From assembly GCF_003075075.1 (NCBI RefSeq), contig NZ_QCYM01000010.1:1-64000 (forward strand): 64,000 nt of DNA, in the 5' to 3' direction. Below, piece after piece: positions 1 through 64,000 of the stretch. This stretch comes from Labrenzia sp. 011. Lineage in GTDB: Bacteria > Pseudomonadota > Alphaproteobacteria > Rhizobiales > Stappiaceae. A model generated the notes under the pieces. The model saw nothing but the letters and a program-made list of their open reading frames with translations. It searched no databases and was not told the origin of the DNA. A program made the translations under genes and the position numbers. Positions within the stretch are counted from its first letter, which is position 1. Each line of letters begins with the position of its first letter.

Positions 1-74
1 CCTTCATTGTCCAGCACAAGGCGTACCGCTCGTTCGCGTACTTCAGGGGAAAACTTGTTCGTCGTTTTGCTCAT
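1..74 (-). CDS. IS3-family transposase OrfA, N-terminal fragment (truncated by window)
   Basis: Translation from the ATG at 74 gives MSKTTNKFSPEVRERAVR followed by LVLDNEG. This is the characteristic N-terminus of the OrfA helix-turn-helix protein of many IS3-family elements. OrfA binds the IS ends, and fused to OrfB by frameshifting it forms the active transposase. Only about 24 residues are visible, so whether the element is intact cannot be decided. The fragment reads away from gyrB. Confidence 0.75.
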   Translation of the reverse strand, partial: MSKTTNKFSPEVRERAVRLVLDNE

Positions 75-127
75 CGTGCTCCATCCTACTCAGGAGTTGG
101 AGCCTCCGGCAAACCCGGCGCGGTTCA
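1..127 (-). mobile_element. IS3-family insertion sequence, one end only
   Basis: The element runs off the left edge of the window. Its outer end reads on the minus strand as TGAACCGCGCCGGG, matching the terminal inverted repeat style of IS3-family elements (TGAACC followed by a GC-rich stretch), and ends at about base 127. A transposase start codon lies 53 bases inside this end, the normal spacing for this family. The other end and any target-site duplication are outside the window or cannot be judged. The next gene, gyrB, ends 257 bases further on, so the element sits in the intergenic space beyond gyrB. Confidence 0.75.
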
Positions 128-319
128 AATGCTTTTGACGATTAGTCTGCGATGGAGTCTTGGATAATCGAAAGAACCAATGCCTAGTTCTCGAGAATTT
201 CCTTTAGAGAGGACATAAACGAAATTATATGTGCCAAGTCCGCGAATTTTATGCGAACAAAACGCCTCTTAACTTCTTGATTTTTTAGAAAGGTCGCGAA
301 ACATTACGTGCATAACTAC

Positions 320-383
320 ACCGGTTTCAGGCGTCCTGACGGGCGCCCGATGCGATCTTCTGCGCCTGGACGCCTGAAACCGG

Positions 384-384
<1 letters not shown>
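320..384. repeat. Perfect 17-bp inverted repeat at the gyrB 3' end
   Basis: Bases 320-336 (ACCGGTTTCAGGCGTCC) are repeated in inverted form at 368-384, with a 31-base loop. The right arm overlaps the first base of the gyrB stop codon. The structure could end gyrB transcription or protect the mRNA 3' end, but no run of U follows it on the minus strand. The rest of 128-319 is AT-rich and shows no gene. Confidence 0.7.
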
Positions 385-2846
<2,462 letters not shown>

Positions 2847-2871
2847 TCACCAATCGGTTTATCGTTTGTCC

Positions 2872-2960
2872 CCCCGTTATACGGGGTTCCGGCGGGCGTT
2901 CAACCACGCGCGGTCCATAGCCGGGTCAGCAACGGAATTCTGGTGGAAAACCACAAGAAT
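2872..2960 (-). other. recF-gyrB spacer with two small hairpins
   Basis: The 132-base gap between recF and gyrB holds CCCCG-TTATA-CGGGG (2872-2886) and an imperfect stem 2937-2960 (ATTCTGGTGG / CCACAAGAAT with an AAAA loop) just after the recF stop. Neither is followed by a U-tract on the minus strand, so these are processing or leader structures at most. A gyrB promoter may lie here, but none was clear. Confidence 0.3.
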
Positions 2961-2969
2961 CAGGCGGAT

Positions 2970-4118
2970 TTAAGGGGTGCCGCCGGCGCGCAGCGGCCGG
3001 CCGGTGCCGTCCCGGATTTCGAATATTTCAGCCTCCCGTGGCAGGGCCTCGAAAAGCGCCTCGTCCGTCCCCGTCATGAAGACCTGTCCGCCCAGCGAAT
3101 TCAGCTTGGTGAACAGTGCTTCCCGCCGGTCCGGATCGAGATGGGCGGCCACTTCATCCAGCAGCAGAAGGGGTGTCAGGCCGGAGAGTTTTGCGGTCAG
3201 CTCCGCATGGGCCAGAATGAGCCCGATCAGCAGCGCCTTCTGTTCGCCGGTGGAGGACAGGGCGGCGGGCATGTTCTTCGCCGCGTGCAGAACCTTCAGG
3301 TCGCTCAGGTGCGGGCCGTTCAGCGTCCGTCCTGCGGCCCGGTCGCGCGCACGGCCCTCGCGCAGCATCTGCCGGTAGATATCCTCCCGGTCGGAGGCGC
3401 TCAGGCCGATCGTTTCGGCCTCGAAGGCCCCTTCAAGAGCGACCGAGGCATGCGGAAAGGGCAGGTCCTCGCCCGCCTGATCCGCGATCATCCGGCCAAG
3501 CAGGCCGACGGTTTCGCCCCGGGCGATGGAGACGGCCGTGCCGAGCTCGGCAACCTGCTGCTCCAGGGCGCCGAGATAGGAATCGGAGCCGCCCTGGTCG
3601 AGAAGCCGGTTGCGCTGGCGCAGGGCGTTTTCGAAGTCGCTGACGCGGCGCCCGTGGGTGGGGTCGATCGCCAGGGTCAGCCGGTCGAGAAAGCGGCGCC
3701 GGTCGGAACCGGGACCGGTAAAGAGTCCGTCCATGGACGGCACCAGCCACAGTACCCGCATGTAGTCGAGCAGGCTTTCGGAGCCGCGCACCTCTTCGCC
3801 GTCGATGCGCACCTTGCGTCCGGGGGACCCGGCCACGAGCCCGGTTCCGATCCGGGTCTCCATGCCGTCCAGCAGGACGCCGGCGGCGACACTCCAGCCG
3901 CCGTCGCCGCCGATGCGGGCAATGTCGGCGAGCGCCGCGCGGCGCAGGCCGCGGCCGGCGGTCAGGAACGAAATCGCTTCGAGGATATTGGTCTTCCCGG
4001 CGCCGTTGGGGCCCACAAGGGCCACCAGCTTGGCGCCGATCGGCAGCGTCAGCGTGGCGTAGTTGCGGAAGCCGGTCAGGGACAGACGGGTCAGCTGCGC
4101 CGTCCGGAACTCTGTCAT
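2970..4118 (-). CDS. recF: DNA replication and repair protein RecF
   Basis: SMC-like ATPase that helps load RecA at single-strand gaps as part of the RecFOR pathway. The 382-residue product shows the Walker A motif GPNGAGKTN (about 36-44), the ABC signature region LSSTGEQKAL, and Walker B LLLLDEVAAHLD near the C-terminus. The frame extends upstream to 4163, but the ATG at 4118 begins the conserved N-terminus MTEFRTAQLTRL and has GGAAG seven bases before it, so the shorter form is chosen. The gene follows dnaN by 58 bases, the usual arrangement. Confidence 0.95.
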   Translation of the reverse strand: MTEFRTAQLTRLSLTGFRNYATLTLPIGAKLVALVGPNGAGKTNILEAISFLTAGRGLRRAALADIARIGGDGGWSVAAGVLLDGMETRIGTGLVAGSPGRKVRIDGEEVRGSESLLDYMRVLWLVPSMDGLFTGPGSDRRRFLDRLTLAIDPTHGRRVSDFENALRQRNRLLDQGGSDSYLGALEQQVAELGTAVSIARGETVGLLGRMIADQAGEDLPFPHASVALEGAFEAETIGLSASDREDIYRQMLREGRARDRAAGRTLNGPHLSDLKVLHAAKNMPAALSSTGEQKALLIGLILAHAELTAKLSGLTPLLLLDEVAAHLDPDRREALFTKLNSLGGQVFMTGTDEALFEALPREAEIFEIRDGTGRPLRAGGTP

Positions 4119-4176
4119 GAACCCACTTCCGCTTCTCGGTCTTCCGCCTTCGCCCGGAGGCAACAGGCTCCGGCCG

Positions 4177-5295
4177 TCAGACCCGCATCGGCATCAGGAC
4201 GAACAGGCAGTCATCGACCGTGCTGTCCTGAATGAGGGTCGGCGATCCGGAATCGGCCAGCCGGAACAGGGCGGTATCGCTGCTGAGCTGGTTGGCGATG
4301 TCGAGCAGGTAACGGGAATTGAACCCGATTTCCAGCGGCTCCGCATCGAACTCGACCGCCAGTTCTTCCGTGGCGCTGCCGGAATCCGGGTTGTTCACCG
4401 TCAGGATCAGCCGGCCTTCGCTCAGCGCGAGTTTCACGGCACGGCCACGTTCGGAGGAGATTGTCGAGACACGGTCGACGGCTTCCTTGAATTCGTCCCG
4501 GTCGACACGCATTTCCTTGTCGTTGCCCTGCGGGATCACCCGGCCGTAGTCGGGGAAGGTGCCGTCGATCAGCTTGGAGGTGAGAACCACGGATCCGGTG
4601 GTGATCCGGATCTTGGTGTCCGACAGCTCGATCTGCACGTCGGTTTCCGGGTCTTCCAGAAGCTTCTGCATTTCGCCGACGGTCTTGCGCGGCACGATGA
4701 TGCCCGGCATGCCGGCCGAGCCCGACGGGGCGGGCACTTCGGCCTGGGCCAGACGGTGACCGTCCGTGGCCACGGCGCGGAAATGCTGGCCGGCCGGTGT
4801 ATCCACCGTGTGCAGATAGATCCCGTTCAGATAGTAGCGGGTCTCTTCCGTGGAGATGGCAAACTGCGTGGTATCGATGAGCTTGCGGACGTCGGCGGCG
4901 GACAGGGAGAAGCCGTGGCTGAAGTCGCCCGCGGTCAGATCCGGGAAATCCGTTTCCGGCAGTATCTGCAGGGTGAATCTCGACCGTCCGGCGCGGATCT
5001 CCAGCGTGGCGTTGTCGCTTGTGGTCTCCAGGACCACCTGGGAGCCGTCCGGCAGCTTGCGCACGATCTCGTAGAACATATGCGCCGGCACCGTCGTCGC
5101 CCCCGGCATTTCCACCATGGCGGTCACGGATTCGACGATCTCCAGGTCAAGGTCGGTTGCCTTGAGGTTGATCGCGCCGCCGTCCGCACGCAACAGGACG
5201 TTGGACAGGATGGGGATGGTATTCCGGCGCTCGACCACCCGGTGAACATGGGTCAAGGACTTGAGGAGGTCGGTCCGCTCGAGGGTCGCTTTCAT
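4177..5295 (-). CDS. dnaN: DNA polymerase III beta subunit (sliding clamp)
   Basis: Forms the ring-shaped clamp that tethers polymerase III and many repair enzymes to DNA. The 372-residue length is standard. The N-terminus MKATLERTDLLKSL and the C-terminus CLFVLMPMRV are typical, and the three repeated clamp domains run without interruption. The gene lies between dnaA and recF on the minus strand. A 305-base spacer with several inverted repeats separates it from dnaA and probably holds its own promoter. Confidence 0.97.
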   Translation of the reverse strand: MKATLERTDLLKSLTHVHRVVERRNTIPILSNVLLRADGGAINLKATDLDLEIVESVTAMVEMPGATTVPAHMFYEIVRKLPDGSQVVLETTSDNATLEIRAGRSRFTLQILPETDFPDLTAGDFSHGFSLSAADVRKLIDTTQFAISTEETRYYLNGIYLHTVDTPAGQHFRAVATDGHRLAQAEVPAPSGSAGMPGIIVPRKTVGEMQKLLEDPETDVQIELSDTKIRITTGSVVLTSKLIDGTFPDYGRVIPQGNDKEMRVDRDEFKEAVDRVSTISSERGRAVKLALSEGRLILTVNNPDSGSATEELAVEFDAEPLEIGFNSRYLLDIANQLSSDTALFRLADSGSPTLIQDSTVDDCLFVLMPMRV

Positions 5296-5600
5296 ACACT
5301 CGTTCCGTACTCATGAAACGCCAGACAGGGCTGCCTGGCCAAACTGGTCAATTGGGCTCCGGTCGGGAGCGGGGTGGAAGACACTGCCCTTAACCGGGTT
5401 CAAAAGCAAGGGGGCGTCCTGTCCGAACACCCCCGATTCTGGTGGAATGTCTCACGATTGGAATCGGGGACCGGGCCAGCCTCTCCGCTTTCTCGCGCAG
5501 CTGCGCGAAACAGGTTAATCCAGACCATCCCGCGTCCGCAAGGCTGCGGGATGGTTGCCCGGTTTCAAGGTGTCTGGCGCAACCTGCCGACAATCCCGGT
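5296..5600 (-). other. dnaA-dnaN spacer, rich in inverted repeats
   Basis: No gene is supported here; the short open frames look like chance. Three inverted repeats are visible. CCCCGATTC (5431-5439) pairs with GAATCGGGG (5461-5469). TCGCGCAGCTGCGCGA (5493-5508) is a 16-base perfect palindrome. ACCATCCCGC (5524-5533) pairs with GCGGGATGGT (5546-5555), a likely end structure for dnaA although no U-tract follows. The dnaN promoter should also lie here, but no clear -35/-10 pair was found. Confidence 0.55.
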
Positions 5601-7064
5601 CTAGGCGTCGAGCATGCGCTTGAGCAGCTCGAGCTCCTGCGCGAGGGCGTAGTCTCCCCGGGCCAGTTCCTCGATCTTCCGTACGGCATGCAGGACTGTG
5701 GTGTGGTCCCTGTTGCCGAAGCGCCGGCCGATCTCCGGCAGCGAGCGAGGGGTCATCACCTTGGCCAGATACATGGCGATCTGGCGCGGCCGCACGATGG
5801 TGCGGGTCCGGCGCGCGGACAGGAGATCCGCCTTGGTGACGTTGTAGTGCTTGGAGACCACCCGCTGGATGTCCTCGATCTTGACCCGGCGCGGTTCGCT
5901 GGAGCGGACCAGATCGCGAAGGGTCAGCTCCGCCATCTCCTGGGTGATCGGCTGGTTGGTGAGCTGATTGTGGGCGATCAGTCGATTGAGGGCGCCTTCC
6001 AGATCACGGCCGGAGGAGGCGACGTGACGGGCCACATAGTCAAGCACGCCATCGGGCACCTCGAATTGCGGATAGGCTTTGCGGGCGGCTGCCACGCGCG
6101 AGACCAGAATGCTCCGGCGCAGGGCGAAATCCGGTTCCTGTATGCCGACCACGAGACCGCCAGACAGGCGGGAGCGGACGCGGTCATCCAGGGTGTCCAG
6201 TTCGGAGGGCGCGCGATCCGCCGCCACGATCACCTGGCGGGCGCCGTCGATCAGGGCGTTGAGCGTATGGCAGAACTCCTGCTGAACCTGCTTGCCGTGC
6301 AGAAACTGCATGTCATCGATCAGGAGCAGGTCGATGGTGCGCAGGGTGTCCTTGAAGGCCAGTGCGGACTGGGACTTCAGGGCCGCGACGAATTTGTACA
6401 TGAAATGCTCTGCCGTCAGATAGAGCACCTTGCGTCCGCTGGCCCGCGCCTTGGCGGCAACGGCCTGCATCAGGTGGGTCTTGCCCAGGCCCACCGCCGC
6501 ATGCAGGTAGAGCGGGTTGAATGTCACCGCTCCGCCCGAGGCAACCTGCCGGGCTGCCGCCAGCGCAAGATTGTTGGATTCGCCCTCGACAAAGGTGTCG
6601 AACGTGTATTTCGGATCGAGCGAGGCCCCCTGAAGGACATCGCGCGGCGTGTCGGCACCCGTGTCGCCGCGGCCGAGGGCCGCGGTTGCTGCCTGGGCCC
6701 GGGTGACCTGGGAGACGTCGGCCAGTGCGTCGGCCGCAGCCGGTTTCGAGCCGGACGGCGCCACAAGGCTGGGTGTGGACGCCGGCACCTGACGGTGCCG
6801 GATGGCACCGCGGACCGTCAGCTCGATGCGATGGACATTGTCGCATTCGCTCTGCCACAGACCCATGAGCTGGTCGTTGTAATTGTTCTGGATCCACTGT
6901 TTGAGAAACCGGGTGGGAACGGAAAGACGTACGGTGCCGTCCTGATGTTCCTCCAGATCAACGCGTGCAAACCAGCTGGTGAAAACGTCATCGCCCAATT
7001 GAGCGCGGAGCTGCTTCTTAACCCGTTTCCATTGTTCCGAGCCGCCTGCCTCCTGAACCTGCAT
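5601..7064 (-). CDS. dnaA: Chromosomal replication initiator DnaA
   Basis: AAA+ ATPase that binds DnaA boxes and opens the replication origin. The 487-residue product has the N-terminal helicase-loading domain, a variable linker rich in Ala, Ser and Gly, the AAA+ core with Walker A GLGKTH and Walker [11 protein letters not shown], and the C-terminal DNA-binding signature [19 protein letters not shown]. The ATG at 7064 has a strong AGGAGG eight bases upstream. A rhodanese gene lies upstream and rpsT further on, as in many Hyphomicrobiales. The leader holds four small hairpins, described separately. Confidence 0.97.
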
Positions 7065-7216
7065 ATTATCTGCCTCCTGTATCGGGGAAGAATGTCCGCC
7101 ACAGCCATTCTTCCACGTCTTGCTGCTTTTGCAGCATTATAGTGTCCCTTTTGGGACGGTTATGGTTCTGGCGACGGGAATACGCCCGTCACCCGACCCC
7201 GTCTGGTGCGGGGTAT
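7065..7216 (-). other. dnaA leader with four consecutive small hairpins
   Basis: Between the rhodanese stop and the dnaA start lie four stems in under 100 bases: ACCCCG/CGGGGT (7196-7214), GACGGG/CCCGTC (7173-7190), GTCCC-TTTT-GGGAC (7144-7157) and GCTGC-TTTT-GCAGC (7122-7135). The first follows the rhodanese stop closely and may end that transcript. The last two have identical four-base loops. No DnaA box was seen in this gap. Confidence 0.5.
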
Positions 7217-7657
7217 CTAACTTTGAATCCAGGGCAGTCCTGCCGCCTTCCACCCGGACCTGGTCCCGCGGTGGCCATCTTCGTCGAGGGGGCCTTCGAA
7301 ACCGTCGGAGATATTGAAGCACCGGGTGTAGCCGGCTTGGGTCAGGGCAATTGCCGCTGCCTGGCTCCGGGCTCCGGAGCGGCAGAGAAAATAGATTGGC
7401 GCGTTCTGGTCAAGTCCTTTTTTGACCAGAAGGTCGGTAACCGTTGCAGTGAAGACCGGGCTGGGACCGGAGGATGGGAAACTCTGCCATTCCGCCAGGA
7501 TGGGTTCTTTGCCGATCGCACGCAAATCGGGCAGGCCGACAAAGGTCCACTCCGCTTGTGTGCGCACATCGACGAGCGTCGCGTCCGGCGTATTGGTAAG
7601 CTCGGTGAAAGCCTCCGTTGCCTCGACATCGCCAGCATAACCAGTCGTAAAATGCAC
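7217..7657 (-). CDS. Rhodanese-like sulfurtransferase
   Basis: Single-domain rhodanese of about 146 residues. The active-site loop FLCRSGARS carries the catalytic Cys and the CRSGxRS form, and the N-terminal LVDVRTQAEW is the usual rhodanese motif 1. Such proteins move sulfane sulfur in thiosulfate, cyanide or thiol metabolism, but the substrate cannot be read from sequence. The frame opens at a TTG (7672) with no ribosome site. The GTG at 7657 has AAGGGGG five bases upstream and is preferred. A palindrome lies just upstream of this start (7669-7689). It is transcribed toward dnaA. Confidence 0.8.
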   Translation of the reverse strand: MHFTTGYAGDVEATEAFTELTNTPDATLVDVRTQAEWTFVGLPDLRAIGKEPILAEWQSFPSSGPSPVFTATVTDLLVKKGLDQNAPIYFLCRSGARSQAAAIALTQAGYTRCFNISDGFEGPLDEDGHRGTRSGWKAAGLPWIQS

Positions 7658-7668
7658 TACTGCCCCCT

Positions 7669-7689
7669 TCAATAACCGTGAGTTATTGA
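7669..7689. promoter_or_regulatory. Palindromic operator candidate upstream of the rhodanese gene
   Basis: TCAATAAC, a 5-base spacer, then GTTATTGA: a perfect 8+8 inverted repeat, 11 bases before the chosen GTG start. Its position would let a dimeric repressor block the rhodanese promoter. It does not match the ArsR-type sulfur-regulator boxes I recall, and no regulator gene is adjacent. Confidence 0.4.
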
Positions 7690-8245
7690 TTTGAAGAAAA
7701 ACAAATTTTCGGGAAGAAGATCTAGCCGAAGCCGAAGCTAGGCACCGTGGGTGCCGAATAAACTAATGTATTCATCCAGAGGTATGCGAGTCGTGTGCTT
7801 AGGTTTAGATTTTAGAGTCTTGTTCATTGTTGATCCAAGCACCGTTTCTGAGTTGTCCGCTGGTCTTTCCCTGCCAGTCGCCTGTTAATATACAGACAGG
7901 GACCGGCGGGGCAACAGGGCGTTTGGCGAATTCGGGAAGGAGCCTGTTTCTGCCCCGACGTCACAGATATCTGGCCGACTGTGGGCGACGGAACAAATGC
8001 TTTTTACCGCAATGACTTTTGCCGAGAAGCGAACCTGTCATATTGCAAAAACAACATTTTTCAAAAAAATATCCGAACAGACGCCTTGACTCGTATCGAA
8101 TCTGGTTTGAGGGCTGCGGGCAATTCCTACATGTGCGCAAGTCACTGTAAACATGAGATAATTTGTGTCAGCATTCTAGGCGTCTAAATTTCCGGAAATA
8201 CGCGTTATGGTTGCTGAAATTGCGTCATCCACAAAATTGCGCGGC
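7690..8245. other. Intergenic region between rhodanese and rpsT genes, no gene seen
   Basis: About 555 bases, more AT-rich than the surroundings and with no credible coding frame. Visible items are a GGCACC-GTG-GGTGCC stem (7741-7755), an A/T-rich run around 8040-8080, and a single TCATCCACA (8225-8233), one mismatch from the DnaA box TTATCCACA. One degenerate box is not enough to call an origin. The rhodanese promoter should lie at the low-coordinate end. Confidence 0.5.
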
Positions 8246-8276
8246 TAAAAAAAACCCGGCACGCTGGCCGGGTTTT
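8246..8276 (-). terminator. Rho-independent terminator of rpsT
   Basis: On the minus strand AAAACCCGGC and GCCGGGTTTTTTTT pair around a short CAGCGT loop, giving a GC stem followed by eight U. It lies 25 bases past the rpsT stop codon. Confidence 0.9.
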
Positions 8277-8300
8277 CCTGATGGTCATGTGACGGAGTGG

Positions 8301-8567
8301 TTACGCGCCGAGCGCCTTGATGCGGGCGTTGAGGCGGGAAACCTTCCGGGATGCCGTATTTGTGTGCAGAACGCCTTTCGACGCCGCGCGCATGAGTTCC
8401 GGCTGTGCGGCCTTGAAAGCTTCGTTGGCAGCACTCTGGTCGCCGGCAGCAATCGCTTCTTCTACCTGGCGCAGGAATGTGCGCATGCGGCTCCGGCGGG
8501 CTTTGTTCGTGGCCGTCCGGCGGGCAATCTTTCGGGCCGCCTTCTTGGCCGATGGTGTGTTGGCCAT
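8301..8567 (-). CDS. rpsT: 30S ribosomal protein S20
   Basis: Small basic protein of the 30S subunit that binds 16S rRNA. The 88-residue product begins [18 protein letters not shown], the family N-terminus, and is rich in Lys, Arg and Ala throughout. The frame is open for 27 codons upstream, but the conserved start is the ATG at 8567 with AGGA eight bases before it. A clear sigma-70-type promoter lies at 8690-8718 and a strong terminator at 8246-8276, so it is a single-gene transcript. Confidence 0.96.
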
Positions 8568-8689
8568 GGGCTCTATCCTGATCGGTTTTTGGGACTGGTG
8601 TCCGGTGGCGATCGGGGCCGGAACGCAAGGGCGGCAAGACCCGATCAAAACAACAACGGCGGCGAAAGTCCGCCACCGGTTGGGCGCAG

Positions 8690-8718
8690 CTTATAATGGC
8701 GGTTGGCACCGCCGTCAA
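8690..8718 (-). promoter_or_regulatory. Sigma-70-type promoter of rpsT
   Basis: On the minus strand TTGACG (8713-8718), a 17-base spacer and TATAAG (8690-8695) form a near-consensus housekeeping promoter. Transcription would start roughly 115 bases before the rpsT ATG, leaving a long leader where S20 autoregulation could act. Confidence 0.75.
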
Positions 8719-8744
8719 CGGCTTTATCGTTGAATCCCGTAAGA

Positions 8745-9518
8745 TTATTTGTTCCGGAACTGTGGCGTCCGCTTTTCGGCGAAGGCGCTCATGCCTTCCT
8801 TCTGATCCTCCAGGGCGAACATTGCCTGGAACACGCGCCGTTCGAAGCGGATGCCCTCCGACAAGGTGGTCTCATACGCCCGGTCGACGCTTTCCTTGGC
8901 CATCATGACCACCGGGAGCGAGAAGTCGGCGATCTTTTCGGCGGCCTTGAGGGCCTCTTCGATCAGATCGTCCGCCGGCACGATCCGGCTCACCAGACCG
9001 CTGCGTTCGGCTTCCTGTGCGTCCATCATGCGGCCGGTCAGCACCATTTCCATGGCTTTCGACTTGCCGACGAAGCGTGTCAGCCGCTGCGTGCCGCCGG
9101 CGCCCGGAATGACGCCAAGGGTGATTTCCGGCTGGCCGAACTTGGCGGTCTCTGCGGCGATGATGAAATCGCAAAGCATGGCAAGTTCGCAGCCGCCGCC
9201 CAAGGCATAGCCGGCAACAGCGGCAATGATCGGCTTGCGGTTGCGCGACACCCGGTCGAACGGCGTGATCAGATCGTTCTGATAGGCGGAGGAAAAGTCG
9301 TGCGGCTGCATTTCCTTGATGTCCGCACCCGCCGCGAAGGCCTTTTCCGATCCGGTGATCACGACGCAGCCGATGCGCTCATCCGCGTCAAACCCGTCCA
9401 GTGCCTTGCCCAGTTCCCGGATCAAGGCCGAATTCAGCGCGTTCAAGGCTTTCGGACGATCCAGTGTGATCAGACCGACCTTGCCGCGTTTTTCAACGCG
9501 GATGTTCTCATATCCCAT
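8745..9518 (-). CDS. Enoyl-CoA hydratase/isomerase (crotonase family)
   Basis: 257-residue crotonase-fold enzyme, probably hydrating trans-2-enoyl-CoA in fatty acid or short-chain acyl-CoA breakdown. Motifs seen are [10 protein letters not shown], which forms the oxyanion hole with the following Gly-rich segment [11 protein letters not shown], and [17 protein letters not shown], which carries the glutamates expected for hydratase activity. The ATG at 9518 has AGGAG eight bases upstream and begins [16 protein letters not shown], so it is preferred over an upstream frame start at 9548. It lies between rpsT and mutM on the same strand. Confidence 0.9.
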
Positions 9519-9615
9519 TTCACCCGCTCCTGTGCCAGGACGTCTCAAGATTACGGGTCATGCCTAACCGACCGGGGGCGGGTCTGGCAAGGCTGCCATT
9601 CAACTGCCGGCATCC

Positions 9616-10509
9616 TCAGGCCTGACACGCCGGACAGTAGAATGTCGAGCGGCCCGATTGCACCAGCCGGGCAACGGTCCCCGGGCAACCCGCTGTCCTG
9701 CAGGGCTCGCCTTCCTGGTCGTAAACGGCGAAGGAGTGCTGGAAATAGCCGAGCGTGCCGTCGGTCTGTGCATGATCCTTCAGGGAGGACCCCCCGGCCC
9801 TGATGGCTTCCTCGAGGATCGTCCGGATGTTGGCGGCAAGCAGCTCCGCCTTGGCAGTCGGCCGGCCGGCTTTCGTCGCAAGGATCCCGGCGGGGCGCTG
9901 CGGGCTCAGGCCTGTCCGCCACAGGGCTTCGCAGACATAGATATTGCCGAGACCGGCGATGTACTTCTGGTTCAGGAGCGCGGCCTTCAGCGGCGTCTTG
10001 CGCCCCGCGAACAGCCGCGCCAGGGTTTCGCCGCTCAGCTCGTTGCCGAGCGGCTCCAGCCCGAGGTCCCTGAAGTAGGGATGGGTGTCCAGCTGCGGCC
10101 GGGACACAAGATCCATGAAGCCGAAGCGGCGCGGATCGTTATAGACAATGCGCGCTGCGGGGCCGGCAGCCGGTTCCAGGTGGAAGACCACGTGATCATG
10201 CTTCGGGTTCTTGCCGCGCGCATGGGCGAACTGGCCGGGAAGCTCCGCCGCAAGGGCGGTTTCGACCCGGAAGGATCCGGACATGCCGAGGTGCATGACC
10301 AGCACGTCGCCGCTGTCGATATCCGCCAGCAGATATTTCGACCGGCGGGAGAGCGCTGCCACCCGCCGCCCGGTCAGCCGGTCCGCAAACCCGGAGGGAA
10401 AGGGAAAGCGCAGGTCGGGGCGGTTCTGCTCGACCCGCGTGATGAGTGCGCCTTCGAAGGTTGGCGCGAGCCCCCGTTTGACGGTTTCGACTTCCGGCAG
10501 TTCAGGCAT
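9616..10509 (-). CDS. mutM: Formamidopyrimidine-DNA glycosylase (Fpg/MutM)
   Basis: Bifunctional base-excision enzyme removing 8-oxoguanine and other oxidised purines. The 297-residue product starts [14 protein letters not shown], so after Met removal the catalytic Pro and the essential Glu are in place. The central [17 protein letters not shown] is the helix-two-turn-helix DNA-binding segment, and a C-terminal zinc finger has Cys residues in C-x4-C...C-x2-C spacing. It diverges from ubiE across a 238-base gap that must hold both promoters. Confidence 0.95.
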
Positions 10510-10747
10510 CTTGAGCTTCTCGTGGTTGGGTATATGCGGTCATGGCATCGCAGATTAGTTGCGCCCGGGGTCTGGTTTCGGCTTCCGTTGCACGTTATAG
10601 GCCTGCGTCATATGGCTTTTCGATCCCGGCGAAGATAGCGCTTTGCAGGGGCTTGTACTATGGTCCGGCGCACTTTGACGACAGACTGATACCGCACCGG
10701 CGTTCGCGGCCAAGTGAACGCGAAGAAGTTGACCTTGGAGGCGCATC

Positions 10748-11551
10748 ATGACGCAGCAGGCACACGGGCAAACCGGCACATCCCGCCGTTCGCCGGAAGA
10801 CATGCCGACCAGCTTCGGCTTCACAAGGGTTGACGAGGGGCGCAAGCAGGCCCTGGTGGACGATGTCTTTCACAAGGTCGCGGAGCGCTACGACCTGATG
10901 AACGATCTGATGTCCGGCGGTCTCCACAGGGTGTGGAAAGACGCCATGGTCTCCTATCTGGCGCCGCCGAAGACGGCCGGCAAGGGCTGGCGTCTGCTGG
11001 ATGTGGCCGGCGGCACCGGAGATATCGCCACGCGGGTCGTGCGCCGGTCGGGCGAAACGGTCGAGGCTGTCGTCTGCGACATCAACGAATCCATGCTGGG
11101 CGTCGGCCGTGACCGGGCCGAAAAGGCCGGTCTGTCGCCGCTGATCACCTTCTCCCAGGGCAATGCGGAACAGCTCCCCTATCCCGACAGGAGCTTCGAC
11201 GCCTATACGATCGCCTTCGGCATCCGCAACGTGCCGGACATTCCCAGGGCGCTGCGCGAGGCATACCGCGTGCTCAAGCGCGGAGGGCGCTTCCTCTGCC
11301 TGGAATTTTCCGAGGTCGACGTCCCGGGTCTCGACAAGGTCTATGACGCCTTCTCCTTCCGGGCCATTCCTGTCATGGGCAAGATGGTGACGGGAGACGG
11401 CGACCCCTATCGGTATCTGGTGGAATCGATCCGCAATTTTCCCAATCAGGAGCGGTTTGCCGAAATGATCCGCGAGGCCGGCTTCGAACGGGTCGGCTAC
11501 CGCAACTATTCCGGCGGCATCGCCGCCCTGCATTACGGCTGGAAACTCTGA
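10748..11551 (+). CDS. ubiE: Ubiquinone/menaquinone methyltransferase UbiE
   Basis: SAM-dependent C-methyltransferase acting on demethoxy-ubiquinol and demethylmenaquinol rings. The 267-residue product has [20 protein letters not shown], the SAM-binding [11 protein letters not shown], and the later [12 protein letters not shown] and [16 protein letters not shown] stretches typical of UbiE. GGAGG lies six bases before the ATG. ubiB follows after three bases, so the two are co-translated, the usual quinone pair in alphaproteobacteria. Confidence 0.96.
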
Positions 11552-11554
11552 TAG

Positions 11555-13138
11555 ATGGCGCTTCCGGTGATGCCTTTCTTCCGTCTGGTGCGGGCGGGAT
11601 ACGTGATGGCGCGCGAGGGCGTGTTCGGCCTCGTCTCCCTTCCCGACCTGCCGGCCGGTCCCAGATTCGCCATTGCGGCGGCGCGGCTGCTGGAGCGCCG
11701 GGCCGTGAAGAGCAAGAGCGCGGACCTGCGCCTTTCGGATGCCCTGAACAGACTCGGCCCGTCCTACGTCAAGCTCGGCCAGTTCCTCGCCACCCGTGCG
11801 GATGTGGTCGGCAAGGACGCGGCCCGCGAGCTGTCGGCGCTGCAGGACAGGCTTCCCGCCTTCGATGACGAGGAGGCCCGCAACGCGGTTTCCGAACAGC
11901 TGGGGCAGCCGGTCGAGGAGATCTTCGCCGAATTCGGAGAAGCGGTCGCCGCCGCCTCCATCGCGCAGGTGCATCCGGCCGTGATCCGCGGCACGGACGA
12001 TACGGAACGCAAGGTCGCGGTCAAGATACTGCGGCCGGGGGTCGCCCGCCGGTTCCAGCGCGACCTGGAAAGCTTCTACCTTGTCGCGCGCCTGGCCGAG
12101 CGCTTCCATGCGCCTTCCCGGCGCCTCAGGCCGGTTGCCGTCATCGACACGCTGGCGCAATCCGTCGCCATGGAAATGGATTTCCGCCTGGAGGCGGCCG
12201 CCCTGTCGGAAATGGCCGAAAACACCGCCGGAGATCCGGGGTTCCGGGTGCCGGAAGTCGAATGGCTGCGCACCGCCAAGGGCGTGCTCACCATGGAGTG
12301 GATCGACGGCCGGAAGATGTCGGACATCGAGGGCATGCGGGAGGAGGGGCATGACCTCGAAGCACTCGGCGCGGCGGTCATCCAGAGCTTCCTGCGCCAC
12401 ACCCTCCGGGACGGCTTTTTCCATGCGGACATGCATCAGGGCAATCTGTTCGTGCAGAGCGACGGCACGCTTGTCGCCGTCGACTTCGGCATTGTCGGCC
12501 GTCTGAACAAGCGCGAGCGCCGCTTTCTGGCGGAGATCCTGTTCGGTTTCATTACCCGCAACTACAAGCGCGTGGCGGAAGTGCACTTCGAGGCCGGCTA
12601 TGTGCCCGCCCATCAGGATGTGGACATGTTCGCCCAGGCGATCCGCGCCATCGGCGAGCCGATCCACGGGCACGACGCCAGCGAGATTTCCATGGCCCGG
12701 CTGCTCACCCAGCTCTTCGAGGTGACCGAACTTTTCGAAATGCGCACCCAGACCCAGCTGCTCATGCTGCAGAAGACCATGGTCGTGGTCGAGGGCGTGG
12801 CCCGTTCGCTCAATCCGAATCTCGACATGTGGCGGACGGCCGAGCCGGTCGTGGGAACCTGGATCCGGGAAAACCTCGGCCCGGCCGGCAAGCTCCGCGA
12901 TGCGGGGGATGCCTTTTCCGCGCTGGCCCGCATCGCCAACGACATGCCGCTGTTCGCCGACAGGGTCGGCCGCATGTCGGAAGAGCTGGAAAAGATGACC
13001 GCTTCAGGCCTGCGTTTCGACCGGGAAACCGCCGAGGCCATCGGCAGGGCGGAAGCGCGGCACACCCGCTCGGGCAGGATCGCACTCTGGGTGATCGCCC
13101 TTTCGCTCGGCGCGATTGCGGTGCATCTCATCGTCTGA
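11555..13138 (+). CDS. ubiB: UbiB, atypical kinase/ATPase for ubiquinone biosynthesis
   Basis: ABC1/ADCK-family protein needed for early hydroxylation steps of ubiquinone synthesis. The 527-residue product contains the family KLGQFLATRAD segment, the Ala-rich nucleotide loop with VAVKILRPGV, MHQGNLFV and DFGIVG, the equivalent of the kinase DFG. A hydrophobic C-terminal stretch (RIALWVIALSLGAIAVHLIV) should anchor it in the inner membrane. It follows ubiE after three bases. A near-palindrome at 13148-13163 separates it from the convergent aminotransferase gene. Confidence 0.95.
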   Translation: MALPVMPFFRLVRAGYVMAREGVFGLVSLPDLPAGPRFAIAAARLLERRAVKSKSADLRLSDALNRLGPSYVKLGQFLATRADVVGKDAARELSALQDRLPAFDDEEARNAVSEQLGQPVEEIFAEFGEAVAAASIAQVHPAVIRGTDDTERKVAVKILRPGVARRFQRDLESFYLVARLAERFHAPSRRLRPVAVIDTLAQSVAMEMDFRLEAAALSEMAENTAGDPGFRVPEVEWLRTAKGVLTMEWIDGRKMSDIEGMREEGHDLEALGAAVIQSFLRHTLRDGFFHADMHQGNLFVQSDGTLVAVDFGIVGRLNKRERRFLAEILFGFITRNYKRVAEVHFEAGYVPAHQDVDMFAQAIRAIGEPIHGHDASEISMARLLTQLFEVTELFEMRTQTQLLMLQKTMVVVEGVARSLNPNLDMWRTAEPVVGTWIRENLGPAGKLRDAGDAFSALARIANDMPLFADRVGRMSEELEKMTASGLRFDRETAEAIGRAEARHTRSGRIALWVIALSLGAIAVHLIV

Positions 13139-13178
13139 CCGGTTCCGTCTTCCGTACGGGAGACAGTGTGCCGGCAGG

Positions 13179-14354
13179 TCAGGCGGCCGCGCGGGCATCG
13201 GCGAAGGCATGAATGCGCCGCATTGCCTCGCGCAGCATCTCGTCCGGAACGGTCAGCGCCACCCGGATCAGGGATTGCGCGTTCTGGCCGAACGACGGAC
13301 CGGGCATGACCGCGACCCCATGGGTCTCAAGCAGGCTCCAGGCGAATTCTTCCCCGTCCAGTCCGGTCCCCGACACGTCGATCATGATGAACATGCCACC
13401 GGATACCTTGCCGGTCTTGAGAGAGGCGCAGCCTGCCAGGTCGCGCGCAATCGACCGGGCGCGCGCGGCATAGCTTTCACGCATGCGCTGGGCCGTGTCG
13501 AATGTCCCGCGCAGGGCCGCTTCGGTCATATCCGCGATGAAGGGCTGGTTGCCGAACAGAATGGTTTCGGAAATCGGCAGGAGCTTCGTGCAGAATTCTT
13601 CCGGTCCGATCGCCCAGCCGCTGCGAAAGCCTGTTGCCGCAAAGGTCTTGGAGATGGAGGAGGTGACAATTGTCCTGTCCCGAAGAGCCTCGATCTCGAG
13701 TGGTGAGGCGAATTCGCCCTCGAATATGAGGTCTTCGTAGACCTCGTCGCAGACGATCCAGAGGTCGTGCTCGCAGGCCAGGGCTCCAAGCTCCACGAGC
13801 GTATCCCGGTCGAGCAGGGAGCCGGTCGGATTGTGCGGTGTGTTGAGCAGGAGGACGCGGCTGGCCGGCGTGATGGCGCGGGCAAGGTCCGCCGGGCGCA
13901 TGATGAAACCGTCCTCGATGTTCAGCGGGACGGGTTGCAGGATTGCGCCGGGGGCGCGAATGACACCTTCATAGGTCGCGTAATAGGGGTCTCCGACCAG
14001 AACGCCGTCTCCGGCTCCCGCAAGCGCCGTGATGACGGCATACAGGGCGGTCTGGGTTCCCGGAAAGCACAGGATATTGGCGCCGGTGATTCCGGGAAAG
14101 CGCGGCGCATATTTCTCGACCAGCGCGTCCAGAAGTCCCTGTTCGCCGCGTCCGTTGGAATAATGGGTCCGGCCCCGGCGCATGGAGGCCGCGCAGACAT
14201 CGACCAGCTGCGGATCGACGGGAATATCCGGTTCGCCGATCGTCAGTTCGATCACCTCCTCACCGGCGGCAGCCCTCTCCCGGGCGGCGTTGTGCACGGC
14301 CCATTTTTCTCCGCCGAGGTTGGCGAGGCGATCTGTAATACCTGCGTAGCGCAT
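13179..14354 (-). CDS. PLP-dependent class I aminotransferase (AruH-like)
   Basis: 391-residue fold-type I aminotransferase converting an amino acid to its 2-oxo acid. The PLP-binding Lys lies in TSSISKTFAATGFRSGW. LLLNTPHNPTG and CDEVYEDLIF carry the conserved Asn, Asp and Tyr that hold the cofactor, and the substrate-carboxylate Arg is near the C-terminus. By memory the sequence resembles Pseudomonas arginine:pyruvate transaminase AruH more than AspC; the true substrate is not known. The frame extends to 14444, but the ATG at 14354 has AGGGA upstream and begins a normal N-terminus. It lies 16 bases after tetR and is surely co-transcribed with it. Confidence 0.85.
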   Translation of the reverse strand: MRYAGITDRLANLGGEKWAVHNAARERAAAGEEVIELTIGEPDIPVDPQLVDVCAASMRRGRTHYSNGRGEQGLLDALVEKYAPRFPGITGANILCFPGTQTALYAVITALAGAGDGVLVGDPYYATYEGVIRAPGAILQPVPLNIEDGFIMRPADLARAITPASRVLLLNTPHNPTGSLLDRDTLVELGALACEHDLWIVCDEVYEDLIFEGEFASPLEIEALRDRTIVTSSISKTFAATGFRSGWAIGPEEFCTKLLPISETILFGNQPFIADMTEAALRGTFDTAQRMRESYAARARSIARDLAGCASLKTGKVSGGMFIMIDVSGTGLDGEEFAWSLLETHGVAVMPGPSFGQNAQSLIRVALTVPDEMLREAMRRIHAFADARAAA

Positions 14355-14370
14355 CTGGACGTCCCTGTAT

Positions 14371-15021
14371 TCAAGTAGGCTGCTTTTCGCCCGAAAGGCT
14401 GCCCGCCGGCAGCTCGAGCAGGCGTTCGCAGGCTTCGGTGACAAGATCTGGTAGTATGGCGCGGCTGTAGAGGCCCGAATTGAGGGAGCCTTCCATCCAC
14501 AGACCGTCGATCAGGCCGTTCACCGCAATGGCATGACGGCGGCACGCGGCGGCGCTTCGGGGAAGGCCATGGGCGGCAAGGACTGGCTCGATCAGGCCTT
14601 CCAGCAGTGAGAGATAGTCCCTGTAGCCTTCGCGGTGAATGTCGGCGAAATCGGTCTCGTAGCGGACACGGCCGATAAAGGTTGCCCACAGGGATACTTT
14701 CTCCTCGGACAGGTTGGGCATGGTCATATTGGCAATCAGGAAGTGGCGCAGCTGATCGTTCGCGTCGCCTGTGGACTGGCGGGCCCTTGTTTCCGCTTCC
14801 GCGGTGAGCTGCCCGATCAGATAGGCGTAGGCACTGGTGATCAGACCGTTCTTGCTGCCGAAATAATGGCGCAGGAGCCCCGCGGTGACACCGGCCTCTT
14901 CCGCGATCCTGCGCACGGTCGCGCCCTTCAGTCCCTGTTGCGCGACACAGGTCAGCGTTGCCTCGAGAAGGGTGCGTTTGCGCTCGTCAAGCGTCAGGCG
15001 GCGGAAGGCTTTTCGGCTCAT
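14371..15021 (-). CDS. TetR-family transcriptional regulator (BetI-like)
   Basis: 216-residue one-component repressor. The N-terminal helix-turn-helix spans about residues 34-58 (GATVRRIAEEAGVTAGLLRH followed by YFGSK), the standard TetR pattern, and the rest is a helical ligand-binding domain. The ATG at 15021 begins MSRKAFRRLTLDERK; the frame is open upstream to 15087. A near-perfect palindrome 36 bases upstream (15057-15072) and a second copy beyond the next gene (16119-16134) are probably its operators, giving autoregulation and control of the neighbours. The ligand is unknown. It is co-transcribed with the aminotransferase gene. Confidence 0.88.
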   Translation of the reverse strand: MSRKAFRRLTLDERKRTLLEATLTCVAQQGLKGATVRRIAEEAGVTAGLLRHYFGSKNGLITSAYAYLIGQLTAEAETRARQSTGDANDQLRHFLIANMTMPNLSEEKVSLWATFIGRVRYETDFADIHREGYRDYLSLLEGLIEPVLAAHGLPRSAAACRRHAIAVNGLIDGLWMEGSLNSGLYSRAILPDLVTEACERLLELPAGSLSGEKQPT

Positions 15022-15056
15022 TGTCGAAGGGGTGGTCCATGGGTTCGATAGTGTAG

Positions 15057-15072
15057 TTATACATTTGTATAA
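15057..15072. promoter_or_regulatory. TetR operator candidate, copy 1 (tetR promoter)
   Basis: Plus strand TTATACA-TT-TGTATAA, a 7+2+7 perfect inverted repeat. It lies between the dehydrogenase stop and the tetR start, where a repressor would block tetR transcription. The same 7+2+7 pattern recurs at 16119-16134. Confidence 0.7.
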
Positions 15073-15109
15073 AATTGTGGAAAGCACAAGCCGGCACCGC
15101 GTGGCCGGG

Positions 15110-16066
15110 TCAGTATCCCTGGTGCCGGTCGATTGCTAGGCGCGGCCGTCTGCCCTGAAGAAGCTCGACGGCAGAGGCGTGGATCTGTTCCGCCACCACG
15201 CTCGGTGTGGAATCGCTGGCGATATGCGGCGTGATCCTCAGCCGGGCATCCTCCCAGAACGGATGGCTTTCCGGCAGGGGTTCTTCGCGGAAGACATCGA
15301 GGCTGGCCCCGGCCAGCTGACCGCTGTCCAGAGCCGCGGCGAAATCGGCTTCGTGCAGGTGCTCGCCCCGGCCGATCTGGATCAGCCAGGCACCTGGGGC
15401 AAGCTGGTTGAAAAGGCGACCGTTCAGGATGTTTTCCGTTTCGTTCGTCAGCGGCAGCACATTGATTGCGATCCGGCTGTCCCTGCAGGCCAGATCCAGC
15501 GCGCCGGAGCCTGAATGGTAGCTGATGCCCGCCAGTGGCTCTGCCGGTTCGGAGCGGCAGGCAACCGCGACGGAAAAGCCCATGGCGCCCAGGGCGCGGG
15601 CAATCGCCGCCCCCATTGTGCCGTTGCCAAGCACCGCGATGCGGGTTTTCTTCGGCGGTGACATGGGCAGTGGGTTCCAGACGCGCGCGTTCTGCTGGTC
15701 CTTCATCTGCGTGAACGAACGCAGAAAATGGAGCACTTCGTGCGCCGCGTATCCGGCCATCAGATCCGCCTGGTGGGGATCGCGCACCCGGCAGATCAGG
15801 GTTTCGCCGGCAAGGCTCGGGTTGGCGATGAGGGCATCGACCCCCGCACCGACGGACATTGCCATCTCCAGGTTCGGATAGCGGGCAAAGGCGTCGTCGT
15901 CCGGCAGCCAGCAGACCGCGAAGCGTATGGTGGCGGGATCGGAGACTTCCTCCGGGTCCAGCAGCCGCACCTGCCTGCCGCTGCCCTTGAAGTCGAGGCC
16001 ATAGAAGCTTTTCAGATCCATCGTGCTGCTCAACAGCACGCCGTCGATCGTCTCTGCCTGTTCCAA
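15110..16066 (-). CDS. D-2-hydroxyacid dehydrogenase, glyoxylate/hydroxypyruvate reductase A (GhrA) type
   Basis: NAD(P)H-dependent reductase of 2-oxo acids, or dehydrogenase of D-2-hydroxy acids. The 318-residue product has a Rossmann motif VLGNGTMGAAIARALGAMGF, the catalytic Arg in LIQIGRGEHL, the Glu in DVFREEPLPESHPFW and the His in RITPHIA, matching the GhrA layout. The start is uncertain: the TTG at 16066 has AGGAG seven bases upstream and keeps the first beta strand (GVLLSST), whereas the ATG at 16021 would cut it. The gene lies between the two palindromic operators, upstream of tetR on the same strand. The substrate is not determined. Confidence 0.82.
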   Translation of the reverse strand: MEQAETIDGVLLSSTMDLKSFYGLDFKGSGRQVRLLDPEEVSDPATIRFAVCWLPDDDAFARYPNLEMAMSVGAGVDALIANPSLAGETLICRVRDPHQADLMAGYAAHEVLHFLRSFTQMKDQQNARVWNPLPMSPPKKTRIAVLGNGTMGAAIARALGAMGFSVAVACRSEPAEPLAGISYHSGSGALDLACRDSRIAINVLPLTNETENILNGRLFNQLAPGAWLIQIGRGEHLHEADFAAALDSGQLAGASLDVFREEPLPESHPFWEDARLRITPHIASDSTPSVVAEQIHASAVELLQGRRPRLAIDRHQGY

Positions 16067-16118
16067 ATGATGTCTCCTGCGGCGCCTGTCGGAATTTTCC
16101 CTTGCCCCTCGCATCTAG

Positions 16119-16134
16119 TTATACAAATGTATAT
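16119..16134. promoter_or_regulatory. TetR operator candidate, copy 2 (dehydrogenase/aldolase divergent promoter)
   Basis: Plus strand TTATACA-AA-TGTATAT, the same palindrome as 15057-15072 with one change in the last base. It sits between the divergent starts of the dehydrogenase (16066) and the aldolase (16208) and could control both. Confidence 0.7.
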
Positions 16135-16207
16135 TAAGGAGTAAAGCGTTCGGGAGGTCGGCGTCCGCAAGGGCGATGCGGCCGCAGTCATGTGAAGGGA
16201 AAGATCG

Positions 16208-16969
16208 ATGTTGCAGACCAGCCGGTCCGGCGATGTGAGCAAGGCCGAATATGAAACCCGGGTCGAGCTCGCGGCCTGTTACCGGCTCGCGGCGCATTTC
16301 AGGATGTCCGATCTGATCTATACCCACATCACGGCGAAGGTGCCCGGAGAGCCCGGGCATTTCCTGATCAACCCCTATGGCTACATGTGGGAGGAGATCA
16401 CGGCCTCGTCGCTGGTGAAGATCGACGTGGAGGGCAACAAGGTCTGCGACAGCCCCAACCGGGTCAATCCGGCGGGCTTCACGATTCACAGCGCTGTCCA
16501 CCGGGCCCGCGGCGATGCGGCCTGGGTCATGCACACGCATACGAGGGCAGGGGTCGCCGTTTCGTCGTTGAAGGAGGGGCTGCTGCCCTTGAACCAGATC
16601 GCCCTGCAGTTCTACGGCCGTATCGGCTATCACGACTATGAGGGAATTGCGCTCGATCTTGAAGAACGCGAGCGGATTGTCGAAAGTCTGGGAGCCTATC
16701 CTGCGCTGATCCTGCGCAACCACGGTCTGCTCACCGTCGGAGAAAGTGCCGGGCAGATGTTTTCCAACATGTTCTACCTCGACCGGGCCTGCGAGATCCA
16801 GCAATCCACGCTGTCAATGGGATTGCCGCTTGCGCAGATCGGGGACACGCTGGCGGCGCATGTCACCCGGCAATACGACCAGATGGCTTTCGACGACGGA
16901 GACTTGCTGCTTGAATGGGATGCAATGATGCGCCTTGCGGATCGCATCGATACTGGTTTTCGCGAATAG
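16208..16969 (+). CDS. Class II aldolase/adducin-family protein
   Basis: 253-residue protein of the L-fuculose-phosphate aldolase fold. Metal ligands are visible as His109 and His111 in VMHTHTRAG and His172 in LILRNHGLLT. Characterised members cleave sugar phosphates or other hydroxy-carbonyl compounds, or act as decarboxylases or epimerases; bacterial relatives of this subtype, with the N-terminal YRLAAHFRMSDLIYTHITA stretch, have no well-established substrate that I know of. Transcribed divergently from the dehydrogenase gene, with a shared palindromic operator between them, so it is probably in the same TetR-controlled pathway. Confidence 0.85.
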   Translation: MLQTSRSGDVSKAEYETRVELAACYRLAAHFRMSDLIYTHITAKVPGEPGHFLINPYGYMWEEITASSLVKIDVEGNKVCDSPNRVNPAGFTIHSAVHRARGDAAWVMHTHTRAGVAVSSLKEGLLPLNQIALQFYGRIGYHDYEGIALDLEERERIVESLGAYPALILRNHGLLTVGESAGQMFSNMFYLDRACEIQQSTLSMGLPLAQIGDTLAAHVTRQYDQMAFDDGDLLLEWDAMMRLADRIDTGFRE

Positions 16970-17550
16970 ACCAATCGAGTAGATTTTTCAGTCCTTTGTA
17001 ATGTTGGTGTCGTATTTTCATGAAACTGTTCAGCAACATGTAAATTGTTGCTTCAATTTTGATCCTGCCCACAAAATAGTCAGTCGGGTCCTTGACTTGG
17101 CGGGGCTGCGTGTTAGCCTTGCCGCATCCTGATTTGCCGGACTTTCGGCATTTCGCGGGCATGAAATGTTTGATCCGGTCTGTGTCGCGCAGGAATGGGC
17201 GATTGGGAAGACTGTGAAACGCTTGCCCGTGAAACAAGGCAGAGGGTTGAAATATCGCCGGCTCCCCGGCGATGTTGGGCCAAGATACGACTGAGAGCCC
17301 GAACCTCCTGGTTGCGCTTCTGTAGCCGACCAGTTTGCCAAACAAGCACACTTTCTCCGGTGAGCATTTCAGACATCTGGAATGCAGGTCACCGGGCCAC
17401 AGGGAAGCTGGCCGACAAGAGTCCGGTTATGGAAAGCCGTGTCCTTGCCGGAAAGCCGGATCCCCTCGACGTGCGTCGGCCAGCGGTGACTGCTGTCCGG
17501 CCGCGGCACCTCGTCAGCAAGCTGTTGAAGCAAGCCAAGGAACTGGATTC
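16970..17550. other. 580-base gap with hairpins and no firm gene
   Basis: Two clear stems are visible: AGCAACA/TGTTGCT with a 7-base loop (17032-17052) and ATCGCCGG-CTCC-CCGGCGAT (17254-17273). A TTGACT at about 17092 could be a -35 element for the genes that follow, but no convincing -10 was found. An open frame with a GTG at 17360 runs to a stop at 17572, overlapping the start of the next gene by 22 bases. It may encode a small protein of about 70 residues that I do not recognise. The region looks less coding-like before about 17350. Confidence 0.4.
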
Positions 17551-17751
17551 ATGGACATTACGAACGCAATAGACTGCAACGGATTATCCGCAGCGCCCAC
17601 CCTTTTGCGGATCAAGCAGGCGCTGGTTGGGCTGGTCGACAACGCCCTGCCGTTGGAGATCCTCGTGGACGCAGGGTGCGACCAGGACAGATTGCGCCGT
17701 TCGCTCGGGCGGCACGGTGAAGCCGTTCGGCTGGTCTCCCGTCCGCAATAA
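17551..17751 (+). CDS. TusA/SirA-like small protein lacking the catalytic cysteine
   Basis: A 66-residue protein starting at the ATG with AAGGA eight bases upstream. It follows the TusA outline: an initial strand ending in Asp then Gly-Leu (IDCNGL), a Pro after it, a helix LLRIKQAL, a second strand LEILVD and a final helix LRRSLGRHGE. In true sulfur carriers the helix start is CPxP; here the region reads SAAPT, so the Cys is replaced by Ala and it should not carry persulfide. A Cys two residues before Gly-Leu is not the usual site. It may instead be a regulatory or scaffold protein. The methyltransferase gene follows 89 bases later on the same strand. Confidence 0.5.
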   Translation: MDITNAIDCNGLSAAPTLLRIKQALVGLVDNALPLEILVDAGCDQDRLRRSLGRHGEAVRLVSRPQ

Positions 17752-17840
17752 CGCTTTTCAGGCTTCAGGGGCGTCCGCATCGCGCCCGCGAACAGCCGTG
17801 TCCGCTGCGGCTCCCGCGCGGAAAAATTTGCAAACACGTC

Positions 17841-18854
17841 GTGTCCGGGCCGGGAGACAGCTTGCCGGCGGGATGCGACAGCCTGTTCGATGCGGCAGGC
17901 AGACAAGGAACTGATTTTTTGCCCGATCTGAATGTTGACGAAATGCCAGCCGGAACGTCTGTTCCGGGTTCTGCCGATGGGATCAGTCCGGAAGTGCCGG
18001 ATTTCGCTTTCGATCCGACCGACCCCTGGACGGAGACGTTCCAGAAAGGTCTGGAGCGCGCCGGGCTGTCCGGCAAGCGTATTTATGAAGTGGGTATCGG
18101 CACCGGGATCAATGTGGCCTTCCTCCTGCGCATGTGCGGGGTCGCGCATGTGTCGGGCAGCGATCTGGACCCGCGGCTGGTTGTTCTGGCCGAGCGCAAC
18201 GTCAGGAGCCTGGCTCCGGAAGAAGCCGACATGTTCCATCCGGTCAGAGGCGCCGTGAGCCTGATCGATACCGACGAAGCCCGGACCCGGATCGCCGAGA
18301 CCGATGTCATCATCGCCTGTCTGCCGCAGGTTGGCGATCCCGGTGACGGGCGGCTGACGGCTTTTCGCGAGGCCCAGTCCGTCGAACTGCCGGAGAGCGC
18401 GGAAGAAAAGGCTGACGACCACATCGCTCATTATTATCCTTGGGCGGCTTTCGACCAATATCCGTTCAATTCGGTAGGACTGGGTCTGAACGAGGCGCTG
18501 CTGCGCCGCATCCGGGACCACGCGCCGGCCGCGCAGGTGATCATGAATTTCGGTTGCCGGATCGGAACCGGCATTATTTTCGAAATGTTCGAAGCCAATG
18601 GATTCCGGCCGGAAAAGCTGTATTCCCAGATCGTCCGCCAGGATGCGGGGACCGATATCTCGTTCTTCGTCATGCTTGAAAAGGCATTGAAGGGCACCGG
18701 GCTGGAAAAGGATCTGGTCTGCGCGTTTTTCGCGGATGCGGAGGGCGCCAGCCCCTTGTCCGCCAGCGAGGCGCAGACCCTGCTCGACCGGAACCCGGAT
18801 ACGCCGCTCTACCACGAAGTCTGCGTGATCCGCGCCGTACCGGCCGCGGCGTGA
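17841..18854 (+). CDS. SAM-dependent methyltransferase resembling methionine S-methyltransferase (MMT/MmtN-like)
   Basis: 337-residue class I methyltransferase. Motif I is YEVGIGTGINV (about 82-92), with an acidic residue at about 108-110 after the second strand. The later features IACLPQ, NSVGLGLNEAL, NFGCRIGTGI and QDAGTDISFFVMLEK follow the order seen in the N-terminal methyltransferase domain of plant methionine S-methyltransferase (remembered as CIPQ, FGLGL, NMGGRPGQG, AADTDIS). Bacterial MmtN enzymes of DMSP synthesis belong to that family. Methionine or a related thioether is therefore a possible substrate, but this is inference. The GTG start is weakly supported; an ATG at 17943 is an alternative. 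It is preceded by a TusA-like gene. Confidence 0.72.
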   Translation: MSGPGDSLPAGCDSLFDAAGRQGTDFLPDLNVDEMPAGTSVPGSADGISPEVPDFAFDPTDPWTETFQKGLERAGLSGKRIYEVGIGTGINVAFLLRMCGVAHVSGSDLDPRLVVLAERNVRSLAPEEADMFHPVRGAVSLIDTDEARTRIAETDVIIACLPQVGDPGDGRLTAFREAQSVELPESAEEKADDHIAHYYPWAAFDQYPFNSVGLGLNEALLRRIRDHAPAAQVIMNFGCRIGTGIIFEMFEANGFRPEKLYSQIVRQDAGTDISFFVMLEKALKGTGLEKDLVCAFFADAEGASPLSASEAQTLLDRNPDTPLYHEVCVIRAVPAAA

Positions 18855-18865
18855 CGACAGTGTCC

Positions 18866-18886
18866 CGGGCAGCAAGCGGCTGCCCG
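18866..18886. terminator. Hairpin between convergent methyltransferase and alkB genes
   Basis: CGGGCAGC-AAGCG-GCTGCCCG, a perfect 8-bp stem with a 5-base loop, lies between two converging genes. No U-tract follows on either side, so it is at best a weak shared terminator. Confidence 0.4.
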
Positions 18887-18902
18887 CCACCTGCCCGGAC
18901 CC

Positions 18903-19529
18903 TCATGCGGGGTGTGTCACCCGTCTGAGCGTGAGGTTGATCCGTCCGCCGTTCTTCAGCAGCGTCGATGTGCCTGTAAGCACCCGGTCGATACCGTGGA
19001 AGGCGAGACGCGCCTCTCCTGCGAGCACGACGACGTCACCGGACTGCAGCCGGAAGGACTTCGTCGGATCCTTCCGGGTCAGGCCGCCGACGCGGAAGGT
19101 GGCCGTGTCGCCGAGGGAAACCGAAATGACCGGGGCCTCGAACGTCTCCTCGTCGCGATCCTGGTGCAGGCCCATTCGGGCGCTTTCCTCATAATAGTTG
19201 ATGAGGCAGGCTTCCGGGTCGGGTGCCTGCGGCGCAATGTCTCTCCACAGGGCGGTCAGGCGCGCCGGCAGCGCCGGCCAGGGAAGTCCGGTGTCCGGGT
19301 GAAGCGGCTGATAGCGGTAGCCGTTGATATCCGAAACCCAGCCGAGCGGACCGCAGTTGCTCATCCGGACGGTAAAGGGCTTGCCGGTCCGGGGCATGAC
19401 GGGTCTGTAGAACGGTGCCCGGGCGACAACCGCGCGGATTTCCGCCAGCAAAGCCTCCTGGGCATCGCGGTCGAAATAGCCGGGCAGATAGCCGAGGCCG
19501 CTCGGGCCGTTGAGTGACAAATCCTTCAT
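18903..19529 (-). CDS. alkB: AlkB-type DNA dealkylation dioxygenase
   Basis: Fe(II)/2-oxoglutarate-dependent enzyme that removes methyl groups from 1-methyladenine and 3-methylcytosine. The 208-residue product has the iron ligands His and Asp in LHQDRDE, the second His in RLAFHGIDRV, and the 2-oxoglutarate Arg in RINLTLRRV. The segment MSNCGPLGWVSD also matches E. coli AlkB. It is a single gene diverging from dnaK. The neighbouring SAM methyltransferase is convergent and unrelated in operon terms. Confidence 0.93.
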   Translation of the reverse strand: MKDLSLNGPSGLGYLPGYFDRDAQEALLAEIRAVVARAPFYRPVMPRTGKPFTVRMSNCGPLGWVSDINGYRYQPLHPDTGLPWPALPARLTALWRDIAPQAPDPEACLINYYEESARMGLHQDRDEETFEAPVISVSLGDTATFRVGGLTRKDPTKSFRLQSGDVVVLAGEARLAFHGIDRVLTGTSTLLKNGGRINLTLRRVTHPA

Positions 19530-19642
19530 GACGAACTATTAGCGCATCGCGTGACGGGCCGCAGCCCCCGCCTCCGGTAACTTTCCGGGAAGAAATATCG
19601 GGCATGAGAGGGCCTGTCTGCTATGTGTCCGTCCACAGACGG

Positions 19643-19674
19643 CTTGCAGGCAAAGTTTCATCCACCTATATAGC
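19643..19674 (+). promoter_or_regulatory. RpoH (sigma-32)-type promoter of dnaK
   Basis: CTTG (19643-19646), an 18-base spacer and CCTATATAG (19665-19673) match the alphaproteobacterial heat-shock layout CTTG-N17/18-CYTATNTNNG. It lies about 130 bases before the dnaK ATG. Similar elements precede hslV and nfuA in this window. Confidence 0.7.
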
Positions 19675-19804
19675 ACTCAAGCTTCGCGCCATTCCCGAAC
19701 CGAAAGTTCCGGCGCGATGTCCGGGACAATCCCGGAACCCAACTGAGAGGAGCCGGACTGACGCCTTCATGGGTCTATTCGGTTTGCTAGAAAGAGAGGC
19801 AGAT

Positions 19805-21730
<1,926 letters not shown>

Positions 21731-21739
21731 ACCAGACCT

Positions 21740-21767
21740 GCGGCCGGCCCGGTAACGGGCTGGCCGC
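21740..21767 (+). other. Stable hairpin in the dnaK-dnaJ gap
   Basis: GCGGCCGGCCCG and CGGGCTGGCCGC pair over 12 bp (one G-U) around a GTAA tetraloop, ten bases after the dnaK stop. No U-tract follows. Such a stem could lower read-through or protect the dnaK mRNA 3' end, so that DnaK is made in excess over DnaJ. Confidence 0.6.
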
Positions 21768-21893
21768 GTCATTCATGGCGCCGGATGCTTGCCTGCCTGA
21801 TGACAAGGGCGCTTGTGCCCGGCGCCTTCGCCGTAATGGGCGCCGGACAGATCCTGGCAGCCGACGGTGCAACAACAAGACCGAGAGATCTTG

Positions 21894-23021
21894 ATGTCAA
21901 AACGTGATTTCTATGAAGTGCTGGGTGTTTCGCGCGACGCGGATGGCAAGGTGCTGAAAAGCGCCTATCGCAAGATGGCCATGGAGTACCACCCGGACAG
22001 GAATCCGGGCGATTCCGAAGCCGAAGCAAAGTTCAAGGAAATCAACGAAGCCTACGATGCGCTGAAAGACGAGCAGAAGCGGGCCGCTTACGACCGTTTC
22101 GGCCATGCCGCCTTTGAAAATGGCGGCTTTGGCGGCGGCGGTGGTGGCGGCGCGCAGGATTTCTCGTCGACCATGTCGGACATATTCGAGGAATTTTTCG
22201 GGATGGGCGGCGCTCGCCGCGCCGGCGGACGCGAACGCGGGGCGGACCTGCGCTACAATCTGGACATCTCGCTGGAAGATGCCTTCACCGGCAAGACGGT
22301 GGAGATCGAGGTCCCCTCCACCATCACCTGCGAAGAGTGTTCCGGTTCCGGCGCAAAGCCTGGCACCAGTCCGTCCACCTGCCGCACCTGCGGTGGCGCC
22401 GGCCGCGTGCGGGCGGCGCAGGGCTTCTTCACGCTGGAGCGCACCTGCCCGACCTGTCAGGGTCGCGGTCAGGTCATCACCGACCCCTGCGATAGCTGCG
22501 GCGGCTCCGGGCGCAAGACCCAGGAGCGCACCCTGTCGGTCAATATTCCGGCAGGCATCGAGGATGGCACCCGCATCCGTCTTGCCGGTGAGGGCGAGGC
22601 CGGTGTCCGTGGAGGTCCCGCGGGCGATCTCTATATCTTCCTGTCGGTCCGCCCGCACGAGCTGTTCCAGCGCGACGGCGCGGATCTTTACTGCAGGGTG
22701 CCGATTTCCATGTCGACGGCCACTCTCGGCGGCCAGTTCGATGTTCCCACCGTCGACGGATCGACCAGCAGGGTGAAAGTCCCCGAAGGCACGCAGACCG
22801 GCAAGCAGTTCCGGTTGCGCGGCAAGGGCATGCCGATCATGCGCTCCAGCCAGCACGGTGACATGTATATTCAGGTGACCGTTGAAACGCCGACCAATCT
22901 GACCAGGCGCCAGCGTGAACTTCTTGCCGAATTCGAACAGGAATCCTCGGGCGAAAATCATCCCGAGTCCGCGGGCTTCTTCTCCAAGGTGAAGGAATTC
23001 ATCGACAATCTCGGTGCGTGA
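21894..23021 (+). CDS. dnaJ: Co-chaperone DnaJ (Hsp40)
   Basis: 375-residue type I J-protein that delivers substrates to DnaK and stimulates its ATPase. The J domain carries HPD in [10 protein letters not shown], followed by a Gly/Phe-rich linker with an uninterrupted Gly run, four zinc-binding CxxCxGxG repeats ([32 protein letters not shown]) and the C-terminal substrate domain. The ATG at 21894 begins [16 protein letters not shown]. It follows dnaK by 163 bases. Confidence 0.97.
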
Positions 23022-23166
23022 CCCCCGGGCAAATCGATCATGCCTCCTCCGGTCAGGGGGACGAAATCGATGCTCCGTGATATTTAAGTGCGCAATCCGT
23101 GCGCTCGCAGGTAGCATCCGCCTGCAAACCTCCCTATATTCGCCGGATGGATGCGGGTGAGGTAAC

Positions 23167-23829
23167 ATGCTGAAGCGTAACGGTAATCGCGTCGAGTCTC
23201 TCAGGCGGAGGCTCAACAGGGTCAATGCCGTGCGAACCAGGGTGCTGGATGAGGTCAAGTTCATCCGCTCCTGGGCGCAGAACCCGTTGCGAACCGGCGC
23301 CGTGACCCCTTCCGGCCCGGACCTTGCCGCCCGGATGGCATCCTTCCTGTCGCCTTCGCCCCGTTCCCGCGTGGTGGAACTCGGACCGGGGACCGGCGTC
23401 GTGACCAGGGCTCTTGTCGAGCGCGGCTTCGCTCATGACCATCTCAATCTCGTTGAATACAGCGCCGATTTCTGCGACCTTCTGAACCTGCGCTATCCGG
23501 GGATGACGGTTCTTCAGGGGGACGCCTATGCCCTGCGGGCAACGCTGAACAAGCCCGGCGGTTTTCTCGCGGGCAACGCGCAACAGAACCACCTGCTTGA
23601 CGGCATTGTGTCCTCCCTGCCGCTGCTGACCCGTCCCGAAGCGGTCCGGCACGCACTGCTGGAGGAAGCTCTGGAGCTGCTCAAGCCGGGAGCACCGTTC
23701 ATACAGTTTTCCTACGGCCTTGCCGCACCGGTCAAATTGACCGGGCGCGGGGTATCGGTCATTTCCTCCGAGTGGGTCTGGAAAAATCTTCCGCCCGCGC
23801 GGGTATGGGTCTACCGCAAGGGGCACTAG
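23167..23829 (+). CDS. pmtA: Phospholipid N-methyltransferase (PmtA-like)
   Basis: 220-residue SAM-dependent enzyme of the rRNA-dimethylase-like PmtA type, which methylates phosphatidylethanolamine toward phosphatidylcholine at the inner membrane face. The SAM motif is VVELGPGTGVVTRALVERG. The preceding GAVTPSGPDLAARMA and a basic amphipathic N-terminus (LKRNGNRVESLRRRLNRV) agree with membrane-binding PmtA enzymes of rhizobia and Rhodobacter. Enzyme identity is by memory of the family. It is a single gene downstream of dnaJ. Confidence 0.8.
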   Translation: MLKRNGNRVESLRRRLNRVNAVRTRVLDEVKFIRSWAQNPLRTGAVTPSGPDLAARMASFLSPSPRSRVVELGPGTGVVTRALVERGFAHDHLNLVEYSADFCDLLNLRYPGMTVLQGDAYALRATLNKPGGFLAGNAQQNHLLDGIVSSLPLLTRPEAVRHALLEEALELLKPGAPFIQFSYGLAAPVKLTGRGVSVISSEWVWKNLPPARVWVYRKGH

Positions 23830-23961
23830 ATGTGCGGTCAGCTGACCGCGAGAGCTTCCGGAAGCCGCTGAAACGCCGTGGAGCCGGTTCCGGAGCCGCT
23901 GGGTCGCCAAACTTTGACAGCACCATGGCGTATATCCGGATTTTCAAAGCGGACAGTTTTC

Positions 23962-24543
23962 ATGCGACACCCCCGAATACTTGTGTGTTCCGGCTCCACG
24001 CGGAGCGGCTCCTTCAACGGCAGGCTTGCCGCGCTGGTGGCCAAGCGGCTGGCAATTCTCGATGCGCAGGTCACCCGGCTTTCGCTGAAGGATTATCCGT
24101 TGCCGGTCTATGACGGCGATCTCGAGGCTGAGGGAGGCGTTCCGGAGAATGCGCGAAAGCTCAAACGGCTCCTGGAGGTGCAGGACGGGGTGTTTCTGGC
24201 GTGTCCGGAATACAACGCCGGCATCGCCCCGCTGCTGAAAAACACCCTCGACTGGATCAGCCGGGTGAAGGAACCGGGCGATGCCTTCAGGAACAGGGTC
24301 TTCGCGCTGGGGGCAGCCTCGCCCGGGGCCCTTGGCGGCATGCGCGGGCTGATCGGCATGCGCACGATACTGGAAGTCGGTCTTGGCGCCATGGTCCTGC
24401 CCCAGATGGTTTCGGTGGCAACGGCCGCGAGCGCCTTTGACGAAGCCGGCGACTTGATCGACGAGCGGGCGGACGGTCAGCTGGACAAGCTGGTTGATGC
24501 CCTCCTCAGGGCGGCCAGGTCATACCCGGTGAAGGGGGCCTGA
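23962..24543 (+). CDS. NAD(P)H-dependent FMN reductase (flavodoxin-like fold)
   Basis: 193-residue protein with the FMN-phosphate loop GSTRSGSFN near the N-terminus and the family motif CPEYNAGIAPLLKNTLDW. Members reduce FMN, quinones, azo dyes or chromate with NAD(P)H; the natural substrate here is unknown. The frame opens at 23878, but the ATG at 23962 starts MRHPRILVCSGSTRSG, the normal N-terminal strand. It lies between pmtA and the hslV promoter. Confidence 0.85.
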   Translation: MRHPRILVCSGSTRSGSFNGRLAALVAKRLAILDAQVTRLSLKDYPLPVYDGDLEAEGGVPENARKLKRLLEVQDGVFLACPEYNAGIAPLLKNTLDWISRVKEPGDAFRNRVFALGAASPGALGGMRGLIGMRTILEVGLGAMVLPQMVSVATAASAFDEAGDLIDERADGQLDKLVDALLRAARSYPVKGA

Positions 24544-24587
24544 GACGGTCCGGCGCAGCAGGCGGTGTCCGGAATGACCATTGATTG

Positions 24588-24619
24588 CTTGGAAATGCCG
24601 CCATTGCCGCCTACATAGT
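24588..24619 (+). promoter_or_regulatory. RpoH (sigma-32)-type promoter of hslV
   Basis: CTTG (24588-24591), an 18-base spacer and CCTACATAG (24610-24618): the same layout as the dnaK promoter with one -10 difference. It lies about 30 bases before the hslV ATG. Confidence 0.65.
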
Positions 24620-24650
24620 GCGTCAGCGACACAAGACTCAAGAGGATTGA

Positions 24651-25211
24651 ATGAGCGAAACGCGCGAACCGGCCCAATGGCACGGTACGACGATCATGAT
24701 GGTGCGCAAGGGCGGCAAGGTCGTGATTGCCGGTGACGGTCAGGTCTCTCTCGGCCAGACGGTGATCAAGCACACGGCCCGCAAGGTACGGCCGCTTGCC
24801 AAGGGCGAAGTGATTGCCGGTTTTGCCGGCGCCACCGCCGATGCCTTCACGCTGTTCGAGCGCCTTGAAGCCAAGCTGGAACAATATCCTGGCCAGCTCA
24901 TGCGCGCCTGTGTGGAACTTGCCAAGGACTGGCGGACCGACCGCTATCTGCGCCGCCTGGAAGCAATGATGCTTGTGGCCGACAGGAATGTCTCGCTGGT
25001 CCTGACCGGAACCGGTGATGTGCTGGAACCGGAAGGCGGCATGATGGGCATCGGGTCCGGCGGCAACTATGCGCTGGCGGCCGGTCGTGCACTGGCCGAT
25101 TCGGATCATGACGCGGAAACCATTGCCCGCAAGGCCATGGCCGTGGCGGCCGAAATCTGCGTCTACACCAATGAAAGCGTGACGGTCGAATCCCTGGATA
25201 CGGCCGGGTAG
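24651..25211 (+). CDS. hslV: HslV, proteolytic subunit of the HslUV protease
   Basis: Threonine protease of the HslUV (ClpQY) complex. The 186-residue product has a short propeptide ending at HGTT, where the catalytic Thr is exposed after processing, then [15 protein letters not shown] and the later [15 protein letters not shown] characteristic of HslV. It is the first gene of hslV-GNAT-hslU with a heat-shock promoter directly upstream. Confidence 0.96.
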
Positions 25212-25217
25212 GCGGTC

Positions 25218-25736
25218 ATGGTCCCGTTCCGTCCGGTCACAAGTGAAGATCTGCCGATCCTCGCGGACTGGATGGCGCGCCCGCACTGGCGCGAATGGTG
25301 GGGCGAGCCGGCAGAGGCACTTGATAAGCTTCGCGAGAAGATCGGAGGGCATGATACCACGAAGCCCTTCATCTTCCGGTTCGATGGCCGCGACGCGGGA
25401 TACACACAGGTCTGGCATGTGAAGGATCAGCAAGGACCCGACGCTGTTGCCGCCTCTCCCTGGTTGGCTCTGCTGCCGATGGATGCGGTCGGAGTCGATC
25501 TGGCGCTTGCCGACGGGTCGGTGCTGTCCAAAGGATACGGAACGAAGGTGTTGCAGGCATTTGTCGGCAAATTGCGCCGCGAGGGCCACGAACGGATCCT
25601 CATGGATCCCGACCCCGCCAACCAGCGCGCCGTGAAAGCCTGTCGCAAGGCGGGATTTCGCGAGATGGCTGAGCTGAAGGGCCGCACGGGCAACAACCTG
25701 CTTATGGAACTGGTAAACACGAAAGGCGTGTCTTAG
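25218..25736 (+). CDS. GNAT-family N-acetyltransferase inserted between hslV and hslU
   Basis: 172-residue acetyltransferase of the aminoglycoside 6'-acetyltransferase-like subtype: FRPVTSEDLPILADWMARPH at the N-terminus and the acetyl-CoA-binding region GYGTKVLQAFVGKLRREGH followed by DPDPANQRAVKACRKAGF. The substrate is unknown; resistance should not be assumed. It starts 6 bases after hslV and ends 3 bases before hslU, so all three are one operon. I recall the same insertion in other Hyphomicrobiales, so it is probably conserved. Confidence 0.85.
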   Translation: MVPFRPVTSEDLPILADWMARPHWREWWGEPAEALDKLREKIGGHDTTKPFIFRFDGRDAGYTQVWHVKDQQGPDAVAASPWLALLPMDAVGVDLALADGSVLSKGYGTKVLQAFVGKLRREGHERILMDPDPANQRAVKACRKAGFREMAELKGRTGNNLLMELVNTKGVS

Positions 25737-25739
25737 AAA

Positions 25740-27044
25740 ATGAGCGATTTTTCTCCGCGTGAGATTGTTTCCGAACTCGACCGCTACATTGTCGGCCAGA
25801 AGGACGCCAAGCGCGCGGTCGCCATTGCCCTGCGCAATCGCTGGCGGCGGCAGCAGCTTCAGGGCCAGATGCGTGAGGAGGTTCTGCCGAAGAATATCCT
25901 GATGATCGGGCCGACCGGGGTCGGCAAGACCGAAATCTCCCGTCGCCTGGCCAAACTGGCCAATGCCCCTTTCACCAAGGTGGAAGCGACGAAGTTCACC
26001 GAAGTGGGTTATGTCGGCCGCGACGTCGAGCAGATCATCCGCGATCTGGTGGAAACCGGCATCTCGCTGGTGCGCGACAAGAAGCGCGAGGCGGTGAAGG
26101 CCAAGGCGCATATCCTGGCCGAGGACCGTGTTCTCGACGCCCTTGTCGGCAAGAACGCCAGCCCGGCGACCCGCGACAGCTTCCGCAAGAAACTGCGCGA
26201 AGGCGAGATGGATGACAAGGAAATCGAGGTCGAGGTTCGGGCCCAGTCGCAGATGCCGAGCTTCGACCTGCCCGGCATGCCCGGCGCGAGCGTCGGGGTC
26301 ATGAACATGTCCGACCTGCTCGGAAAGGCTTTTGGCGGACAGACCAAGACCAAGCGGACAACCGTGAGCGAATCCTACGATCTGCTGATCAACGAGGAAT
26401 CGGACAAGCTCCTCGACGAGGACAAGGTTGTCGAGGAAGCGATTTCCCTGGTCGAGAATTCCGGCATCGTGTTCCTGGACGAGATCGACAAGATCTGTGC
26501 CCGCGAAGGCCGGGCAGGCGGCGATGTCTCGCGCGAGGGCGTGCAGCGCGATCTGCTGCCGCTGATCGAGGGAACGGTGGTTTCCACCAAGCACGGACCG
26601 GTGAAGACCGACCATATCCTGTTCATAGCGTCCGGCGCGTTCCATGTCGCCAAGCCGTCCGATCTCCTGCCGGAGCTGCAGGGCCGCCTGCCGATCCGCG
26701 TGGAGCTGCGCGCCCTGACGAAGGAGGATTTCCGGGCCATCCTCACCGAGCCGGAAGCCAGCCTGATAAAGCAGTATGTGGCGCTGATGGAAACCGAGGA
26801 GGTCACCCTGTCCTTCACCGACGATGCGATCGAGGAAATTGCCTCGGTTGCGGTTGATCTGAATGCGTCGGTCGAAAACATCGGTGCCCGCCGTCTGCAG
26901 ACCGTGATGGAACGGATCCTGGACGAGATTTCCTTCACCGCGCCGGACCGTTCCGGGGAAACGATTGAGATCACCGGGGAATTTGTCCGGGAAAACATCG
27001 GCGACCTTGCCAAGAATGTCGATCTTTCGAAGTTCATTCTTTAA
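25740..27044 (+). CDS. hslU: HslU, ATPase subunit of the HslUV protease
   Basis: AAA+ unfoldase feeding substrates to HslV. The 434-residue product begins [20 protein letters not shown] and has Walker [10 protein letters not shown], the pore loop near [10 protein letters not shown], Walker [10 protein letters not shown], and the second-region-of-homology [18 protein letters not shown]. The family intermediate (I) domain is present. It starts three bases after the GNAT gene. Confidence 0.97.
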
Positions 27045-27113
27045 CGGGCGGGCGCATTGCCAGCGGCAATTTCGCCGCTTGCGATGCGCACGCGCCGGTG
27101 GCAGCATGCGCCC

Positions 27114-27608
27114 ATGGTAGCTATTCGAAAAAGCAACGAGGAAGGCCACCGCCGGAAATTTCTGGTCGTGGTCGACGATACGCCCGAATGCGACCGGGCG
27201 ATCGTATACGCCGCCAAACGGGCGGCGCGCACCGGCGGTGTCGTGACGCTGGTCTATATCATCGCACCGGGCGACTTCCAGCATTGGCTGGGAGTTGAGG
27301 ACATCATGCGGGCCGAGGCGCAGGAGGAAGCAGAAGCAACCCTTGCCAAGGCCGCCGAGCGTGTCCGCTCCGTCGCCCGGACGGAACCGGAAACCGTCGT
27401 GCGTGAAGGCAGCAAGGCCGATGAGATCCTGGAACTGATCGAATCGGATGCCGATATCGCCATCCTGGTGCTGGCGGCCGGCACCGGATCGGAAGGGCCC
27501 GGGCCTCTCGTGTCCTCCATCGCCGGAAAGGCGGGGAGCCCCTTTCCCATCCCGGTGACCATCGTGCCGGGCAATCTGGATGACGATTCCATCTCCGCCC
27601 TGGCATGA
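27114..27608 (+). CDS. Universal stress protein (UspA family)
   Basis: 164-residue single-domain UspA. The first strand FLVVVDDTPECDRAIVYAA has the nucleotide-binding Asp, and the C-terminal part has the G-x2-G-x9-G-like stretch around AAGTGSEGPGPLVSSIAGKA, so it may bind ATP. Its role is in stress survival in general; no specific task can be read. The frame opens at 27057, but the ATG at 27114 starts a normal N-terminus. It follows hslU by 69 bases and could be read from the same transcript. Confidence 0.87.
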   Translation: MVAIRKSNEEGHRRKFLVVVDDTPECDRAIVYAAKRAARTGGVVTLVYIIAPGDFQHWLGVEDIMRAEAQEEAEATLAKAAERVRSVARTEPETVVREGSKADEILELIESDADIAILVLAAGTGSEGPGPLVSSIAGKAGSPFPIPVTIVPGNLDDDSISALA

Positions 27609-27645
27609 TCCGGGGGAGAAACCTGGAATGATCTCGGCCGTTGCG

Positions 27646-27676
27646 CTTGACCGGCGGAGATCTCTTCCTATCTAGT
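27646..27676 (+). promoter_or_regulatory. RpoH-type promoter candidate of nfuA
   Basis: CTTG (27646-27649), a 17-base spacer and CCTATCTAG (27667-27675). It also reads as a housekeeping TTGACC / TATCTA pair with a 16-base spacer, so either sigma factor, or both, could use it. It lies about 120 bases before the nfuA ATG. Confidence 0.55.
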
Positions 27677-27796
27677 TTTTAATGGTTCCAAACTGATCGA
27701 AGATGCGATAGAAGCATTCATCGGTGTTTTGCGATGGAGAGACGCAAGACACGACCGGCAACTGGACGCGTTGAACCAGCGCTAGGACAACACAAG

Positions 27797-28354
27797 ATGT
27801 TCATTCAAACAGAAGCAACGCCGAATCCGGCGACCCTGAAGTTTCTGCCGGGCCGCGTGGTCCTGCCGGAAGGCACATATGACTTCCGCTCCCGGGCGGA
27901 TGCAGCCGTGTCTCCCCTTGCGCAGAAGCTCTTCGATGTCCCCGGTGTCGAGGCCGTGTTTTTCGGCCACGACTTCGTGACGGTGACCAAGGACGATACC
28001 GACTGGCAGCACATGAAGCCGGCGATCCTCGGTGTGATCATGGAGCAGTTCATGTCCGGTCAGCCGGTCATGATCTCCGGGGAAAGCGAAGACACGGAAG
28101 AAGGCGAGTTCTTCGAGGACAGCGACTCCGAGACGGTCAACACCATCAAGGAACTTCTGGAAACGCGGGTCCGCCCGGCGGTTGCCCAGGATGGCGGCGA
28201 CATCACCTTCAAGGGTTTCAAGGAAGGCATCGTCTATCTGTCGATGCGCGGCGCCTGCGCCGGCTGCCCCTCGTCCACCGCGACGCTGCAGCACGGCATC
28301 CAGAACCTTTTGAAGCATTTCGTGCCGGAAGTTGAGGAAGTCCGCCCGATCTGA
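27797..28354 (+). CDS. nfuA: NfuA-type Fe-S cluster carrier (NifU domain protein)
   Basis: 185-residue protein that holds and passes on a 4Fe-4S cluster. It has an N-terminal Nfu_N domain beginning MFIQTEATPNPATLKFLPG and a C-terminal NifU domain with RPAVAQDGGDITF and the cluster-binding CxxC in GACAGCPSST. The frame opens at 27734, but the ATG at 27797 is the family start. Its promoter resembles those of heat-shock genes, which would link Fe-S repair to stress. Confidence 0.93.
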   Translation: MFIQTEATPNPATLKFLPGRVVLPEGTYDFRSRADAAVSPLAQKLFDVPGVEAVFFGHDFVTVTKDDTDWQHMKPAILGVIMEQFMSGQPVMISGESEDTEEGEFFEDSDSETVNTIKELLETRVRPAVAQDGGDITFKGFKEGIVYLSMRGACAGCPSSTATLQHGIQNLLKHFVPEVEEVRPI

Positions 28355-28375
28355 GCGGAATTCAGTCCTGATTTC

Positions 28376-28405
28376 AAAGGTCCGGCCGGTGTGCCGGGCC
28401 TTTTC
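28376..28405 (+). terminator. Rho-independent terminator of nfuA
   Basis: AAAGGTCCGGC and GCCGGGCCTTTT pair (one G-U) around a 6-base loop and end in UUUU, 21 bases past the nfuA stop codon. Confidence 0.8.
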
Positions 28406-28564
28406 TATTTCCGATGTCCGATCTCTGTGGAAGGCAAGCCCCCCTTTGGGCTTAGGTCCAAAGCGCGGCTCGACTCTGCGCGCCGCGCGGGTTAGTGGCA
28501 TGGGGAGGGATTGAAGCGGCCTCTGCCGCCAACCGCAATCCGAACGAACAGCGATTGACCTGAA

Positions 28565-29242
28565 ATGCGCCTCCTGGCCATCGATACCGCTCTTGCCAAT
28601 TGTGCCGCCGCTGTCCTCGACGACGGCGCCGGGACCGCATGCTTCGAGGCCTGCGGCGAGGAAATCGGCCGTGGCCACGCGGAACGGCTGATGGACATGA
28701 TCGGCGAGGTGATGGCCGAAACCTCCACCGCCTTCACCGACCTGGACCGGGTTGTCGTCACCATCGGGCCGGGAAGCTTCACCGGCTTGCGTGTCGGTCT
28801 TTCCGTGGCGCGCGGGTTCGGACTTGTCCTCGGCACGCCGGTCGTCGGCATCACCACGCTGGCGGCGATTGCCCGGCAAGCCGCCCCGCAGGACGATGGC
28901 CCCCCGCTGCTGGTCGCGCTGACGGGCAAGGGGGACGAGGTCTACTGCCAGGAATTCACTTCTGCCGGCAACCCTGCCGGCGAGGCAAGTGTGCGGACCC
29001 TGAAGGATCTTGCGGTGACATTGCCGGAGGGCATAAGGTTGGCGGGCTCCGCGGCTGACAGCGTTGCGGAAGCGCTCGCCATACCGGCAGCCCGGATCTT
29101 GTCCCGCAGCGGCTATCCGGGTATTCGCGATGTGGCCGAACTGGGACTCACCGCGGTTCCGGAGAAAGCGGCTCCTTCGCCGCTGTATCTGCGGCCGCCC
29201 GATGCGACGCCCCAGACCAAGGGAAGGATTGAACGGCAATGA
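28565..29242 (+). CDS. tsaB: tRNA threonylcarbamoyladenosine biosynthesis protein TsaB
   Basis: Partner of TsaD and TsaE in making t6A at position 37 of ANN-decoding tRNAs. The 225-residue product starts MRLLAIDTALANCAAAVLDD, an ASKHA fold strand, and has GPGSFTGLRVGLSVARGFG, the TsaB signature. Its stop overlaps the rimI start by four bases (ATGA), so they are translationally coupled. Confidence 0.93.
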   Translation: MRLLAIDTALANCAAAVLDDGAGTACFEACGEEIGRGHAERLMDMIGEVMAETSTAFTDLDRVVVTIGPGSFTGLRVGLSVARGFGLVLGTPVVGITTLAAIARQAAPQDDGPPLLVALTGKGDEVYCQEFTSAGNPAGEASVRTLKDLAVTLPEGIRLAGSAADSVAEALAIPAARILSRSGYPGIRDVAELGLTAVPEKAAPSPLYLRPPDATPQTKGRIERQ

Positions 29243-29727
29243 GTTTCTGGTGGTTCTGGACCCAGCCGCCTGTTGTGGAAGAGGCGCTGGACGAGGATCT
29301 GCCGAAGATTGCCGAAATTCACGCAGCCTCCTTCGCGCACAACTGGAATGTCGATGAACTCGGGCGGATGAAGGCCCAGGACGGCGTCACTTTCCTGGTC
29401 GCCCGGCGGGCCAGTCCTTACGGCACTCGGGGCGCGCTCGGTTTCCTGATTCTCAGAACGGCCGCCGACGAGGCGGAAGTGATCACCATCGCCGTGAACG
29501 CCCGTCAGCGCGGCCGGGGGATCGGCAAGAAGCTGATGGAAGCGGGCCTCTTTCGCCTGTATGCGGAGCGCTGCCGGCATCTGTTTCTGGAAGTCGATGC
29601 GGCGAATGACAGCGCATTGCTGCTTTACCGGGGACTTGGCTTCAAGGAAGTCGGCCGCCGCAAGGGCTATTACGGCGACAGCGACGGCGACGGTACGGCG
29701 CTTGTCATGCGCATTGATCTTCGATAA
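29239..29727 (+). CDS. rimI: Ribosomal protein alanine N-acetyltransferase RimI
   Basis: 162-residue GNAT enzyme that in E. coli acetylates the N-terminal Ala of ribosomal protein S18. The acetyl-CoA loop is QRGRGIGKKLMEAGL, followed by LFLEVDAANDSALLLYRGLGF, typical of RimI. The overlap with tsaB is the common bacterial tsaB-rimI arrangement and supports the name. Confidence 0.9.
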   Translation: MSFWWFWTQPPVVEEALDEDLPKIAEIHAASFAHNWNVDELGRMKAQDGVTFLVARRASPYGTRGALGFLILRTAADEAEVITIAVNARQRGRGIGKKLMEAGLFRLYAERCRHLFLEVDAANDSALLLYRGLGFKEVGRRKGYYGDSDGDGTALVMRIDLR

Positions 29728-29749
29728 GCGCTGTAGCTGACTTGACGTT

Positions 29750-29773
29750 CCTCCGGTCGCGATTGATCGGAGG
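29750..29773 (+). other. Inverted repeat in the fur/mur promoter region
   Basis: CCTCCGGTC and GATCGGAGG pair over 9 bp (one G-U) around GCGATT, 22 bases after the rimI stop and overlapping a TTGACG that could be a -35 element. It may be an operator for the downstream Fur-family gene or a weak rimI terminator; no U-tract follows. Confidence 0.35.
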
Positions 29774-29872
29774 GCGGAAATTCGATCGATTTTGAAGGGT
29801 CGGGCATCTCCTGCGTGTCAAGCGGACGCGGAATGCCCCGGCAAACGGGAAATACCAGCGGGCGGCATCTCA

Positions 29873-30322
29873 ATGGCGGACGAAGAGCACTTTACGCTAG
29901 CGGATATGTGTATCGCAAAAGGCATGCGCATGACCGAGCAGCGGCGGGTCATTGCCACGGTGATCGAGGAAGCCTCGGAAGAGCACCCGGATGTCGAGGA
30001 GCTTTACCGTCGCTCCGTCGCCATCGATCCGGGGATTTCCATTTCCACCGTGTACCGGACCGTGAAGCTGTTCGAGGACGCGGGGATGATCGAACGGCAC
30101 GACTTCCGGGACGGCCGTTCGCGCTACGAGACCGTTCCGGAGGAGCATCACGATCATCTCATCGACTTGCGCAGCGGCCAGGTGATCGAATTCCGGAACG
30201 AGGACATCGAAGCCCTGCAGGATTTCATTGCCAGGAAACTCGGCTACAAGCTGGTCGATCACCGGCTGGAACTCTATGGCGTTCCCCTCGATCTTTCGAA
30301 GGACGAAAAGGACAATGGCTGA
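29873..30322 (+). CDS. Fur-family metal-responsive regulator (Fur/Mur type)
   Basis: 149-residue dimeric repressor. The winged helix carries GMRMTEQRRVIATVIEEASEE and the recognition region ISISTVYRTVKLFEDAGMI; the metal-binding part has EEHHDHLIDL and the C-terminal EALQDFIARKLGYKLVDHRLEL. It lacks a CxxC zinc pair, as do rhizobial Fur/Mur proteins that regulate manganese uptake (and iron genes in some species). Position beside rimI and an acyltransferase gene matches the rhizobial mur locus as I recall it. The ATG at 29873 is preferred over the frame start at 29792. Confidence 0.9.
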   Translation: MADEEHFTLADMCIAKGMRMTEQRRVIATVIEEASEEHPDVEELYRRSVAIDPGISISTVYRTVKLFEDAGMIERHDFRDGRSRYETVPEEHHDHLIDLRSGQVIEFRNEDIEALQDFIARKLGYKLVDHRLELYGVPLDLSKDEKDNG

Positions 30323-31199
30323 AATCAGGGCCGTTCTGATTATTTTCGCTCTGACGATTGTTTCGCTGATCCTCATTCCGCTGCAATGGATCGCGATCCG
30401 GCTGCAGCTTCCCATGCGCCGGAAACTGCCGCAGCTCTGGCATGTGATCGCCACACGGCTGGTCGGCATCCGTATCCGCCAGATCGGCCGCCCCTGTCCC
30501 GACAGGCCACTGCTGATCACCGCCAATCATGCTTCCTGGGTCGACATCACGGTCATCGGCTCGCTCATGCCCCTGTCCTTCATCGCCAAGTCGGAAGTCT
30601 CCGGCTGGCCGGTCTTCGGACTGTTCGCCAAACTTCAGCGTACGGTATTCGTCGACCGGGCAAGGCGGGCGCGCACCGCCGAGGTGGCCGACACGATCGC
30701 CGACCGCATGGCGGCGGGCGATGCGATGGTTCTGTTCGCCGAAGGCACTTCCAATGACGGCAACGGCGTTCTGCCCTTCCGCTCCGCCCTTCTGGGCGCG
30801 GCGACGCGCGCGGTGGGAAACGGCGCTGGCGCGAAGGTCTGGGTGCAACCGCTGTCGATCGCCTATCAGGGCTTTTACGGCTTGCCAATGGGCCGGGCGC
30901 ATCGCCCGCATGTCGCCTGGTACGGCGACATGGAACTTGCCGGCCATCTGTGGGGCATCTTCACCCGCGGAGCCCTTGACGTGATCGTGCGCTGGGGCGA
31001 CCCGGTTCTGGTGGACGGCGACACGGACAGGAAGGCGCTGACGCGCAAACTGGAGGGGGAAGTCCGGGCCATGACCGTCGCCTCCCTGCTGCAGAAGCCG
31101 TTTGAAATTGAAGATTCGGGCGAAAGCAACGATTCGGACGAAATCGAGCCGTCGGAGTTCTTCTCAAACGGGGAAAAAACCGGTAAAGCTGGCGCCTGA
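30315..31199 (+). CDS. Lysophospholipid acyltransferase (PlsC family)
   Basis: 294-residue 1-acyl-glycerol-3-phosphate acyltransferase-type enzyme, membrane-bound through an N-terminal hydrophobic segment (AVLIIFALTIVSLILIPLQW). The acyltransferase motifs NHASWVD (H-x4-D) and FAEGTS are present. It may make phosphatidic acid, or act like rhizobial OlsA in ornithine lipid synthesis; sequence alone does not decide. The ATG overlaps the fur/mur stop codon by eight bases, indicating coupling. The C-terminal 25 residues are acidic and Ser-rich. Confidence 0.85.
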   Translation: MAEIRAVLIIFALTIVSLILIPLQWIAIRLQLPMRRKLPQLWHVIATRLVGIRIRQIGRPCPDRPLLITANHASWVDITVIGSLMPLSFIAKSEVSGWPVFGLFAKLQRTVFVDRARRARTAEVADTIADRMAAGDAMVLFAEGTSNDGNGVLPFRSALLGAATRAVGNGAGAKVWVQPLSIAYQGFYGLPMGRAHRPHVAWYGDMELAGHLWGIFTRGALDVIVRWGDPVLVDGDTDRKALTRKLEGEVRAMTVASLLQKPFEIEDSGESNDSDEIEPSEFFSNGEKTGKAGA

Positions 31200-31325
31200 A
31201 TTAGGCGAGCGCCGCCCGCGGCCCCGGCCGAGCGGACGGAAAGGGTGCGATGGATAACAGGATCCCGCCCGACGGCGCTTACACTCACGACATGCCGGCC
31301 GCGTGACGCAGGCCACGAGGAGCGA

Positions 31326-32810
<1,485 letters not shown>

Positions 32811-32826
32811 CCACAGGAGACGTCGT

Positions 32827-33960
32827 TTGACGCGTGACAGCCACTCTTCTCCCCGCAAGTCCCCGGACCCGTCGTCCGCCGCCGCTTCGGCCTCCGATAT
32901 GACCCATATCGTCCTTGCTTTTGAAGACAACCGGCTGATTGGAGATCTTTTCGGTCAATTCGATCAGAATCTGGCGCTGATCGAGCAGCGGCTGGGCATA
33001 GATGCCATTGCGCGCGGCAATCAGGTCACCCTTAAGGGCTCGCAGGCCAGTTGCGCGCAGGCGCGTACGGCCCTGGAATCCATGTATCAGCGTCTTCTGC
33101 AGGGGCAGGAGATCCATCCGGGCGATGTTGACGGCGCCCTGCGCATGGCAGCGGCTGCGGATGCGCAATTGCCCCTGCCGACCCTGGAGCCCAAGTCCCG
33201 GCTGGCCTTCGCCCAGATCGCCACCCGCCGCAAGACCATCGTCGCCCGCACGCCGACCCAGGACGCCTATATCCGCGCCATGGACCGCGCCGACCTGATC
33301 TTCGGCACCGGTCCGGCCGGCACCGGCAAGACCTTCCTGGCCGTCGCCTATGCGGCGGCGCTTCTGGAACGCGGCGATGTCGCCCGGCTGATCCTGTCGC
33401 GGCCGGCGGTCGAAGCCGGCGAACGGCTCGGCTTTCTGCCGGGGGAAATGAAGGACAAGGTCGATCCCTATCTGCGCCCGATCTACGACGCGCTTTATGA
33501 AATGATGCCGGCGGAAAAGGTGGACCGCGGCCTGCAGTCCGGCATGATCGAGGTCGCCCCGCTTGCCTTCATGCGCGGCCGGACCCTGTCGAACGCGGTT
33601 GTGCTGCTCGATGAAGCCCAGAACACCACCTCGATGCAGATGAAGATGTTCCTGACCCGTCTGGGGGAAGGCTCCAAGATGATCGTGACCGGCGACCCCA
33701 GCCAGATCGACCTTCCGCCCGGGCAGAAATCCGGGCTTCGGGAGGCCCTGGGTCTTCTGACGGACATTCGGGAAGTGTCCCACATCCGCTTCAATGAGAC
33801 CGATGTCGTCCGCCACGAGCTCGTCGGCCGGATCGTCACGGCCTACGACAATGCCTCCCGCGAGGAATCGGAAGCCCGCGAGCGGCGCTATTCCGAAACC
33901 CGGCGCGGCGGCGGCCGGGAGGAAACCACACCCCGTGCCCGCGAAGCGGCGGCCACCTGA
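32827..33960 (+). CDS. ybeZ: PhoH-family ATPase (YbeZ)
   Basis: 377-residue RNA-associated ATPase that works with the YbeY endonuclease in rRNA processing. Walker A is GPAGTGKTF, and Walker B VVLLDEAQNTT is followed by MIVTGDPSQIDLP, all standard PhoH motifs. The TTG at 32827 with AGGAG seven bases upstream is the best start; a longer frame overlaps miaB. The basic, Arg-rich tail after residue 350 is typical of the alphaproteobacterial form. ybeY follows directly. Confidence 0.92.
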   Translation: MTRDSHSSPRKSPDPSSAAASASDMTHIVLAFEDNRLIGDLFGQFDQNLALIEQRLGIDAIARGNQVTLKGSQASCAQARTALESMYQRLLQGQEIHPGDVDGALRMAAAADAQLPLPTLEPKSRLAFAQIATRRKTIVARTPTQDAYIRAMDRADLIFGTGPAGTGKTFLAVAYAAALLERGDVARLILSRPAVEAGERLGFLPGEMKDKVDPYLRPIYDALYEMMPAEKVDRGLQSGMIEVAPLAFMRGRTLSNAVVLLDEAQNTTSMQMKMFLTRLGEGSKMIVTGDPSQIDLPPGQKSGLREALGLLTDIREVSHIRFNETDVVRHELVGRIVTAYDNASREESEARERRYSETRRGGGREETTPRAREAAAT

Positions 33961-33977
33961 AGACCGTTGGAACAGTG

Positions 33978-34493
33978 ATGCCCGGCCCCTTGCCCGATGG
34001 ATTTGCGATTGATCTCTCCATAGAGGCGGGAGACTGGCCGGACGAAGGCGAGTTGTCCCGGCTGGCACGCCGGGCGATCTCGGCGGCCTTTGCCGAAGCC
34101 CCTCTGGAGGTGCTTGAAGATACGGAAGTCTCGCTGCTTTTCACCGACGATGCCGGTATCCGGCGGTTGAACGGCAAGTGGCGGGACAAGGACAGGCCGA
34201 CGAACGTCCTGTCGTTTCCCGGAAGCAATCCGGACGGCGACCTCTACGGGCCGCTGCTGGGCGATATAGTCTTTGCATATGAGACCGTTTTCCGGGAAGC
34301 CGGAGAATTGGGAATTGATTTCGGCGATCATCTTTCCCATCTGACTGTTCATGGTTTGCTTCATCTTTTCGACTATGATCATCAGGATAATGAGGAAGCT
34401 GAGCTGATGGAGAGCCTGGAGAAAGCCATTCTGGCCTCTCTGGGCATGGATGACCCCTACGCGGACAGGCCTCTTGTGGCGGACGGCAGTTAG
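33978..34493 (+). CDS. ybeY: Endoribonuclease YbeY (rRNA maturation factor)
   Basis: Zinc-dependent single-strand endonuclease needed for 16S rRNA 3' end maturation and ribosome quality control. The 171-residue product has the metal-binding HGLLHLFDYDH (H-x3-H-x5-H) and the upstream RDKDRPTNVLSFP segment. A GTG three bases upstream (33975) is an alternative start. The phoH-ybeY-corC-lnt order is the common bacterial one. Confidence 0.94.
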   Translation: MPGPLPDGFAIDLSIEAGDWPDEGELSRLARRAISAAFAEAPLEVLEDTEVSLLFTDDAGIRRLNGKWRDKDRPTNVLSFPGSNPDGDLYGPLLGDIVFAYETVFREAGELGIDFGDHLSHLTVHGLLHLFDYDHQDNEEAELMESLEKAILASLGMDDPYADRPLVADGS

Positions 34494-34528
34494 GTGGCAT
34501 CATGGCGCATGTTGTTTTGTATTGATGG

Positions 34529-35746
34529 ATGATGACCGCAGTTGAACCGCAAAGTCCGGCGGGCGAGCCGAAGGCCGCCACGTCAGGACAATCTCAGGAC
34601 GGGGAAGACCCGCAACAGACCGGGCCGCAGCGACCTGCGGCCTTCTTTGAAAACCTCAAGCGCGTGTTGCGATTCGGGCGTCAGTCATCGACTCTGCGCG
34701 AGAATCTTGAAGACGAACTGGCACGGGAAGGCAGCGACAACGCTGCGTTCTCTCCCGAAGAGCGCATGCTTCTCGGCAATATCCTGCGTCTTCGGGAGCT
34801 GCGCGTCGACGATGTCATGATCCCGCGCGCCGATATCGATGCGGTCGATCTGGACACCAGCCTGAGCCGCGTGATGGAGCTCTTCCAGAAGAGCGGTCAT
34901 TCCCGCATGCCCGTCTATGAAGACACGCTCGACGATCCGCGCGGCATGGTCCACATCAAGGACCTGATGACCTACATCGCCGAACGCGCCGCCGCTGCGC
35001 GGCCTGCAACTGCTGTGGACAAAAATTCCGATTCTGCCGACGGTAACGCCCCGTCGTCCAACGGTTCGGCACGCAGCGGCCACAACCGGCCGGACCTGGA
35101 TCTGTCCGGTGTGGATCTGTCGATTCCCCTGAAGGAGACCGAGCTGCTCAGGGATCTGCTGTTTGTGCCGCCCTCCATGCCGGCAACCGATCTGATGGCC
35201 AAGATGCAGGCGGACCGGATCCAGATGGCGGTGGTGATCGACGAATATGGCGGCACCGACGGGCTCGTTTCGCTGGAGGACCTTGTCGAAGAGGTCGTCG
35301 GCGACATCGAGGACGAACATGACGAGGCCGAGGAGGCCATGCTGACCTCGGAGGGAGAAGGCATCTGGATCGCCGATCCGCGCCTGCCTCTGGAGGATCT
35401 GGACGAGGCGCTCGGGACCCATCTGACGGAGGGCGAAATCTCCGAGGATGTCGATACCCTGGGCGGACTGCTCTACGTTTCTGTCGGCCGCGTGCCTGTT
35501 CGCGGAGAACTGCTTTTCGTGCCTGACGAAATGCCGGGGTTCGAATTCGAGATCATGGACGCGGATCCCAGGCGCATCAAGCGGCTGAAGATCCGCCGTC
35601 GCCGGACGGAGCCCCGTCCGCCGGAATTGCGTCGCCGCCCGAAACGCCCCGATACGCCTTCGGGCGAGGCCGGTCAGGACAAGGACGCCGGTACGGACAG
35701 AGGCGTGGTTTCCGGGGACCTGGGGCGCGCGGGCAAGCTTTCATAA
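34529..35746 (+). CDS. CorC/HlyC-family CBS-domain protein
   Basis: 405-residue cytoplasmic protein with two CBS domains and a C-terminal CorC_HlyC (transporter-associated) domain. The first CBS starts at VDDVMIPRADIDAVD and the second after LLFVPPSMPATDLMAKMQ, with VIDEYGGTDGLVSLEDLVEE as the family signature. No membrane segments are seen, unlike integral CNNM/CorB proteins. A Ser/Asn-rich insert of about 45 residues separates the two CBS halves, and the C-terminus is basic and Pro-rich. Its role may be in magnesium/cobalt efflux or 16S rRNA-linked membrane functions; not established. Confidence 0.85.
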   Translation: MMTAVEPQSPAGEPKAATSGQSQDGEDPQQTGPQRPAAFFENLKRVLRFGRQSSTLRENLEDELAREGSDNAAFSPEERMLLGNILRLRELRVDDVMIPRADIDAVDLDTSLSRVMELFQKSGHSRMPVYEDTLDDPRGMVHIKDLMTYIAERAAAARPATAVDKNSDSADGNAPSSNGSARSGHNRPDLDLSGVDLSIPLKETELLRDLLFVPPSMPATDLMAKMQADRIQMAVVIDEYGGTDGLVSLEDLVEEVVGDIEDEHDEAEEAMLTSEGEGIWIADPRLPLEDLDEALGTHLTEGEISEDVDTLGGLLYVSVGRVPVRGELLFVPDEMPGFEFEIMDADPRRIKRLKIRRRRTEPRPPELRRRPKRPDTPSGEAGQDKDAGTDRGVVSGDLGRAGKLS

Positions 35747-35813
35747 AATGCCTTGACCGCCTTGCAGCGAGACGACAAACCTCCTGACCTCTGAAACAGG
35801 AGAGCCGTCCCCG

Positions 35814-37430
35814 ATGCACTGGTTGTCACAAAGCCTCGCCGTTCTGCCGAATACCTTCCTTCTGGCCTGGGGCTGGCAGCGCCGTATCTTGTGCGTGTTG
35901 TGCGGCGCGGCGACCGCATTCGCCCTGCCGCCCTACGGGCTGATACCGGTTCTGGCGATAACCTTTCCCTGTCTTGTCTGGCTGCTGGATGGCGCGGTGG
36001 AGCCCGGGCCGGGAAAGGCTTACAAGCGGCTGCGGACCGGTTTCGCCCTCGGCTGGCTGTTCGGCTTCGGCTATTTTCTGTCCGGACTGTGGTGGATCGG
36101 CGCGGCCTTTCTTGTCGAGGCGGAGCGCTTTGCCTGGCTGATGCCCTTTGCGGTTCTGGCAATGCCCGTGGGGCTGGCCCTGTTCACGGGCCTGGGCGTC
36201 GCGCTTGCCGCCCTCTTGTGGACCGACCGCTTCCACCGGATCGTGCTTCTGGCTGCCTGCCTGGCCCTGTCGGACTGGCTGCGCGGCCATGTGCTGACGG
36301 GCTTTCCCTGGAATGCCTTCGGCTACGGAGTGTCCGGGTCTCTCACGCTGTCGCAGGCTGCAAGTCTCGTGGGCATCTACGGCCTGTCCTTCCTGACGCT
36401 CGCCCTTGCCGCGTCCCCGGCTGTGCTTGCCGATGCGAGACCCTTGCGGCAACGCCTCCGGGCCTTGGGGGGGGCTGTTGCCTGCCTCGCCCTTGTCCTT
36501 GTTTACGGCGCCGTCCGTCTTGCCGGCGTGGAAACGCAGGAGGCGGCGCTTGATATTCGCATCGTACAGCCGTCGATCGACCAGAAGGACAAGTGGCGGC
36601 CGGAACTCAGGGACAGGATTTTCCAGACCTATCTGGACATGACGGAAGCGCCGCTCGGCGGCAGCGCCCGTGTCGGCATGCCGCGGCTTGTGGTCTGGCC
36701 GGAGTCGGCCGTGCCCTTTCTGCTGACCCAGGAACCGGGGGCCTTGTATCGGGTGGCCGCGGCCCTTGGTGAAGGGAGCGAGCTTGTGACCGGGGCGATT
36801 CGCGCTGAAGCCGATGCCGCCGGAGCCCGCTACTTCAACAGCGTCTATCTGATCGGCGGCGACGGAACCGTCCACAGCGTATATGACAAGGTGCGTCTTG
36901 TGCCCTTCGGCGAATTCGTGCCCTTCCGCTCCCTGTTCGATCGTCTGGGCATTGCCGGTCTGGCCGGGCCTCTGGAAGGGTTCGAAGCCGGATATCAGCA
37001 GCGCATGATGTCGTCTGCCGGGGGGGCGGGGTTTGTGCCCCTGATTTGCTATGAAGCGATTTTCCCGGTCAATCCACCGGAAGAAGCCGGTGCGCCATCA
37101 TTTCTCCTCAATGTGACCAACGATGCCTGGTTCGGTCGCACGCCGGGCCCCTACCAGCATTTTGCCCAGTCCCGCATGCGGGCGATCGAGACGGGCCTGC
37201 CGCTTGTCAGGGCAGCGAATACGGGCATCTCGGCGATCGTCGACGGAAAGGGGGAAGTGATCGATTCCCTGTCGGTATTCGAGAAGGGTGTGATCGACGG
37301 CAGGCTGCCCCGGCAGCTCGGCAAAACTGTTTACGGCAGATTTGGCGATGCTCCTTTCCTCGTGACGGCGATACTGATCGTGTTTTTTACGGGTATTTTT
37401 CGATACAACCGGTGTTCGCGCGTAGATTGA
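35814..37430 (+). CDS. lnt: Apolipoprotein N-acyltransferase
   Basis: Inner-membrane enzyme that adds the third acyl chain to lipoproteins in the periplasm. The 538-residue product has N-terminal membrane segments (for example in the first 230 residues) followed by a nitrilase-like domain with the catalytic triad: Glu in WPESAVPF, Lys in YDKVRLVPFGEFVP and Cys in PLICYEAIFP. A final hydrophobic segment precedes the C-terminus. It follows the CorC-like gene by 67 bases, as in many bacteria. Confidence 0.94.
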   Translation: MHWLSQSLAVLPNTFLLAWGWQRRILCVLCGAATAFALPPYGLIPVLAITFPCLVWLLDGAVEPGPGKAYKRLRTGFALGWLFGFGYFLSGLWWIGAAFLVEAERFAWLMPFAVLAMPVGLALFTGLGVALAALLWTDRFHRIVLLAACLALSDWLRGHVLTGFPWNAFGYGVSGSLTLSQAASLVGIYGLSFLTLALAASPAVLADARPLRQRLRALGGAVACLALVLVYGAVRLAGVETQEAALDIRIVQPSIDQKDKWRPELRDRIFQTYLDMTEAPLGGSARVGMPRLVVWPESAVPFLLTQEPGALYRVAAALGEGSELVTGAIRAEADAAGARYFNSVYLIGGDGTVHSVYDKVRLVPFGEFVPFRSLFDRLGIAGLAGPLEGFEAGYQQRMMSSAGGAGFVPLICYEAIFPVNPPEEAGAPSFLLNVTNDAWFGRTPGPYQHFAQSRMRAIETGLPLVRAANTGISAIVDGKGEVIDSLSVFEKGVIDGRLPRQLGKTVYGRFGDAPFLVTAILIVFFTGIFRYNRCSRVD

Positions 37431-37537
37431 TATTTTTTGTTTGAGTTGAGTGAAGGAAGTGTGATACAACCGTGAAACGGCCGATTGAAGGCTGCTTCAT
37501 GTGCAAGTGAAGGGATGCGGGCAAACTTCGATCTTCT

Positions 37538-37555
37538 TGACCTTGTGGGAGGTCA
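37538..37555. promoter_or_regulatory. Inverted repeat upstream of praR
   Basis: TGACCT-TGTGGG-AGGTCA, a perfect 6+6 repeat, 65 bases before the praR ATG. PraR regulators are reported to control their own gene, so this is a candidate site, but I know no consensus to compare it with. Confidence 0.35.
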
Positions 37556-37620
37556 CCGAAGCGCTTGTGCAAACGACAACGAGCGGACATTCGCCGCGAG
37601 AAAAAGAAAGTGCGACGTAT

Positions 37621-38025
37621 ATGCCCAGTAAGAAGTCTCCGAATCCGATTGATATTCACGTTGGCAGCCGTGTCCGGCTCCGGCGCATGATGCTTGGCAT
37701 GAGCCAGGAAAAGCTTGGCGAAGCGCTTGGAATCACCTTCCAGCAGATTCAGAAATACGAAAAAGGCACCAACCGGATCGGCGCCAGCCGTCTGCAGCAT
37801 ATTGCAACTGTGCTGAAGGTTCCGGTGGCCTTCTTCTTCGAGGACGCACCGGGCACTCCGGATGAGGCCGAAGGATTCGGCGAAACGCAACCCACCTCTT
37901 ATGTCGTGGACTTTCTCTCGTCTTCCGAAGGTCTTTCGCTCAACAAGGCGTTCGTGCGGATCGAGGACCCGAAAGTCCGTCGGCGGATCGTTGATCTTGT
38001 GCGTTCCCTCGCCGGTGACGAATGA
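37621..38025 (+). CDS. praR: PraR-type XRE-family transcriptional regulator
   Basis: 134-residue Cro/C1-type helix-turn-helix protein. The DNA-binding part LGMSQEKLGEALGITFQQIQ followed by KYEKGTNRIG is the conserved PraR/phage-repressor-like segment, and the C-terminus NKAFVRIEDPKVRRRIVDLV matches rhizobial PraR as I recall it. PraR controls quorum sensing, biofilm and attachment genes in Rhizobium and Azorhizobium. The ATG at 37621 starts MPSKKSPNPIDIHVGSRVRL. Its place before metK is also the rhizobial one. Confidence 0.85.
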   Translation: MPSKKSPNPIDIHVGSRVRLRRMMLGMSQEKLGEALGITFQQIQKYEKGTNRIGASRLQHIATVLKVPVAFFFEDAPGTPDEAEGFGETQPTSYVVDFLSSSEGLSLNKAFVRIEDPKVRRRIVDLVRSLAGDE

Positions 38026-38079
38026 CAAAAATCCATCTCGCGCTTGACGTGACGGTCAACTTCTAAGATTGATGCTCCT

Positions 38080-38107
38080 TGAAGCGGCGATGTCATTCGC
38101 CGCTTCA
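38080..38107 (+). other. Hairpin in the praR-metK gap
   Basis: TGAAGCGGCGA and TCGCCGCTTCA pair perfectly over 11 bp around TGTCAT, 54 bases past the praR stop and 31 bases before the metK start. No U-tract follows. It may be a praR 3' stabiliser or a metK leader element; it does not match SAM riboswitch consensus that I know. Confidence 0.55.
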
Positions 38108-38138
38108 GTCATATTCATTCCCAGAAGGACGATCGCCA

Positions 38139-39311
<1,173 letters not shown>

Positions 39312-39337
39312 CATTGCGTAAACGCACAGGAAAAATA

Positions 39338-39364
39338 GGATCGCCGGCCGAGAGCCGGCGATCC
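39338..39364 (+). terminator. Terminator-like hairpin after metK
   Basis: GGATCGCCGGC and GCCGGCGATCC pair perfectly over 11 bp around CGAGA, 26 bases after the metK stop. Only a short GCTGTTT follows, so termination may be partial and trmB may be read through. Confidence 0.55.
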
Positions 39365-39385
39365 GCTGTTTGAAGTTGTTGCAAG

Positions 39386-40072
39386 ATGGCTGACCGTTAC
39401 GAAGGTTCCTTTTTCGGCCGCCGTGTAGGCAAGCCGCTGAGCCCGCGCCGTGAGGCGCTGATGCAAAGGGAACTGCCGCGCCTGGGGCTGGACACCGGCA
39501 AGCCGGCTCCCGCCGATCTGCGAGATCTGTTCCAGGCGGATGTCCGGGACATTTGCCTGGAAGTCGGTTTCGGTGGCGGCGAGCATCTGCTGCACAGGGC
39601 GCGCAGCAATCCGGACACCGGTTTCATCGGCGTCGAGCCCTTTGTCGGCAGCATGGCCAAGGCCCTGACCGCCGTGGTGGAAGAGGGGCTGAAGAACATT
39701 CGCCTCTATGACGACGATGCTGTCGTCCTGCTCGACTGGCTGCCGGAGGCCTCCGTGGATCTGGCCTATCAGCTCTATCCTGATCCCTGGCCGAAAATGC
39801 GCCACTGGAAGCGCCGCTTCATCAATGAGCAGAATCTCTCCCGCTACGCCCGGGTGCTCCGGCCGGGATGCGAATTCCGCTTCGCCAGTGACATCGACAC
39901 CTATATCGACTGGACCCTGCGCCACTGCCGGGATCACCCGGCCTTCGAATGGACGGCGGAAACGGCGGCTGACTGGAAGACGCCCTGGGAAGGCTGGCCC
40001 GGCACGCGATACGAAGCCAAGGCGATCCGCGAAGGGCGGACCGGTCGCTACCTTACGTTCCGGCGGGTGTAG
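39386..40072 (+). CDS. trmB: tRNA (guanine-N7)-methyltransferase TrmB
   Basis: Methylates G46 in the tRNA variable loop with SAM. The 228-residue product has [16 protein letters not shown] (SAM motif), [15 protein letters not shown] and the catalytic region [20 protein letters not shown], which is diagnostic for TrmB. It follows metK in the usual rhizobial order; MetK supplies its SAM. Confidence 0.95.
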
Positions 40073-40127
40073 CGGGCGGCTTTTGCGCGCGAATCGACTT
40101 CTTTCCCGGATTCGGCGCCGCGCCCTC

Positions 40128-40156
40128 TTGCCTTTTGGCTGTCTTTGGCGTTATAC
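40128..40156 (+). promoter_or_regulatory. Candidate promoter of the rimP-nusA-infB operon
   Basis: TTGCCT (40128-40133), a 17-base spacer and TTATAC (40151-40156). Moderate match to a housekeeping promoter. It lies before the hairpin at 40194-40225, so its transcript would carry that hairpin in the leader. Confidence 0.4.
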
Positions 40157-40193
40157 AGCCCGTGTTTCACCTCAACGGCTTATCTGGGCATTT

Positions 40194-40225
40194 GAGAGTG
40201 GGCCCGCCGGGGACCCGCTCTTTTC
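40194..40225 (+). terminator. Attenuator-like terminator in the rimP leader
   Basis: AGAGTGGG and CCCGCTCT pair over 8 bp (one G-U) around an 11-base loop and end in TTTT. It is 113 bases before the rimP start. It could end trmB, or act as a leader terminator controlling rimP-nusA-ylxR-infB. Confidence 0.55.
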
Positions 40226-40337
40226 GGCTTACATAAACCGGAAACTGAAGATTTCGAGCAGGATTGCCCTATGTAAACCGACAGTCAGGCACATCTGATG
40301 CTCAAGAGCCGGCAACGGCTGCGAACAGGAGCCAAGT

Positions 40338-40931
40338 GTGAGCGCACACGAACCGAGGATTGTGACGGAACAGGGTCTGGATGCCCGTGTTGCCGCGATA
40401 GTGGAGCCGGTCATCGAAGACCTGGGCTACCGCCTTGTGCGCACGAAGATCAGCGCGGCCAACGGCTGCACGCTGCAGATCATGGCCGAGCGCCCGGACG
40501 GCACGATGACGGTTGAGGATTGCGAAACCGTCAGCCGTGCGGTGTCTCCCGCCCTGGACGTCGAAGACCCGATCAACCGGGCTTATCATCTGGAAGTTTC
40601 ATCTCCCGGTATCGACCGCCCCCTGGTCCGCACCGGCGATTTCGAGCGTTGGGCCGGCCATGAGCTGAAGGTCGAGATGGCCGTCATGCTTGATGGCCGC
40701 AAACGCTTCCGGGGCATGCTGCTGGGCGTTGAAAACGGCGCGGCCAGACTGCGCCTGCCCGATGCGGGCAAGGACGGGGAAGACACTGTGGCCCTGCCGC
40801 TCGAGAATATCGGCGAAGCCAGGCTGGTGCTTACCGACGATTTGATTACCGCGGCTCTTCAGGCGGAAAAGGCGGCTCTGGCCGCCCGTGAACCGCAGGA
40901 AGAGCTGACACAGGATAACACGCCCAACTGA
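40338..40931 (+). CDS. rimP: Ribosome maturation factor RimP
   Basis: Helps assemble the 30S subunit. The 197-residue product has the N-terminal RimP domain ([17 protein letters not shown]) with the conserved [14 protein letters not shown] segment, then the C-terminal SH3-like domain and an acidic, Gln-rich tail. The GTG at 40338 has AGGAG six bases upstream. First gene of the classic rimP-nusA-ylxR-infB operon. Confidence 0.94.
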
Positions 40932-41006
40932 GCGCACAGCTCGGCGGCAGGAAGAAAAGCGCCCGGGTACGGACCCGAGACGAAAAAGGCGCAAGAGGAG
41001 TGGAAT

Positions 41007-42662
41007 ATGGCAATCAGCGCGAACCGGCTGGAACTGCTGCAAATCGCTGACGCGGTCGCACGGGAAAAATCGATCGACCGGATGATCGTCATCAACGCGA
41101 TGGAAGATGCGATCCAGAAGGCGGCCCGCTCCCGTTACGGCACGGAAACGGAAGTTCGCGCGGAGATCAATCCGAAAACCGGCGAGATCCGTCTGCAGCG
41201 TCTTTTGCAGGTTGTCGACACCGTCGAGAATGTGTCGACCGACATTTCGCTGGAGGATGCCCTGGCACGGAACCCGGAAGCCAGCCTTGGCGATTTCATC
41301 GCCGAACCGCTGCCGCCGCTGGATTTCGGCCGCATCGCCGCGCAGTCCGCAAAGCAGGTCATCGTGCAGAAGGTGCGTGAGGCCGAGCGTGACCGCCAGT
41401 ACGAGGAATTCAAGGATCGCGTCGGCGAAGTCATCAACGGTGTCGTCAAGCGTGCGGAATACGGCAATGTGATCGTCGATCTCGGCCGCGGCGAAGGCAT
41501 CGTCCGGCGCGACGAACTGATCCCGCGGGAAATCTTCCGCACCGGTGACCGTATCCGCGCCTATATCTATGATGTCCGCCGCGAGCAGCGCGGTCCGCAG
41601 ATCTTCCTGTCGCGCACTCATCCGCAGTTCATGGCCAAGCTCTTTGCCCAGGAAGTGCCGGAAATCTATGACGGCGTCATCGAGATCAAGTCGGTCGCCC
41701 GCGATCCGGGGTCCCGCGCGAAGATCGCCGTGATCTCCAAGGACAGTTCCATCGATCCCGTCGGCGCCTGTGTCGGCATGCGCGGCAGCCGCGTTCAGGC
41801 GGTTGTCGGTGAGTTGCAGGGCGAGAAGATCGACATCATTCCCTGGAACGAGGAAGCGGCCACCTTCATCGTCAACGCCCTGCAGCCGGCGGAAGTCGCC
41901 AAGGTTGTTCTGGATGAAGATGCCGAACGTATTGAAGTTGTCGTGCCGGATGACCAACTATCTCTGGCAATCGGACGTCGCGGCCAGAACGTGCGTCTCG
42001 CTTCCCAGCTGACAGGCTGGGCCATCGACATCATGACGGAGCAGGAGGAATCCGACCGCCGTCAGAAGGAATTCCAGGAACGCTCGCAGTTGTTCATGGA
42101 AGCCCTGAATGTCGACGAGATGGTCGGCCAGCTGCTGGCGACCGAAGGATTTTCTTCCGTCGAGGAAGTCGCCTATGTGGAGCCCGAGGAAATCTCGATG
42201 ATCGAGGGCTTCGATGACGATACCGCTGTCGAGATCCAGGCCCGCGCCCGCGATTTCCTGGGTGAACTCGAGGCGAAACAGGACGAAGAGCGTATCTCGC
42301 TCGGTGTGTCCGATGAGCTCCGCTCGATCGATGGCCTGACAACCGCCATGCTGGTTGCCCTCGGCAAGGAGGGGATCAAGAACATGGAAGATCTGGCCGG
42401 CTGTGCCGCGGACGATCTCATCGGCTGGGTCGAGCGCAAGGACGGCGAGACAAAACGTTTCGAGGGCGCGCTGTCCGCATTCGATATTTCGCGTGCGGAT
42501 GCAGAGAATATGGTGATGTCGGCACGCCTGGCGGCGGGCTGGGTCACCGAAGAGGAACTGGCCGCGCAGGCGGCTGAGGCGGAGGACGACGGGGAAGACG
42601 ATGTCGAACCTGTCGAGGCCGTCCAGGAAGAAGTGCCTGGCGGCGCAATCCTCAACGGGTAA
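41007..42662 (+). CDS. nusA: Transcription termination/antitermination factor NusA
   Basis: Binds RNA polymerase and nascent RNA, affecting pausing, termination and antitermination. The 551-residue product has the N-terminal polymerase-binding domain, an S1 domain ([20 protein letters not shown]), two KH domains with the signatures [20 protein letters not shown] and [18 protein letters not shown], and C-terminal acidic repeats with helix-hairpin-helix-like pairs. AGAGGAG lies upstream of the ATG. Confidence 0.97.
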
Positions 42663-42691
42663 CGGGCGGGGCGCAGGCCCCGGCCGGAGTT

Positions 42692-42720
42692 TCCCGTCAC
42701 CGCATGAGCGTGTGACGGGA
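42692..42720 (+). other. Hairpin in the nusA-ylxR gap with a nearby TTGACA
   Basis: TCCCGTCAC and GTGACGGGA pair perfectly over 9 bp around an 11-base loop. A consensus -35-like TTGACA follows at 42724-42729, but no -10 is visible at the right distance. It may reduce read-through from nusA or mark a weak internal promoter. Confidence 0.4.
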
Positions 42721-42802
42721 GCTTTGACAAATTAAGATTGATCAGCTTTTCCGCTTTCGTGTGGAACTGGCTGAGAGCAGGTTGATCCGGGGGAGTGGCC
42801 GC

Positions 42803-43459
42803 GTGCCCAGGAAAAATGAACCAACCGAACGGCAATGTGCCGTCACCCGGGAGGTTCAGCCCGTGAGTTCGCTGATCCGGTTCGTCCTCGACCCCGAGGG
42901 CGAGGTTGTTCCGGACCTGAAGCGGGTCCTTCCCGGACGCGGTGTCTGGGTAACGGCGTCGAGCGATGTCATCGCCGTTGCCGAAAAGGACCGGAAGAAA
43001 GTTTTCGGCAGGGGCTTCAAGTGTGAAGCCCGTGTCGAGCCCGGACTGGCGGATCGTGTCGATGCGCTCATGGAACGATCGGCGCTGCAGGCGCTCTCCA
43101 TGACGCGCAAGGCAGGTGGGTTGGTCACCGGGTACGCAAAGGTTGACGCGGCGCTGCGACGGGATCCGGTCATCGGATTGTTGCATGCCTCCGACGCCGC
43201 AGACGATGGGGTACGAAAGCTGGCGGCGGTGGCCGCGGGCAGAGAGGAACCGGAAAACGGATGCCAAATCGTCCGTTTGTTCGATTCGTCTCAATTGGAT
43301 TTGGCATTGGGCCGGTCTAATGTGATACATGCTGCACTGCTTGCGGGGCAGGCGAGCGAAAATTTCCTGGCACGAGTGCGTGACTTGGAGCGTTTTCGCG
43401 GCTATTCCGACGCAGACGGCAATACAGGCAACGCTAATAAGGCAGTTGCGCAGGACTGA
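42803..43459 (+). CDS. ylxR: YlxR-type nucleic acid-binding protein with L7Ae-like C-terminal domain
   Basis: 218-residue protein of the nusA-infB operon. The N-terminal DUF448/YlxR domain starts [20 protein letters not shown] with the RGVWV segment; the second domain, [20 protein letters not shown], resembles L7Ae/L30e RNA-binding proteins. The exact role is unsettled; YlxR proteins have been linked to RNase P and to control of gene expression. The GTG at 42803 has GGGGGAG seven bases upstream and is preferred over the GTG at 42761. The stop is 7 bases before infB. Confidence 0.88.
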
Positions 43460-43466
43460 AGGCAAT

Positions 43467-46169
43467 ATGAGCGATACGAAAAATCCAGGCGACAAGACAA
43501 TCAGCGTTGAGCGTGGCAAAACGCTTGGCCTCAAGCGCGGCGGTGGCGATCAGGGAACTGTTCGGCAATCGTTCTCGCATGGCCGGACCAAAGCAGTCGT
43601 CGTGGAAAAGAAGAAACGCCGTCTCGTAATTCCGGGGCAGGAGGGCAAGCCGGAAGCGCCTGCTCCGACGACCCAGCGTCTCGATACGCCGTCCGAAGCG
43701 CCGCGCAAGCCGCAGCAGCCGGACTCCATGGCCGCCAAGCAGGCCCGCCGCTCCGCGTCCGGCCAGCGTCAGAAGGGCAATGGCAACGTTCTGCGGACCC
43801 TGACCAAGGAAGAAGCCGCCGCACGTGCGGCTGCGCTTGAGATGGCCAAGGTGCGTGAGGTCGAGGAAAGCAAGCGTCGCCAGGAAGAAGAAGCGCGCCG
43901 GGCTGCCGAAGCCGCGCAGCGCAAGATCGAAGAAGAAGCCCGCGCAAAGGCGGAAGCGGAAGAACGCACCAAGCATGAGGCGGAAAACGCTCATCTTGCG
44001 GCTGCGAAAGCCGCGGAAGCGCCCGCTGCGGCCGAACCGGCTGCCAGCGCCGAACCCGAGCGCCCGGCCACGGTGCGTCAGCCGGCCCATGCCGATGGCG
44101 GCAGACCGCCGAGCCTGAATGACATGGGCAGGCGGAAGGCGCCGGCAGAGGACCGTTCCGCACCCGCTGCACGCCAGCCGGGTGAGGAAGAAGATCGCGG
44201 CAAGAAGGATCTGCGCCCGGTCAAGCGTCCGAAGCAGGCTCCGGCTCCCGCGGCACGTCCGCGCGGTGGCGATGATCGCCGTCGCTCCAAACTGACCATT
44301 TCCGCTGCCACCGGTGGCGATGACGGTCAGCGTGCCCGCTCGCTCGCATCCATGCGCCGTCGTCAGGAAAAGGCAAAGCGCGGCCAGCAGCAGGTGGTGC
44401 GGGAGAAGATCTCCCGTGAAGTCGTGCTGCCGGAGGCAATCACCATCCAGGAGCTGGCCAACCGTATGGCCGAGCGCGCTGTCGATGTGATCAAGCTGCT
44501 GATGAAGCAGGGCCAGATGCTCAAGATGAACGACGTGATCGACGCCGATACGGCCGAGCTGATCGCCGAGGAAATGGGCCACACGGTCAAACGCGTTTCC
44601 GAGGCTGACGTCGAAGAGGGCCTGTTCACCCAGGAAGACGACGAGTCTGCCAAGCAGCCGCGTCCGCCGGTGGTGACCATCATGGGCCATGTCGACCACG
44701 GCAAGACCTCGCTGCTCGATGCGCTGCGCAAATCCAAGGTGGTCACCGGCGAAGCCGGCGGCATCACCCAGCATATCGGCGCCTATCAGGTCGACCAGGG
44801 TGGCCAGAAGATCACCTTCATCGATACGCCGGGCCACGCCGCGTTCTCGCAGATGCGTGCCCGCGGTGCCAAGTCCACCGATATCGTGATCCTCGTGGTC
44901 GCGGCCGATGACGGTGTCAAGCCGCAGACCAAGGAAGCGATTGCGCATGCCAAGGCCTCGGGTGCCCCGATCATTATTGCCATCAACAAGATGGACAAGC
45001 CGGAAGCCGATCCGAACCGGGTACGCACCGAGCTCCTGAGCGACGAACTGGTCGTGGAATCCATGGGCGGTGACGTCATCGACGTGGAAGTCTCCGCCAA
45101 GACCGGTCAGGGCCTCGACAAGCTGCTGGAAATGATCCTGCTGCAGGCGGAAGTTCTCGAACTTCAGGCCAATCCGGACCGCACTGCGGAAGGCGTCGTC
45201 ATCGAGGCGCAGCTCGACCGCGGCCGGGGTCCGGTCGCCACCGTTCTGGTGCAGAAGGGAACGCTCAAGCCGGGCGATATCGTGGTCGCAGGGTCCGAAT
45301 GGGGCCGTGTCCGCGCCATGCTCGACGAAAACGGCAAGCAGGTGAAGGAAGCCGGCCCGTCCAAACCGGTCGAGGTTCTGGGTTTCCAGGGCACTCCGGA
45401 GGCCGGTGACATGGTTGCGGTCGTCGAGAACGAAGCTCGCGCCCGTGAGATCACCGACTACCGTCAGCGTCAGGTCCGTGAAAAGGCCTCCGTGGTTGCC
45501 TCCGGCGCTCGCGGCTCGCTCGAGCAGATGATGAACAGGCTGCAGGAAACCGGCAAGAAGGAATTCCCGCTGGTTCTCAAGGCCGACGTGCAGGGCTCCG
45601 CCGAGGCGATCGCCCATGCGCTTCACGAGCTGGGCACCGATGAAGTCGGAGCGCGCATCCTGCTCTCCGGCGTGGGTGGCATCACGGAAAGCGACGTCAC
45701 CCTGGCGGCGGCTTCCAAGGCGCCGATCATTGGCTTCAACGTACGTGCCAACAAGCAGGCTCGCGAAGCGGCGTCCCGCGACGGGATCGAGATCCGGTAC
45801 TACAATGTGATCTACGATCTGGTTGACGACATCAAGTCGGCCATGTCCGGTCTGTTGTCTCCGGAACGCCGCGAGACCTTCCTCGGCAATGCGGAGATCA
45901 AGGAAGTCTTCCATATCTCCAAGGTCGGCAAGGTCGCCGGTTGTCTGGTCACCGAGGGCGTTGTGGAACGCGGCGCGAACGTTCGCCTCATCCGCGACGA
46001 CGTGGTCATCCACGAAGGCGAACTGGGCACGCTCAAGCGCTTCAAGGACGAAGTCAAGTCGGTCGAATCCGGCCAGGAATGCGGCATGAATTTCGTCAAG
46101 TATCAGGACATGCGTCCGGGCGATATCATCGAGTGTTTCCGCGTCGAGCAGATCGCCAGAACGCTTTAA
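43467..46169 (+). CDS. infB: Translation initiation factor IF-2
   Basis: GTPase that places initiator tRNA on the 30S subunit. The 900-residue product has a long N-terminal region rich in Lys, Glu, Ala and Arg with coiled-coil character (about residues 1-300), then the IF2_N domain and the G domain with [18 protein letters not shown] and NKMDKPEA, followed by domains II-IV. The ATG at 43467 has AAGG upstream; the longer frame overlaps ylxR and is not used. A terminator follows. Confidence 0.97.
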
Positions 46170-46209
46170 AGCCCAAGGCAGGATCGAACCGGTCCGTACA
46201 TCAGATCAT

Positions 46210-46236
46210 GAGGGCGCGCGAAAGCGCGCTCTTTTC
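46210..46236 (+). terminator. Rho-independent terminator of infB
   Basis: A GC-rich stem GAGGGCGCGC / GCGCGCTCTT with a GAAA tetraloop ends in CTTTTC, 40 bases after the infB stop. It closes the rimP-nusA-ylxR-infB operon. The remainder of the gap to rbfA (46237-46445) shows no gene. Confidence 0.8.
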
Positions 46237-46445
46237 ACAATTTGGACACGTCGGAGCCTCCCGCGTTCAATCGGACGCGGACAGGACACTCCGGCATCTT
46301 TGGATCGATCAACAGACTGCCGGTCGCTTCCGACTGGGCATCCGTTGACGTGATGACGCGGCATAGGCGCCGGAATGCGGAACGCGACGCGGGATGAACC
46401 TGCGGGTGCCCGTAGTGACGGCGGTTAGAGCGTAAGGCGATAGAT

Positions 46446-46862
46446 ATGGCTAGACATAGCGGACAAGACAGCCGTGGTCCGTCCCAGCGCCAGTTGCGCG
46501 TCGGCGAAACCGTGCGCAAGGAACTGTCGGACATCCTGACCCGCGGCGAATTCTCCGATCCGGACCTGGACGGGGCAATCGTTACCATTCCCGAAGTGCG
46601 CATGACACCGGACCTGCGTCTGGCAACCTGCCTCGTGATGCCTCTCGGAGGCAAGAATGCCGACAAGGTCGAAAAGGCGCTCAACCGCAGCGCAAAATTC
46701 CTGCGCGGTCAGGTCTCCCGGCGGCTGACGATGAAATACATGCCCGATCTGCGCTTCGTGCTCGACACGCGGTTCGACGACGACGACCGCATCGACACCC
46801 TGTTGCATTCTCCGGACGTTGCCAAGGATCTTGGCAAGGACGACACGGACGACGCGGACTGA
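46446..46862 (+). CDS. rbfA: Ribosome-binding factor A
   Basis: Binds the free 30S subunit near helix 1 of 16S rRNA during late maturation and cold adaptation. The 138-residue product begins MARHSGQDSRGPSQRQLRVG and has VGETVRKELSDIL, KVEKALNRSAKFLRGQVSRR and MKYMPDLRFVLDTRFD, all family features. The C-terminus is acidic. It follows infB but after a terminator, so it probably has its own promoter. Confidence 0.93.
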   Translation: MARHSGQDSRGPSQRQLRVGETVRKELSDILTRGEFSDPDLDGAIVTIPEVRMTPDLRLATCLVMPLGGKNADKVEKALNRSAKFLRGQVSRRLTMKYMPDLRFVLDTRFDDDDRIDTLLHSPDVAKDLGKDDTDDAD

Positions 46863-47018
46863 TCTCGCACGACATCGCCGTTCCCTCCCGTGGTCCCGGT
46901 TTCGGTGCGTCGGCGGGACGGTTCCCGGACGTCGCCGGCAGGACCGGCAAGGGCATGGGGCATCGGTTTCCTCCCGTTCACCGGACAACAACACTCACAT
47001 CACCCAGGCGAAGCTGAC

Positions 47019-47963
47019 ATGGCACGGCAGAAACAGGTCAAGAGAAAAAAGAATGCCATCAATGGCTGGCTGGTGCTCGACAAGCCCTTCGGCATCACGT
47101 CGAACGAGGCGCTCGGCAAGTTGAAGCGGATCTTTTCGCCGCAGAAGGTCGGTCACGCCGGCACACTCGACCCGCGGGCCTCCGGCCTGCTGCCCGTCGC
47201 CTTCGGAGAAGCCACCAAGACGGTGCCTTTCGTCATGGATGGGCGGAAGGTCTACCGGTTCGAGGTGACCTGGGGGGCCGAGACCGATACCGACGATACC
47301 GAAGGCCATGTCGTCGCGACATCGGACCTGCGTCCGGGCGCCGACGAGATCAATGCGGTTCTTGGCGAATTCGTGGGGACCATCCAGCAGGTGCCGCCGA
47401 AATTCTCGGCCATCAAGGTGGCCGGAGAGCGGGCCTACGACCTGGCGCGCGACGGCGAGGAGGTCGAACTCGCGGCCCGCCCCATCGACGTTCACCGTCT
47501 GGATCTGGTCGACTGCATCGACGCCGACCGCGCGGTTTTCGAGGCTGAATGCGGCAAGGGCACCTATGTGCGCGCTCTGGCCCGGGACCTCGGCCGCCGG
47601 CTCGGAACCCGTGGTCACGTGACGGAACTCCGCCGCCTGCTGGTCGGCCCCTTCGGCGAGGAGGATCTGGTCGGACTGGACGATATTCTCGAAGCGGCCG
47701 GGGAACTGGAAGAAGGCGAGGGCATCGACGCGCTTGTCGCCGAATTCGTTCTGCCGGTCCGCGAGGCCATGGACGACCTGATCGAAGTGCCCCTGTCCCT
47801 CGACGATGCAGCGAAGATCCGCAAGGGCATGGCGGTTCTCCTACGCGGCCGCGACGCGCCGCTCAACACGGACATCGCTTTCGCCAGCCATGCCAATGTT
47901 CCGGTGGCGATCGGGTCGATCGAAAAGGGTCGGTTCCAGCCGACGCGGGTGTTCAACCTGTAG
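47019..47963 (+). CDS. truB: tRNA pseudouridine55 synthase TruB
   Basis: Converts U55 to pseudouridine in the T-loop of tRNAs. The 314-residue product has [17 protein letters not shown] and the catalytic Asp in [20 protein letters not shown]. The start [16 protein letters not shown] (47019) adds a short basic tail; the frame open upstream to 46890 lacks a conserved beginning. It follows rbfA, the normal order. Confidence 0.94.
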
Positions 47964-48235
47964 TCGGCACGCGGAACCGTCCGGGCCGGAGGCGACGCCG
48001 CGGGAGCGCGGAACGTTGCGGACCCGAAGACGGCTGGCGACTCGTGAAAGATACCACTAGCTTTTCCCGGCATTTTCCGCCATATATCGCCGCCATTGGG
48101 CAGTTCAGTCCAATTCGTCCGCAGGACTCCTTTGCTGAACGACATCTCGGCTCTGGAAACCCGCGGATCAGGCCGGTCCCCGGCAGTTCAACGTGTCCGG
48201 TCAACGGACCACCACTCTTTGAAAGGAAAAGAGCG

Positions 48236-48505
48236 ATGTCGATTACCGCAGAGCGTAAAGCAGAGCTCATGAAGGAATTCGCCACCAAAGAAGGCGACAC
48301 CGGTTCTCCTGAAGTCCAGGTAGCCATCCTCACCGAGCGCATCAACAATCTGACTGAACACTTCAAGGAGCATGGCAAGGACAATCATTCCCGCCGCGGT
48401 CTCCTGAAGATGGTCGCGCAGCGCCGGTCCCTTCTGGACTACACGCGTGGCAAGAGCGAACAGCGTTACAAGACACTCATCGAGCGTCTTGGCATTCGCC
48501 GCTAG
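48236..48505 (+). CDS. rpsO: 30S ribosomal protein S15
   Basis: Binds the central domain of 16S rRNA early in 30S assembly. The 89-residue product [20 protein letters not shown]... with [20 protein letters not shown] is the family sequence. AAAGGA lies 8 bases upstream. The 272-base leader after truB contains a GTCCG-GTCAA-CGGAC stem (48195-48209) just before the start, a possible site for S15 autoregulation. Terminator at 48520-48555. Confidence 0.97.
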
Positions 48506-48519
48506 TATCTCGACTGAAA

Positions 48520-48555
48520 AGAACGCGGTGGGACAAACGCCCGCCGCGTTTTTGT
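48520..48555 (+). terminator. Rho-independent terminator of rpsO
   Basis: AACGCGG and CCGCGTT pair, with an inner GGG/CCC extension and a loop around ACAAACG, and end in TTTTTG. It lies 15 bases past the rpsO stop. Confidence 0.8.
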
Positions 48556-48915
48556 ATGGGGCCTCTCCCCCGGACCGCTTTGCGCAAGCAGGCCGGTCTG
48601 CAGGACGGAAAGCTCCGACCCTGACATGAGAGCAGACCGTACCATGTCACCGGCCCCGCCGGACCCGTGGCTCCGGATTTGCTGATGAGTGTTTCCATTT
48701 TACCGGCAAACGCTCTATAGAAACCTCGTGACACGTCATGGGGCAGGATTGCCGGCTTCTTTCCAGGTTTCGATCCGAAAGCAGCCCGTTGTCTTGCCCG
48801 TGGCATGTCCGCCGGTAACCGGCCCATCCGGGGCCGACCGGGAATGTGCCTGTCCCGCGTTTGTGCTGTACCGAAAGCAGCAGCGGGGCGGGTAAAGTTG
48901 TAACAAGGACTGATG
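48556..48915 (+). other. Leader region of pnp, no gene seen
   Basis: About 360 bases without a credible gene. A weak TTTCCA / CTATAG pair with a 17-base spacer lies around 48690-48720 and may be the pnp promoter. Downstream bases to 48900 form the pnp 5' leader, where RNase III and PNPase autoregulation act in E. coli; no specific long stem was recognised. Confidence 0.4.
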
Positions 48916-51042
48916 ATGTTTGATATTCATCGTGTAGAAGTCGAGTGGGGCGGTCGTCCGCTCGTGCTCGAAACGGGCAAGATTGCCCGTCAGGCCGATG
49001 GCGCCGTGATGGCGACCTATGGCGAAACCAAGGTGCTGGCGACAGTCGTTTCCGCGAAGGAACCGAAGCCGGGCCAGGATTTCTTTCCGCTCACCGTGAA
49101 CTACCAGGAAAAGGCATTCGCCGCCGGTAAGATCCCGGGTGGCTTCTTCAAGCGCGAAGGCCGTCCGTCCGAGCATGAAACGCTGACATCCCGTCTGATC
49201 GACCGTCCGATCCGGCCGCTGTTTGCGAAAGGCTACAAGAACGACACCCAGATCGTCATCACGGTGCTGTCGCACGATCTGGAAAATGCGCCGGACATCC
49301 TGGCGCTGGTTGCTTCCTCCGCAGCCCTGACGCTCTCCGGCGTTCCCTTCATGGGTCCGATCGGCGGCGCGCGCATCGGCTACATCAACGGCGAATATGT
49401 CCTGAACCCGCTGGTTGACGACATGCCGGAATCCGATCTGGACCTGATCGTTGCCGGCACGGGCGATGCGGTTCTGATGGTGGAATCGGAAGCCAAGGAA
49501 CTTGACGAAGACATCATGCTCGGCGCCGTCATGTTCGGCCACAAGAGCTTCCAGCCTGTCATCGACGCGATCATCAAGCTCGCCGAGACGGCTGCCAAGG
49601 AACCGCGCGATCTGGTTCTGCCGGATCATTCGGACCTGTTCACGAAGATCAAGTCCATCGCTGCCGACGATCTGACGGCCGCCTACAAGATCACCTCCAA
49701 GACCGAACGCAAGAACGCGGTCGATGCCGCCAAGGCAAAGGTCGTCGAGGCGCTGATCACCAACGCTGCCGAAGGCGAAGCGGTCGAAACCACCGTGCTT
49801 GGCGACCAGTTCAAGAAACTGGAAGCCGAAATCGTTCGTGGCGCCATCCTCGACACGGGCACCCGTATCGATGGACGCGACCTGTCCACCGTCCGTTCGA
49901 TTTCCTCCGAAGTCGGCATCCTGCCGCGTGCGCATGGCTCCGCCCTGTTCACCCGCGGTGAAACCCAGGCGCTCGCCGTCGCCACCCTCGGTACCGGCGA
50001 AGACGAGCAGTTCGTCGACCTTCTGGAAGGCACCGTGAAGGCTCACTTCATGCTGCATTACAACTTCCCGCCCTATTCCGTGGGCGAAACCGGTCGCATG
50101 GGCTCCCCGGGACGCCGCGAGATCGGTCACGGCAAGCTGGCATGGCGGGCCATCCATCCGATGATGCCGCCGCACCATGACTTCCCCTACACCGTCCGCG
50201 TCGTGTCCGAAGTCACCGAATCCAACGGCTCGTCCTCCATGGCGACCGTCTGCGGCACGTCTCTGGCCCTGATGGACGCCGGCGTTCCGCTCAAGGCGCC
50301 GGTGGCCGGTATTGCCATGGGCCTGATCAAGGAAGGCGAGCGCTTCGCGGTTCTCTCCGACATTCTCGGCGACGAGGATCACCTTGGCGACATGGACTTC
50401 AAGGTCGCCGGTACGGAAAACGGCATCACCTCCCTGCAGATGGACATCAAGATCGACGGTATCACCGAAGAGATCATGAAGGTCGCTCTGGGCCAGGCGA
50501 AGGACGGCCGGGTTCACATTCTGCGCGAGATGTCCAACGAGATCACCGAAGCCCGTGCAGAGCTCGGTGAGCATGCGCCGCGCATCGAAGTGATGAAGAT
50601 TCCGGTCGACAAGATCCGGGAAGTCATCGGTTCCGGCGGCAAGGTCATCCGCGAAATCGTCGAAAAGACCGGCGCCAAGGTCAATATCGAGGACGACGGC
50701 ACCGTCAAGATCGCCTCTTCCGACGGCAAGGCGATCAAGGCTGCGATCAACTGGATCAACTCCATTGCCGCCGAGCCTGAAGTTGGCGTGATCTACGAAG
50801 GCACCGTTGTCAAATGCGTTGATTTCGGCGCATTCGTGAACTTCTTCGGCGCCAAGGACGGTCTGGTCCACATTTCCCAGCTGGCCCCCCACAAGGTTGC
50901 CAAGGTCACCGATGTGATCAAGGAAGGCGACAAGGTCTGGGTCAAGCTCATGGGCTTCGACGAGCGCGGCAAGGTGCGTCTGTCCATGAAGGTTGTCGAT
51001 CAGGAAACCGGCAAGGAAATTCCCAAGGAAGACGGCGAGTAA
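48916..51042 (+). CDS. pnp: Polyribonucleotide nucleotidyltransferase (PNPase)
   Basis: Phosphorolytic 3'-to-5' exoribonuclease of the RNA degradosome. The 708-residue product has two RNase PH domains (first with [20 protein letters not shown], second with [21 protein letters not shown]), a linker helix domain, a KH domain ([20 protein letters not shown]) and a C-terminal S1 domain ([20 protein letters not shown]). ATG codons occur at 48913 and 48916; the second begins [13 protein letters not shown], the family form, with AAGGA six bases away. Confidence 0.97.
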
Positions 51043-51069
51043 GCCGGTTCATCCGATACGGAAAATCGA

Positions 51070-51099
51070 ACGGGGGCCTTCATGGCCCCCGTTTTTTTT
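51070..51099 (+). terminator. Rho-independent terminator of pnp
   Basis: AACGGGGGCC-TTCA-TGGCCCCCGTT with eight U after the stem, 27 bases past the pnp stop. One of the strongest terminators in the window. Confidence 0.92.
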
Positions 51100-51167
51100 A
51101 GCCTGTCTCGTTGGATTGATTTCAGGAAATCGCCTGCCGCCATGAAACCGCTCAAACGCGAAACGCC

Positions 51168-51195
51168 CTGATCCGGCCGGCCGTCTCCGGGTCAG
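51168..51195 (-). terminator. Hairpin after the GGDEF-EAL gene
   Basis: CTGATCCGG and CCGGGTCAG pair over 9 bp (one G-U) just past the stop codon at 51211 on the minus strand. No U-tract follows, so this is a weak call. Confidence 0.35.
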
Positions 51196-51210
51196 TCCCG
51201 AACATTGGTG

Positions 51211-53964
51211 TCAACCCGTTCCGGCAGCCGTCGCGTCCAGACCGTTTACCCGGCCGAGATACTGGCGAAAGTCTTCCGCGGACATGGGGCGGGCGATGCC
51301 GAAGCCCTGAATGAGGGCGCAGCCGAAAGAGGCGATCAGGGCACATTGCTCGCGGGTCTCCGCCCCCTCGCAGACGACCGAAATGCCGAGCGACCGTGAC
51401 ATTGAAACGATCGCTGCGACGAGGGCCTGTCCTTCCGCGTCCTCCTCGATGTCCTTGATGAAGGTCCGGTCGATCTTGAGCGTGTCGATGGGCAGGCGCT
51501 TCAGATAGCTCAAAGAGGAATATCCGGTGCCAAAATCATCGAGGGAAACCTTGACGCCCAGGGCACTGATTGCCTCCAGGATATCGACGGGATTGACGCG
51601 CTGATCGTCAAACATGACGCTCTCGGTCACTTCCAGCTGAAGGCGCGTCGGCTCGGTTCCCGTCTCGGTGAGAATCTCTTCCAGCCGGCTCACGAACCCG
51701 GTTTCACGGCATTGGCGTGGTGAAATATTGACGCTGATGCTCTCGAGCTGCAGTCCGTTCTGGTTACAGGTCCGGAAAAAGGCGCAGGCCTGGCGCAACA
51801 CCCATTCGCCCAGCGGAACGATCAGTCCGCTCTCCTCCGCTATTGCGATGAATTCGGCCGGGTGAATGACACCCAGCTTCGGATCCGTCCATCTGGCCAG
51901 CGCCTCGCAGGAGACGATCCTGCCCTGCGGGAAGTCCATGATGGGCTGGAAATCCAGACGCAGGCTGCCCTGTTCTATCGCCTCCCGCAGGGACGCCTCG
52001 ATCTGCCCCGTGCGTGCGGCCTGTTCGTTCATCTGGCTGGCGTAGAACCGGTAGCTGGAGCCGCTTTCCGCCTTCGCCTGATACATGCTCGTATCCGCCT
52101 GCTGAAGCAGGGCCTCGCCCTCGTGGCCGTCATGGGGCGACAGGGTGATTCCCAGGCTGCCCGACAGGACGACGCGGATGTCGCTGTCCAGTTCGATCGG
52201 CTTTTCGACTTCCAGCAGAATCTCGCGGATCATCTGCTCGACGCGCCACCGGTCTTCCGGGTCGGTCAGCAGGATGGCGAATTCGTCTCCGCCGATGCGG
52301 GCAACGGTCTGATCCGTTCCCAGGGCTTCTGTCAGGCGGCTCGCGATGGTGACGATCACGTGGTCTCCGGCGTTCGTCCCGTAGGTTTCGTTGACGGTCT
52401 TGAACCGGTCGAGATCGAGGATCATCAGGGCGGTCAGCTCGCCGAGCTGCCTGTTGCGCTGCAGGGTTTGCCGCAGACGGTCCATGAGCAGGCGCCGGTT
52501 CGGGAGCCCGGTCAGGATGTCGAAATTGGCATTCTTGGTTGCAAGCTCCTCCTGGCGTTTGCGCTCGCTGATGTCGGTGATCGTGGCGTAATGGGCGGGG
52601 GCGCCGTTCCAGTCGGTGATGCGCACATGCTGCTCGAGCCAGACGGTCTTCCCGTCCTTGCGGTTCCCCTTGATCTCGAGGGCTTTGGGCGCGCCGCTGA
52701 TTTCGAGCGCATTGTAGTAGCTGCCCAGACGGCCGTGTTCCTCCTGAGCGTAAATTGCCGGGGCGGGCGCGCCGACGAGTTGCTCGGGACGGCCCGGCTC
52801 GTAGCCCAGCATCTTCAGCAGGGCGTCGTTCACATAGAGAATTCGGTTGTCTGCATGAACCAGCACCCCGTGCAGAGAGCCATCGATCATGTCCTTGAAC
52901 TGGGCATCGTGGGCGCGCACGGATTCGAACGCAGCCTGGAACATCCGGGCCAGCTTGTTGAACTCCGAGATCAGTCCGGGACGGGGCGGTGTGACAAGCT
53001 GCTCCTGCCGCAGACTCATCGCATAGGTCACGAGACGTCCGAGTCCGGCGCTCGTGATCCTGTTGACCAGCAGGGCAGCCCCGATCGCCAGAACGGCCGT
53101 ATAGATCAGGAAGGGCGTGAACATCCGGTTGTAGGTTTCCTTGACGTTCTGCAGCGTGTCTATCGGCTGCTTGGTCACGGCCGACAGCAGATGCCCGTCC
53201 AGTCCCTTCATGAGCGGTGCGTAGACATAAAGATTGTCATCGCGCAGGTGGTACCCCACTTCGTCGCTCGTCGTTACCAGGGCCTCCGGCAGGACTTCTG
53301 TCGTCAGGTCACCGATACCGGCAACCAGATAATCGTCGTGATAGAAGGCCAGATCCTGCGCGCGGAGGGTTTTTGCCAGTTCTCCGGGGAGCGTAAAGGA
53401 ATCCGTGACGGTTGTGCCGCCGTAGATTCTTGCGATCGCCTCGCCGGTTGCCGGATCGAGCACCAGTATCGACAGGGCGGCGGTCACGATTGCGGGATCC
53501 GAATCATGACCGGTGTAGGTCACCCAGATATCCGGTGGCATGGCGGTGCGGACTTGGGCCGGAAGCTGGTCGCTGAGATCGATCAGCCCCAGGCTGCCGT
53601 TGACCCAGCTGTCCTCATCCGGGCGATCTATCAGCAGGATGTCGAGAACCGCGCTTGTCATTCCCTCCGTGGCCCGCTCGATGGCCTTCTTCGCCGTGGC
53701 CTTGTCGTCTGTTTCGAGCGCAGTGCGGATTGCCGGGTCGGATGCGACGGCGCGGATATGTCCCTCCAGCTTCTCCAGATGCTGCGTGAAGACCAGTCTG
53801 GAGAGCGTGGCGATGGATTTGGCGCTGCGGGCAATCTCGTGTTCCGCGATGGACAGGCTGCCCAGATAGGTGATCAGGAAAAGCGCAATCGCCGTTCCGA
53901 TCAGCCCGAAGGTGAACAGCGCCATGACAAGCCGGCTGAAAGGTATGGAAAAACCTTTTTTCAA
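51211..53964 (-). CDS. Membrane sensor protein with PAS, GGDEF and EAL domains
   Basis: 917-residue bifunctional cyclic-di-GMP enzyme. It has an N-terminal membrane helix (VMALFTFGLIGTAIALFLIT), a periplasmic sensor of about 230 residues, a second helix (LIYTAVLAIGAALLV), a HAMP-like linker, a PAS domain (GVLVHADNRILYVNDALLKM), then GGDEF (RIGGDEFAI) and EAL (SCEALARW). Both active sites look intact: GGDEF and, in the EAL part, NISPRQ, EVTESV, DDFGTGYSSL and DRTFI. The RxxD inhibitory site five residues before GGDEF reads GTDQ, so product inhibition there is lost. Net activity and signal cannot be predicted. A single gene. Confidence 0.92.
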   Translation of the reverse strand: MKKGFSIPFSRLVMALFTFGLIGTAIALFLITYLGSLSIAEHEIARSAKSIATLSRLVFTQHLEKLEGHIRAVASDPAIRTALETDDKATAKKAIERATEGMTSAVLDILLIDRPDEDSWVNGSLGLIDLSDQLPAQVRTAMPPDIWVTYTGHDSDPAIVTAALSILVLDPATGEAIARIYGGTTVTDSFTLPGELAKTLRAQDLAFYHDDYLVAGIGDLTTEVLPEALVTTSDEVGYHLRDDNLYVYAPLMKGLDGHLLSAVTKQPIDTLQNVKETYNRMFTPFLIYTAVLAIGAALLVNRITSAGLGRLVTYAMSLRQEQLVTPPRPGLISEFNKLARMFQAAFESVRAHDAQFKDMIDGSLHGVLVHADNRILYVNDALLKMLGYEPGRPEQLVGAPAPAIYAQEEHGRLGSYYNALEISGAPKALEIKGNRKDGKTVWLEQHVRITDWNGAPAHYATITDISERKRQEELATKNANFDILTGLPNRRLLMDRLRQTLQRNRQLGELTALMILDLDRFKTVNETYGTNAGDHVIVTIASRLTEALGTDQTVARIGGDEFAILLTDPEDRWRVEQMIREILLEVEKPIELDSDIRVVLSGSLGITLSPHDGHEGEALLQQADTSMYQAKAESGSSYRFYASQMNEQAARTGQIEASLREAIEQGSLRLDFQPIMDFPQGRIVSCEALARWTDPKLGVIHPAEFIAIAEESGLIVPLGEWVLRQACAFFRTCNQNGLQLESISVNISPRQCRETGFVSRLEEILTETGTEPTRLQLEVTESVMFDDQRVNPVDILEAISALGVKVSLDDFGTGYSSLSYLKRLPIDTLKIDRTFIKDIEEDAEGQALVAAIVSMSRSLGISVVCEGAETREQCALIASFGCALIQGFGIARPMSAEDFRQYLGRVNGLDATAAGTG

Positions 53965-54417
53965 TCAGGTTCTCCATGCGTCCGGCAGGCGTGTTTCTCC
54001 ACAGGGCGGGTGCCTGCCATGCCCGGTGTCCCGGGCGTGCGACATCGGGAACAGTCCGGGTTGGCCGATCGGCGAATGCGCCATTGATCTTCCCATAAAA
54101 GTCAATCCTGTACGCATCACGTGCATAGGGACAGACTATCATGAAAAACCGGGCGAACGTCCCAAATACATGAAAAGATTATCTGTTTTTTCGGCATATA
54201 TTCTCATGGCTTATCTGAAATATTGATAAAAACAGGCTGTAATTACACGGAAATGGAAATTTAACTTATCTTTTACCTATCGTAAAGCTTCGAATTTATC
54301 GTCATATTTTACAATGAATCGTCCGGTCTGTTTCCCTCCGCAGGGCTGTGATCAGACGTTTGCCTCCCTACGTGAAACTGATATACCCCCTTGCGATAGC
54401 TGCATGAAAGGAACGGG
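53965..54417. other. AT-rich divergent region between the GGDEF-EAL gene and dapB
   Basis: About 450 bases with no supported gene, clearly richer in A/T than the flanks from about 54160 to 54320. It must hold the promoters of both divergent genes. A partial repeat CTTTTACCTATCGTAAAG lies near 54270-54290. No consensus promoter was clear. Confidence 0.5.
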
Positions 54418-55230
54418 ATGGGGCAGATGCGCTTGGTTGTCGTCGGAGCAGGGGGCCGGATGGGCCGCGCCTTGACGCGTGCCGTGACCGAAGCCAGCGG
54501 CGCGGAAATCGTCGCGGCTGTCGAAAGGGAAGGTGCCGAGGTTCTTGGTCAGGATGCCGGGGAACTGGCCGGTGCGGGCACCCTGGGTGTCCCGGTGACC
54601 GACGACCCCCTGACCGCCTTCGCGAAGGCGGACGGTGTTCTCGATTTCACGGCTCCCGCGGCCAGTCTGTGGTTTTCCGAACTGGCGGCTCAGGCCCGCA
54701 TTGTCCACGTGATCGGCACAACCGGCTGGGCCGACGGGGAAGACGAGCCGCTGCACACGGCCGCCCGCCATGCCAGGATCATCAAGTCAGGCAACATGAG
54801 TCTCGGGGTGAACCTGCTGGCAAACCTCGTGCGCAAGGCTGCCGCCGCCCTCGATGCGGATTTCGATATCGAGGTTCTGGAGATGCACCACCGCCACAAG
54901 GTCGATGCCCCGTCAGGCACCGCCCTGCTGCTCGGCCAGTCGGCGGCGGACGGCCGGGGGATCGATCTGGCGGACCATTCGGTGCGCTCCCGTGACGGCA
55001 TCATGGAGCCCCGCCGGCCCGGCGACATCGGGTTTGCCACCCTGCGCGGCGGATCGGTGATCGGTGAGCATTCGGTTGTGTTCGCAGGTGAAGGCGAGCG
55101 TATCGAACTGACCCATCGCGCGGAGGACCGGCAGCTGTTCGCGCGTGGCGCCGTCAAGGCGGCGCTGTGGGGATTTGACCAGAAGCCGGGATTTTATTCG
55201 ATGGCCGATGTGCTCGGCCTCGAGAATTGA
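54418..55230 (+). CDS. dapB: 4-hydroxy-tetrahydrodipicolinate reductase
   Basis: NAD(P)H-dependent enzyme of the diaminopimelate/lysine pathway. The 270-residue product has the Rossmann motif [13 protein letters not shown], the substrate loop [16 protein letters not shown], and the GRHGxxPR equivalent region [23 protein letters not shown] is five bases before the ATG at 54418. Followed by gpmA, a pairing also known in other alphaproteobacteria. Confidence 0.95.
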
Positions 55231-55355
55231 GCTTGAAGAAACTATGGAGCTTTCCGCGTTCCGATGAACCCGGACAGGATGCTCTGACATTTTAATACAG
55301 ATCGAGGGTCCTGCCTTCAAATGGCGGGGTGTTGATCGAGAACGGGGAGAATGGC

Positions 55356-55976
55356 ATGGACCGCCTTCTTGTACTTGTCCGGCACGGACAAAGCGAATGG
55401 AACCTGAAGAACCTGTTCACCGGCTGGAAGGATCCGGGCCTGACGGAAAAGGGCATTGCGGAAGCCCATCAGGCCGGTCAGCAGCTTCGGGACCTGAAGC
55501 TGTCGTTCGACCTGGCATTCACATCCGTTCTGTCCCGCGCGCAGAAGACCCTGGACATCATCCTGGAGGAACTCGGCCAGACCGGACTGGAAACCATCAG
55601 GGACCAGGCGCTGAACGAACGCGACTACGGCGACCTGACCGGCATGAACAAGGACGAGGCCCGCAAGCAGTTTGGCGAGGAGCAGGTCCACATCTGGCGC
55701 CGCTCCTTTGACGTTCCGCCTCCGGGAGGCGAAAGCCTGAAGATGACCGCCGAGCGTGTCCTGCCATATTACAAGTCGGAGATCCTGCCGAAGGTGCTGT
55801 CCGGAAAGCGGACGATTGTCGCCGCGCATGGAAATTCCCTGCGCGCGCTCATCATGGATCTGGAAAACCTCAGCCCGGAAGAAATCCTCAAGCGGGAACT
55901 CGGCACCGGAACGCCGATCATCTACCGGCTCGACGAAAACGGCGAAGTTCTCAGCGTGCAGGATCTGGCGGACTGA
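55356..55976 (+). CDS. gpmA: 2,3-bisphosphoglycerate-dependent phosphoglycerate mutase
   Basis: Glycolytic/gluconeogenic interconversion of 2- and 3-phosphoglycerate through a phospho-His. The 206-residue product has VRHGQSEWN with the catalytic His, [11 protein letters not shown] and the second His in [11 protein letters not shown]. The ATG at 55356 has GGGGAG six bases before it. The shorter alphaproteobacterial form of the family. Ends at a bidirectional terminator shared with the adenosine kinase gene. Confidence 0.93.
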
Positions 55977-56002
55977 ACCGTCTGACAGAACCGGACATGC
56001 GG

Positions 56003-56028
56003 AAAAAGGGGCGGTTTCGCCCCTTTTT
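56003..56028. terminator. Bidirectional terminator between gpmA and the adenosine kinase gene
   Basis: AAAAAGGGGCG-GTTT-CGCCCCTTTTT: a 6-bp GC stem flanked by five A and five T, so it works on both strands for the two converging genes. Confidence 0.9.
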
Positions 56029-56032
56029 GTTG

Positions 56033-57034
56033 TCAGACCTCGAAACCGCTCTGGGTCGCGACATTCTTCAGCGGCCGTTCCGGGCGGGCGCCGACGTGGC
56101 TGATCACCGTTGCCGCGCAGATGCAGCCCAGTTCGGCGGCATCGGTGAGCGTGTACTCGCGGGCAAGGCCGAGCAGGAAGCCGGAGGCGAACAGATCGCC
56201 CGCACCGGTCAGGTCGACCACATTGTCGACCGGCCGGGCCGCGACCTTCACAGTTTCCTTCCCGGTGATCACCATGGCGCCCTCCGCGCCCAGCGTCAGG
56301 GCGGTCAGGGCGCCGGTGGCCTGGGCGCCGGAGATTGCCGATCCGAGATCTGAGGTCTCGTAGAGCGCCTTGAGCTCGTGCTCGTTGGCAAACAGAAGGT
56401 CGACCACCCCGTCCGACAACAGCGCCTGGAATTCGCTGCGGTAACGGTCCACACAGAAGGAGTCCGACAGGGTGAGTGCCACCTTCCGGCCGTGGGCATG
56501 TGCGACTTCCGCCGCTTTCAGGAAGGCTTTCTTGGCTTCTTCCGGATCCCAGAGATAGCCTTCCATATAGGTGACGGCCGAAACCGCGACCACTTGTTCA
56601 TCCACGTCCGCAGGGCTGAATTCGGTGCAGGCGCCGAGATAGGTGTTCATCGTCCGCTCGCCGTCCGGCGTGATCAGGATCATCGATCGTGCGGTCGGCT
56701 TGCTGTCGCGCAGGCGCGGCGTGTTGAAGTAGACGCCGGTGCCGTTCATGTCGTGGAAATAGCTGTCGCCCAGTTCATCTTCGGCGACCTTGCCGAAATA
56801 GGCCGGCCTGCCGCCGAGCGATGCGATCCCCGCGGCCGTGTTGCCGGCGCTGCCGCCGGAGATGCGGACGGTCTGCCCCATCTTGTCGAACAGCCGCAGG
56901 GCTTCTTCCGTATCGATCAGGCGCATGGACCCCTTGATCAGGCCCTCATCAAGCAGGAAGTCTTCCTCGACATGCGCAAATACGTCACAAATGGCATTGC
57001 CGATACACAAGGCGTCAAATCTGGTTTCTGTCAT
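56033..57034 (-). CDS. Adenosine kinase (PfkB family)
   Basis: 333-residue ribokinase-fold enzyme that phosphorylates adenosine or a related nucleoside. The signature DLTGAGDLFASGF carries the catalytic Asp, and the N-terminal GGSAGNTAAGIASLGG is the substrate-binding glycine pair of the family. It closely resembles adenosine kinases of rhizobia as I recall; a different nucleoside cannot be excluded. Transcribed in the same direction as pheA and kdsB, with a shared terminator downstream. Confidence 0.88.
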   Translation of the reverse strand: MTETRFDALCIGNAICDVFAHVEEDFLLDEGLIKGSMRLIDTEEALRLFDKMGQTVRISGGSAGNTAAGIASLGGRPAYFGKVAEDELGDSYFHDMNGTGVYFNTPRLRDSKPTARSMILITPDGERTMNTYLGACTEFSPADVDEQVVAVSAVTYMEGYLWDPEEAKKAFLKAAEVAHAHGRKVALTLSDSFCVDRYRSEFQALLSDGVVDLLFANEHELKALYETSDLGSAISGAQATGALTALTLGAEGAMVITGKETVKVAARPVDNVVDLTGAGDLFASGFLLGLAREYTLTDAAELGCICAATVISHVGARPERPLKNVATQSGFEV

Positions 57035-57066
57035 GGGGTCCTCTGGTGATGCCGCTGATTGCGGCT

Positions 57067-57957
57067 TCAGGAATGGGGATTGGGTCTCAGGGCGCGATTG
57101 GCTTCCGGTTCCTTGATCTTCTCCCGGAACGGGCTGGCGCGGTAAACGCCGAGCATATTGAGCTCCGCGCAGAAAAACGCGAGTTCCTCGAGCGCCAGGG
57201 CGACGGAGGGGTCATCGGGATGGCCCTCCACATCCGCGTAGAACATCGACGCGAAGAACTGGCCTTCGAGCTGATAGGATTCCAGCTTCGTCATGTTGAC
57301 GCCGTTGGTGGCGAATCCACCGAGCGCCTTGTAGAGCGCCGCCGGAACGTTGCGGACGCGGAAGATGAAGGTGCTGATGACCGGCTGCCCGTTGTAGGCC
57401 GCCTGCATCGGCTCGCGGGACAGGATGACGAAGCGGGTCGTGTTGTGGGCGGCGTCCTCCACATCACGGCGCAGGATATCCAGCCCGTAGATCTCGGCCG
57501 CCATTTCCGGCGCCAGGGCGCCGACGGTCGGGTCGTTGAGCTCGGCGATCTGGCGGGCGGACCCTGCCGTGTCGCCGCCGACCACGGCGGTCAGGCCGAA
57601 TTCGCGGATGACATTGCGGCACTGGCCGAGGGCGTGAATGTGGCTCTGGACCTTCTTGAGCCCTTCCAGCGTCGCCCCCTTGGGCGCCATGAGCTGGAAG
57701 CGGATCGGCATGAAATATTCGCCGATGATGTGCAGATTGGACTTCGGCAGCAGGTGATGGATGTCGGCGACACGCCCGGCCACCGAGTTTTCGATCGGGA
57801 TCATGGCAAGATCGGCCGAGCCGTCCGCCATGGCCGAGAAGCAGTCCTCGAAGGTCGGACAGGGAATGGCTTCATAGTCCGGATAGACACTCCGGCACGC
57901 CATATGTGAATTGGCGCCGGTTTCTCCCTGGAAAACGATGTTTTTTCTGTCGGTCAT
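57067..57957 (-). CDS. pheA: Prephenate dehydratase
   Basis: Converts prephenate to phenylpyruvate for phenylalanine synthesis. The 296-residue product has the catalytic domain with FQGETGANSHMACRSVYP, PIENSVAGRVADIHHLL and the essential NTTRFVIL (TRF) motif, followed by an ACT domain with GVNMTKLESYQLEG for Phe feedback binding (ESYQ in place of ESRP). No chorismate mutase domain is fused. It lies 32 bases upstream of the adenosine kinase gene on the same strand. Confidence 0.95.
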   Translation of the reverse strand: MTDRKNIVFQGETGANSHMACRSVYPDYEAIPCPTFEDCFSAMADGSADLAMIPIENSVAGRVADIHHLLPKSNLHIIGEYFMPIRFQLMAPKGATLEGLKKVQSHIHALGQCRNVIREFGLTAVVGGDTAGSARQIAELNDPTVGALAPEMAAEIYGLDILRRDVEDAAHNTTRFVILSREPMQAAYNGQPVISTFIFRVRNVPAALYKALGGFATNGVNMTKLESYQLEGQFFASMFYADVEGHPDDPSVALALEELAFFCAELNMLGVYRASPFREKIKEPEANRALRPNPHS

Positions 57958-58052
57958 GGGTCTTTCCGCCTCCGGGCGGGATGCACTGATGCTTGCAATT
58001 CGATCACCTGTTGAATTTTCTGTCGGCTCCGGTCGGGGACGGCCCAGACGGG

Positions 58053-58799
58053 CTAGGAGGTCTGATAGGCCTCACGGGCGCGCTCCAGATCCTCCGGGGT
58101 GTTCACGTCCATGGGGGCGCTGTCGATGATCGACACGTCGATCCGCATGCCGGCCTCGAGTGCGCGCAATTGTTCCAGCTTCTCGCGCATCTCCAGGGGA
58201 GAGGGGGGCAGGCGGACGAACTCGGCCAGCGCGGTGCGGCGATAGGCATAGATGCCGAGATGCTGGTAAAGGGGGCCGTCGCCGCTCGGCGCGGTCGCCC
58301 GGGTGAAATAGAGCGCGCGGTGATGGCCACGGCCGTTCGGTGTCGTGACCGCCTTGACGAAATTCGGATTGTCCCGGAATTGCGGATCGGTCAGCTCGGT
58401 CATGATCGTGCCGATGGCCACTTCCGGCAGGCTCAGCGGCGCGAAGGCGGCGCGAATCGCTGCCGGCTCGATCAGCGGCACGTCACCTTGAACATTCAGG
58501 ATGACCTCGTAGCGTCCGTCCGGATCGACCAGCCCGACAGCTTCCTGAATGCGGTCGGAGCCCGAGGCGTGGTCGGACCGGGTCATGATGGCCTTGCCGC
58601 CGTGATCGTGAACCGCGTCGGCGATGTCCCTGTCGTCGCAGGCCACGGCAACCGGGCCGATATCCGCGTTCTGCGCCTGTTCTAGCACCCTCACGATCAT
58701 GGGTTTTCCGCAAATGTCGGCAAGTGGCTTGCGCGGCAGGCGGGTTGCGGCGAGGCGGGCGGGAATGATGACGAGTGCAGCGGTCAAAAGGGTCTCCAT
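58053..58799 (-). CDS. kdsB: 3-deoxy-manno-octulosonate cytidylyltransferase (CMP-KDO synthetase)
   Basis: Activates KDO for lipopolysaccharide core synthesis. The 248-residue product has IIPARLAATRLPRKPLADI (nucleotide binding), SDHASGSDRIQEA and NVQGDVPLIEP, all diagnostic. Two starts are possible: the ATG at 58799 lacks a good ribosome site, while a TTG at 58787 has GGAG seven bases upstream. Divergent from the cytochrome c gene; in line with pheA. Confidence 0.94.
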   Translation of the reverse strand: METLLTAALVIIPARLAATRLPRKPLADICGKPMIVRVLEQAQNADIGPVAVACDDRDIADAVHDHGGKAIMTRSDHASGSDRIQEAVGLVDPDGRYEVILNVQGDVPLIEPAAIRAAFAPLSLPEVAIGTIMTELTDPQFRDNPNFVKAVTTPNGRGHHRALYFTRATAPSGDGPLYQHLGIYAYRRTALAEFVRLPPSPLEMREKLEQLRALEAGMRIDVSIIDSAPMDVNTPEDLERAREAYQTS

Positions 58800-58892
58800 G
58801 GGACCGGAACGTCCGGCGGAAATGTGAAAAAAGACCGCCGCGTCCGTTTGTCATATCAGATGTCCTTTTAAAGCTATGGACAGCAAGGTCAA

Positions 58893-58918
58893 AAAATTTG
58901 TAGGTTCCGGCAAATTTT
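58893..58918. promoter_or_regulatory. Inverted repeat in the kdsB/cytochrome c divergent promoter
   Basis: AAAATTTG, a 10-base spacer and CAAATTTT: a perfect 8+8 repeat about one helical turn plus apart, 69 bases before the cytochrome ATG. It is a candidate dimer-binding site; no known consensus was matched. Confidence 0.4.
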
Positions 58919-58986
58919 AAAAAGCTGATAGGGTCCGGAGTCTCATGCTGCGGGCTCGGACGCGTATGAGCTTGGAGCCGGAGAGA

Positions 58987-59538
58987 ATGGATTCCTTCAC
59001 GCTGAACAAGGCCGCAGGTGCGGTTCTGATGGTTCTAATTCTGACTATGGGTGTCGGTATCGTCTCCGATATCATTTTCCATCCGACGATCCCGGGGAAG
59101 CCGGGGTATGAAATCGTCGTCGCTTCGGCGGAAGACGCGACCTCGGAAGTGGAAGCGGTTCCGGAAGTCGCGCCGATTTCCGAACGTCTCGTGGAAGCCT
59201 CGGCTGAAGACGGAGCAAAGGTCGCCAAGAAATGCGCCGCCTGCCACGACTTCACTCAGGGCGGTGCCAACAAGGTTGGGCCTGCTCTGTGGGGCGTTGT
59301 CGGCCGCAAACCGGCCAGCCATGAAGGCTTCAGCTATTCCTCGGCGATGGTCGCCTTCTCCGAGGAACATCCGGAATGGTCTTTCGACCAGCTCGATCAT
59401 TTCCTGATTGCTCCGAAAAAGCACGTGCCCGGCACGTCGATGGGATTTGCCGGTCTGCGTAAACCTGACGACCGGGCGAACATAATCGCCTATCTCAATG
59501 AGCAGTCCGACTCACCTGTGCCGCTGCCGTCCGAGTAA
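58987..59538 (+). CDS. Membrane-anchored cytochrome c (CycM/cytochrome c552 type)
   Basis: 183-residue cytochrome with an uncleaved N-terminal membrane helix (AAGAVLMVLILTMGVGIVSD), a flexible acidic linker and a mono-haem class I domain with KKCAACHDF (CxxCH) and the Met ligand in GTSMGFAG. Such anchored cytochromes carry electrons to the aa3 oxidase in alphaproteobacteria. The ATG at 58987 has GGAG upstream; an earlier frame start at 58945 is rejected. Ends at a terminator. Confidence 0.92.
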   Translation: MDSFTLNKAAGAVLMVLILTMGVGIVSDIIFHPTIPGKPGYEIVVASAEDATSEVEAVPEVAPISERLVEASAEDGAKVAKKCAACHDFTQGGANKVGPALWGVVGRKPASHEGFSYSSAMVAFSEEHPEWSFDQLDHFLIAPKKHVPGTSMGFAGLRKPDDRANIIAYLNEQSDSPVPLPSE

Positions 59539-59574
59539 ATCTCGGAAGGGGTAGCGTAATTCAAATGAATATCT

Positions 59575-59606
59575 AAAAAGCCGGGCGCAATGCTCGGCTT
59601 TTTTAT
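59575..59606 (+). terminator. Rho-independent terminator of the cytochrome c gene
   Basis: AAAAGCCGGGC and GCTCGGCTTTTTT pair (one G-U) around GCAAT and end in a run of six T, 37 bases past the stop. Confidence 0.85.
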
Positions 59607-59684
59607 TTGCATTATATGAAAAATTAACAAATCTTCCGTTACGTAGTGTATTGTCAGGACGGGTTGGGCTTGGGCAAGTACCGC

Positions 59685-61121
59685 ATGGATTTTCATCTGG
59701 CACGGAATTTATTTTTCAGTTCGAACGGAACGTTTACCGCTTCGGTCGTAGCCATCGCCTGTTTTTTTGCGGGCATCGCGGTCACGGCGCATGTCGGACA
59801 GCTTGTTCGAGCCGAGCTCGTCACGCAGCACAAGAGGGATGCCGTCGCGGGTCTCTCCGAAGCGCGGGCGCGCCTCGAGGGCGAGATCAGCCGGACGGTG
59901 GCTCATGGCTTTGGCATCAGGGCCTATGTGACCCAGTTTGCCGATGAGCCCTTCAACGGCGACCACTACCGTGAGATCGCAAGCGATCTCATCGAGGAGA
60001 ACTCTTCCATACGGTCCATCGGTCTTGCGCCCAACAACATCCTGCGCGCCGTTTATCCCGAGAAACCGAACGAGGCCGCACTTGGCCTGAACTACCGGAT
60101 GAACAGTACCCAGTGGCCGGCGATCCGCGAAGCGATGATAAGTCGCGAGGTGGTGATTGCCGGTCCGCTCGAACTCGTCCAGGGCGGGCAGTTCCTGGTG
60201 ATCCGTATCCCGGTTTTCCCGCCCGCATATCCCGGCCAGCCGATGAACGACCGGGCCTATTGGGGGGTGGCGACCCTAATTCTCGACGAGGCGGGCCTCA
60301 TGGCGGCCGCGGGCATGAAAGACGTCGTCAACGGCACCCGCACTGCTGTGGTCAACAAGAACGCGGTCGGCACGGCAAACAACGTCATCTTCGGCAACCA
60401 GTCCATTCTGGAGGCCGACTACGTATCGCTTCCTCTCCATCTTCCGGGTGGTCTGAATTGGCAACTGGTCGGCTATCCGCAGAACGGCTGGTCCAGTTAC
60501 GGCGACGAAGTCTGGATGACCCAGCTGATCGGCAGTCTGATCTCGCTGGTCTTCGGCACCATGGCCTTTCTTCTCATCAGCGAGGTCTACAAGGTGCGCG
60601 CGATGGCGCTGCACGATCCCCTGACCGGGCTGGCGAACCGGCGCCTTCTGGAAGAACGCATGTATCAGCTGGCCAACATGTGCGAGCGCTCGGGGTCCGG
60701 CTTTGAGATCTTCTACGTGGATCTGGATGCCTTCAAGCCGGTCAACGACAATTACGGCCATTCGGTCGGGGATCAGTTGCTGATCGAAATCGGCGAGAGG
60801 CTGCAGCATCAGACCCGCCAGAGCGATACGGTTGCCCGGGTCGGTGGTGACGAGTTCATCATCCTGACTCCCGGCAACATGCGCTACCAGGAAAAGGAAG
60901 CCTTCCTGAGCCGTCTGGCAGAACGTCTGGATCAGGCGTTCACCTTCGCCGGCATCAGAATCCGGGTGAAGGCCAGCATCGGCAGTGCGAGTTTCCCGGC
61001 GGATGCCGCCTCGGTGGACGATCTGCTTCGGGTTGCCGACGGGCGCATGTATGCCCAGAAGGCGAAATCCAAGCTGCAGGAAAAGGGCCTGTCGGGAAAG
61101 GAAGTTCCCCAGGCAGGTTAA
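59685..61121 (+). CDS. CHASE-domain diguanylate cyclase
   Basis: 478-residue membrane protein. An N-terminal helix (TASVVAIACFFAGIAVTA) is followed by a periplasmic CHASE sensor domain of about 230 residues, a second helix (IGSLISLVFGTMAFLLISEV) and a GGDEF domain with VARVGGDEFII. The RxxD product-inhibition site is present five residues earlier (RQSD), so it should be an active, feedback-controlled cyclase. The CHASE ligand is unknown. The ATG at 59685 is preferred over an upstream GTG (59646), though its ribosome site is weak. A single gene. Confidence 0.9.
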   Translation: MDFHLARNLFFSSNGTFTASVVAIACFFAGIAVTAHVGQLVRAELVTQHKRDAVAGLSEARARLEGEISRTVAHGFGIRAYVTQFADEPFNGDHYREIASDLIEENSSIRSIGLAPNNILRAVYPEKPNEAALGLNYRMNSTQWPAIREAMISREVVIAGPLELVQGGQFLVIRIPVFPPAYPGQPMNDRAYWGVATLILDEAGLMAAAGMKDVVNGTRTAVVNKNAVGTANNVIFGNQSILEADYVSLPLHLPGGLNWQLVGYPQNGWSSYGDEVWMTQLIGSLISLVFGTMAFLLISEVYKVRAMALHDPLTGLANRRLLEERMYQLANMCERSGSGFEIFYVDLDAFKPVNDNYGHSVGDQLLIEIGERLQHQTRQSDTVARVGGDEFIILTPGNMRYQEKEAFLSRLAERLDQAFTFAGIRIRVKASIGSASFPADAASVDDLLRVADGRMYAQKAKSKLQEKGLSGKEVPQAG

Positions 61122-61232
61122 ATTTCTGTCATATCGCCATCCGGCAGGTGACGTTTGACCGGCTGGTCCCTAAACTGGTGCCCGGCAGTCCATGCATCCG
61201 GGCTGCGGAACGGGAAAGGGACGGAAAAGCCG

Positions 61233-63143
61233 ATGATGTTCACTTGGGGCTCTTTGAAGACGGCGGCGGCGCGGATCGCGTTCGCTGGTGCATTGTCCGT
61301 TACAGGTCTGGCCTCGGTCGGCGTGACGATGGGCAGCCTTGCCGCAGGCCCCGCTTTGGCCGTTGAACCCGAATGGCAGCATGCCTCCGCGCTCAACGGA
61401 ACGCCCAGATACGGGCCGGATGTTTCCCATTTCGATTATGTCAATCCGGATGCCCCGAAAGGCGGCGACGTCAGGCTGGCCAGCAGCGGCGGCTTCGACA
61501 CGTTCAACATTCTTGCCCAGAAGGGGAATATTGCCCCGGGAATCATGTCGATCTACGAAAGCCTGATGGAACCCTCCCTGGATGAGGACGACATCAGCGC
61601 GCAATATGCGGTGCTTGCGAACGGCGTGCGCTACCCGGACGACTATTCCTGGGTGGAATACAGGATCGACCCGAAGGCCCGATGGCACGACGGCAAGCCC
61701 GTAACGGCGGAAGATGTCATCTGGTCGTTCGAAAAGGCGATCGAACTCGATCCGCGCCGGAAATTCTACTATCAGAACGTGACCTCGACGGAGATCGTTG
61801 CCGACAACACGGTCCGGTTCACCTTCGATTCGGTGGGCAACCGCGAACTGCCGAAAATCATGGGGCAGCTGACCATTTTGCCGAAGCACTGGTGGGAAGG
61901 TACCGACGCCAAGGGAGAGAAGCGCGACATTTCCCGGGCAACCCTGGAGCCGCCGCTCGGATCGGGTCCCTACCGGATCAAGGACTTCTCCGCCAACCGT
62001 CAGGTGATCTATGAACGGGTGGAGGACTATTGGGGCAAGGATCTGCCGATCCGGGTCGGCACCAACAATTTCGACGAGATCCGCTACATCGCCTTCCTTG
62101 ACGACGCGGTTCAGTTCGAGGCGTTCAAGGGCGACCAGCATGACTTCCATGTGGAACGCAGTTCCAGCCAGTGGGCCAAGAGATATGATTTTCCCGCGGT
62201 GAGGGACGGCCGGGTCGTGAAGGAGATCTTTCCGGACAAGTCCACCGGTGTCATGCAGGGCTTCTTCCTGAACATGCGTCGGAAAAAGTTCCAGAATCCG
62301 GATGTGCGCAGGGCGCTCAACTACGCCTATGATTTCGAGACGACCAACGAGATCGTCTCGGCGAACCTGCTGAAACGGGTCAATTCCTATTTCGCGGGAA
62401 CCGAGCTTGCCTCCTCCGGGCTGCCGCAAGGCAAGGAACTGGAAATTCTCGAGGAAGTCCGCGACCAGGTGCCGCCCGAGGTGTTCACCCAGGAATACAC
62501 CAATCCGGTTGGCGGAAACCCGCAGAATGTGCGCGCCAATCTGCGCGAGGCCGTGAACCTGCTCCGCGGTGCCGGTTTCGAGCTCAAGGGCGGCAAGATG
62601 ATCGACCCGGCGACCGGCGAACAGCTGAGTGTGGAGTTCCTTTACCGGGACAAGGCCAGCGAACGCACGCTGCTTCCCTATGCCAAGAACCTGGAAAGCA
62701 TCGGCATCGAGCCTGTGTTGCGTCTGGTCGATGTGTCCCAGTTCATCAACCGGGTCCGCAGCAGGGACTTCGATACCGTCGTCCTGGCGATCGGCCAGTC
62801 GCTGTCACCGGGCAACGAGCAGCGCGAATACTGGGGGTCGGCGTCCGCCGACAATCCGAGTTCGGCCAACTACGGCGGCATCAAGAACCCGGCCATCGAC
62901 CATCTGATCGACAAGGTGATCTTTGCCAAGGACCGGGAAACCCTGGTGGCCGCGACCCGCGCGCTCGACCGGGTGCTGCTGTGGAACCACTACGTGGTGC
63001 CGCAATTCTATTCGGACGAAACCCGCACAGCCCGCTGGAACCGGTTCGGCCATCCGGACAGGATGCCCGAATACAGCACCGGTTTTCCGACCATCTGGTG
63101 GTACGACGCGGAGCTGGCGGAAAAGACAGGGACGGCAAGATGA
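61233..63143 (+). CDS. Peptide/opine-type ABC transporter substrate-binding protein (YejA-like), Sec-exported
   Basis: 636-residue periplasmic protein of the SBP_bac_5 family. A Sec signal peptide ends around GPALA-VEPE. The start of the mature part, SHFDYVNPDAPKGG, and the family signature ESLMEPSLDEDDISAQYAVL match YejA-type proteins that bind oligopeptides or microcin C-like compounds. ATG codons occur at 61233 and 61236. The next gene overlaps it by four bases and encodes a second protein of the same family, so the operon is probably yejA-yejA-yejB-yejE-yejF, with permease genes beyond the window. Confidence 0.88.
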   Translation: MMFTWGSLKTAAARIAFAGALSVTGLASVGVTMGSLAAGPALAVEPEWQHASALNGTPRYGPDVSHFDYVNPDAPKGGDVRLASSGGFDTFNILAQKGNIAPGIMSIYESLMEPSLDEDDISAQYAVLANGVRYPDDYSWVEYRIDPKARWHDGKPVTAEDVIWSFEKAIELDPRRKFYYQNVTSTEIVADNTVRFTFDSVGNRELPKIMGQLTILPKHWWEGTDAKGEKRDISRATLEPPLGSGPYRIKDFSANRQVIYERVEDYWGKDLPIRVGTNNFDEIRYIAFLDDAVQFEAFKGDQHDFHVERSSSQWAKRYDFPAVRDGRVVKEIFPDKSTGVMQGFFLNMRRKKFQNPDVRRALNYAYDFETTNEIVSANLLKRVNSYFAGTELASSGLPQGKELEILEEVRDQVPPEVFTQEYTNPVGGNPQNVRANLREAVNLLRGAGFELKGGKMIDPATGEQLSVEFLYRDKASERTLLPYAKNLESIGIEPVLRLVDVSQFINRVRSRDFDTVVLAIGQSLSPGNEQREYWGSASADNPSSANYGGIKNPAIDHLIDKVIFAKDRETLVAATRALDRVLLWNHYVVPQFYSDETRTARWNRFGHPDRMPEYSTGFPTIWWYDAELAEKTGTAR

Positions 63144-64000
63144 TCGGCTTTTCGTCTCCTTCGCGCCGACGGCTGCTGCAGCTTGGCGGGGCTGCGGCGC
63201 TGGCCGGACTGGGGCCGTGGTCCGCGCCCGGAGCGGGAGCGGCGATACGGGCGGCGGGGCAAGGCCCCCAGCATGGCCTGTCCGTCTTCGGGGATCTCAA
63301 ATACGGACCCGGGTTCACCCATTTCGACTATGCCAATCCCGATGCCCCGAAAGGCGGCAAGTTCTCCTTCTCCGCGCCTTACTGGTACTTCAATCAGAAC
63401 CCGCAGACCTACAACACCTTCAATTCCTTCATCCTGAAGGGTGACGCGCCACCGCGCATGGAGCTGTGTTTCGACACGCTCATGGTGCGTGCCCTGGACG
63501 AACCGGATGCCGTCTACGGACTGGTGGCCGAAACGGTCGAGGTATCGGAAGACGGCAACGACTATATCTTCAATCTGCGTCCGGAAGCCCGGTTTCATGA
63601 CGGATCCAGGCTGACGGCGGAAGACGTCGCCTTTTCGATCCTGCTGCTGAAGGCGGACGGGCATCCGCTCCTGAGCCAGCCCCTGAGGGCTCTGAAGGAT
63701 GCCGAGGTCCTCGGGGAACACCGGGTCGCCCTTCAGTTCGACGGCACCCAGGCCCTGCAGCTGGCACTGGTCATAGCGACCGACTATCCGATCTTTTCCA
63801 AACGCTATTACACCGCTTACGACTTCCGGCAATCCACGCTGACGCCGCCGCTGTCCTCCGGTCCCTACAAGGTCGGCAAGCATGCGGTCGGCCGTTATGT
63901 CGAATATCATAAAGTGGATAACTACTGGGGCCGGGACCTTCCGGTGATGAGGGGCCACTGCAATTTCGCCGCCATCAAGGTCGAGTTCTTCCGGGAGCGG
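63140..64000 (+). CDS. Second YejA-like substrate-binding protein, Tat-exported (truncated by window)
   Basis: Starts at the ATG overlapping the previous stop (ATGA) and stays open for 287 codons to the window end. The N-terminus SSPSRRRLLQLGGAAALAGL has a twin-arginine signal, unlike the Sec signal of its neighbour. The mature part has THFDYANPDAPKGG, almost the same block as in the upstream protein, so the two are paralogues. Family and partner as above. Confidence 0.87.
   Translation, partial: MIGFSSPSRRRLLQLGGAAALAGLGPWSAPGAGAAIRAAGQGPQHGLSVFGDLKYGPGFTHFDYANPDAPKGGKFSFSAPYWYFNQNPQTYNTFNSFILKGDAPPRMELCFDTLMVRALDEPDAVYGLVAETVEVSEDGNDYIFNLRPEARFHDGSRLTAEDVAFSILLLKADGHPLLSQPLRALKDAEVLGEHRVALQFDGTQALQLALVIATDYPIFSKRYYTAYDFRQSTLTPPLSSGPYKVGKHAVGRYVEYHKVDNYWGRDLPVMRGHCNFAAIKVEFFRER

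Follow-up and report, generated by a model that had tools for sequence, protein, structure and literature searches.

Background

A local regulon under the control of a TetR family regulator is a familiar kind of system. One such regulator is BetI, which, according to the passages of PMC12442346 used here, represses osmolyte genes locally and has palindromes that overlie promoters, the box of BetI1 being ATTGACG*CGTCAAT. Among marine sulfur compounds DMSP is a major one, and it gives rise to climate-active gases; its synthesis by the methylation route starts with S-methylmethionine, the product of MmtN (sections of PMC9135737). The same sections include 7VVV among the MmtN structures and rely on two references for gene clusters likely involved in DMSP, of which Novosphingobium sp. 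BW1 is one; these main-text sections mention neither a TetR protein nor an operator. On another DMSP route, most producers lack an identified 2-hydroxy-acid decarboxylase (part of PMC11306096). Two transcriptional regulators in DMSP metabolism are dddR and dddZ (portions of PMC13280387); these regulate the breakdown of DMSP, whereas the TetR protein considered here is a candidate regulator of synthesis genes. The passages covered of PMC8004995, PMC8543147, PMC11464771, PMC11306096, PMC12442346, PMC13280387 and PMC7876524 name no regulator of the MmtN route. The literature matches listed, with the original mmtN paper (2019) outside their scope, likewise contain neither a regulator of mmtN nor an operator of the kind described below, and a search with the operator string gave mostly primers among the matches listed.

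The regulator of the present locus (P0001) shows a TetR_N domain (PF00440, 48.2 bits against a cut-off of 24) and shares with BetI the BetI-type C-terminal domain PF13977. Its closest curated family is BetI itself (TIGR03384), at 92.7 bits against a cut-off of 201.3, and a separate protein elsewhere in the genome passes that cut-off with 248.9 bits; P0001 was therefore rejected as a BetI proper. Like BetI, it is proposed by analogy to act as a local repressor with palindromes over its promoters. Unlike BetI, it has no bet genes as neighbours, and its putative sites follow the pattern TTATACANNTGTATAA, which is not the betI box. It also resembles the TetR proteins of a set of Rhodobacteraceae clusters, which are 36-44% identical to it, adjoin an aminotransferase gene and often have the same operator upstream, but differ in their further neighbours, namely an ABC transporter, a predicted 5-guanidino-2-oxopentanoate decarboxylase and a dimethylargininase-like protein. 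In the cluster of Novosphingobium sp. BW1 (L049), the order of the genes for the aldolase, dehydrogenase, TetR, aminotransferase and MmtN is that of the window (the whole 64-kb stretch of DNA analysed here), and both palindromic sites are present. The window thus has the same mmtN neighbours as the BW1 reference.

Results and discussion

The gene cluster and its two palindromes

An earlier note on this DNA had placed tetR, the aminotransferase and the dehydrogenase on the reverse strand and the aldolase on the forward strand, and this layout stands (Table 1). Past the aldolase the cluster continues with a long leader, an ORF of 66 amino acids and mmtN, none of which had figured in that note. 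Residues 48-336 of P0005 match the PDB chain 7vvv (E 2.8e-132), and their identity, as estimated from the printed alignment, lies above the 50% set for Group I MmtN in the sections of PMC9135737 seen. As read from its genes, the cluster is a predicted DMSP-synthesis cluster, with mmtN as the marker of the S-methylmethionine route. The aminotransferase gene is separated from tetR by 16 bases, adjoins it in all 19 orthologous clusters described below and is probably cotranscribed with it. Judging by the sequence and the alignment with relatives, the dehydrogenase probably starts at a TTG (16066-16064) behind an AGGAG, and not at the ATG at 16114 given in the ORF list.

Table 1. Coordinates of genes, proposed operators and promoter-like elements in the window
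Feature	Position	Strand	Basis
PLP-dependent class I/II aminotransferase (P0002)	13179..14354	-	PF00155
BetI-like TetR family regulator (P0001)	14371..15021	-	PF00440 and PF13977 over cut-off
-10-like TATAAC of tetR-aminotransferase, overlaps site 1	15056..15061	-	TATAA in 19/19 relatives
Site 1, proposed TetR operator of tetR-aminotransferase	15057..15072	.	window and genome scans, 19 relatives
D-2-hydroxyacid dehydrogenase, GhrA-like	15110..16066	-	PF02826; best NCBIfam GhrA below cut-off
-10-like TATAAC of dehydrogenase, overlaps site 2	16118..16123	-	spacing table, alignment
Site 2, proposed TetR operator in the intergenic region of the divergent dehydrogenase and aldolase genes	16119..16134	.	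window and genome scans, 19 relatives
TATATT, possible aldolase -10 inside site 2, weak	16130..16135	+	inferred by reading the sequence
-35-like TTTACT of dehydrogenase	16140..16145	-	16 bases from -10-like element
Class II aldolase/adducin-fold protein (P0004)	16208..16969	+	NF005451 over cut-off
Degenerate counterpart of GATTAAAATTTAATC, 4 mismatches	17050..17064	.	same place as second palindrome of relatives
TTGACT, -35-like element before small ORF and mmtN	17092..17097	+	CTTGAC invariant in 13 aligned clusters
Conserved small ORF, 66 aa, tentatively TusA-like	17551..17751	+	TusA 16.2 bits, below cut-off of 28.6
MmtN, methionine S-methyltransferase (P0005)	17841..18854	+	7vvv match; N-terminal start uncertain

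Site 1, TTATACATTTGTATAA, is a perfect 7+2+7 palindrome that matches TTATACANNTGTATAA without mismatch and ends 35 bases upstream of the start of tetR. Site 2, TTATACAAATGTATAT, differs by one base and lies 52 bases upstream of the TTG proposed as the dehydrogenase start and 73 bases upstream of the aldolase start. The positions of the two palindromes, the single changed base and the absence of further copies had all been claimed before, and all are borne out. There is no third match with up to three mismatches in the window, and none with up to two mismatches in the whole genome (5,099,630 bases in 65 contigs), in which the reversed control pattern gives 10 matches at the same threshold; the palindrome is thus not frequent elsewhere in the genome. 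Dinucleotide shuffles of the window contained a mean of 0.06 matches, and two matches were reached in none of 100 shuffles.

Conservation in orthologous clusters

Relatives of the TetR protein were gathered by a scan of contigs, of which the best 80 of 85 loci were kept; loci duplicating a named locus (L004, L005, L007) were excluded from the counts. In 19 of these best 80 loci (L033-L050 and L098) the aldolase, dehydrogenase, TetR and aminotransferase genes are arranged as in the window, and the TetR proteins are 67-92% identical to that of the window. They comprise three clusters from Roseibium or Labrenzia, three Rhizobiaceae-like ones, four from Novosphingobium and nine from Thalassospira. 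The gene for MmtN is present in all 19, although in L041 the locus ends within the match. With up to three mismatches allowed, the palindrome occurs at both positions in every one of the 19 clusters, so that the conservation beside TetR orthologues on which the earlier note had made its proposal depend is found throughout. Site 1 has 0, 1, 2 or 3 mismatches in 2, 10, 4 and 3 clusters respectively, while site 2 has one mismatch in 7 and two in 12. The base that distinguishes site 2 is itself a conserved feature, being A in 17 and C in 2 of the 19 relatives, whereas the same end position of site 1 is T in all of them.

Elsewhere in loci L033-L112 (610,960 positions, not counting a 2.1-kb stretch upstream of every tetR), there are no matches with up to two mismatches and five with up to three. 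When up to two mismatches are allowed, each of the 19 whole genomes contains 1-8 copies of the pattern and 1-11 of its reversed control; given this similar frequency, most matches at that threshold are noise. Among the matches listed, which cover 17 of the 19 genomes, every one with at most one mismatch is at the cluster. A different palindrome, TTAAACAAATGTTTAA, is present once in most Thalassospira genomes, outside the cluster.

The intergenic regions of the window and 18 of the 19 relatives (L044 was omitted) were aligned. Upstream of tetR the palindrome is nearly the sole conserved block, site 2 is conserved together with the adjoining TTTACT, and the flanks have diverged to the point of being barely alignable. 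This bears on the idea that the sites look conserved merely owing to recent horizontal transfer of the cluster. The surroundings do differ between genomes, as would be expected of a transferred cluster: in six wider stretches compared with the window the shared genes are those of the cluster alone, and outer genes are shared only in L123. Nevertheless, the palindromes persist in clusters whose dehydrogenases are 59-88% identical and whose flanks barely align, and recent transfer is thus an extremely improbable explanation.

Overlap with promoter-like sequences

Both sites overlap -10-like elements, each of which is oriented towards the gene on the tetR side, namely tetR or the dehydrogenase. 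The overlap is clearest at the dehydrogenase, where TTTACT, present in 19 of 20 clusters with the window included, forms a -35-like element. The end of site 2 that forms the -10-like element reads TATAA in 10 of the 19 relatives and TTTAA in the nine Thalassospira clusters, which have a TTTAAC element. At tetR the spacing table yields no convincing -35 common to all relatives: some clusters have one at 16 bases (TTGACG in L038), Thalassospira has none there, and the TTG with the best conservation is separated from TATAAC by 22 bases, beyond standard promoter spacing. A strict promoter scan of 14950-17700 reported no promoter. The overlap raises the possibility that the palindromes are kept mainly as promoter elements. 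However, in the halves opposite the -10-like elements all 19 relatives share TTA..C at site 1 and TATAC at site 2, and a promoter has no need of dyad symmetry. We therefore consider a mere promoter function highly improbable, and favor the interpretation of the palindromes as operators placed over promoters.

Sites across the genus and the wider TetR family

In 45 genomes of the genus, 17 matches with at most one mismatch were found in 12 genomes, and 15 of the 17 are at a TetR-aminotransferase cluster. Because the reversed control reaches 12 matches in these 45 genomes, the argument for specificity is the location of the matches and not their number. The two off-cluster matches (G034 and G035), one overlapping the start of a 1552-aa ORF and the other preceding a 190-aa ORF, lie beside unrelated genes and are taken as chance occurrences.

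Among 53 loci with TetR proteins of 36-60% identity, many of which are Rhodobacteraceae TetR-aminotransferase pairs, the 400 bp upstream of tetR contain a site in 33 loci when up to two mismatches are allowed and in 39 with up to three. The remaining 14 show no site with up to three mismatches within those 400 bp, and in four of these (L104-L107) the match to the window TetR extends solely over the DNA-binding domain. The genes beside these regulators vary. In 71 stretches compared, with one representative of each neighbor family annotated, the predicted 5-guanidino-2-oxopentanoate decarboxylase family is present in 30 (723 bits; cut-off 500), an amino-acid ABC transporter ATPase family in 25, and a dimethylargininase-like family, below its cut-off, in 13. 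An operator common to TetR proteins with differing target genes fits the TetR protein as its reader. It is conceivable that a regulator encoded elsewhere binds the sites and that the proximity of tetR is coincidental, since varied TetR regulators do sit near unrelated operators and binding by the window TetR is itself a prediction; yet the concentration of the genus matches at TetR-aminotransferase clusters and the presence of the site upstream of TetR relatives with different neighbors make this very unlikely. The two palindromes are very probably the binding sites of the adjacent regulator.

We also compared the helix-turn-helix and ligand domains of the site-bearing relatives with those of nine more distant TetR proteins. 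Identity to the window TetR is 58% and 33% respectively in the former and 48% and 27% in the latter, and as these groups are not clearly separated the comparison was discarded as support. One of the nine, in L025, is 39% identical and comes from another genus; about 1 kb from its gene (L025:3079-3111) lie the adjacent palindromes TTATGCAACTGCATAA and TTATGCAAGTGCATAA, with two mismatches each. In the AT-rich genome of a Staphylococcus, TAATACATTTGTATTA, with two mismatches, occurs just before the gene of a 22% identical TetR (L103:4979). In the 45 Roseibium genomes the mmtN-type TetR is found in 6, another TetR type in 15, and both in none; such mutual exclusion would fit avoidance of crosstalk, but it is not significant (hypergeometric 0.073) and was set aside.

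Co-occurrence with mmtN

Six of 87 genomes of the family, our own included, possess mmtN, and they are the same six that have a TetR protein at least 73% identical to that of the window. Among 385 genomes sampled from the class, mmtN was detected solely in our own, and therefore this sample could not extend the test of co-occurrence. Two plasmid-borne mmtN genes, from Rhodovulum and Rhizobium lusitanum (L132 and L133), have other neighbors, with neither a TetR of the window type nor a site with up to three mismatches within the 17 kb fetched.

The wider distribution of the regulator suggests another interpretation, in which the module under TetR serves the catabolism of cationic amino acids, with no link to DMSP as such, and mmtN is a passenger. 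Consistent with this, related TetR-aminotransferase pairs lie near arginine/histidine-type ABC transporters and the predicted 5-guanidino-2-oxopentanoate decarboxylase, and plasmids of Martelella and Alloyangia carry genes for TetR, aminotransferase, aldolase and dehydrogenase without mmtN, with sites of three mismatches only. However, a passenger would scarcely be expected to be present in 19 of 19 orthologous clusters and to track the close TetR orthologue through 87 genomes, and we regard this interpretation as unlikely. In L129 and L130 the four genes lie near each other without mmtN, in L130 also with an amino-acid ABC transporter.

Separate control of mmtN

No TetR site with up to three mismatches lies near the mmtN promoter in the window, which places the first gene of the pathway outside the regulon. 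An alignment of the leader in 13 of the 20 clusters shows the -35-like element of this promoter to be conserved; there is no conservation of the leader between genera. A riboswitch in the leader was considered and rejected on this ground and on that of an Rfam scan of 12500-19700 at a permissive threshold, whose two matches both fell below their gathering scores. The small ORF between leader and mmtN has a relative in L119 without a TusA match.

Upstream of the mmtN promoter a second palindrome, TGATTAAAATTTAATC, is present once per genome in 8 of the 14 genomes searched (out of the 19), all of them Rhizobiaceae-like or Thalassospira (L036, L038-L040, L042 and L045-L047). A ninth genome, a Novosphingobium, has one match away from the cluster, and the three Roseibium genomes and the other two of the three Novosphingobium genomes searched have none. 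The reversed control has no match in the 14 genomes. The window contains a single version of TGATTAAAATTTAATC with up to four mismatches, the degenerate counterpart listed in Table 1. A terminator-like hairpin after the aldolase (17032-17052, arms AGCAACA/TGTTGCT) overlaps the place of this second palindrome. No regulator for the second palindrome is encoded in the cluster. The separate promoter of mmtN and the second palindrome suggest two layers of control.

Predicted regulation and function

We propose that the TetR protein encoded at 14371-15021 most likely uses the two palindromes as its operators, and that it would form a local, autoregulated regulon within the mmtN cluster. The earlier note had proposed repression of tetR-aminotransferase, the dehydrogenase and the aldolase together by the adjacent TetR, and this prediction gains support from the rarity of the sites and their conservation beside TetR orthologues. 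Repression with autoregulation would agree with the habit of the family and the position of the sites. A TetR dimer on site 1 would cover the TATAAC element of tetR-aminotransferase. At the dehydrogenase, where TTTACT and the -10-like element are 16 bases apart, binding of a dimer to site 2 would occlude this -10 and the spacer, and also the likely promoter of the aldolase, whose repression is probable. In contrast, mmtN would be transcribed from its own conserved promoter outside TetR control. By analogy with choline and BetI, TetR may be released by an MmtN product, in the simplest case S-methylmethionine or its derived 2-oxo acid, such that one layer of control would consist of a separate regulator for mmtN and the other of TetR acting on the remaining enzymes, opened by the MmtN product.

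The aldolase-fold protein P0004 belongs with the aldolase II superfamily proteins (NF005451, 350.1 bits against a cut-off of 207). Its solved relatives include a class II aldolase-domain protein, 3ocr, and the adducins, as well as NovR (E 2.4e-24) and TqaM (E 4.2e-22), both decarboxylases. NovR-type enzymes catalyze the oxidative decarboxylation of 2-oxo and 2-hydroxy acids; since the adducins are closer to P0004 than NovR, a decarboxylase role of P0004 is just a possibility. The aminotransferase, the dehydrogenase and P0004 could carry S-methylmethionine to DMSP. In such a route MmtN would supply S-methylmethionine, the aminotransferase would convert it to 4-dimethylsulfonio-2-oxobutyrate, the dehydrogenase would reduce this to the 2-hydroxy acid, and P0004, as a NovR relative, would decarboxylate the 2-oxo or the 2-hydroxy acid to DMSP. 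The literature passages covered here do not describe this route. Its combination with a TetR protein that senses a sulfonium compound, the later steps being opened solely when the first intermediate is present, is a tentative and rather doubtful proposal.

The apparent novelty is that an MmtN-type DMSP route now has a candidate regulator with a candidate 16-bp operator and a set of predicted target genes, all of them conserved across several groups of Alphaproteobacteria, Novosphingobium sp. BW1 included. This makes the regulation of the MmtN-type DMSP pathway directly testable, and for the steps after MmtN it directs enzyme assays to the aminotransferase, the dehydrogenase and the aldolase-fold protein. 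If the proposed route is true, it would supply a decarboxylase for the step that, in the part of PMC11306096 consulted, has no identified enzyme in most producers.

Follow-up and report, generated by a model that had tools for sequence, protein, structure and literature searches.

Gene organization of the locus

In Labrenzia sp. 011, the interval between ubiB, which ends at position 13138, and alkB (18903-19529, minus strand) is filled by six genes. All coordinates refer to the window, i.e. the whole stretch of 64,000 nucleotides that was analysed (contig NZ_QCYM01000010.1, positions 1 to 64,000). The features are as follows:

13139-18902: whole cassette, flanked by ubiB and alkB
13179-14444, minus strand: class I/II PLP aminotransferase (PF00155, E 1e-54), aspartate/methionine aminotransferase-like; probable start MRYAGIT at 14357
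14371-15087, minus strand: TetR-family regulator, BetI-like (PF00440 and PF13977); probable start MSRKAF at 15021
15110-16114, minus strand: GhrA-like D-2-hydroxyacid dehydrogenase (PF02826; best NCBIfam model GhrA, below cut-off; GhrA homologues in the PDB)
16208-16969, plus strand: class II aldolase/adducin-fold protein (PF00596), homologous to NovR/TqaM
17551-17751, plus strand: 66-amino acid TusA-like protein upstream of mmtN (weak PF01206 signal)
17919-18854, plus strand: mmtN, predicted methionine S-methyltransferase (Group I), from the 7vvv match, active-site residues and dN/dS; start TTG 17919 or ATG 17943

The aminotransferase, regulator and dehydrogenase genes lie on the minus strand, divergent from the other three. 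The regulator matches the BetI model TIGR03384 at E 3e-26, below the cut-off of that model. Purifying selection and parallel divergence are seen in all six genes. The surroundings are an ordinary chromosomal region, in which the cassette adjoins alkB, dnaK, dnaJ and a PmtA-like methyltransferase gene (18903-23829; the last judged by eye).

The mmtN product

The open reading frame at 17841-18854 (plus strand) runs for 337 codons free of stops. It had been singled out in the original prediction as a methyltransferase resembling methionine S-methyltransferase because of the order of its motifs, and all of these (GxGTG, here as GIGTG, CLPQ, GLGL, NFGCRIGTG and DAGTDIS) are present. The best match in the structural database, by far, is the assayed MmtN of Roseovarius indicus, known as a crystal structure (7vvv; E 2.8e-132, residues 48-336), with 195 of 289 positions identical (67.5%) in an ungapped alignment, and these values place the match far beyond chance. 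In Pfam and NCBIfam, the profile search met no MmtN model and gave weak class I methyltransferase matches alone, of which PrmA, PCMT and Methyltransf_25 were set aside as names for the protein. DsyB was rejected as its identity, since 7wdq is not among the matches and the dsyB of this genome is a separate gene.

In R. indicus MmtN, SAM is bound by D69, S101, L102 and C121 and methionine by E127, R132 and E250, Y160 acts as a gate, and P169 and R183 make up the phosphate pocket through which the trimer forms (Peng et al., 2022, PMC9135737). The SAM site is kept in full in the window protein (GIGTG, D108, S140, L141 and C160, in window numbering), as are R171, D166 and E289 for methionine binding, the gating Y199, and P208 and R222 of the phosphate pocket (equivalent to P169 and R183). 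E127 is replaced by Asp (D166), a substitution reported in other MmtN proteins (PMC9135737). Either an unrelated methyltransferase family as best match or the absence of methionine-binding residues was to count against the original prediction; what we find is MmtN as the best match by far and conservation of all methionine and SAM residues defined by structure and mutagenesis. Group I MmtN is described by an identity above 50% (PMC9135737) and, judged by its sequence, the window protein is a member. It is almost certainly an MmtN like that of R. indicus, with the same phosphate-centred trimer, and from this homology it would methylate methionine on sulfur.

The gene is under purifying selection, with a dN/dS of about 0.09-0.16 against five relatives. 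The closest loci are those of Roseibium marinum and Labrenzia sp. OB1 (89-90% identity); loci of Agrobacterium, Roseovarius and Acidimangrovimonas show 58-66% identity. The sulfonium chemistry and marine setting suggested from the motifs also hold, the host being a Roseibium (Labrenzia) relative that possesses dsyB as well.

One element of the prediction finds no support. GTG 17841 is an unlikely start, because the frame upstream is unconserved in the two closest relatives: of the 34 residues ahead of ATG 17943, the last eight alone are maintained. These relatives and the window share (3/3) the sequence (L)PDLNVDE following TTG 17919 and an AAGGAA upstream of it, which makes TTG 17919 or ATG 17943 the likelier start. 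In one relative (L005), ATT is found at the position of the window ATG 17943, favouring TTG 17919.

The 66-amino acid protein

The small gene at 17551-17751 had been overlooked. It is under purifying selection (dN/dS 0.16-0.23) and lies ahead of mmtN, either immediately or separated by one gene, in 11 of 11 aligned loci from several genera. D8, C9, G11, L12, R20, K22, Q23 and L38 are invariant in the 11 homologs, the first three forming a D8-C9-x-G11 motif. Likeness to the TusA family consists of a weak profile similarity, seen in 6 of the 11 homologs; for the window protein, PF01206 scores 16.2 bits against a gathering score of 28.6. The catalytic cysteine of the TusA CPxP motif, placed by the motif spacing, would correspond to A14/A15, and none of the 11 homologs has a cysteine there. 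An AlphaFold model (pLDDT 80) submitted to Foldseek gave no TusA structure among the matches listed (best E 0.18), so that a TusA fold can be claimed only weakly, and a sequence search of the PDB gave chance matches only. We use "TusA-like" in this restricted sense, the protein lacking the CPxP cysteine and falling below the Pfam gathering score.

The aldolase-fold protein

The product of 16208-16969 has the class II aldolase fold (PF00596) and resembles NovR (33% identity over 168 amino acids, E 2e-24) and TqaM (E 4e-22). H109, H111 and H172 align with the histidines of NovR and form a three-His metal site of the NovR/TqaM type. The catalytic glutamate of aldolases appears to be replaced by Gly90, a position that we counted from the HxH motif by comparison with FucA, and this argues against aldol chemistry. 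The family also includes true aldolases and non-oxidative decarboxylases, and the closest solved relatives are 3ocr, of unknown function, and adducin rather than NovR or TqaM. An AlphaFold model built with five close homologs reached a pLDDT of 36 and was left unused. TqaM carries out oxidative decarboxylation of a 2-hydroxy acid (PMC11880133), and CloR/NovR perform the same kind of decarboxylation with O2 at a three-His iron site, CloR shortening a 2-oxo acid twice (PMC13111500). By its fold and three conserved histidines, the window protein may work like these enzymes, with the difference that it would act on a sulfonium hydroxy acid; we do not file it as a member of their group.

In the same seven Roseibium genomes, the dehydrogenase and the aldolase-fold protein each have a paralog, and the genes for these two paralogs lie about 7 kb from each other (e.g. 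L037, G034:C8:50000-68000, and L038, G009:C5:509000-527000), a hint that dehydrogenase and aldolase-fold protein act together. By eye, these loci also contain dipeptide-type ABC transporter, M20 and acetylpolyamine-deacetylase-like genes and look like catabolic transporter/amidohydrolase loci. A further paralog of the aldolase-fold protein (68% identity; L023/L024) was considered for a link to DsyB and rejected, its locus looking like one for carnitine-type degradation; the neighbours, identified by eye, are acyl-CoA dehydrogenase, CoA-ligase, beta-keto-acid cleavage and 3-hydroxyacyl-CoA dehydrogenase-like genes.

Distribution of the cassette

The six-gene block is kept in five other Roseibium loci (L002, L005, L003, L008 and L025), some of which have other flanks. 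The cassette is present in 6 of 45 Roseibium genomes, at several chromosomal sites. A search with mmtN found the gene in 6 of 37 genomes of the genus and in none of a sample of 384 other alphaproteobacteria. Among the 45 genomes, the 66-amino acid protein occurs in all six with mmtN and in none of the other 39. Orthologs of the aminotransferase (76-92% identity) are confined to the same 6/45 genomes, as are those of the dehydrogenase and the aldolase-fold protein, and more distant paralogs of all three are found elsewhere. In one relative (G034, locus L041), ubiB and alkB are separated by 79 bp, exactly the place that the six genes fill in the window, and the cassette of that relative is on another contig. 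Three of the six genomes are closely related and share the cassette site, so the six are not phylogenetically independent and a simple chance calculation overstates the evidence. The sites differ in the remaining genomes, and this makes it convincing that the six genes form one unit.

The mmtN loci examined outside Roseibium are organized differently. In five hosts, Roseovarius confluentis, Acidimangrovimonas sediminis, Agrobacterium vitis, Rhodovulum sp. P5 and Rhizobium lusitanum (loci L007, L004, L006, L026 and L027), mmtN is preceded by genes for a class III aminotransferase, the 66-amino acid protein and a LysA-like decarboxylase. The decarboxylase and the aminotransferase correspond by family to the SMM decarboxylase and DMSP-amine aminotransferase of the amine route (PMC12542666), and neither is found in the Roseibium mmtN cassettes examined. 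Since both kinds of cluster contain the 66-amino acid protein, a link of this protein to MmtN is more likely than one to the decarboxylase.

Two of the five loci have peculiarities. In Rhodovulum sp. P5 (plasmid pRGUI01, L026, 8001-8863), the match to mmtN is split into two pieces that overlap and lie in different frames, and the annotation treats them as parts of two hypothetical proteins, pointing to a frameshift or sequencing error. In Rhizobium lusitanum 629 (plasmid p_4, L027), mmtN and the decarboxylase gene adjoin NAD-binding/YbaK-like and PKS genes, perhaps a cluster for a DMSP-derived secondary metabolite on the plasmid of a root-nodule isolate.

Discussion

The cassette as a whole is best explained as a set of genes for DMSP synthesis along a keto-acid route rather than the amine route, a reading to which we assign a probability of about 0.55. 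MmtN would convert methionine to S-methylmethionine (SMM), and the class I aminotransferase would convert SMM to 4-dimethylsulfonio-2-oxobutyrate (DMSOB). The GhrA-like dehydrogenase would reduce DMSOB to 4-dimethylsulfonio-2-hydroxybutyrate (DMSHB), and the aldolase-fold protein, as a three-His metal enzyme of the NovR/TqaM kind, would use O2 to turn DMSHB into DMSP and CO2. The BetI-like TetR protein would be the regulator of the cassette, and the TusA-like protein a factor associated with MmtN. The enzymatic steps after SMM are all put forward from gene content; the aminotransferase and the dehydrogenase belong to broad families in which the sequence does not reveal the substrate. The conversion of DMSHB to DMSP has been described as an oxidative decarboxylation (PMC3986220; PMC5395565). 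Figure legends in one paper and one review already name DMSOB as an intermediate (PMC9135737; PMC13360808), so that the compound is not new, but the assignment of genes to it would be. More tentative is the wider proposal that the Roseibium cassettes represent a second path by which bacteria turn SMM into DMSP, with the aldolase-fold protein as a DMSHB decarboxylase and a dedicated TusA-like protein assisting MmtN. Our literature search found no link between decarboxylases of this class and DMSP.

MmtN itself is a known enzyme, and the gene was correctly recognised in the original prediction; what is new is the variant gene set, with its testable alternative route to DMSP. The window protein resembles the Group I MmtN of Roseovarius indicus B108 (PDB 7VVV/7VVW/7VVX; PMC9135737) in its marine alphaproteobacterial host, its sequence and all of its pocket residues, and differs in the Asp at E127 and in downstream genes that are not of the decarboxylase/class III aminotransferase type. 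The absence of these Streptomyces-type genes beside mmtN does not exclude Group I membership, since a second type of cluster, that of Novosphingobium, is allowed (PMC9135737). The small set of mmtN loci recovered here included none from Novosphingobium, and a cluster of that type resembling the Roseibium cassette might lower the novelty of the latter. Plant MMT (Group III) shares the motif order of the N-terminal methyltransferase domain and the predicted reaction (PMC9135737), but the relation is distant, with about 30% identity stated for MmtN and MMT. Its C-terminal aminotransferase domain is missing here, the frame ending at 18854 and giving no aminotransferase match in the profile search.

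Alternatively, MmtN may make SMM for the canonical amine route, with the SMM decarboxylase, DMSP-amine aminotransferase and aldehyde dehydrogenase encoded elsewhere in the genome and the cassette neighbours doing something else. This is the documented bacterial route downstream of SMM, and both the MSMT-SMMDC-DMSPAAT-DMSPADH pathway of S. mobaraensis and BurB-BurI-BurD-BurE start, like the Roseibium cassette, from methionine to SMM (PMC12542666); the cassette differs in lacking the SMM decarboxylase and DMSP-amine aminotransferase. The genome does contain several class III aminotransferases (best match 43%). In Spartina, the search for SMM decarboxylases had to extend over several families of decarboxylases (PMC11464771), and an unrelated SMM decarboxylase could be present elsewhere in this genome. 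However, the search for a homolog of the SMM decarboxylase gave no match better than 29%, probably the ordinary lysA, and the canonical genes that are missing from the cassette are found beside mmtN in every non-Roseibium locus examined. A location elsewhere also leaves the strict co-occurrence of mmtN and its neighbours unexplained, and we regard it as unlikely.

The genome carries key genes of two DMSP pathways, as dsyB is found at another locus (G000:C19:72764-73783, minus strand, L032; 7wdq, E 1.7e-130). Bacteria with both mmtN and dsyB have already been noted (PMC10989797), and environmental surveys have recorded Labrenzia mmtN (PMC7494906). With dsyB in the genome, DMSP production alone would not prove the keto-acid route. 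The last two intermediates proposed here, DMSHB and DMSP, are those of the DsyB transamination pathway and DsyGD (PMC10989797; PMC11306096), the differences being that methylation would come first and that the proposed decarboxylase has a class II aldolase fold whereas DsyD is ureidoglycolate-lyase-like. Since the chemistry is the same but for the order of methylation, the aminotransferase, dehydrogenase and aldolase-fold protein might instead serve the DsyB pathway, from Met via MTOB to MTHB, which DsyB would methylate to DMSHB for decarboxylation by the aldolase-fold protein, with MmtN as a parallel entry. All six genomes with mmtN indeed have dsyB, but the three genes travel with mmtN (6 of 45 genomes) and not with dsyB (28 of 45). 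The overlap of mmtN with dsyB is weak evidence, having a chance probability of 0.05, or 0.009 for close dsyB, with phylogeny ignored in both values. A role of the aldolase-fold protein as the general DMSHB decarboxylase of Roseibium was also considered and rejected, its ortholog being missing from many genomes with dsyB. Service to the DsyB pathway is on balance improbable.

Little probability remains for a cassette that makes or degrades another sulfonium compound, such as a chain-shortened or aldol product of DMSOB, rather than DMSP as its end product: the versatility of class II aldolase-fold enzymes, the double shortening by CloR and the paralog pair in transporter-rich, catabolic-looking loci would fit it, but the gene set amounts to a complete and redox-sensible route to DMSP, a known product of bacteria with mmtN, and Gly90, at what we take to be the aldolase glutamate position, speaks against aldol chemistry.

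In conclusion, we propose that the mmtN cassette of Labrenzia sp. 011 and its relatives encodes a keto-acid route to DMSP. The methylation route to DMSP, one of the major sulfur compounds of the sea, is traced with mmtN as its marker gene. Should mmtN lead into another route in Roseibium, gene surveys based on SMM decarboxylase would overlook that route. According to PMC11306096, no enzyme for DMSHB decarboxylation has been identified in L. aggregata and in most other producers of DMSP, and the cassette supplies testable candidates both for this step and for the transamination of SMM. If the route exists, one sulfonium product would be reached with methylation and transamination in either order.
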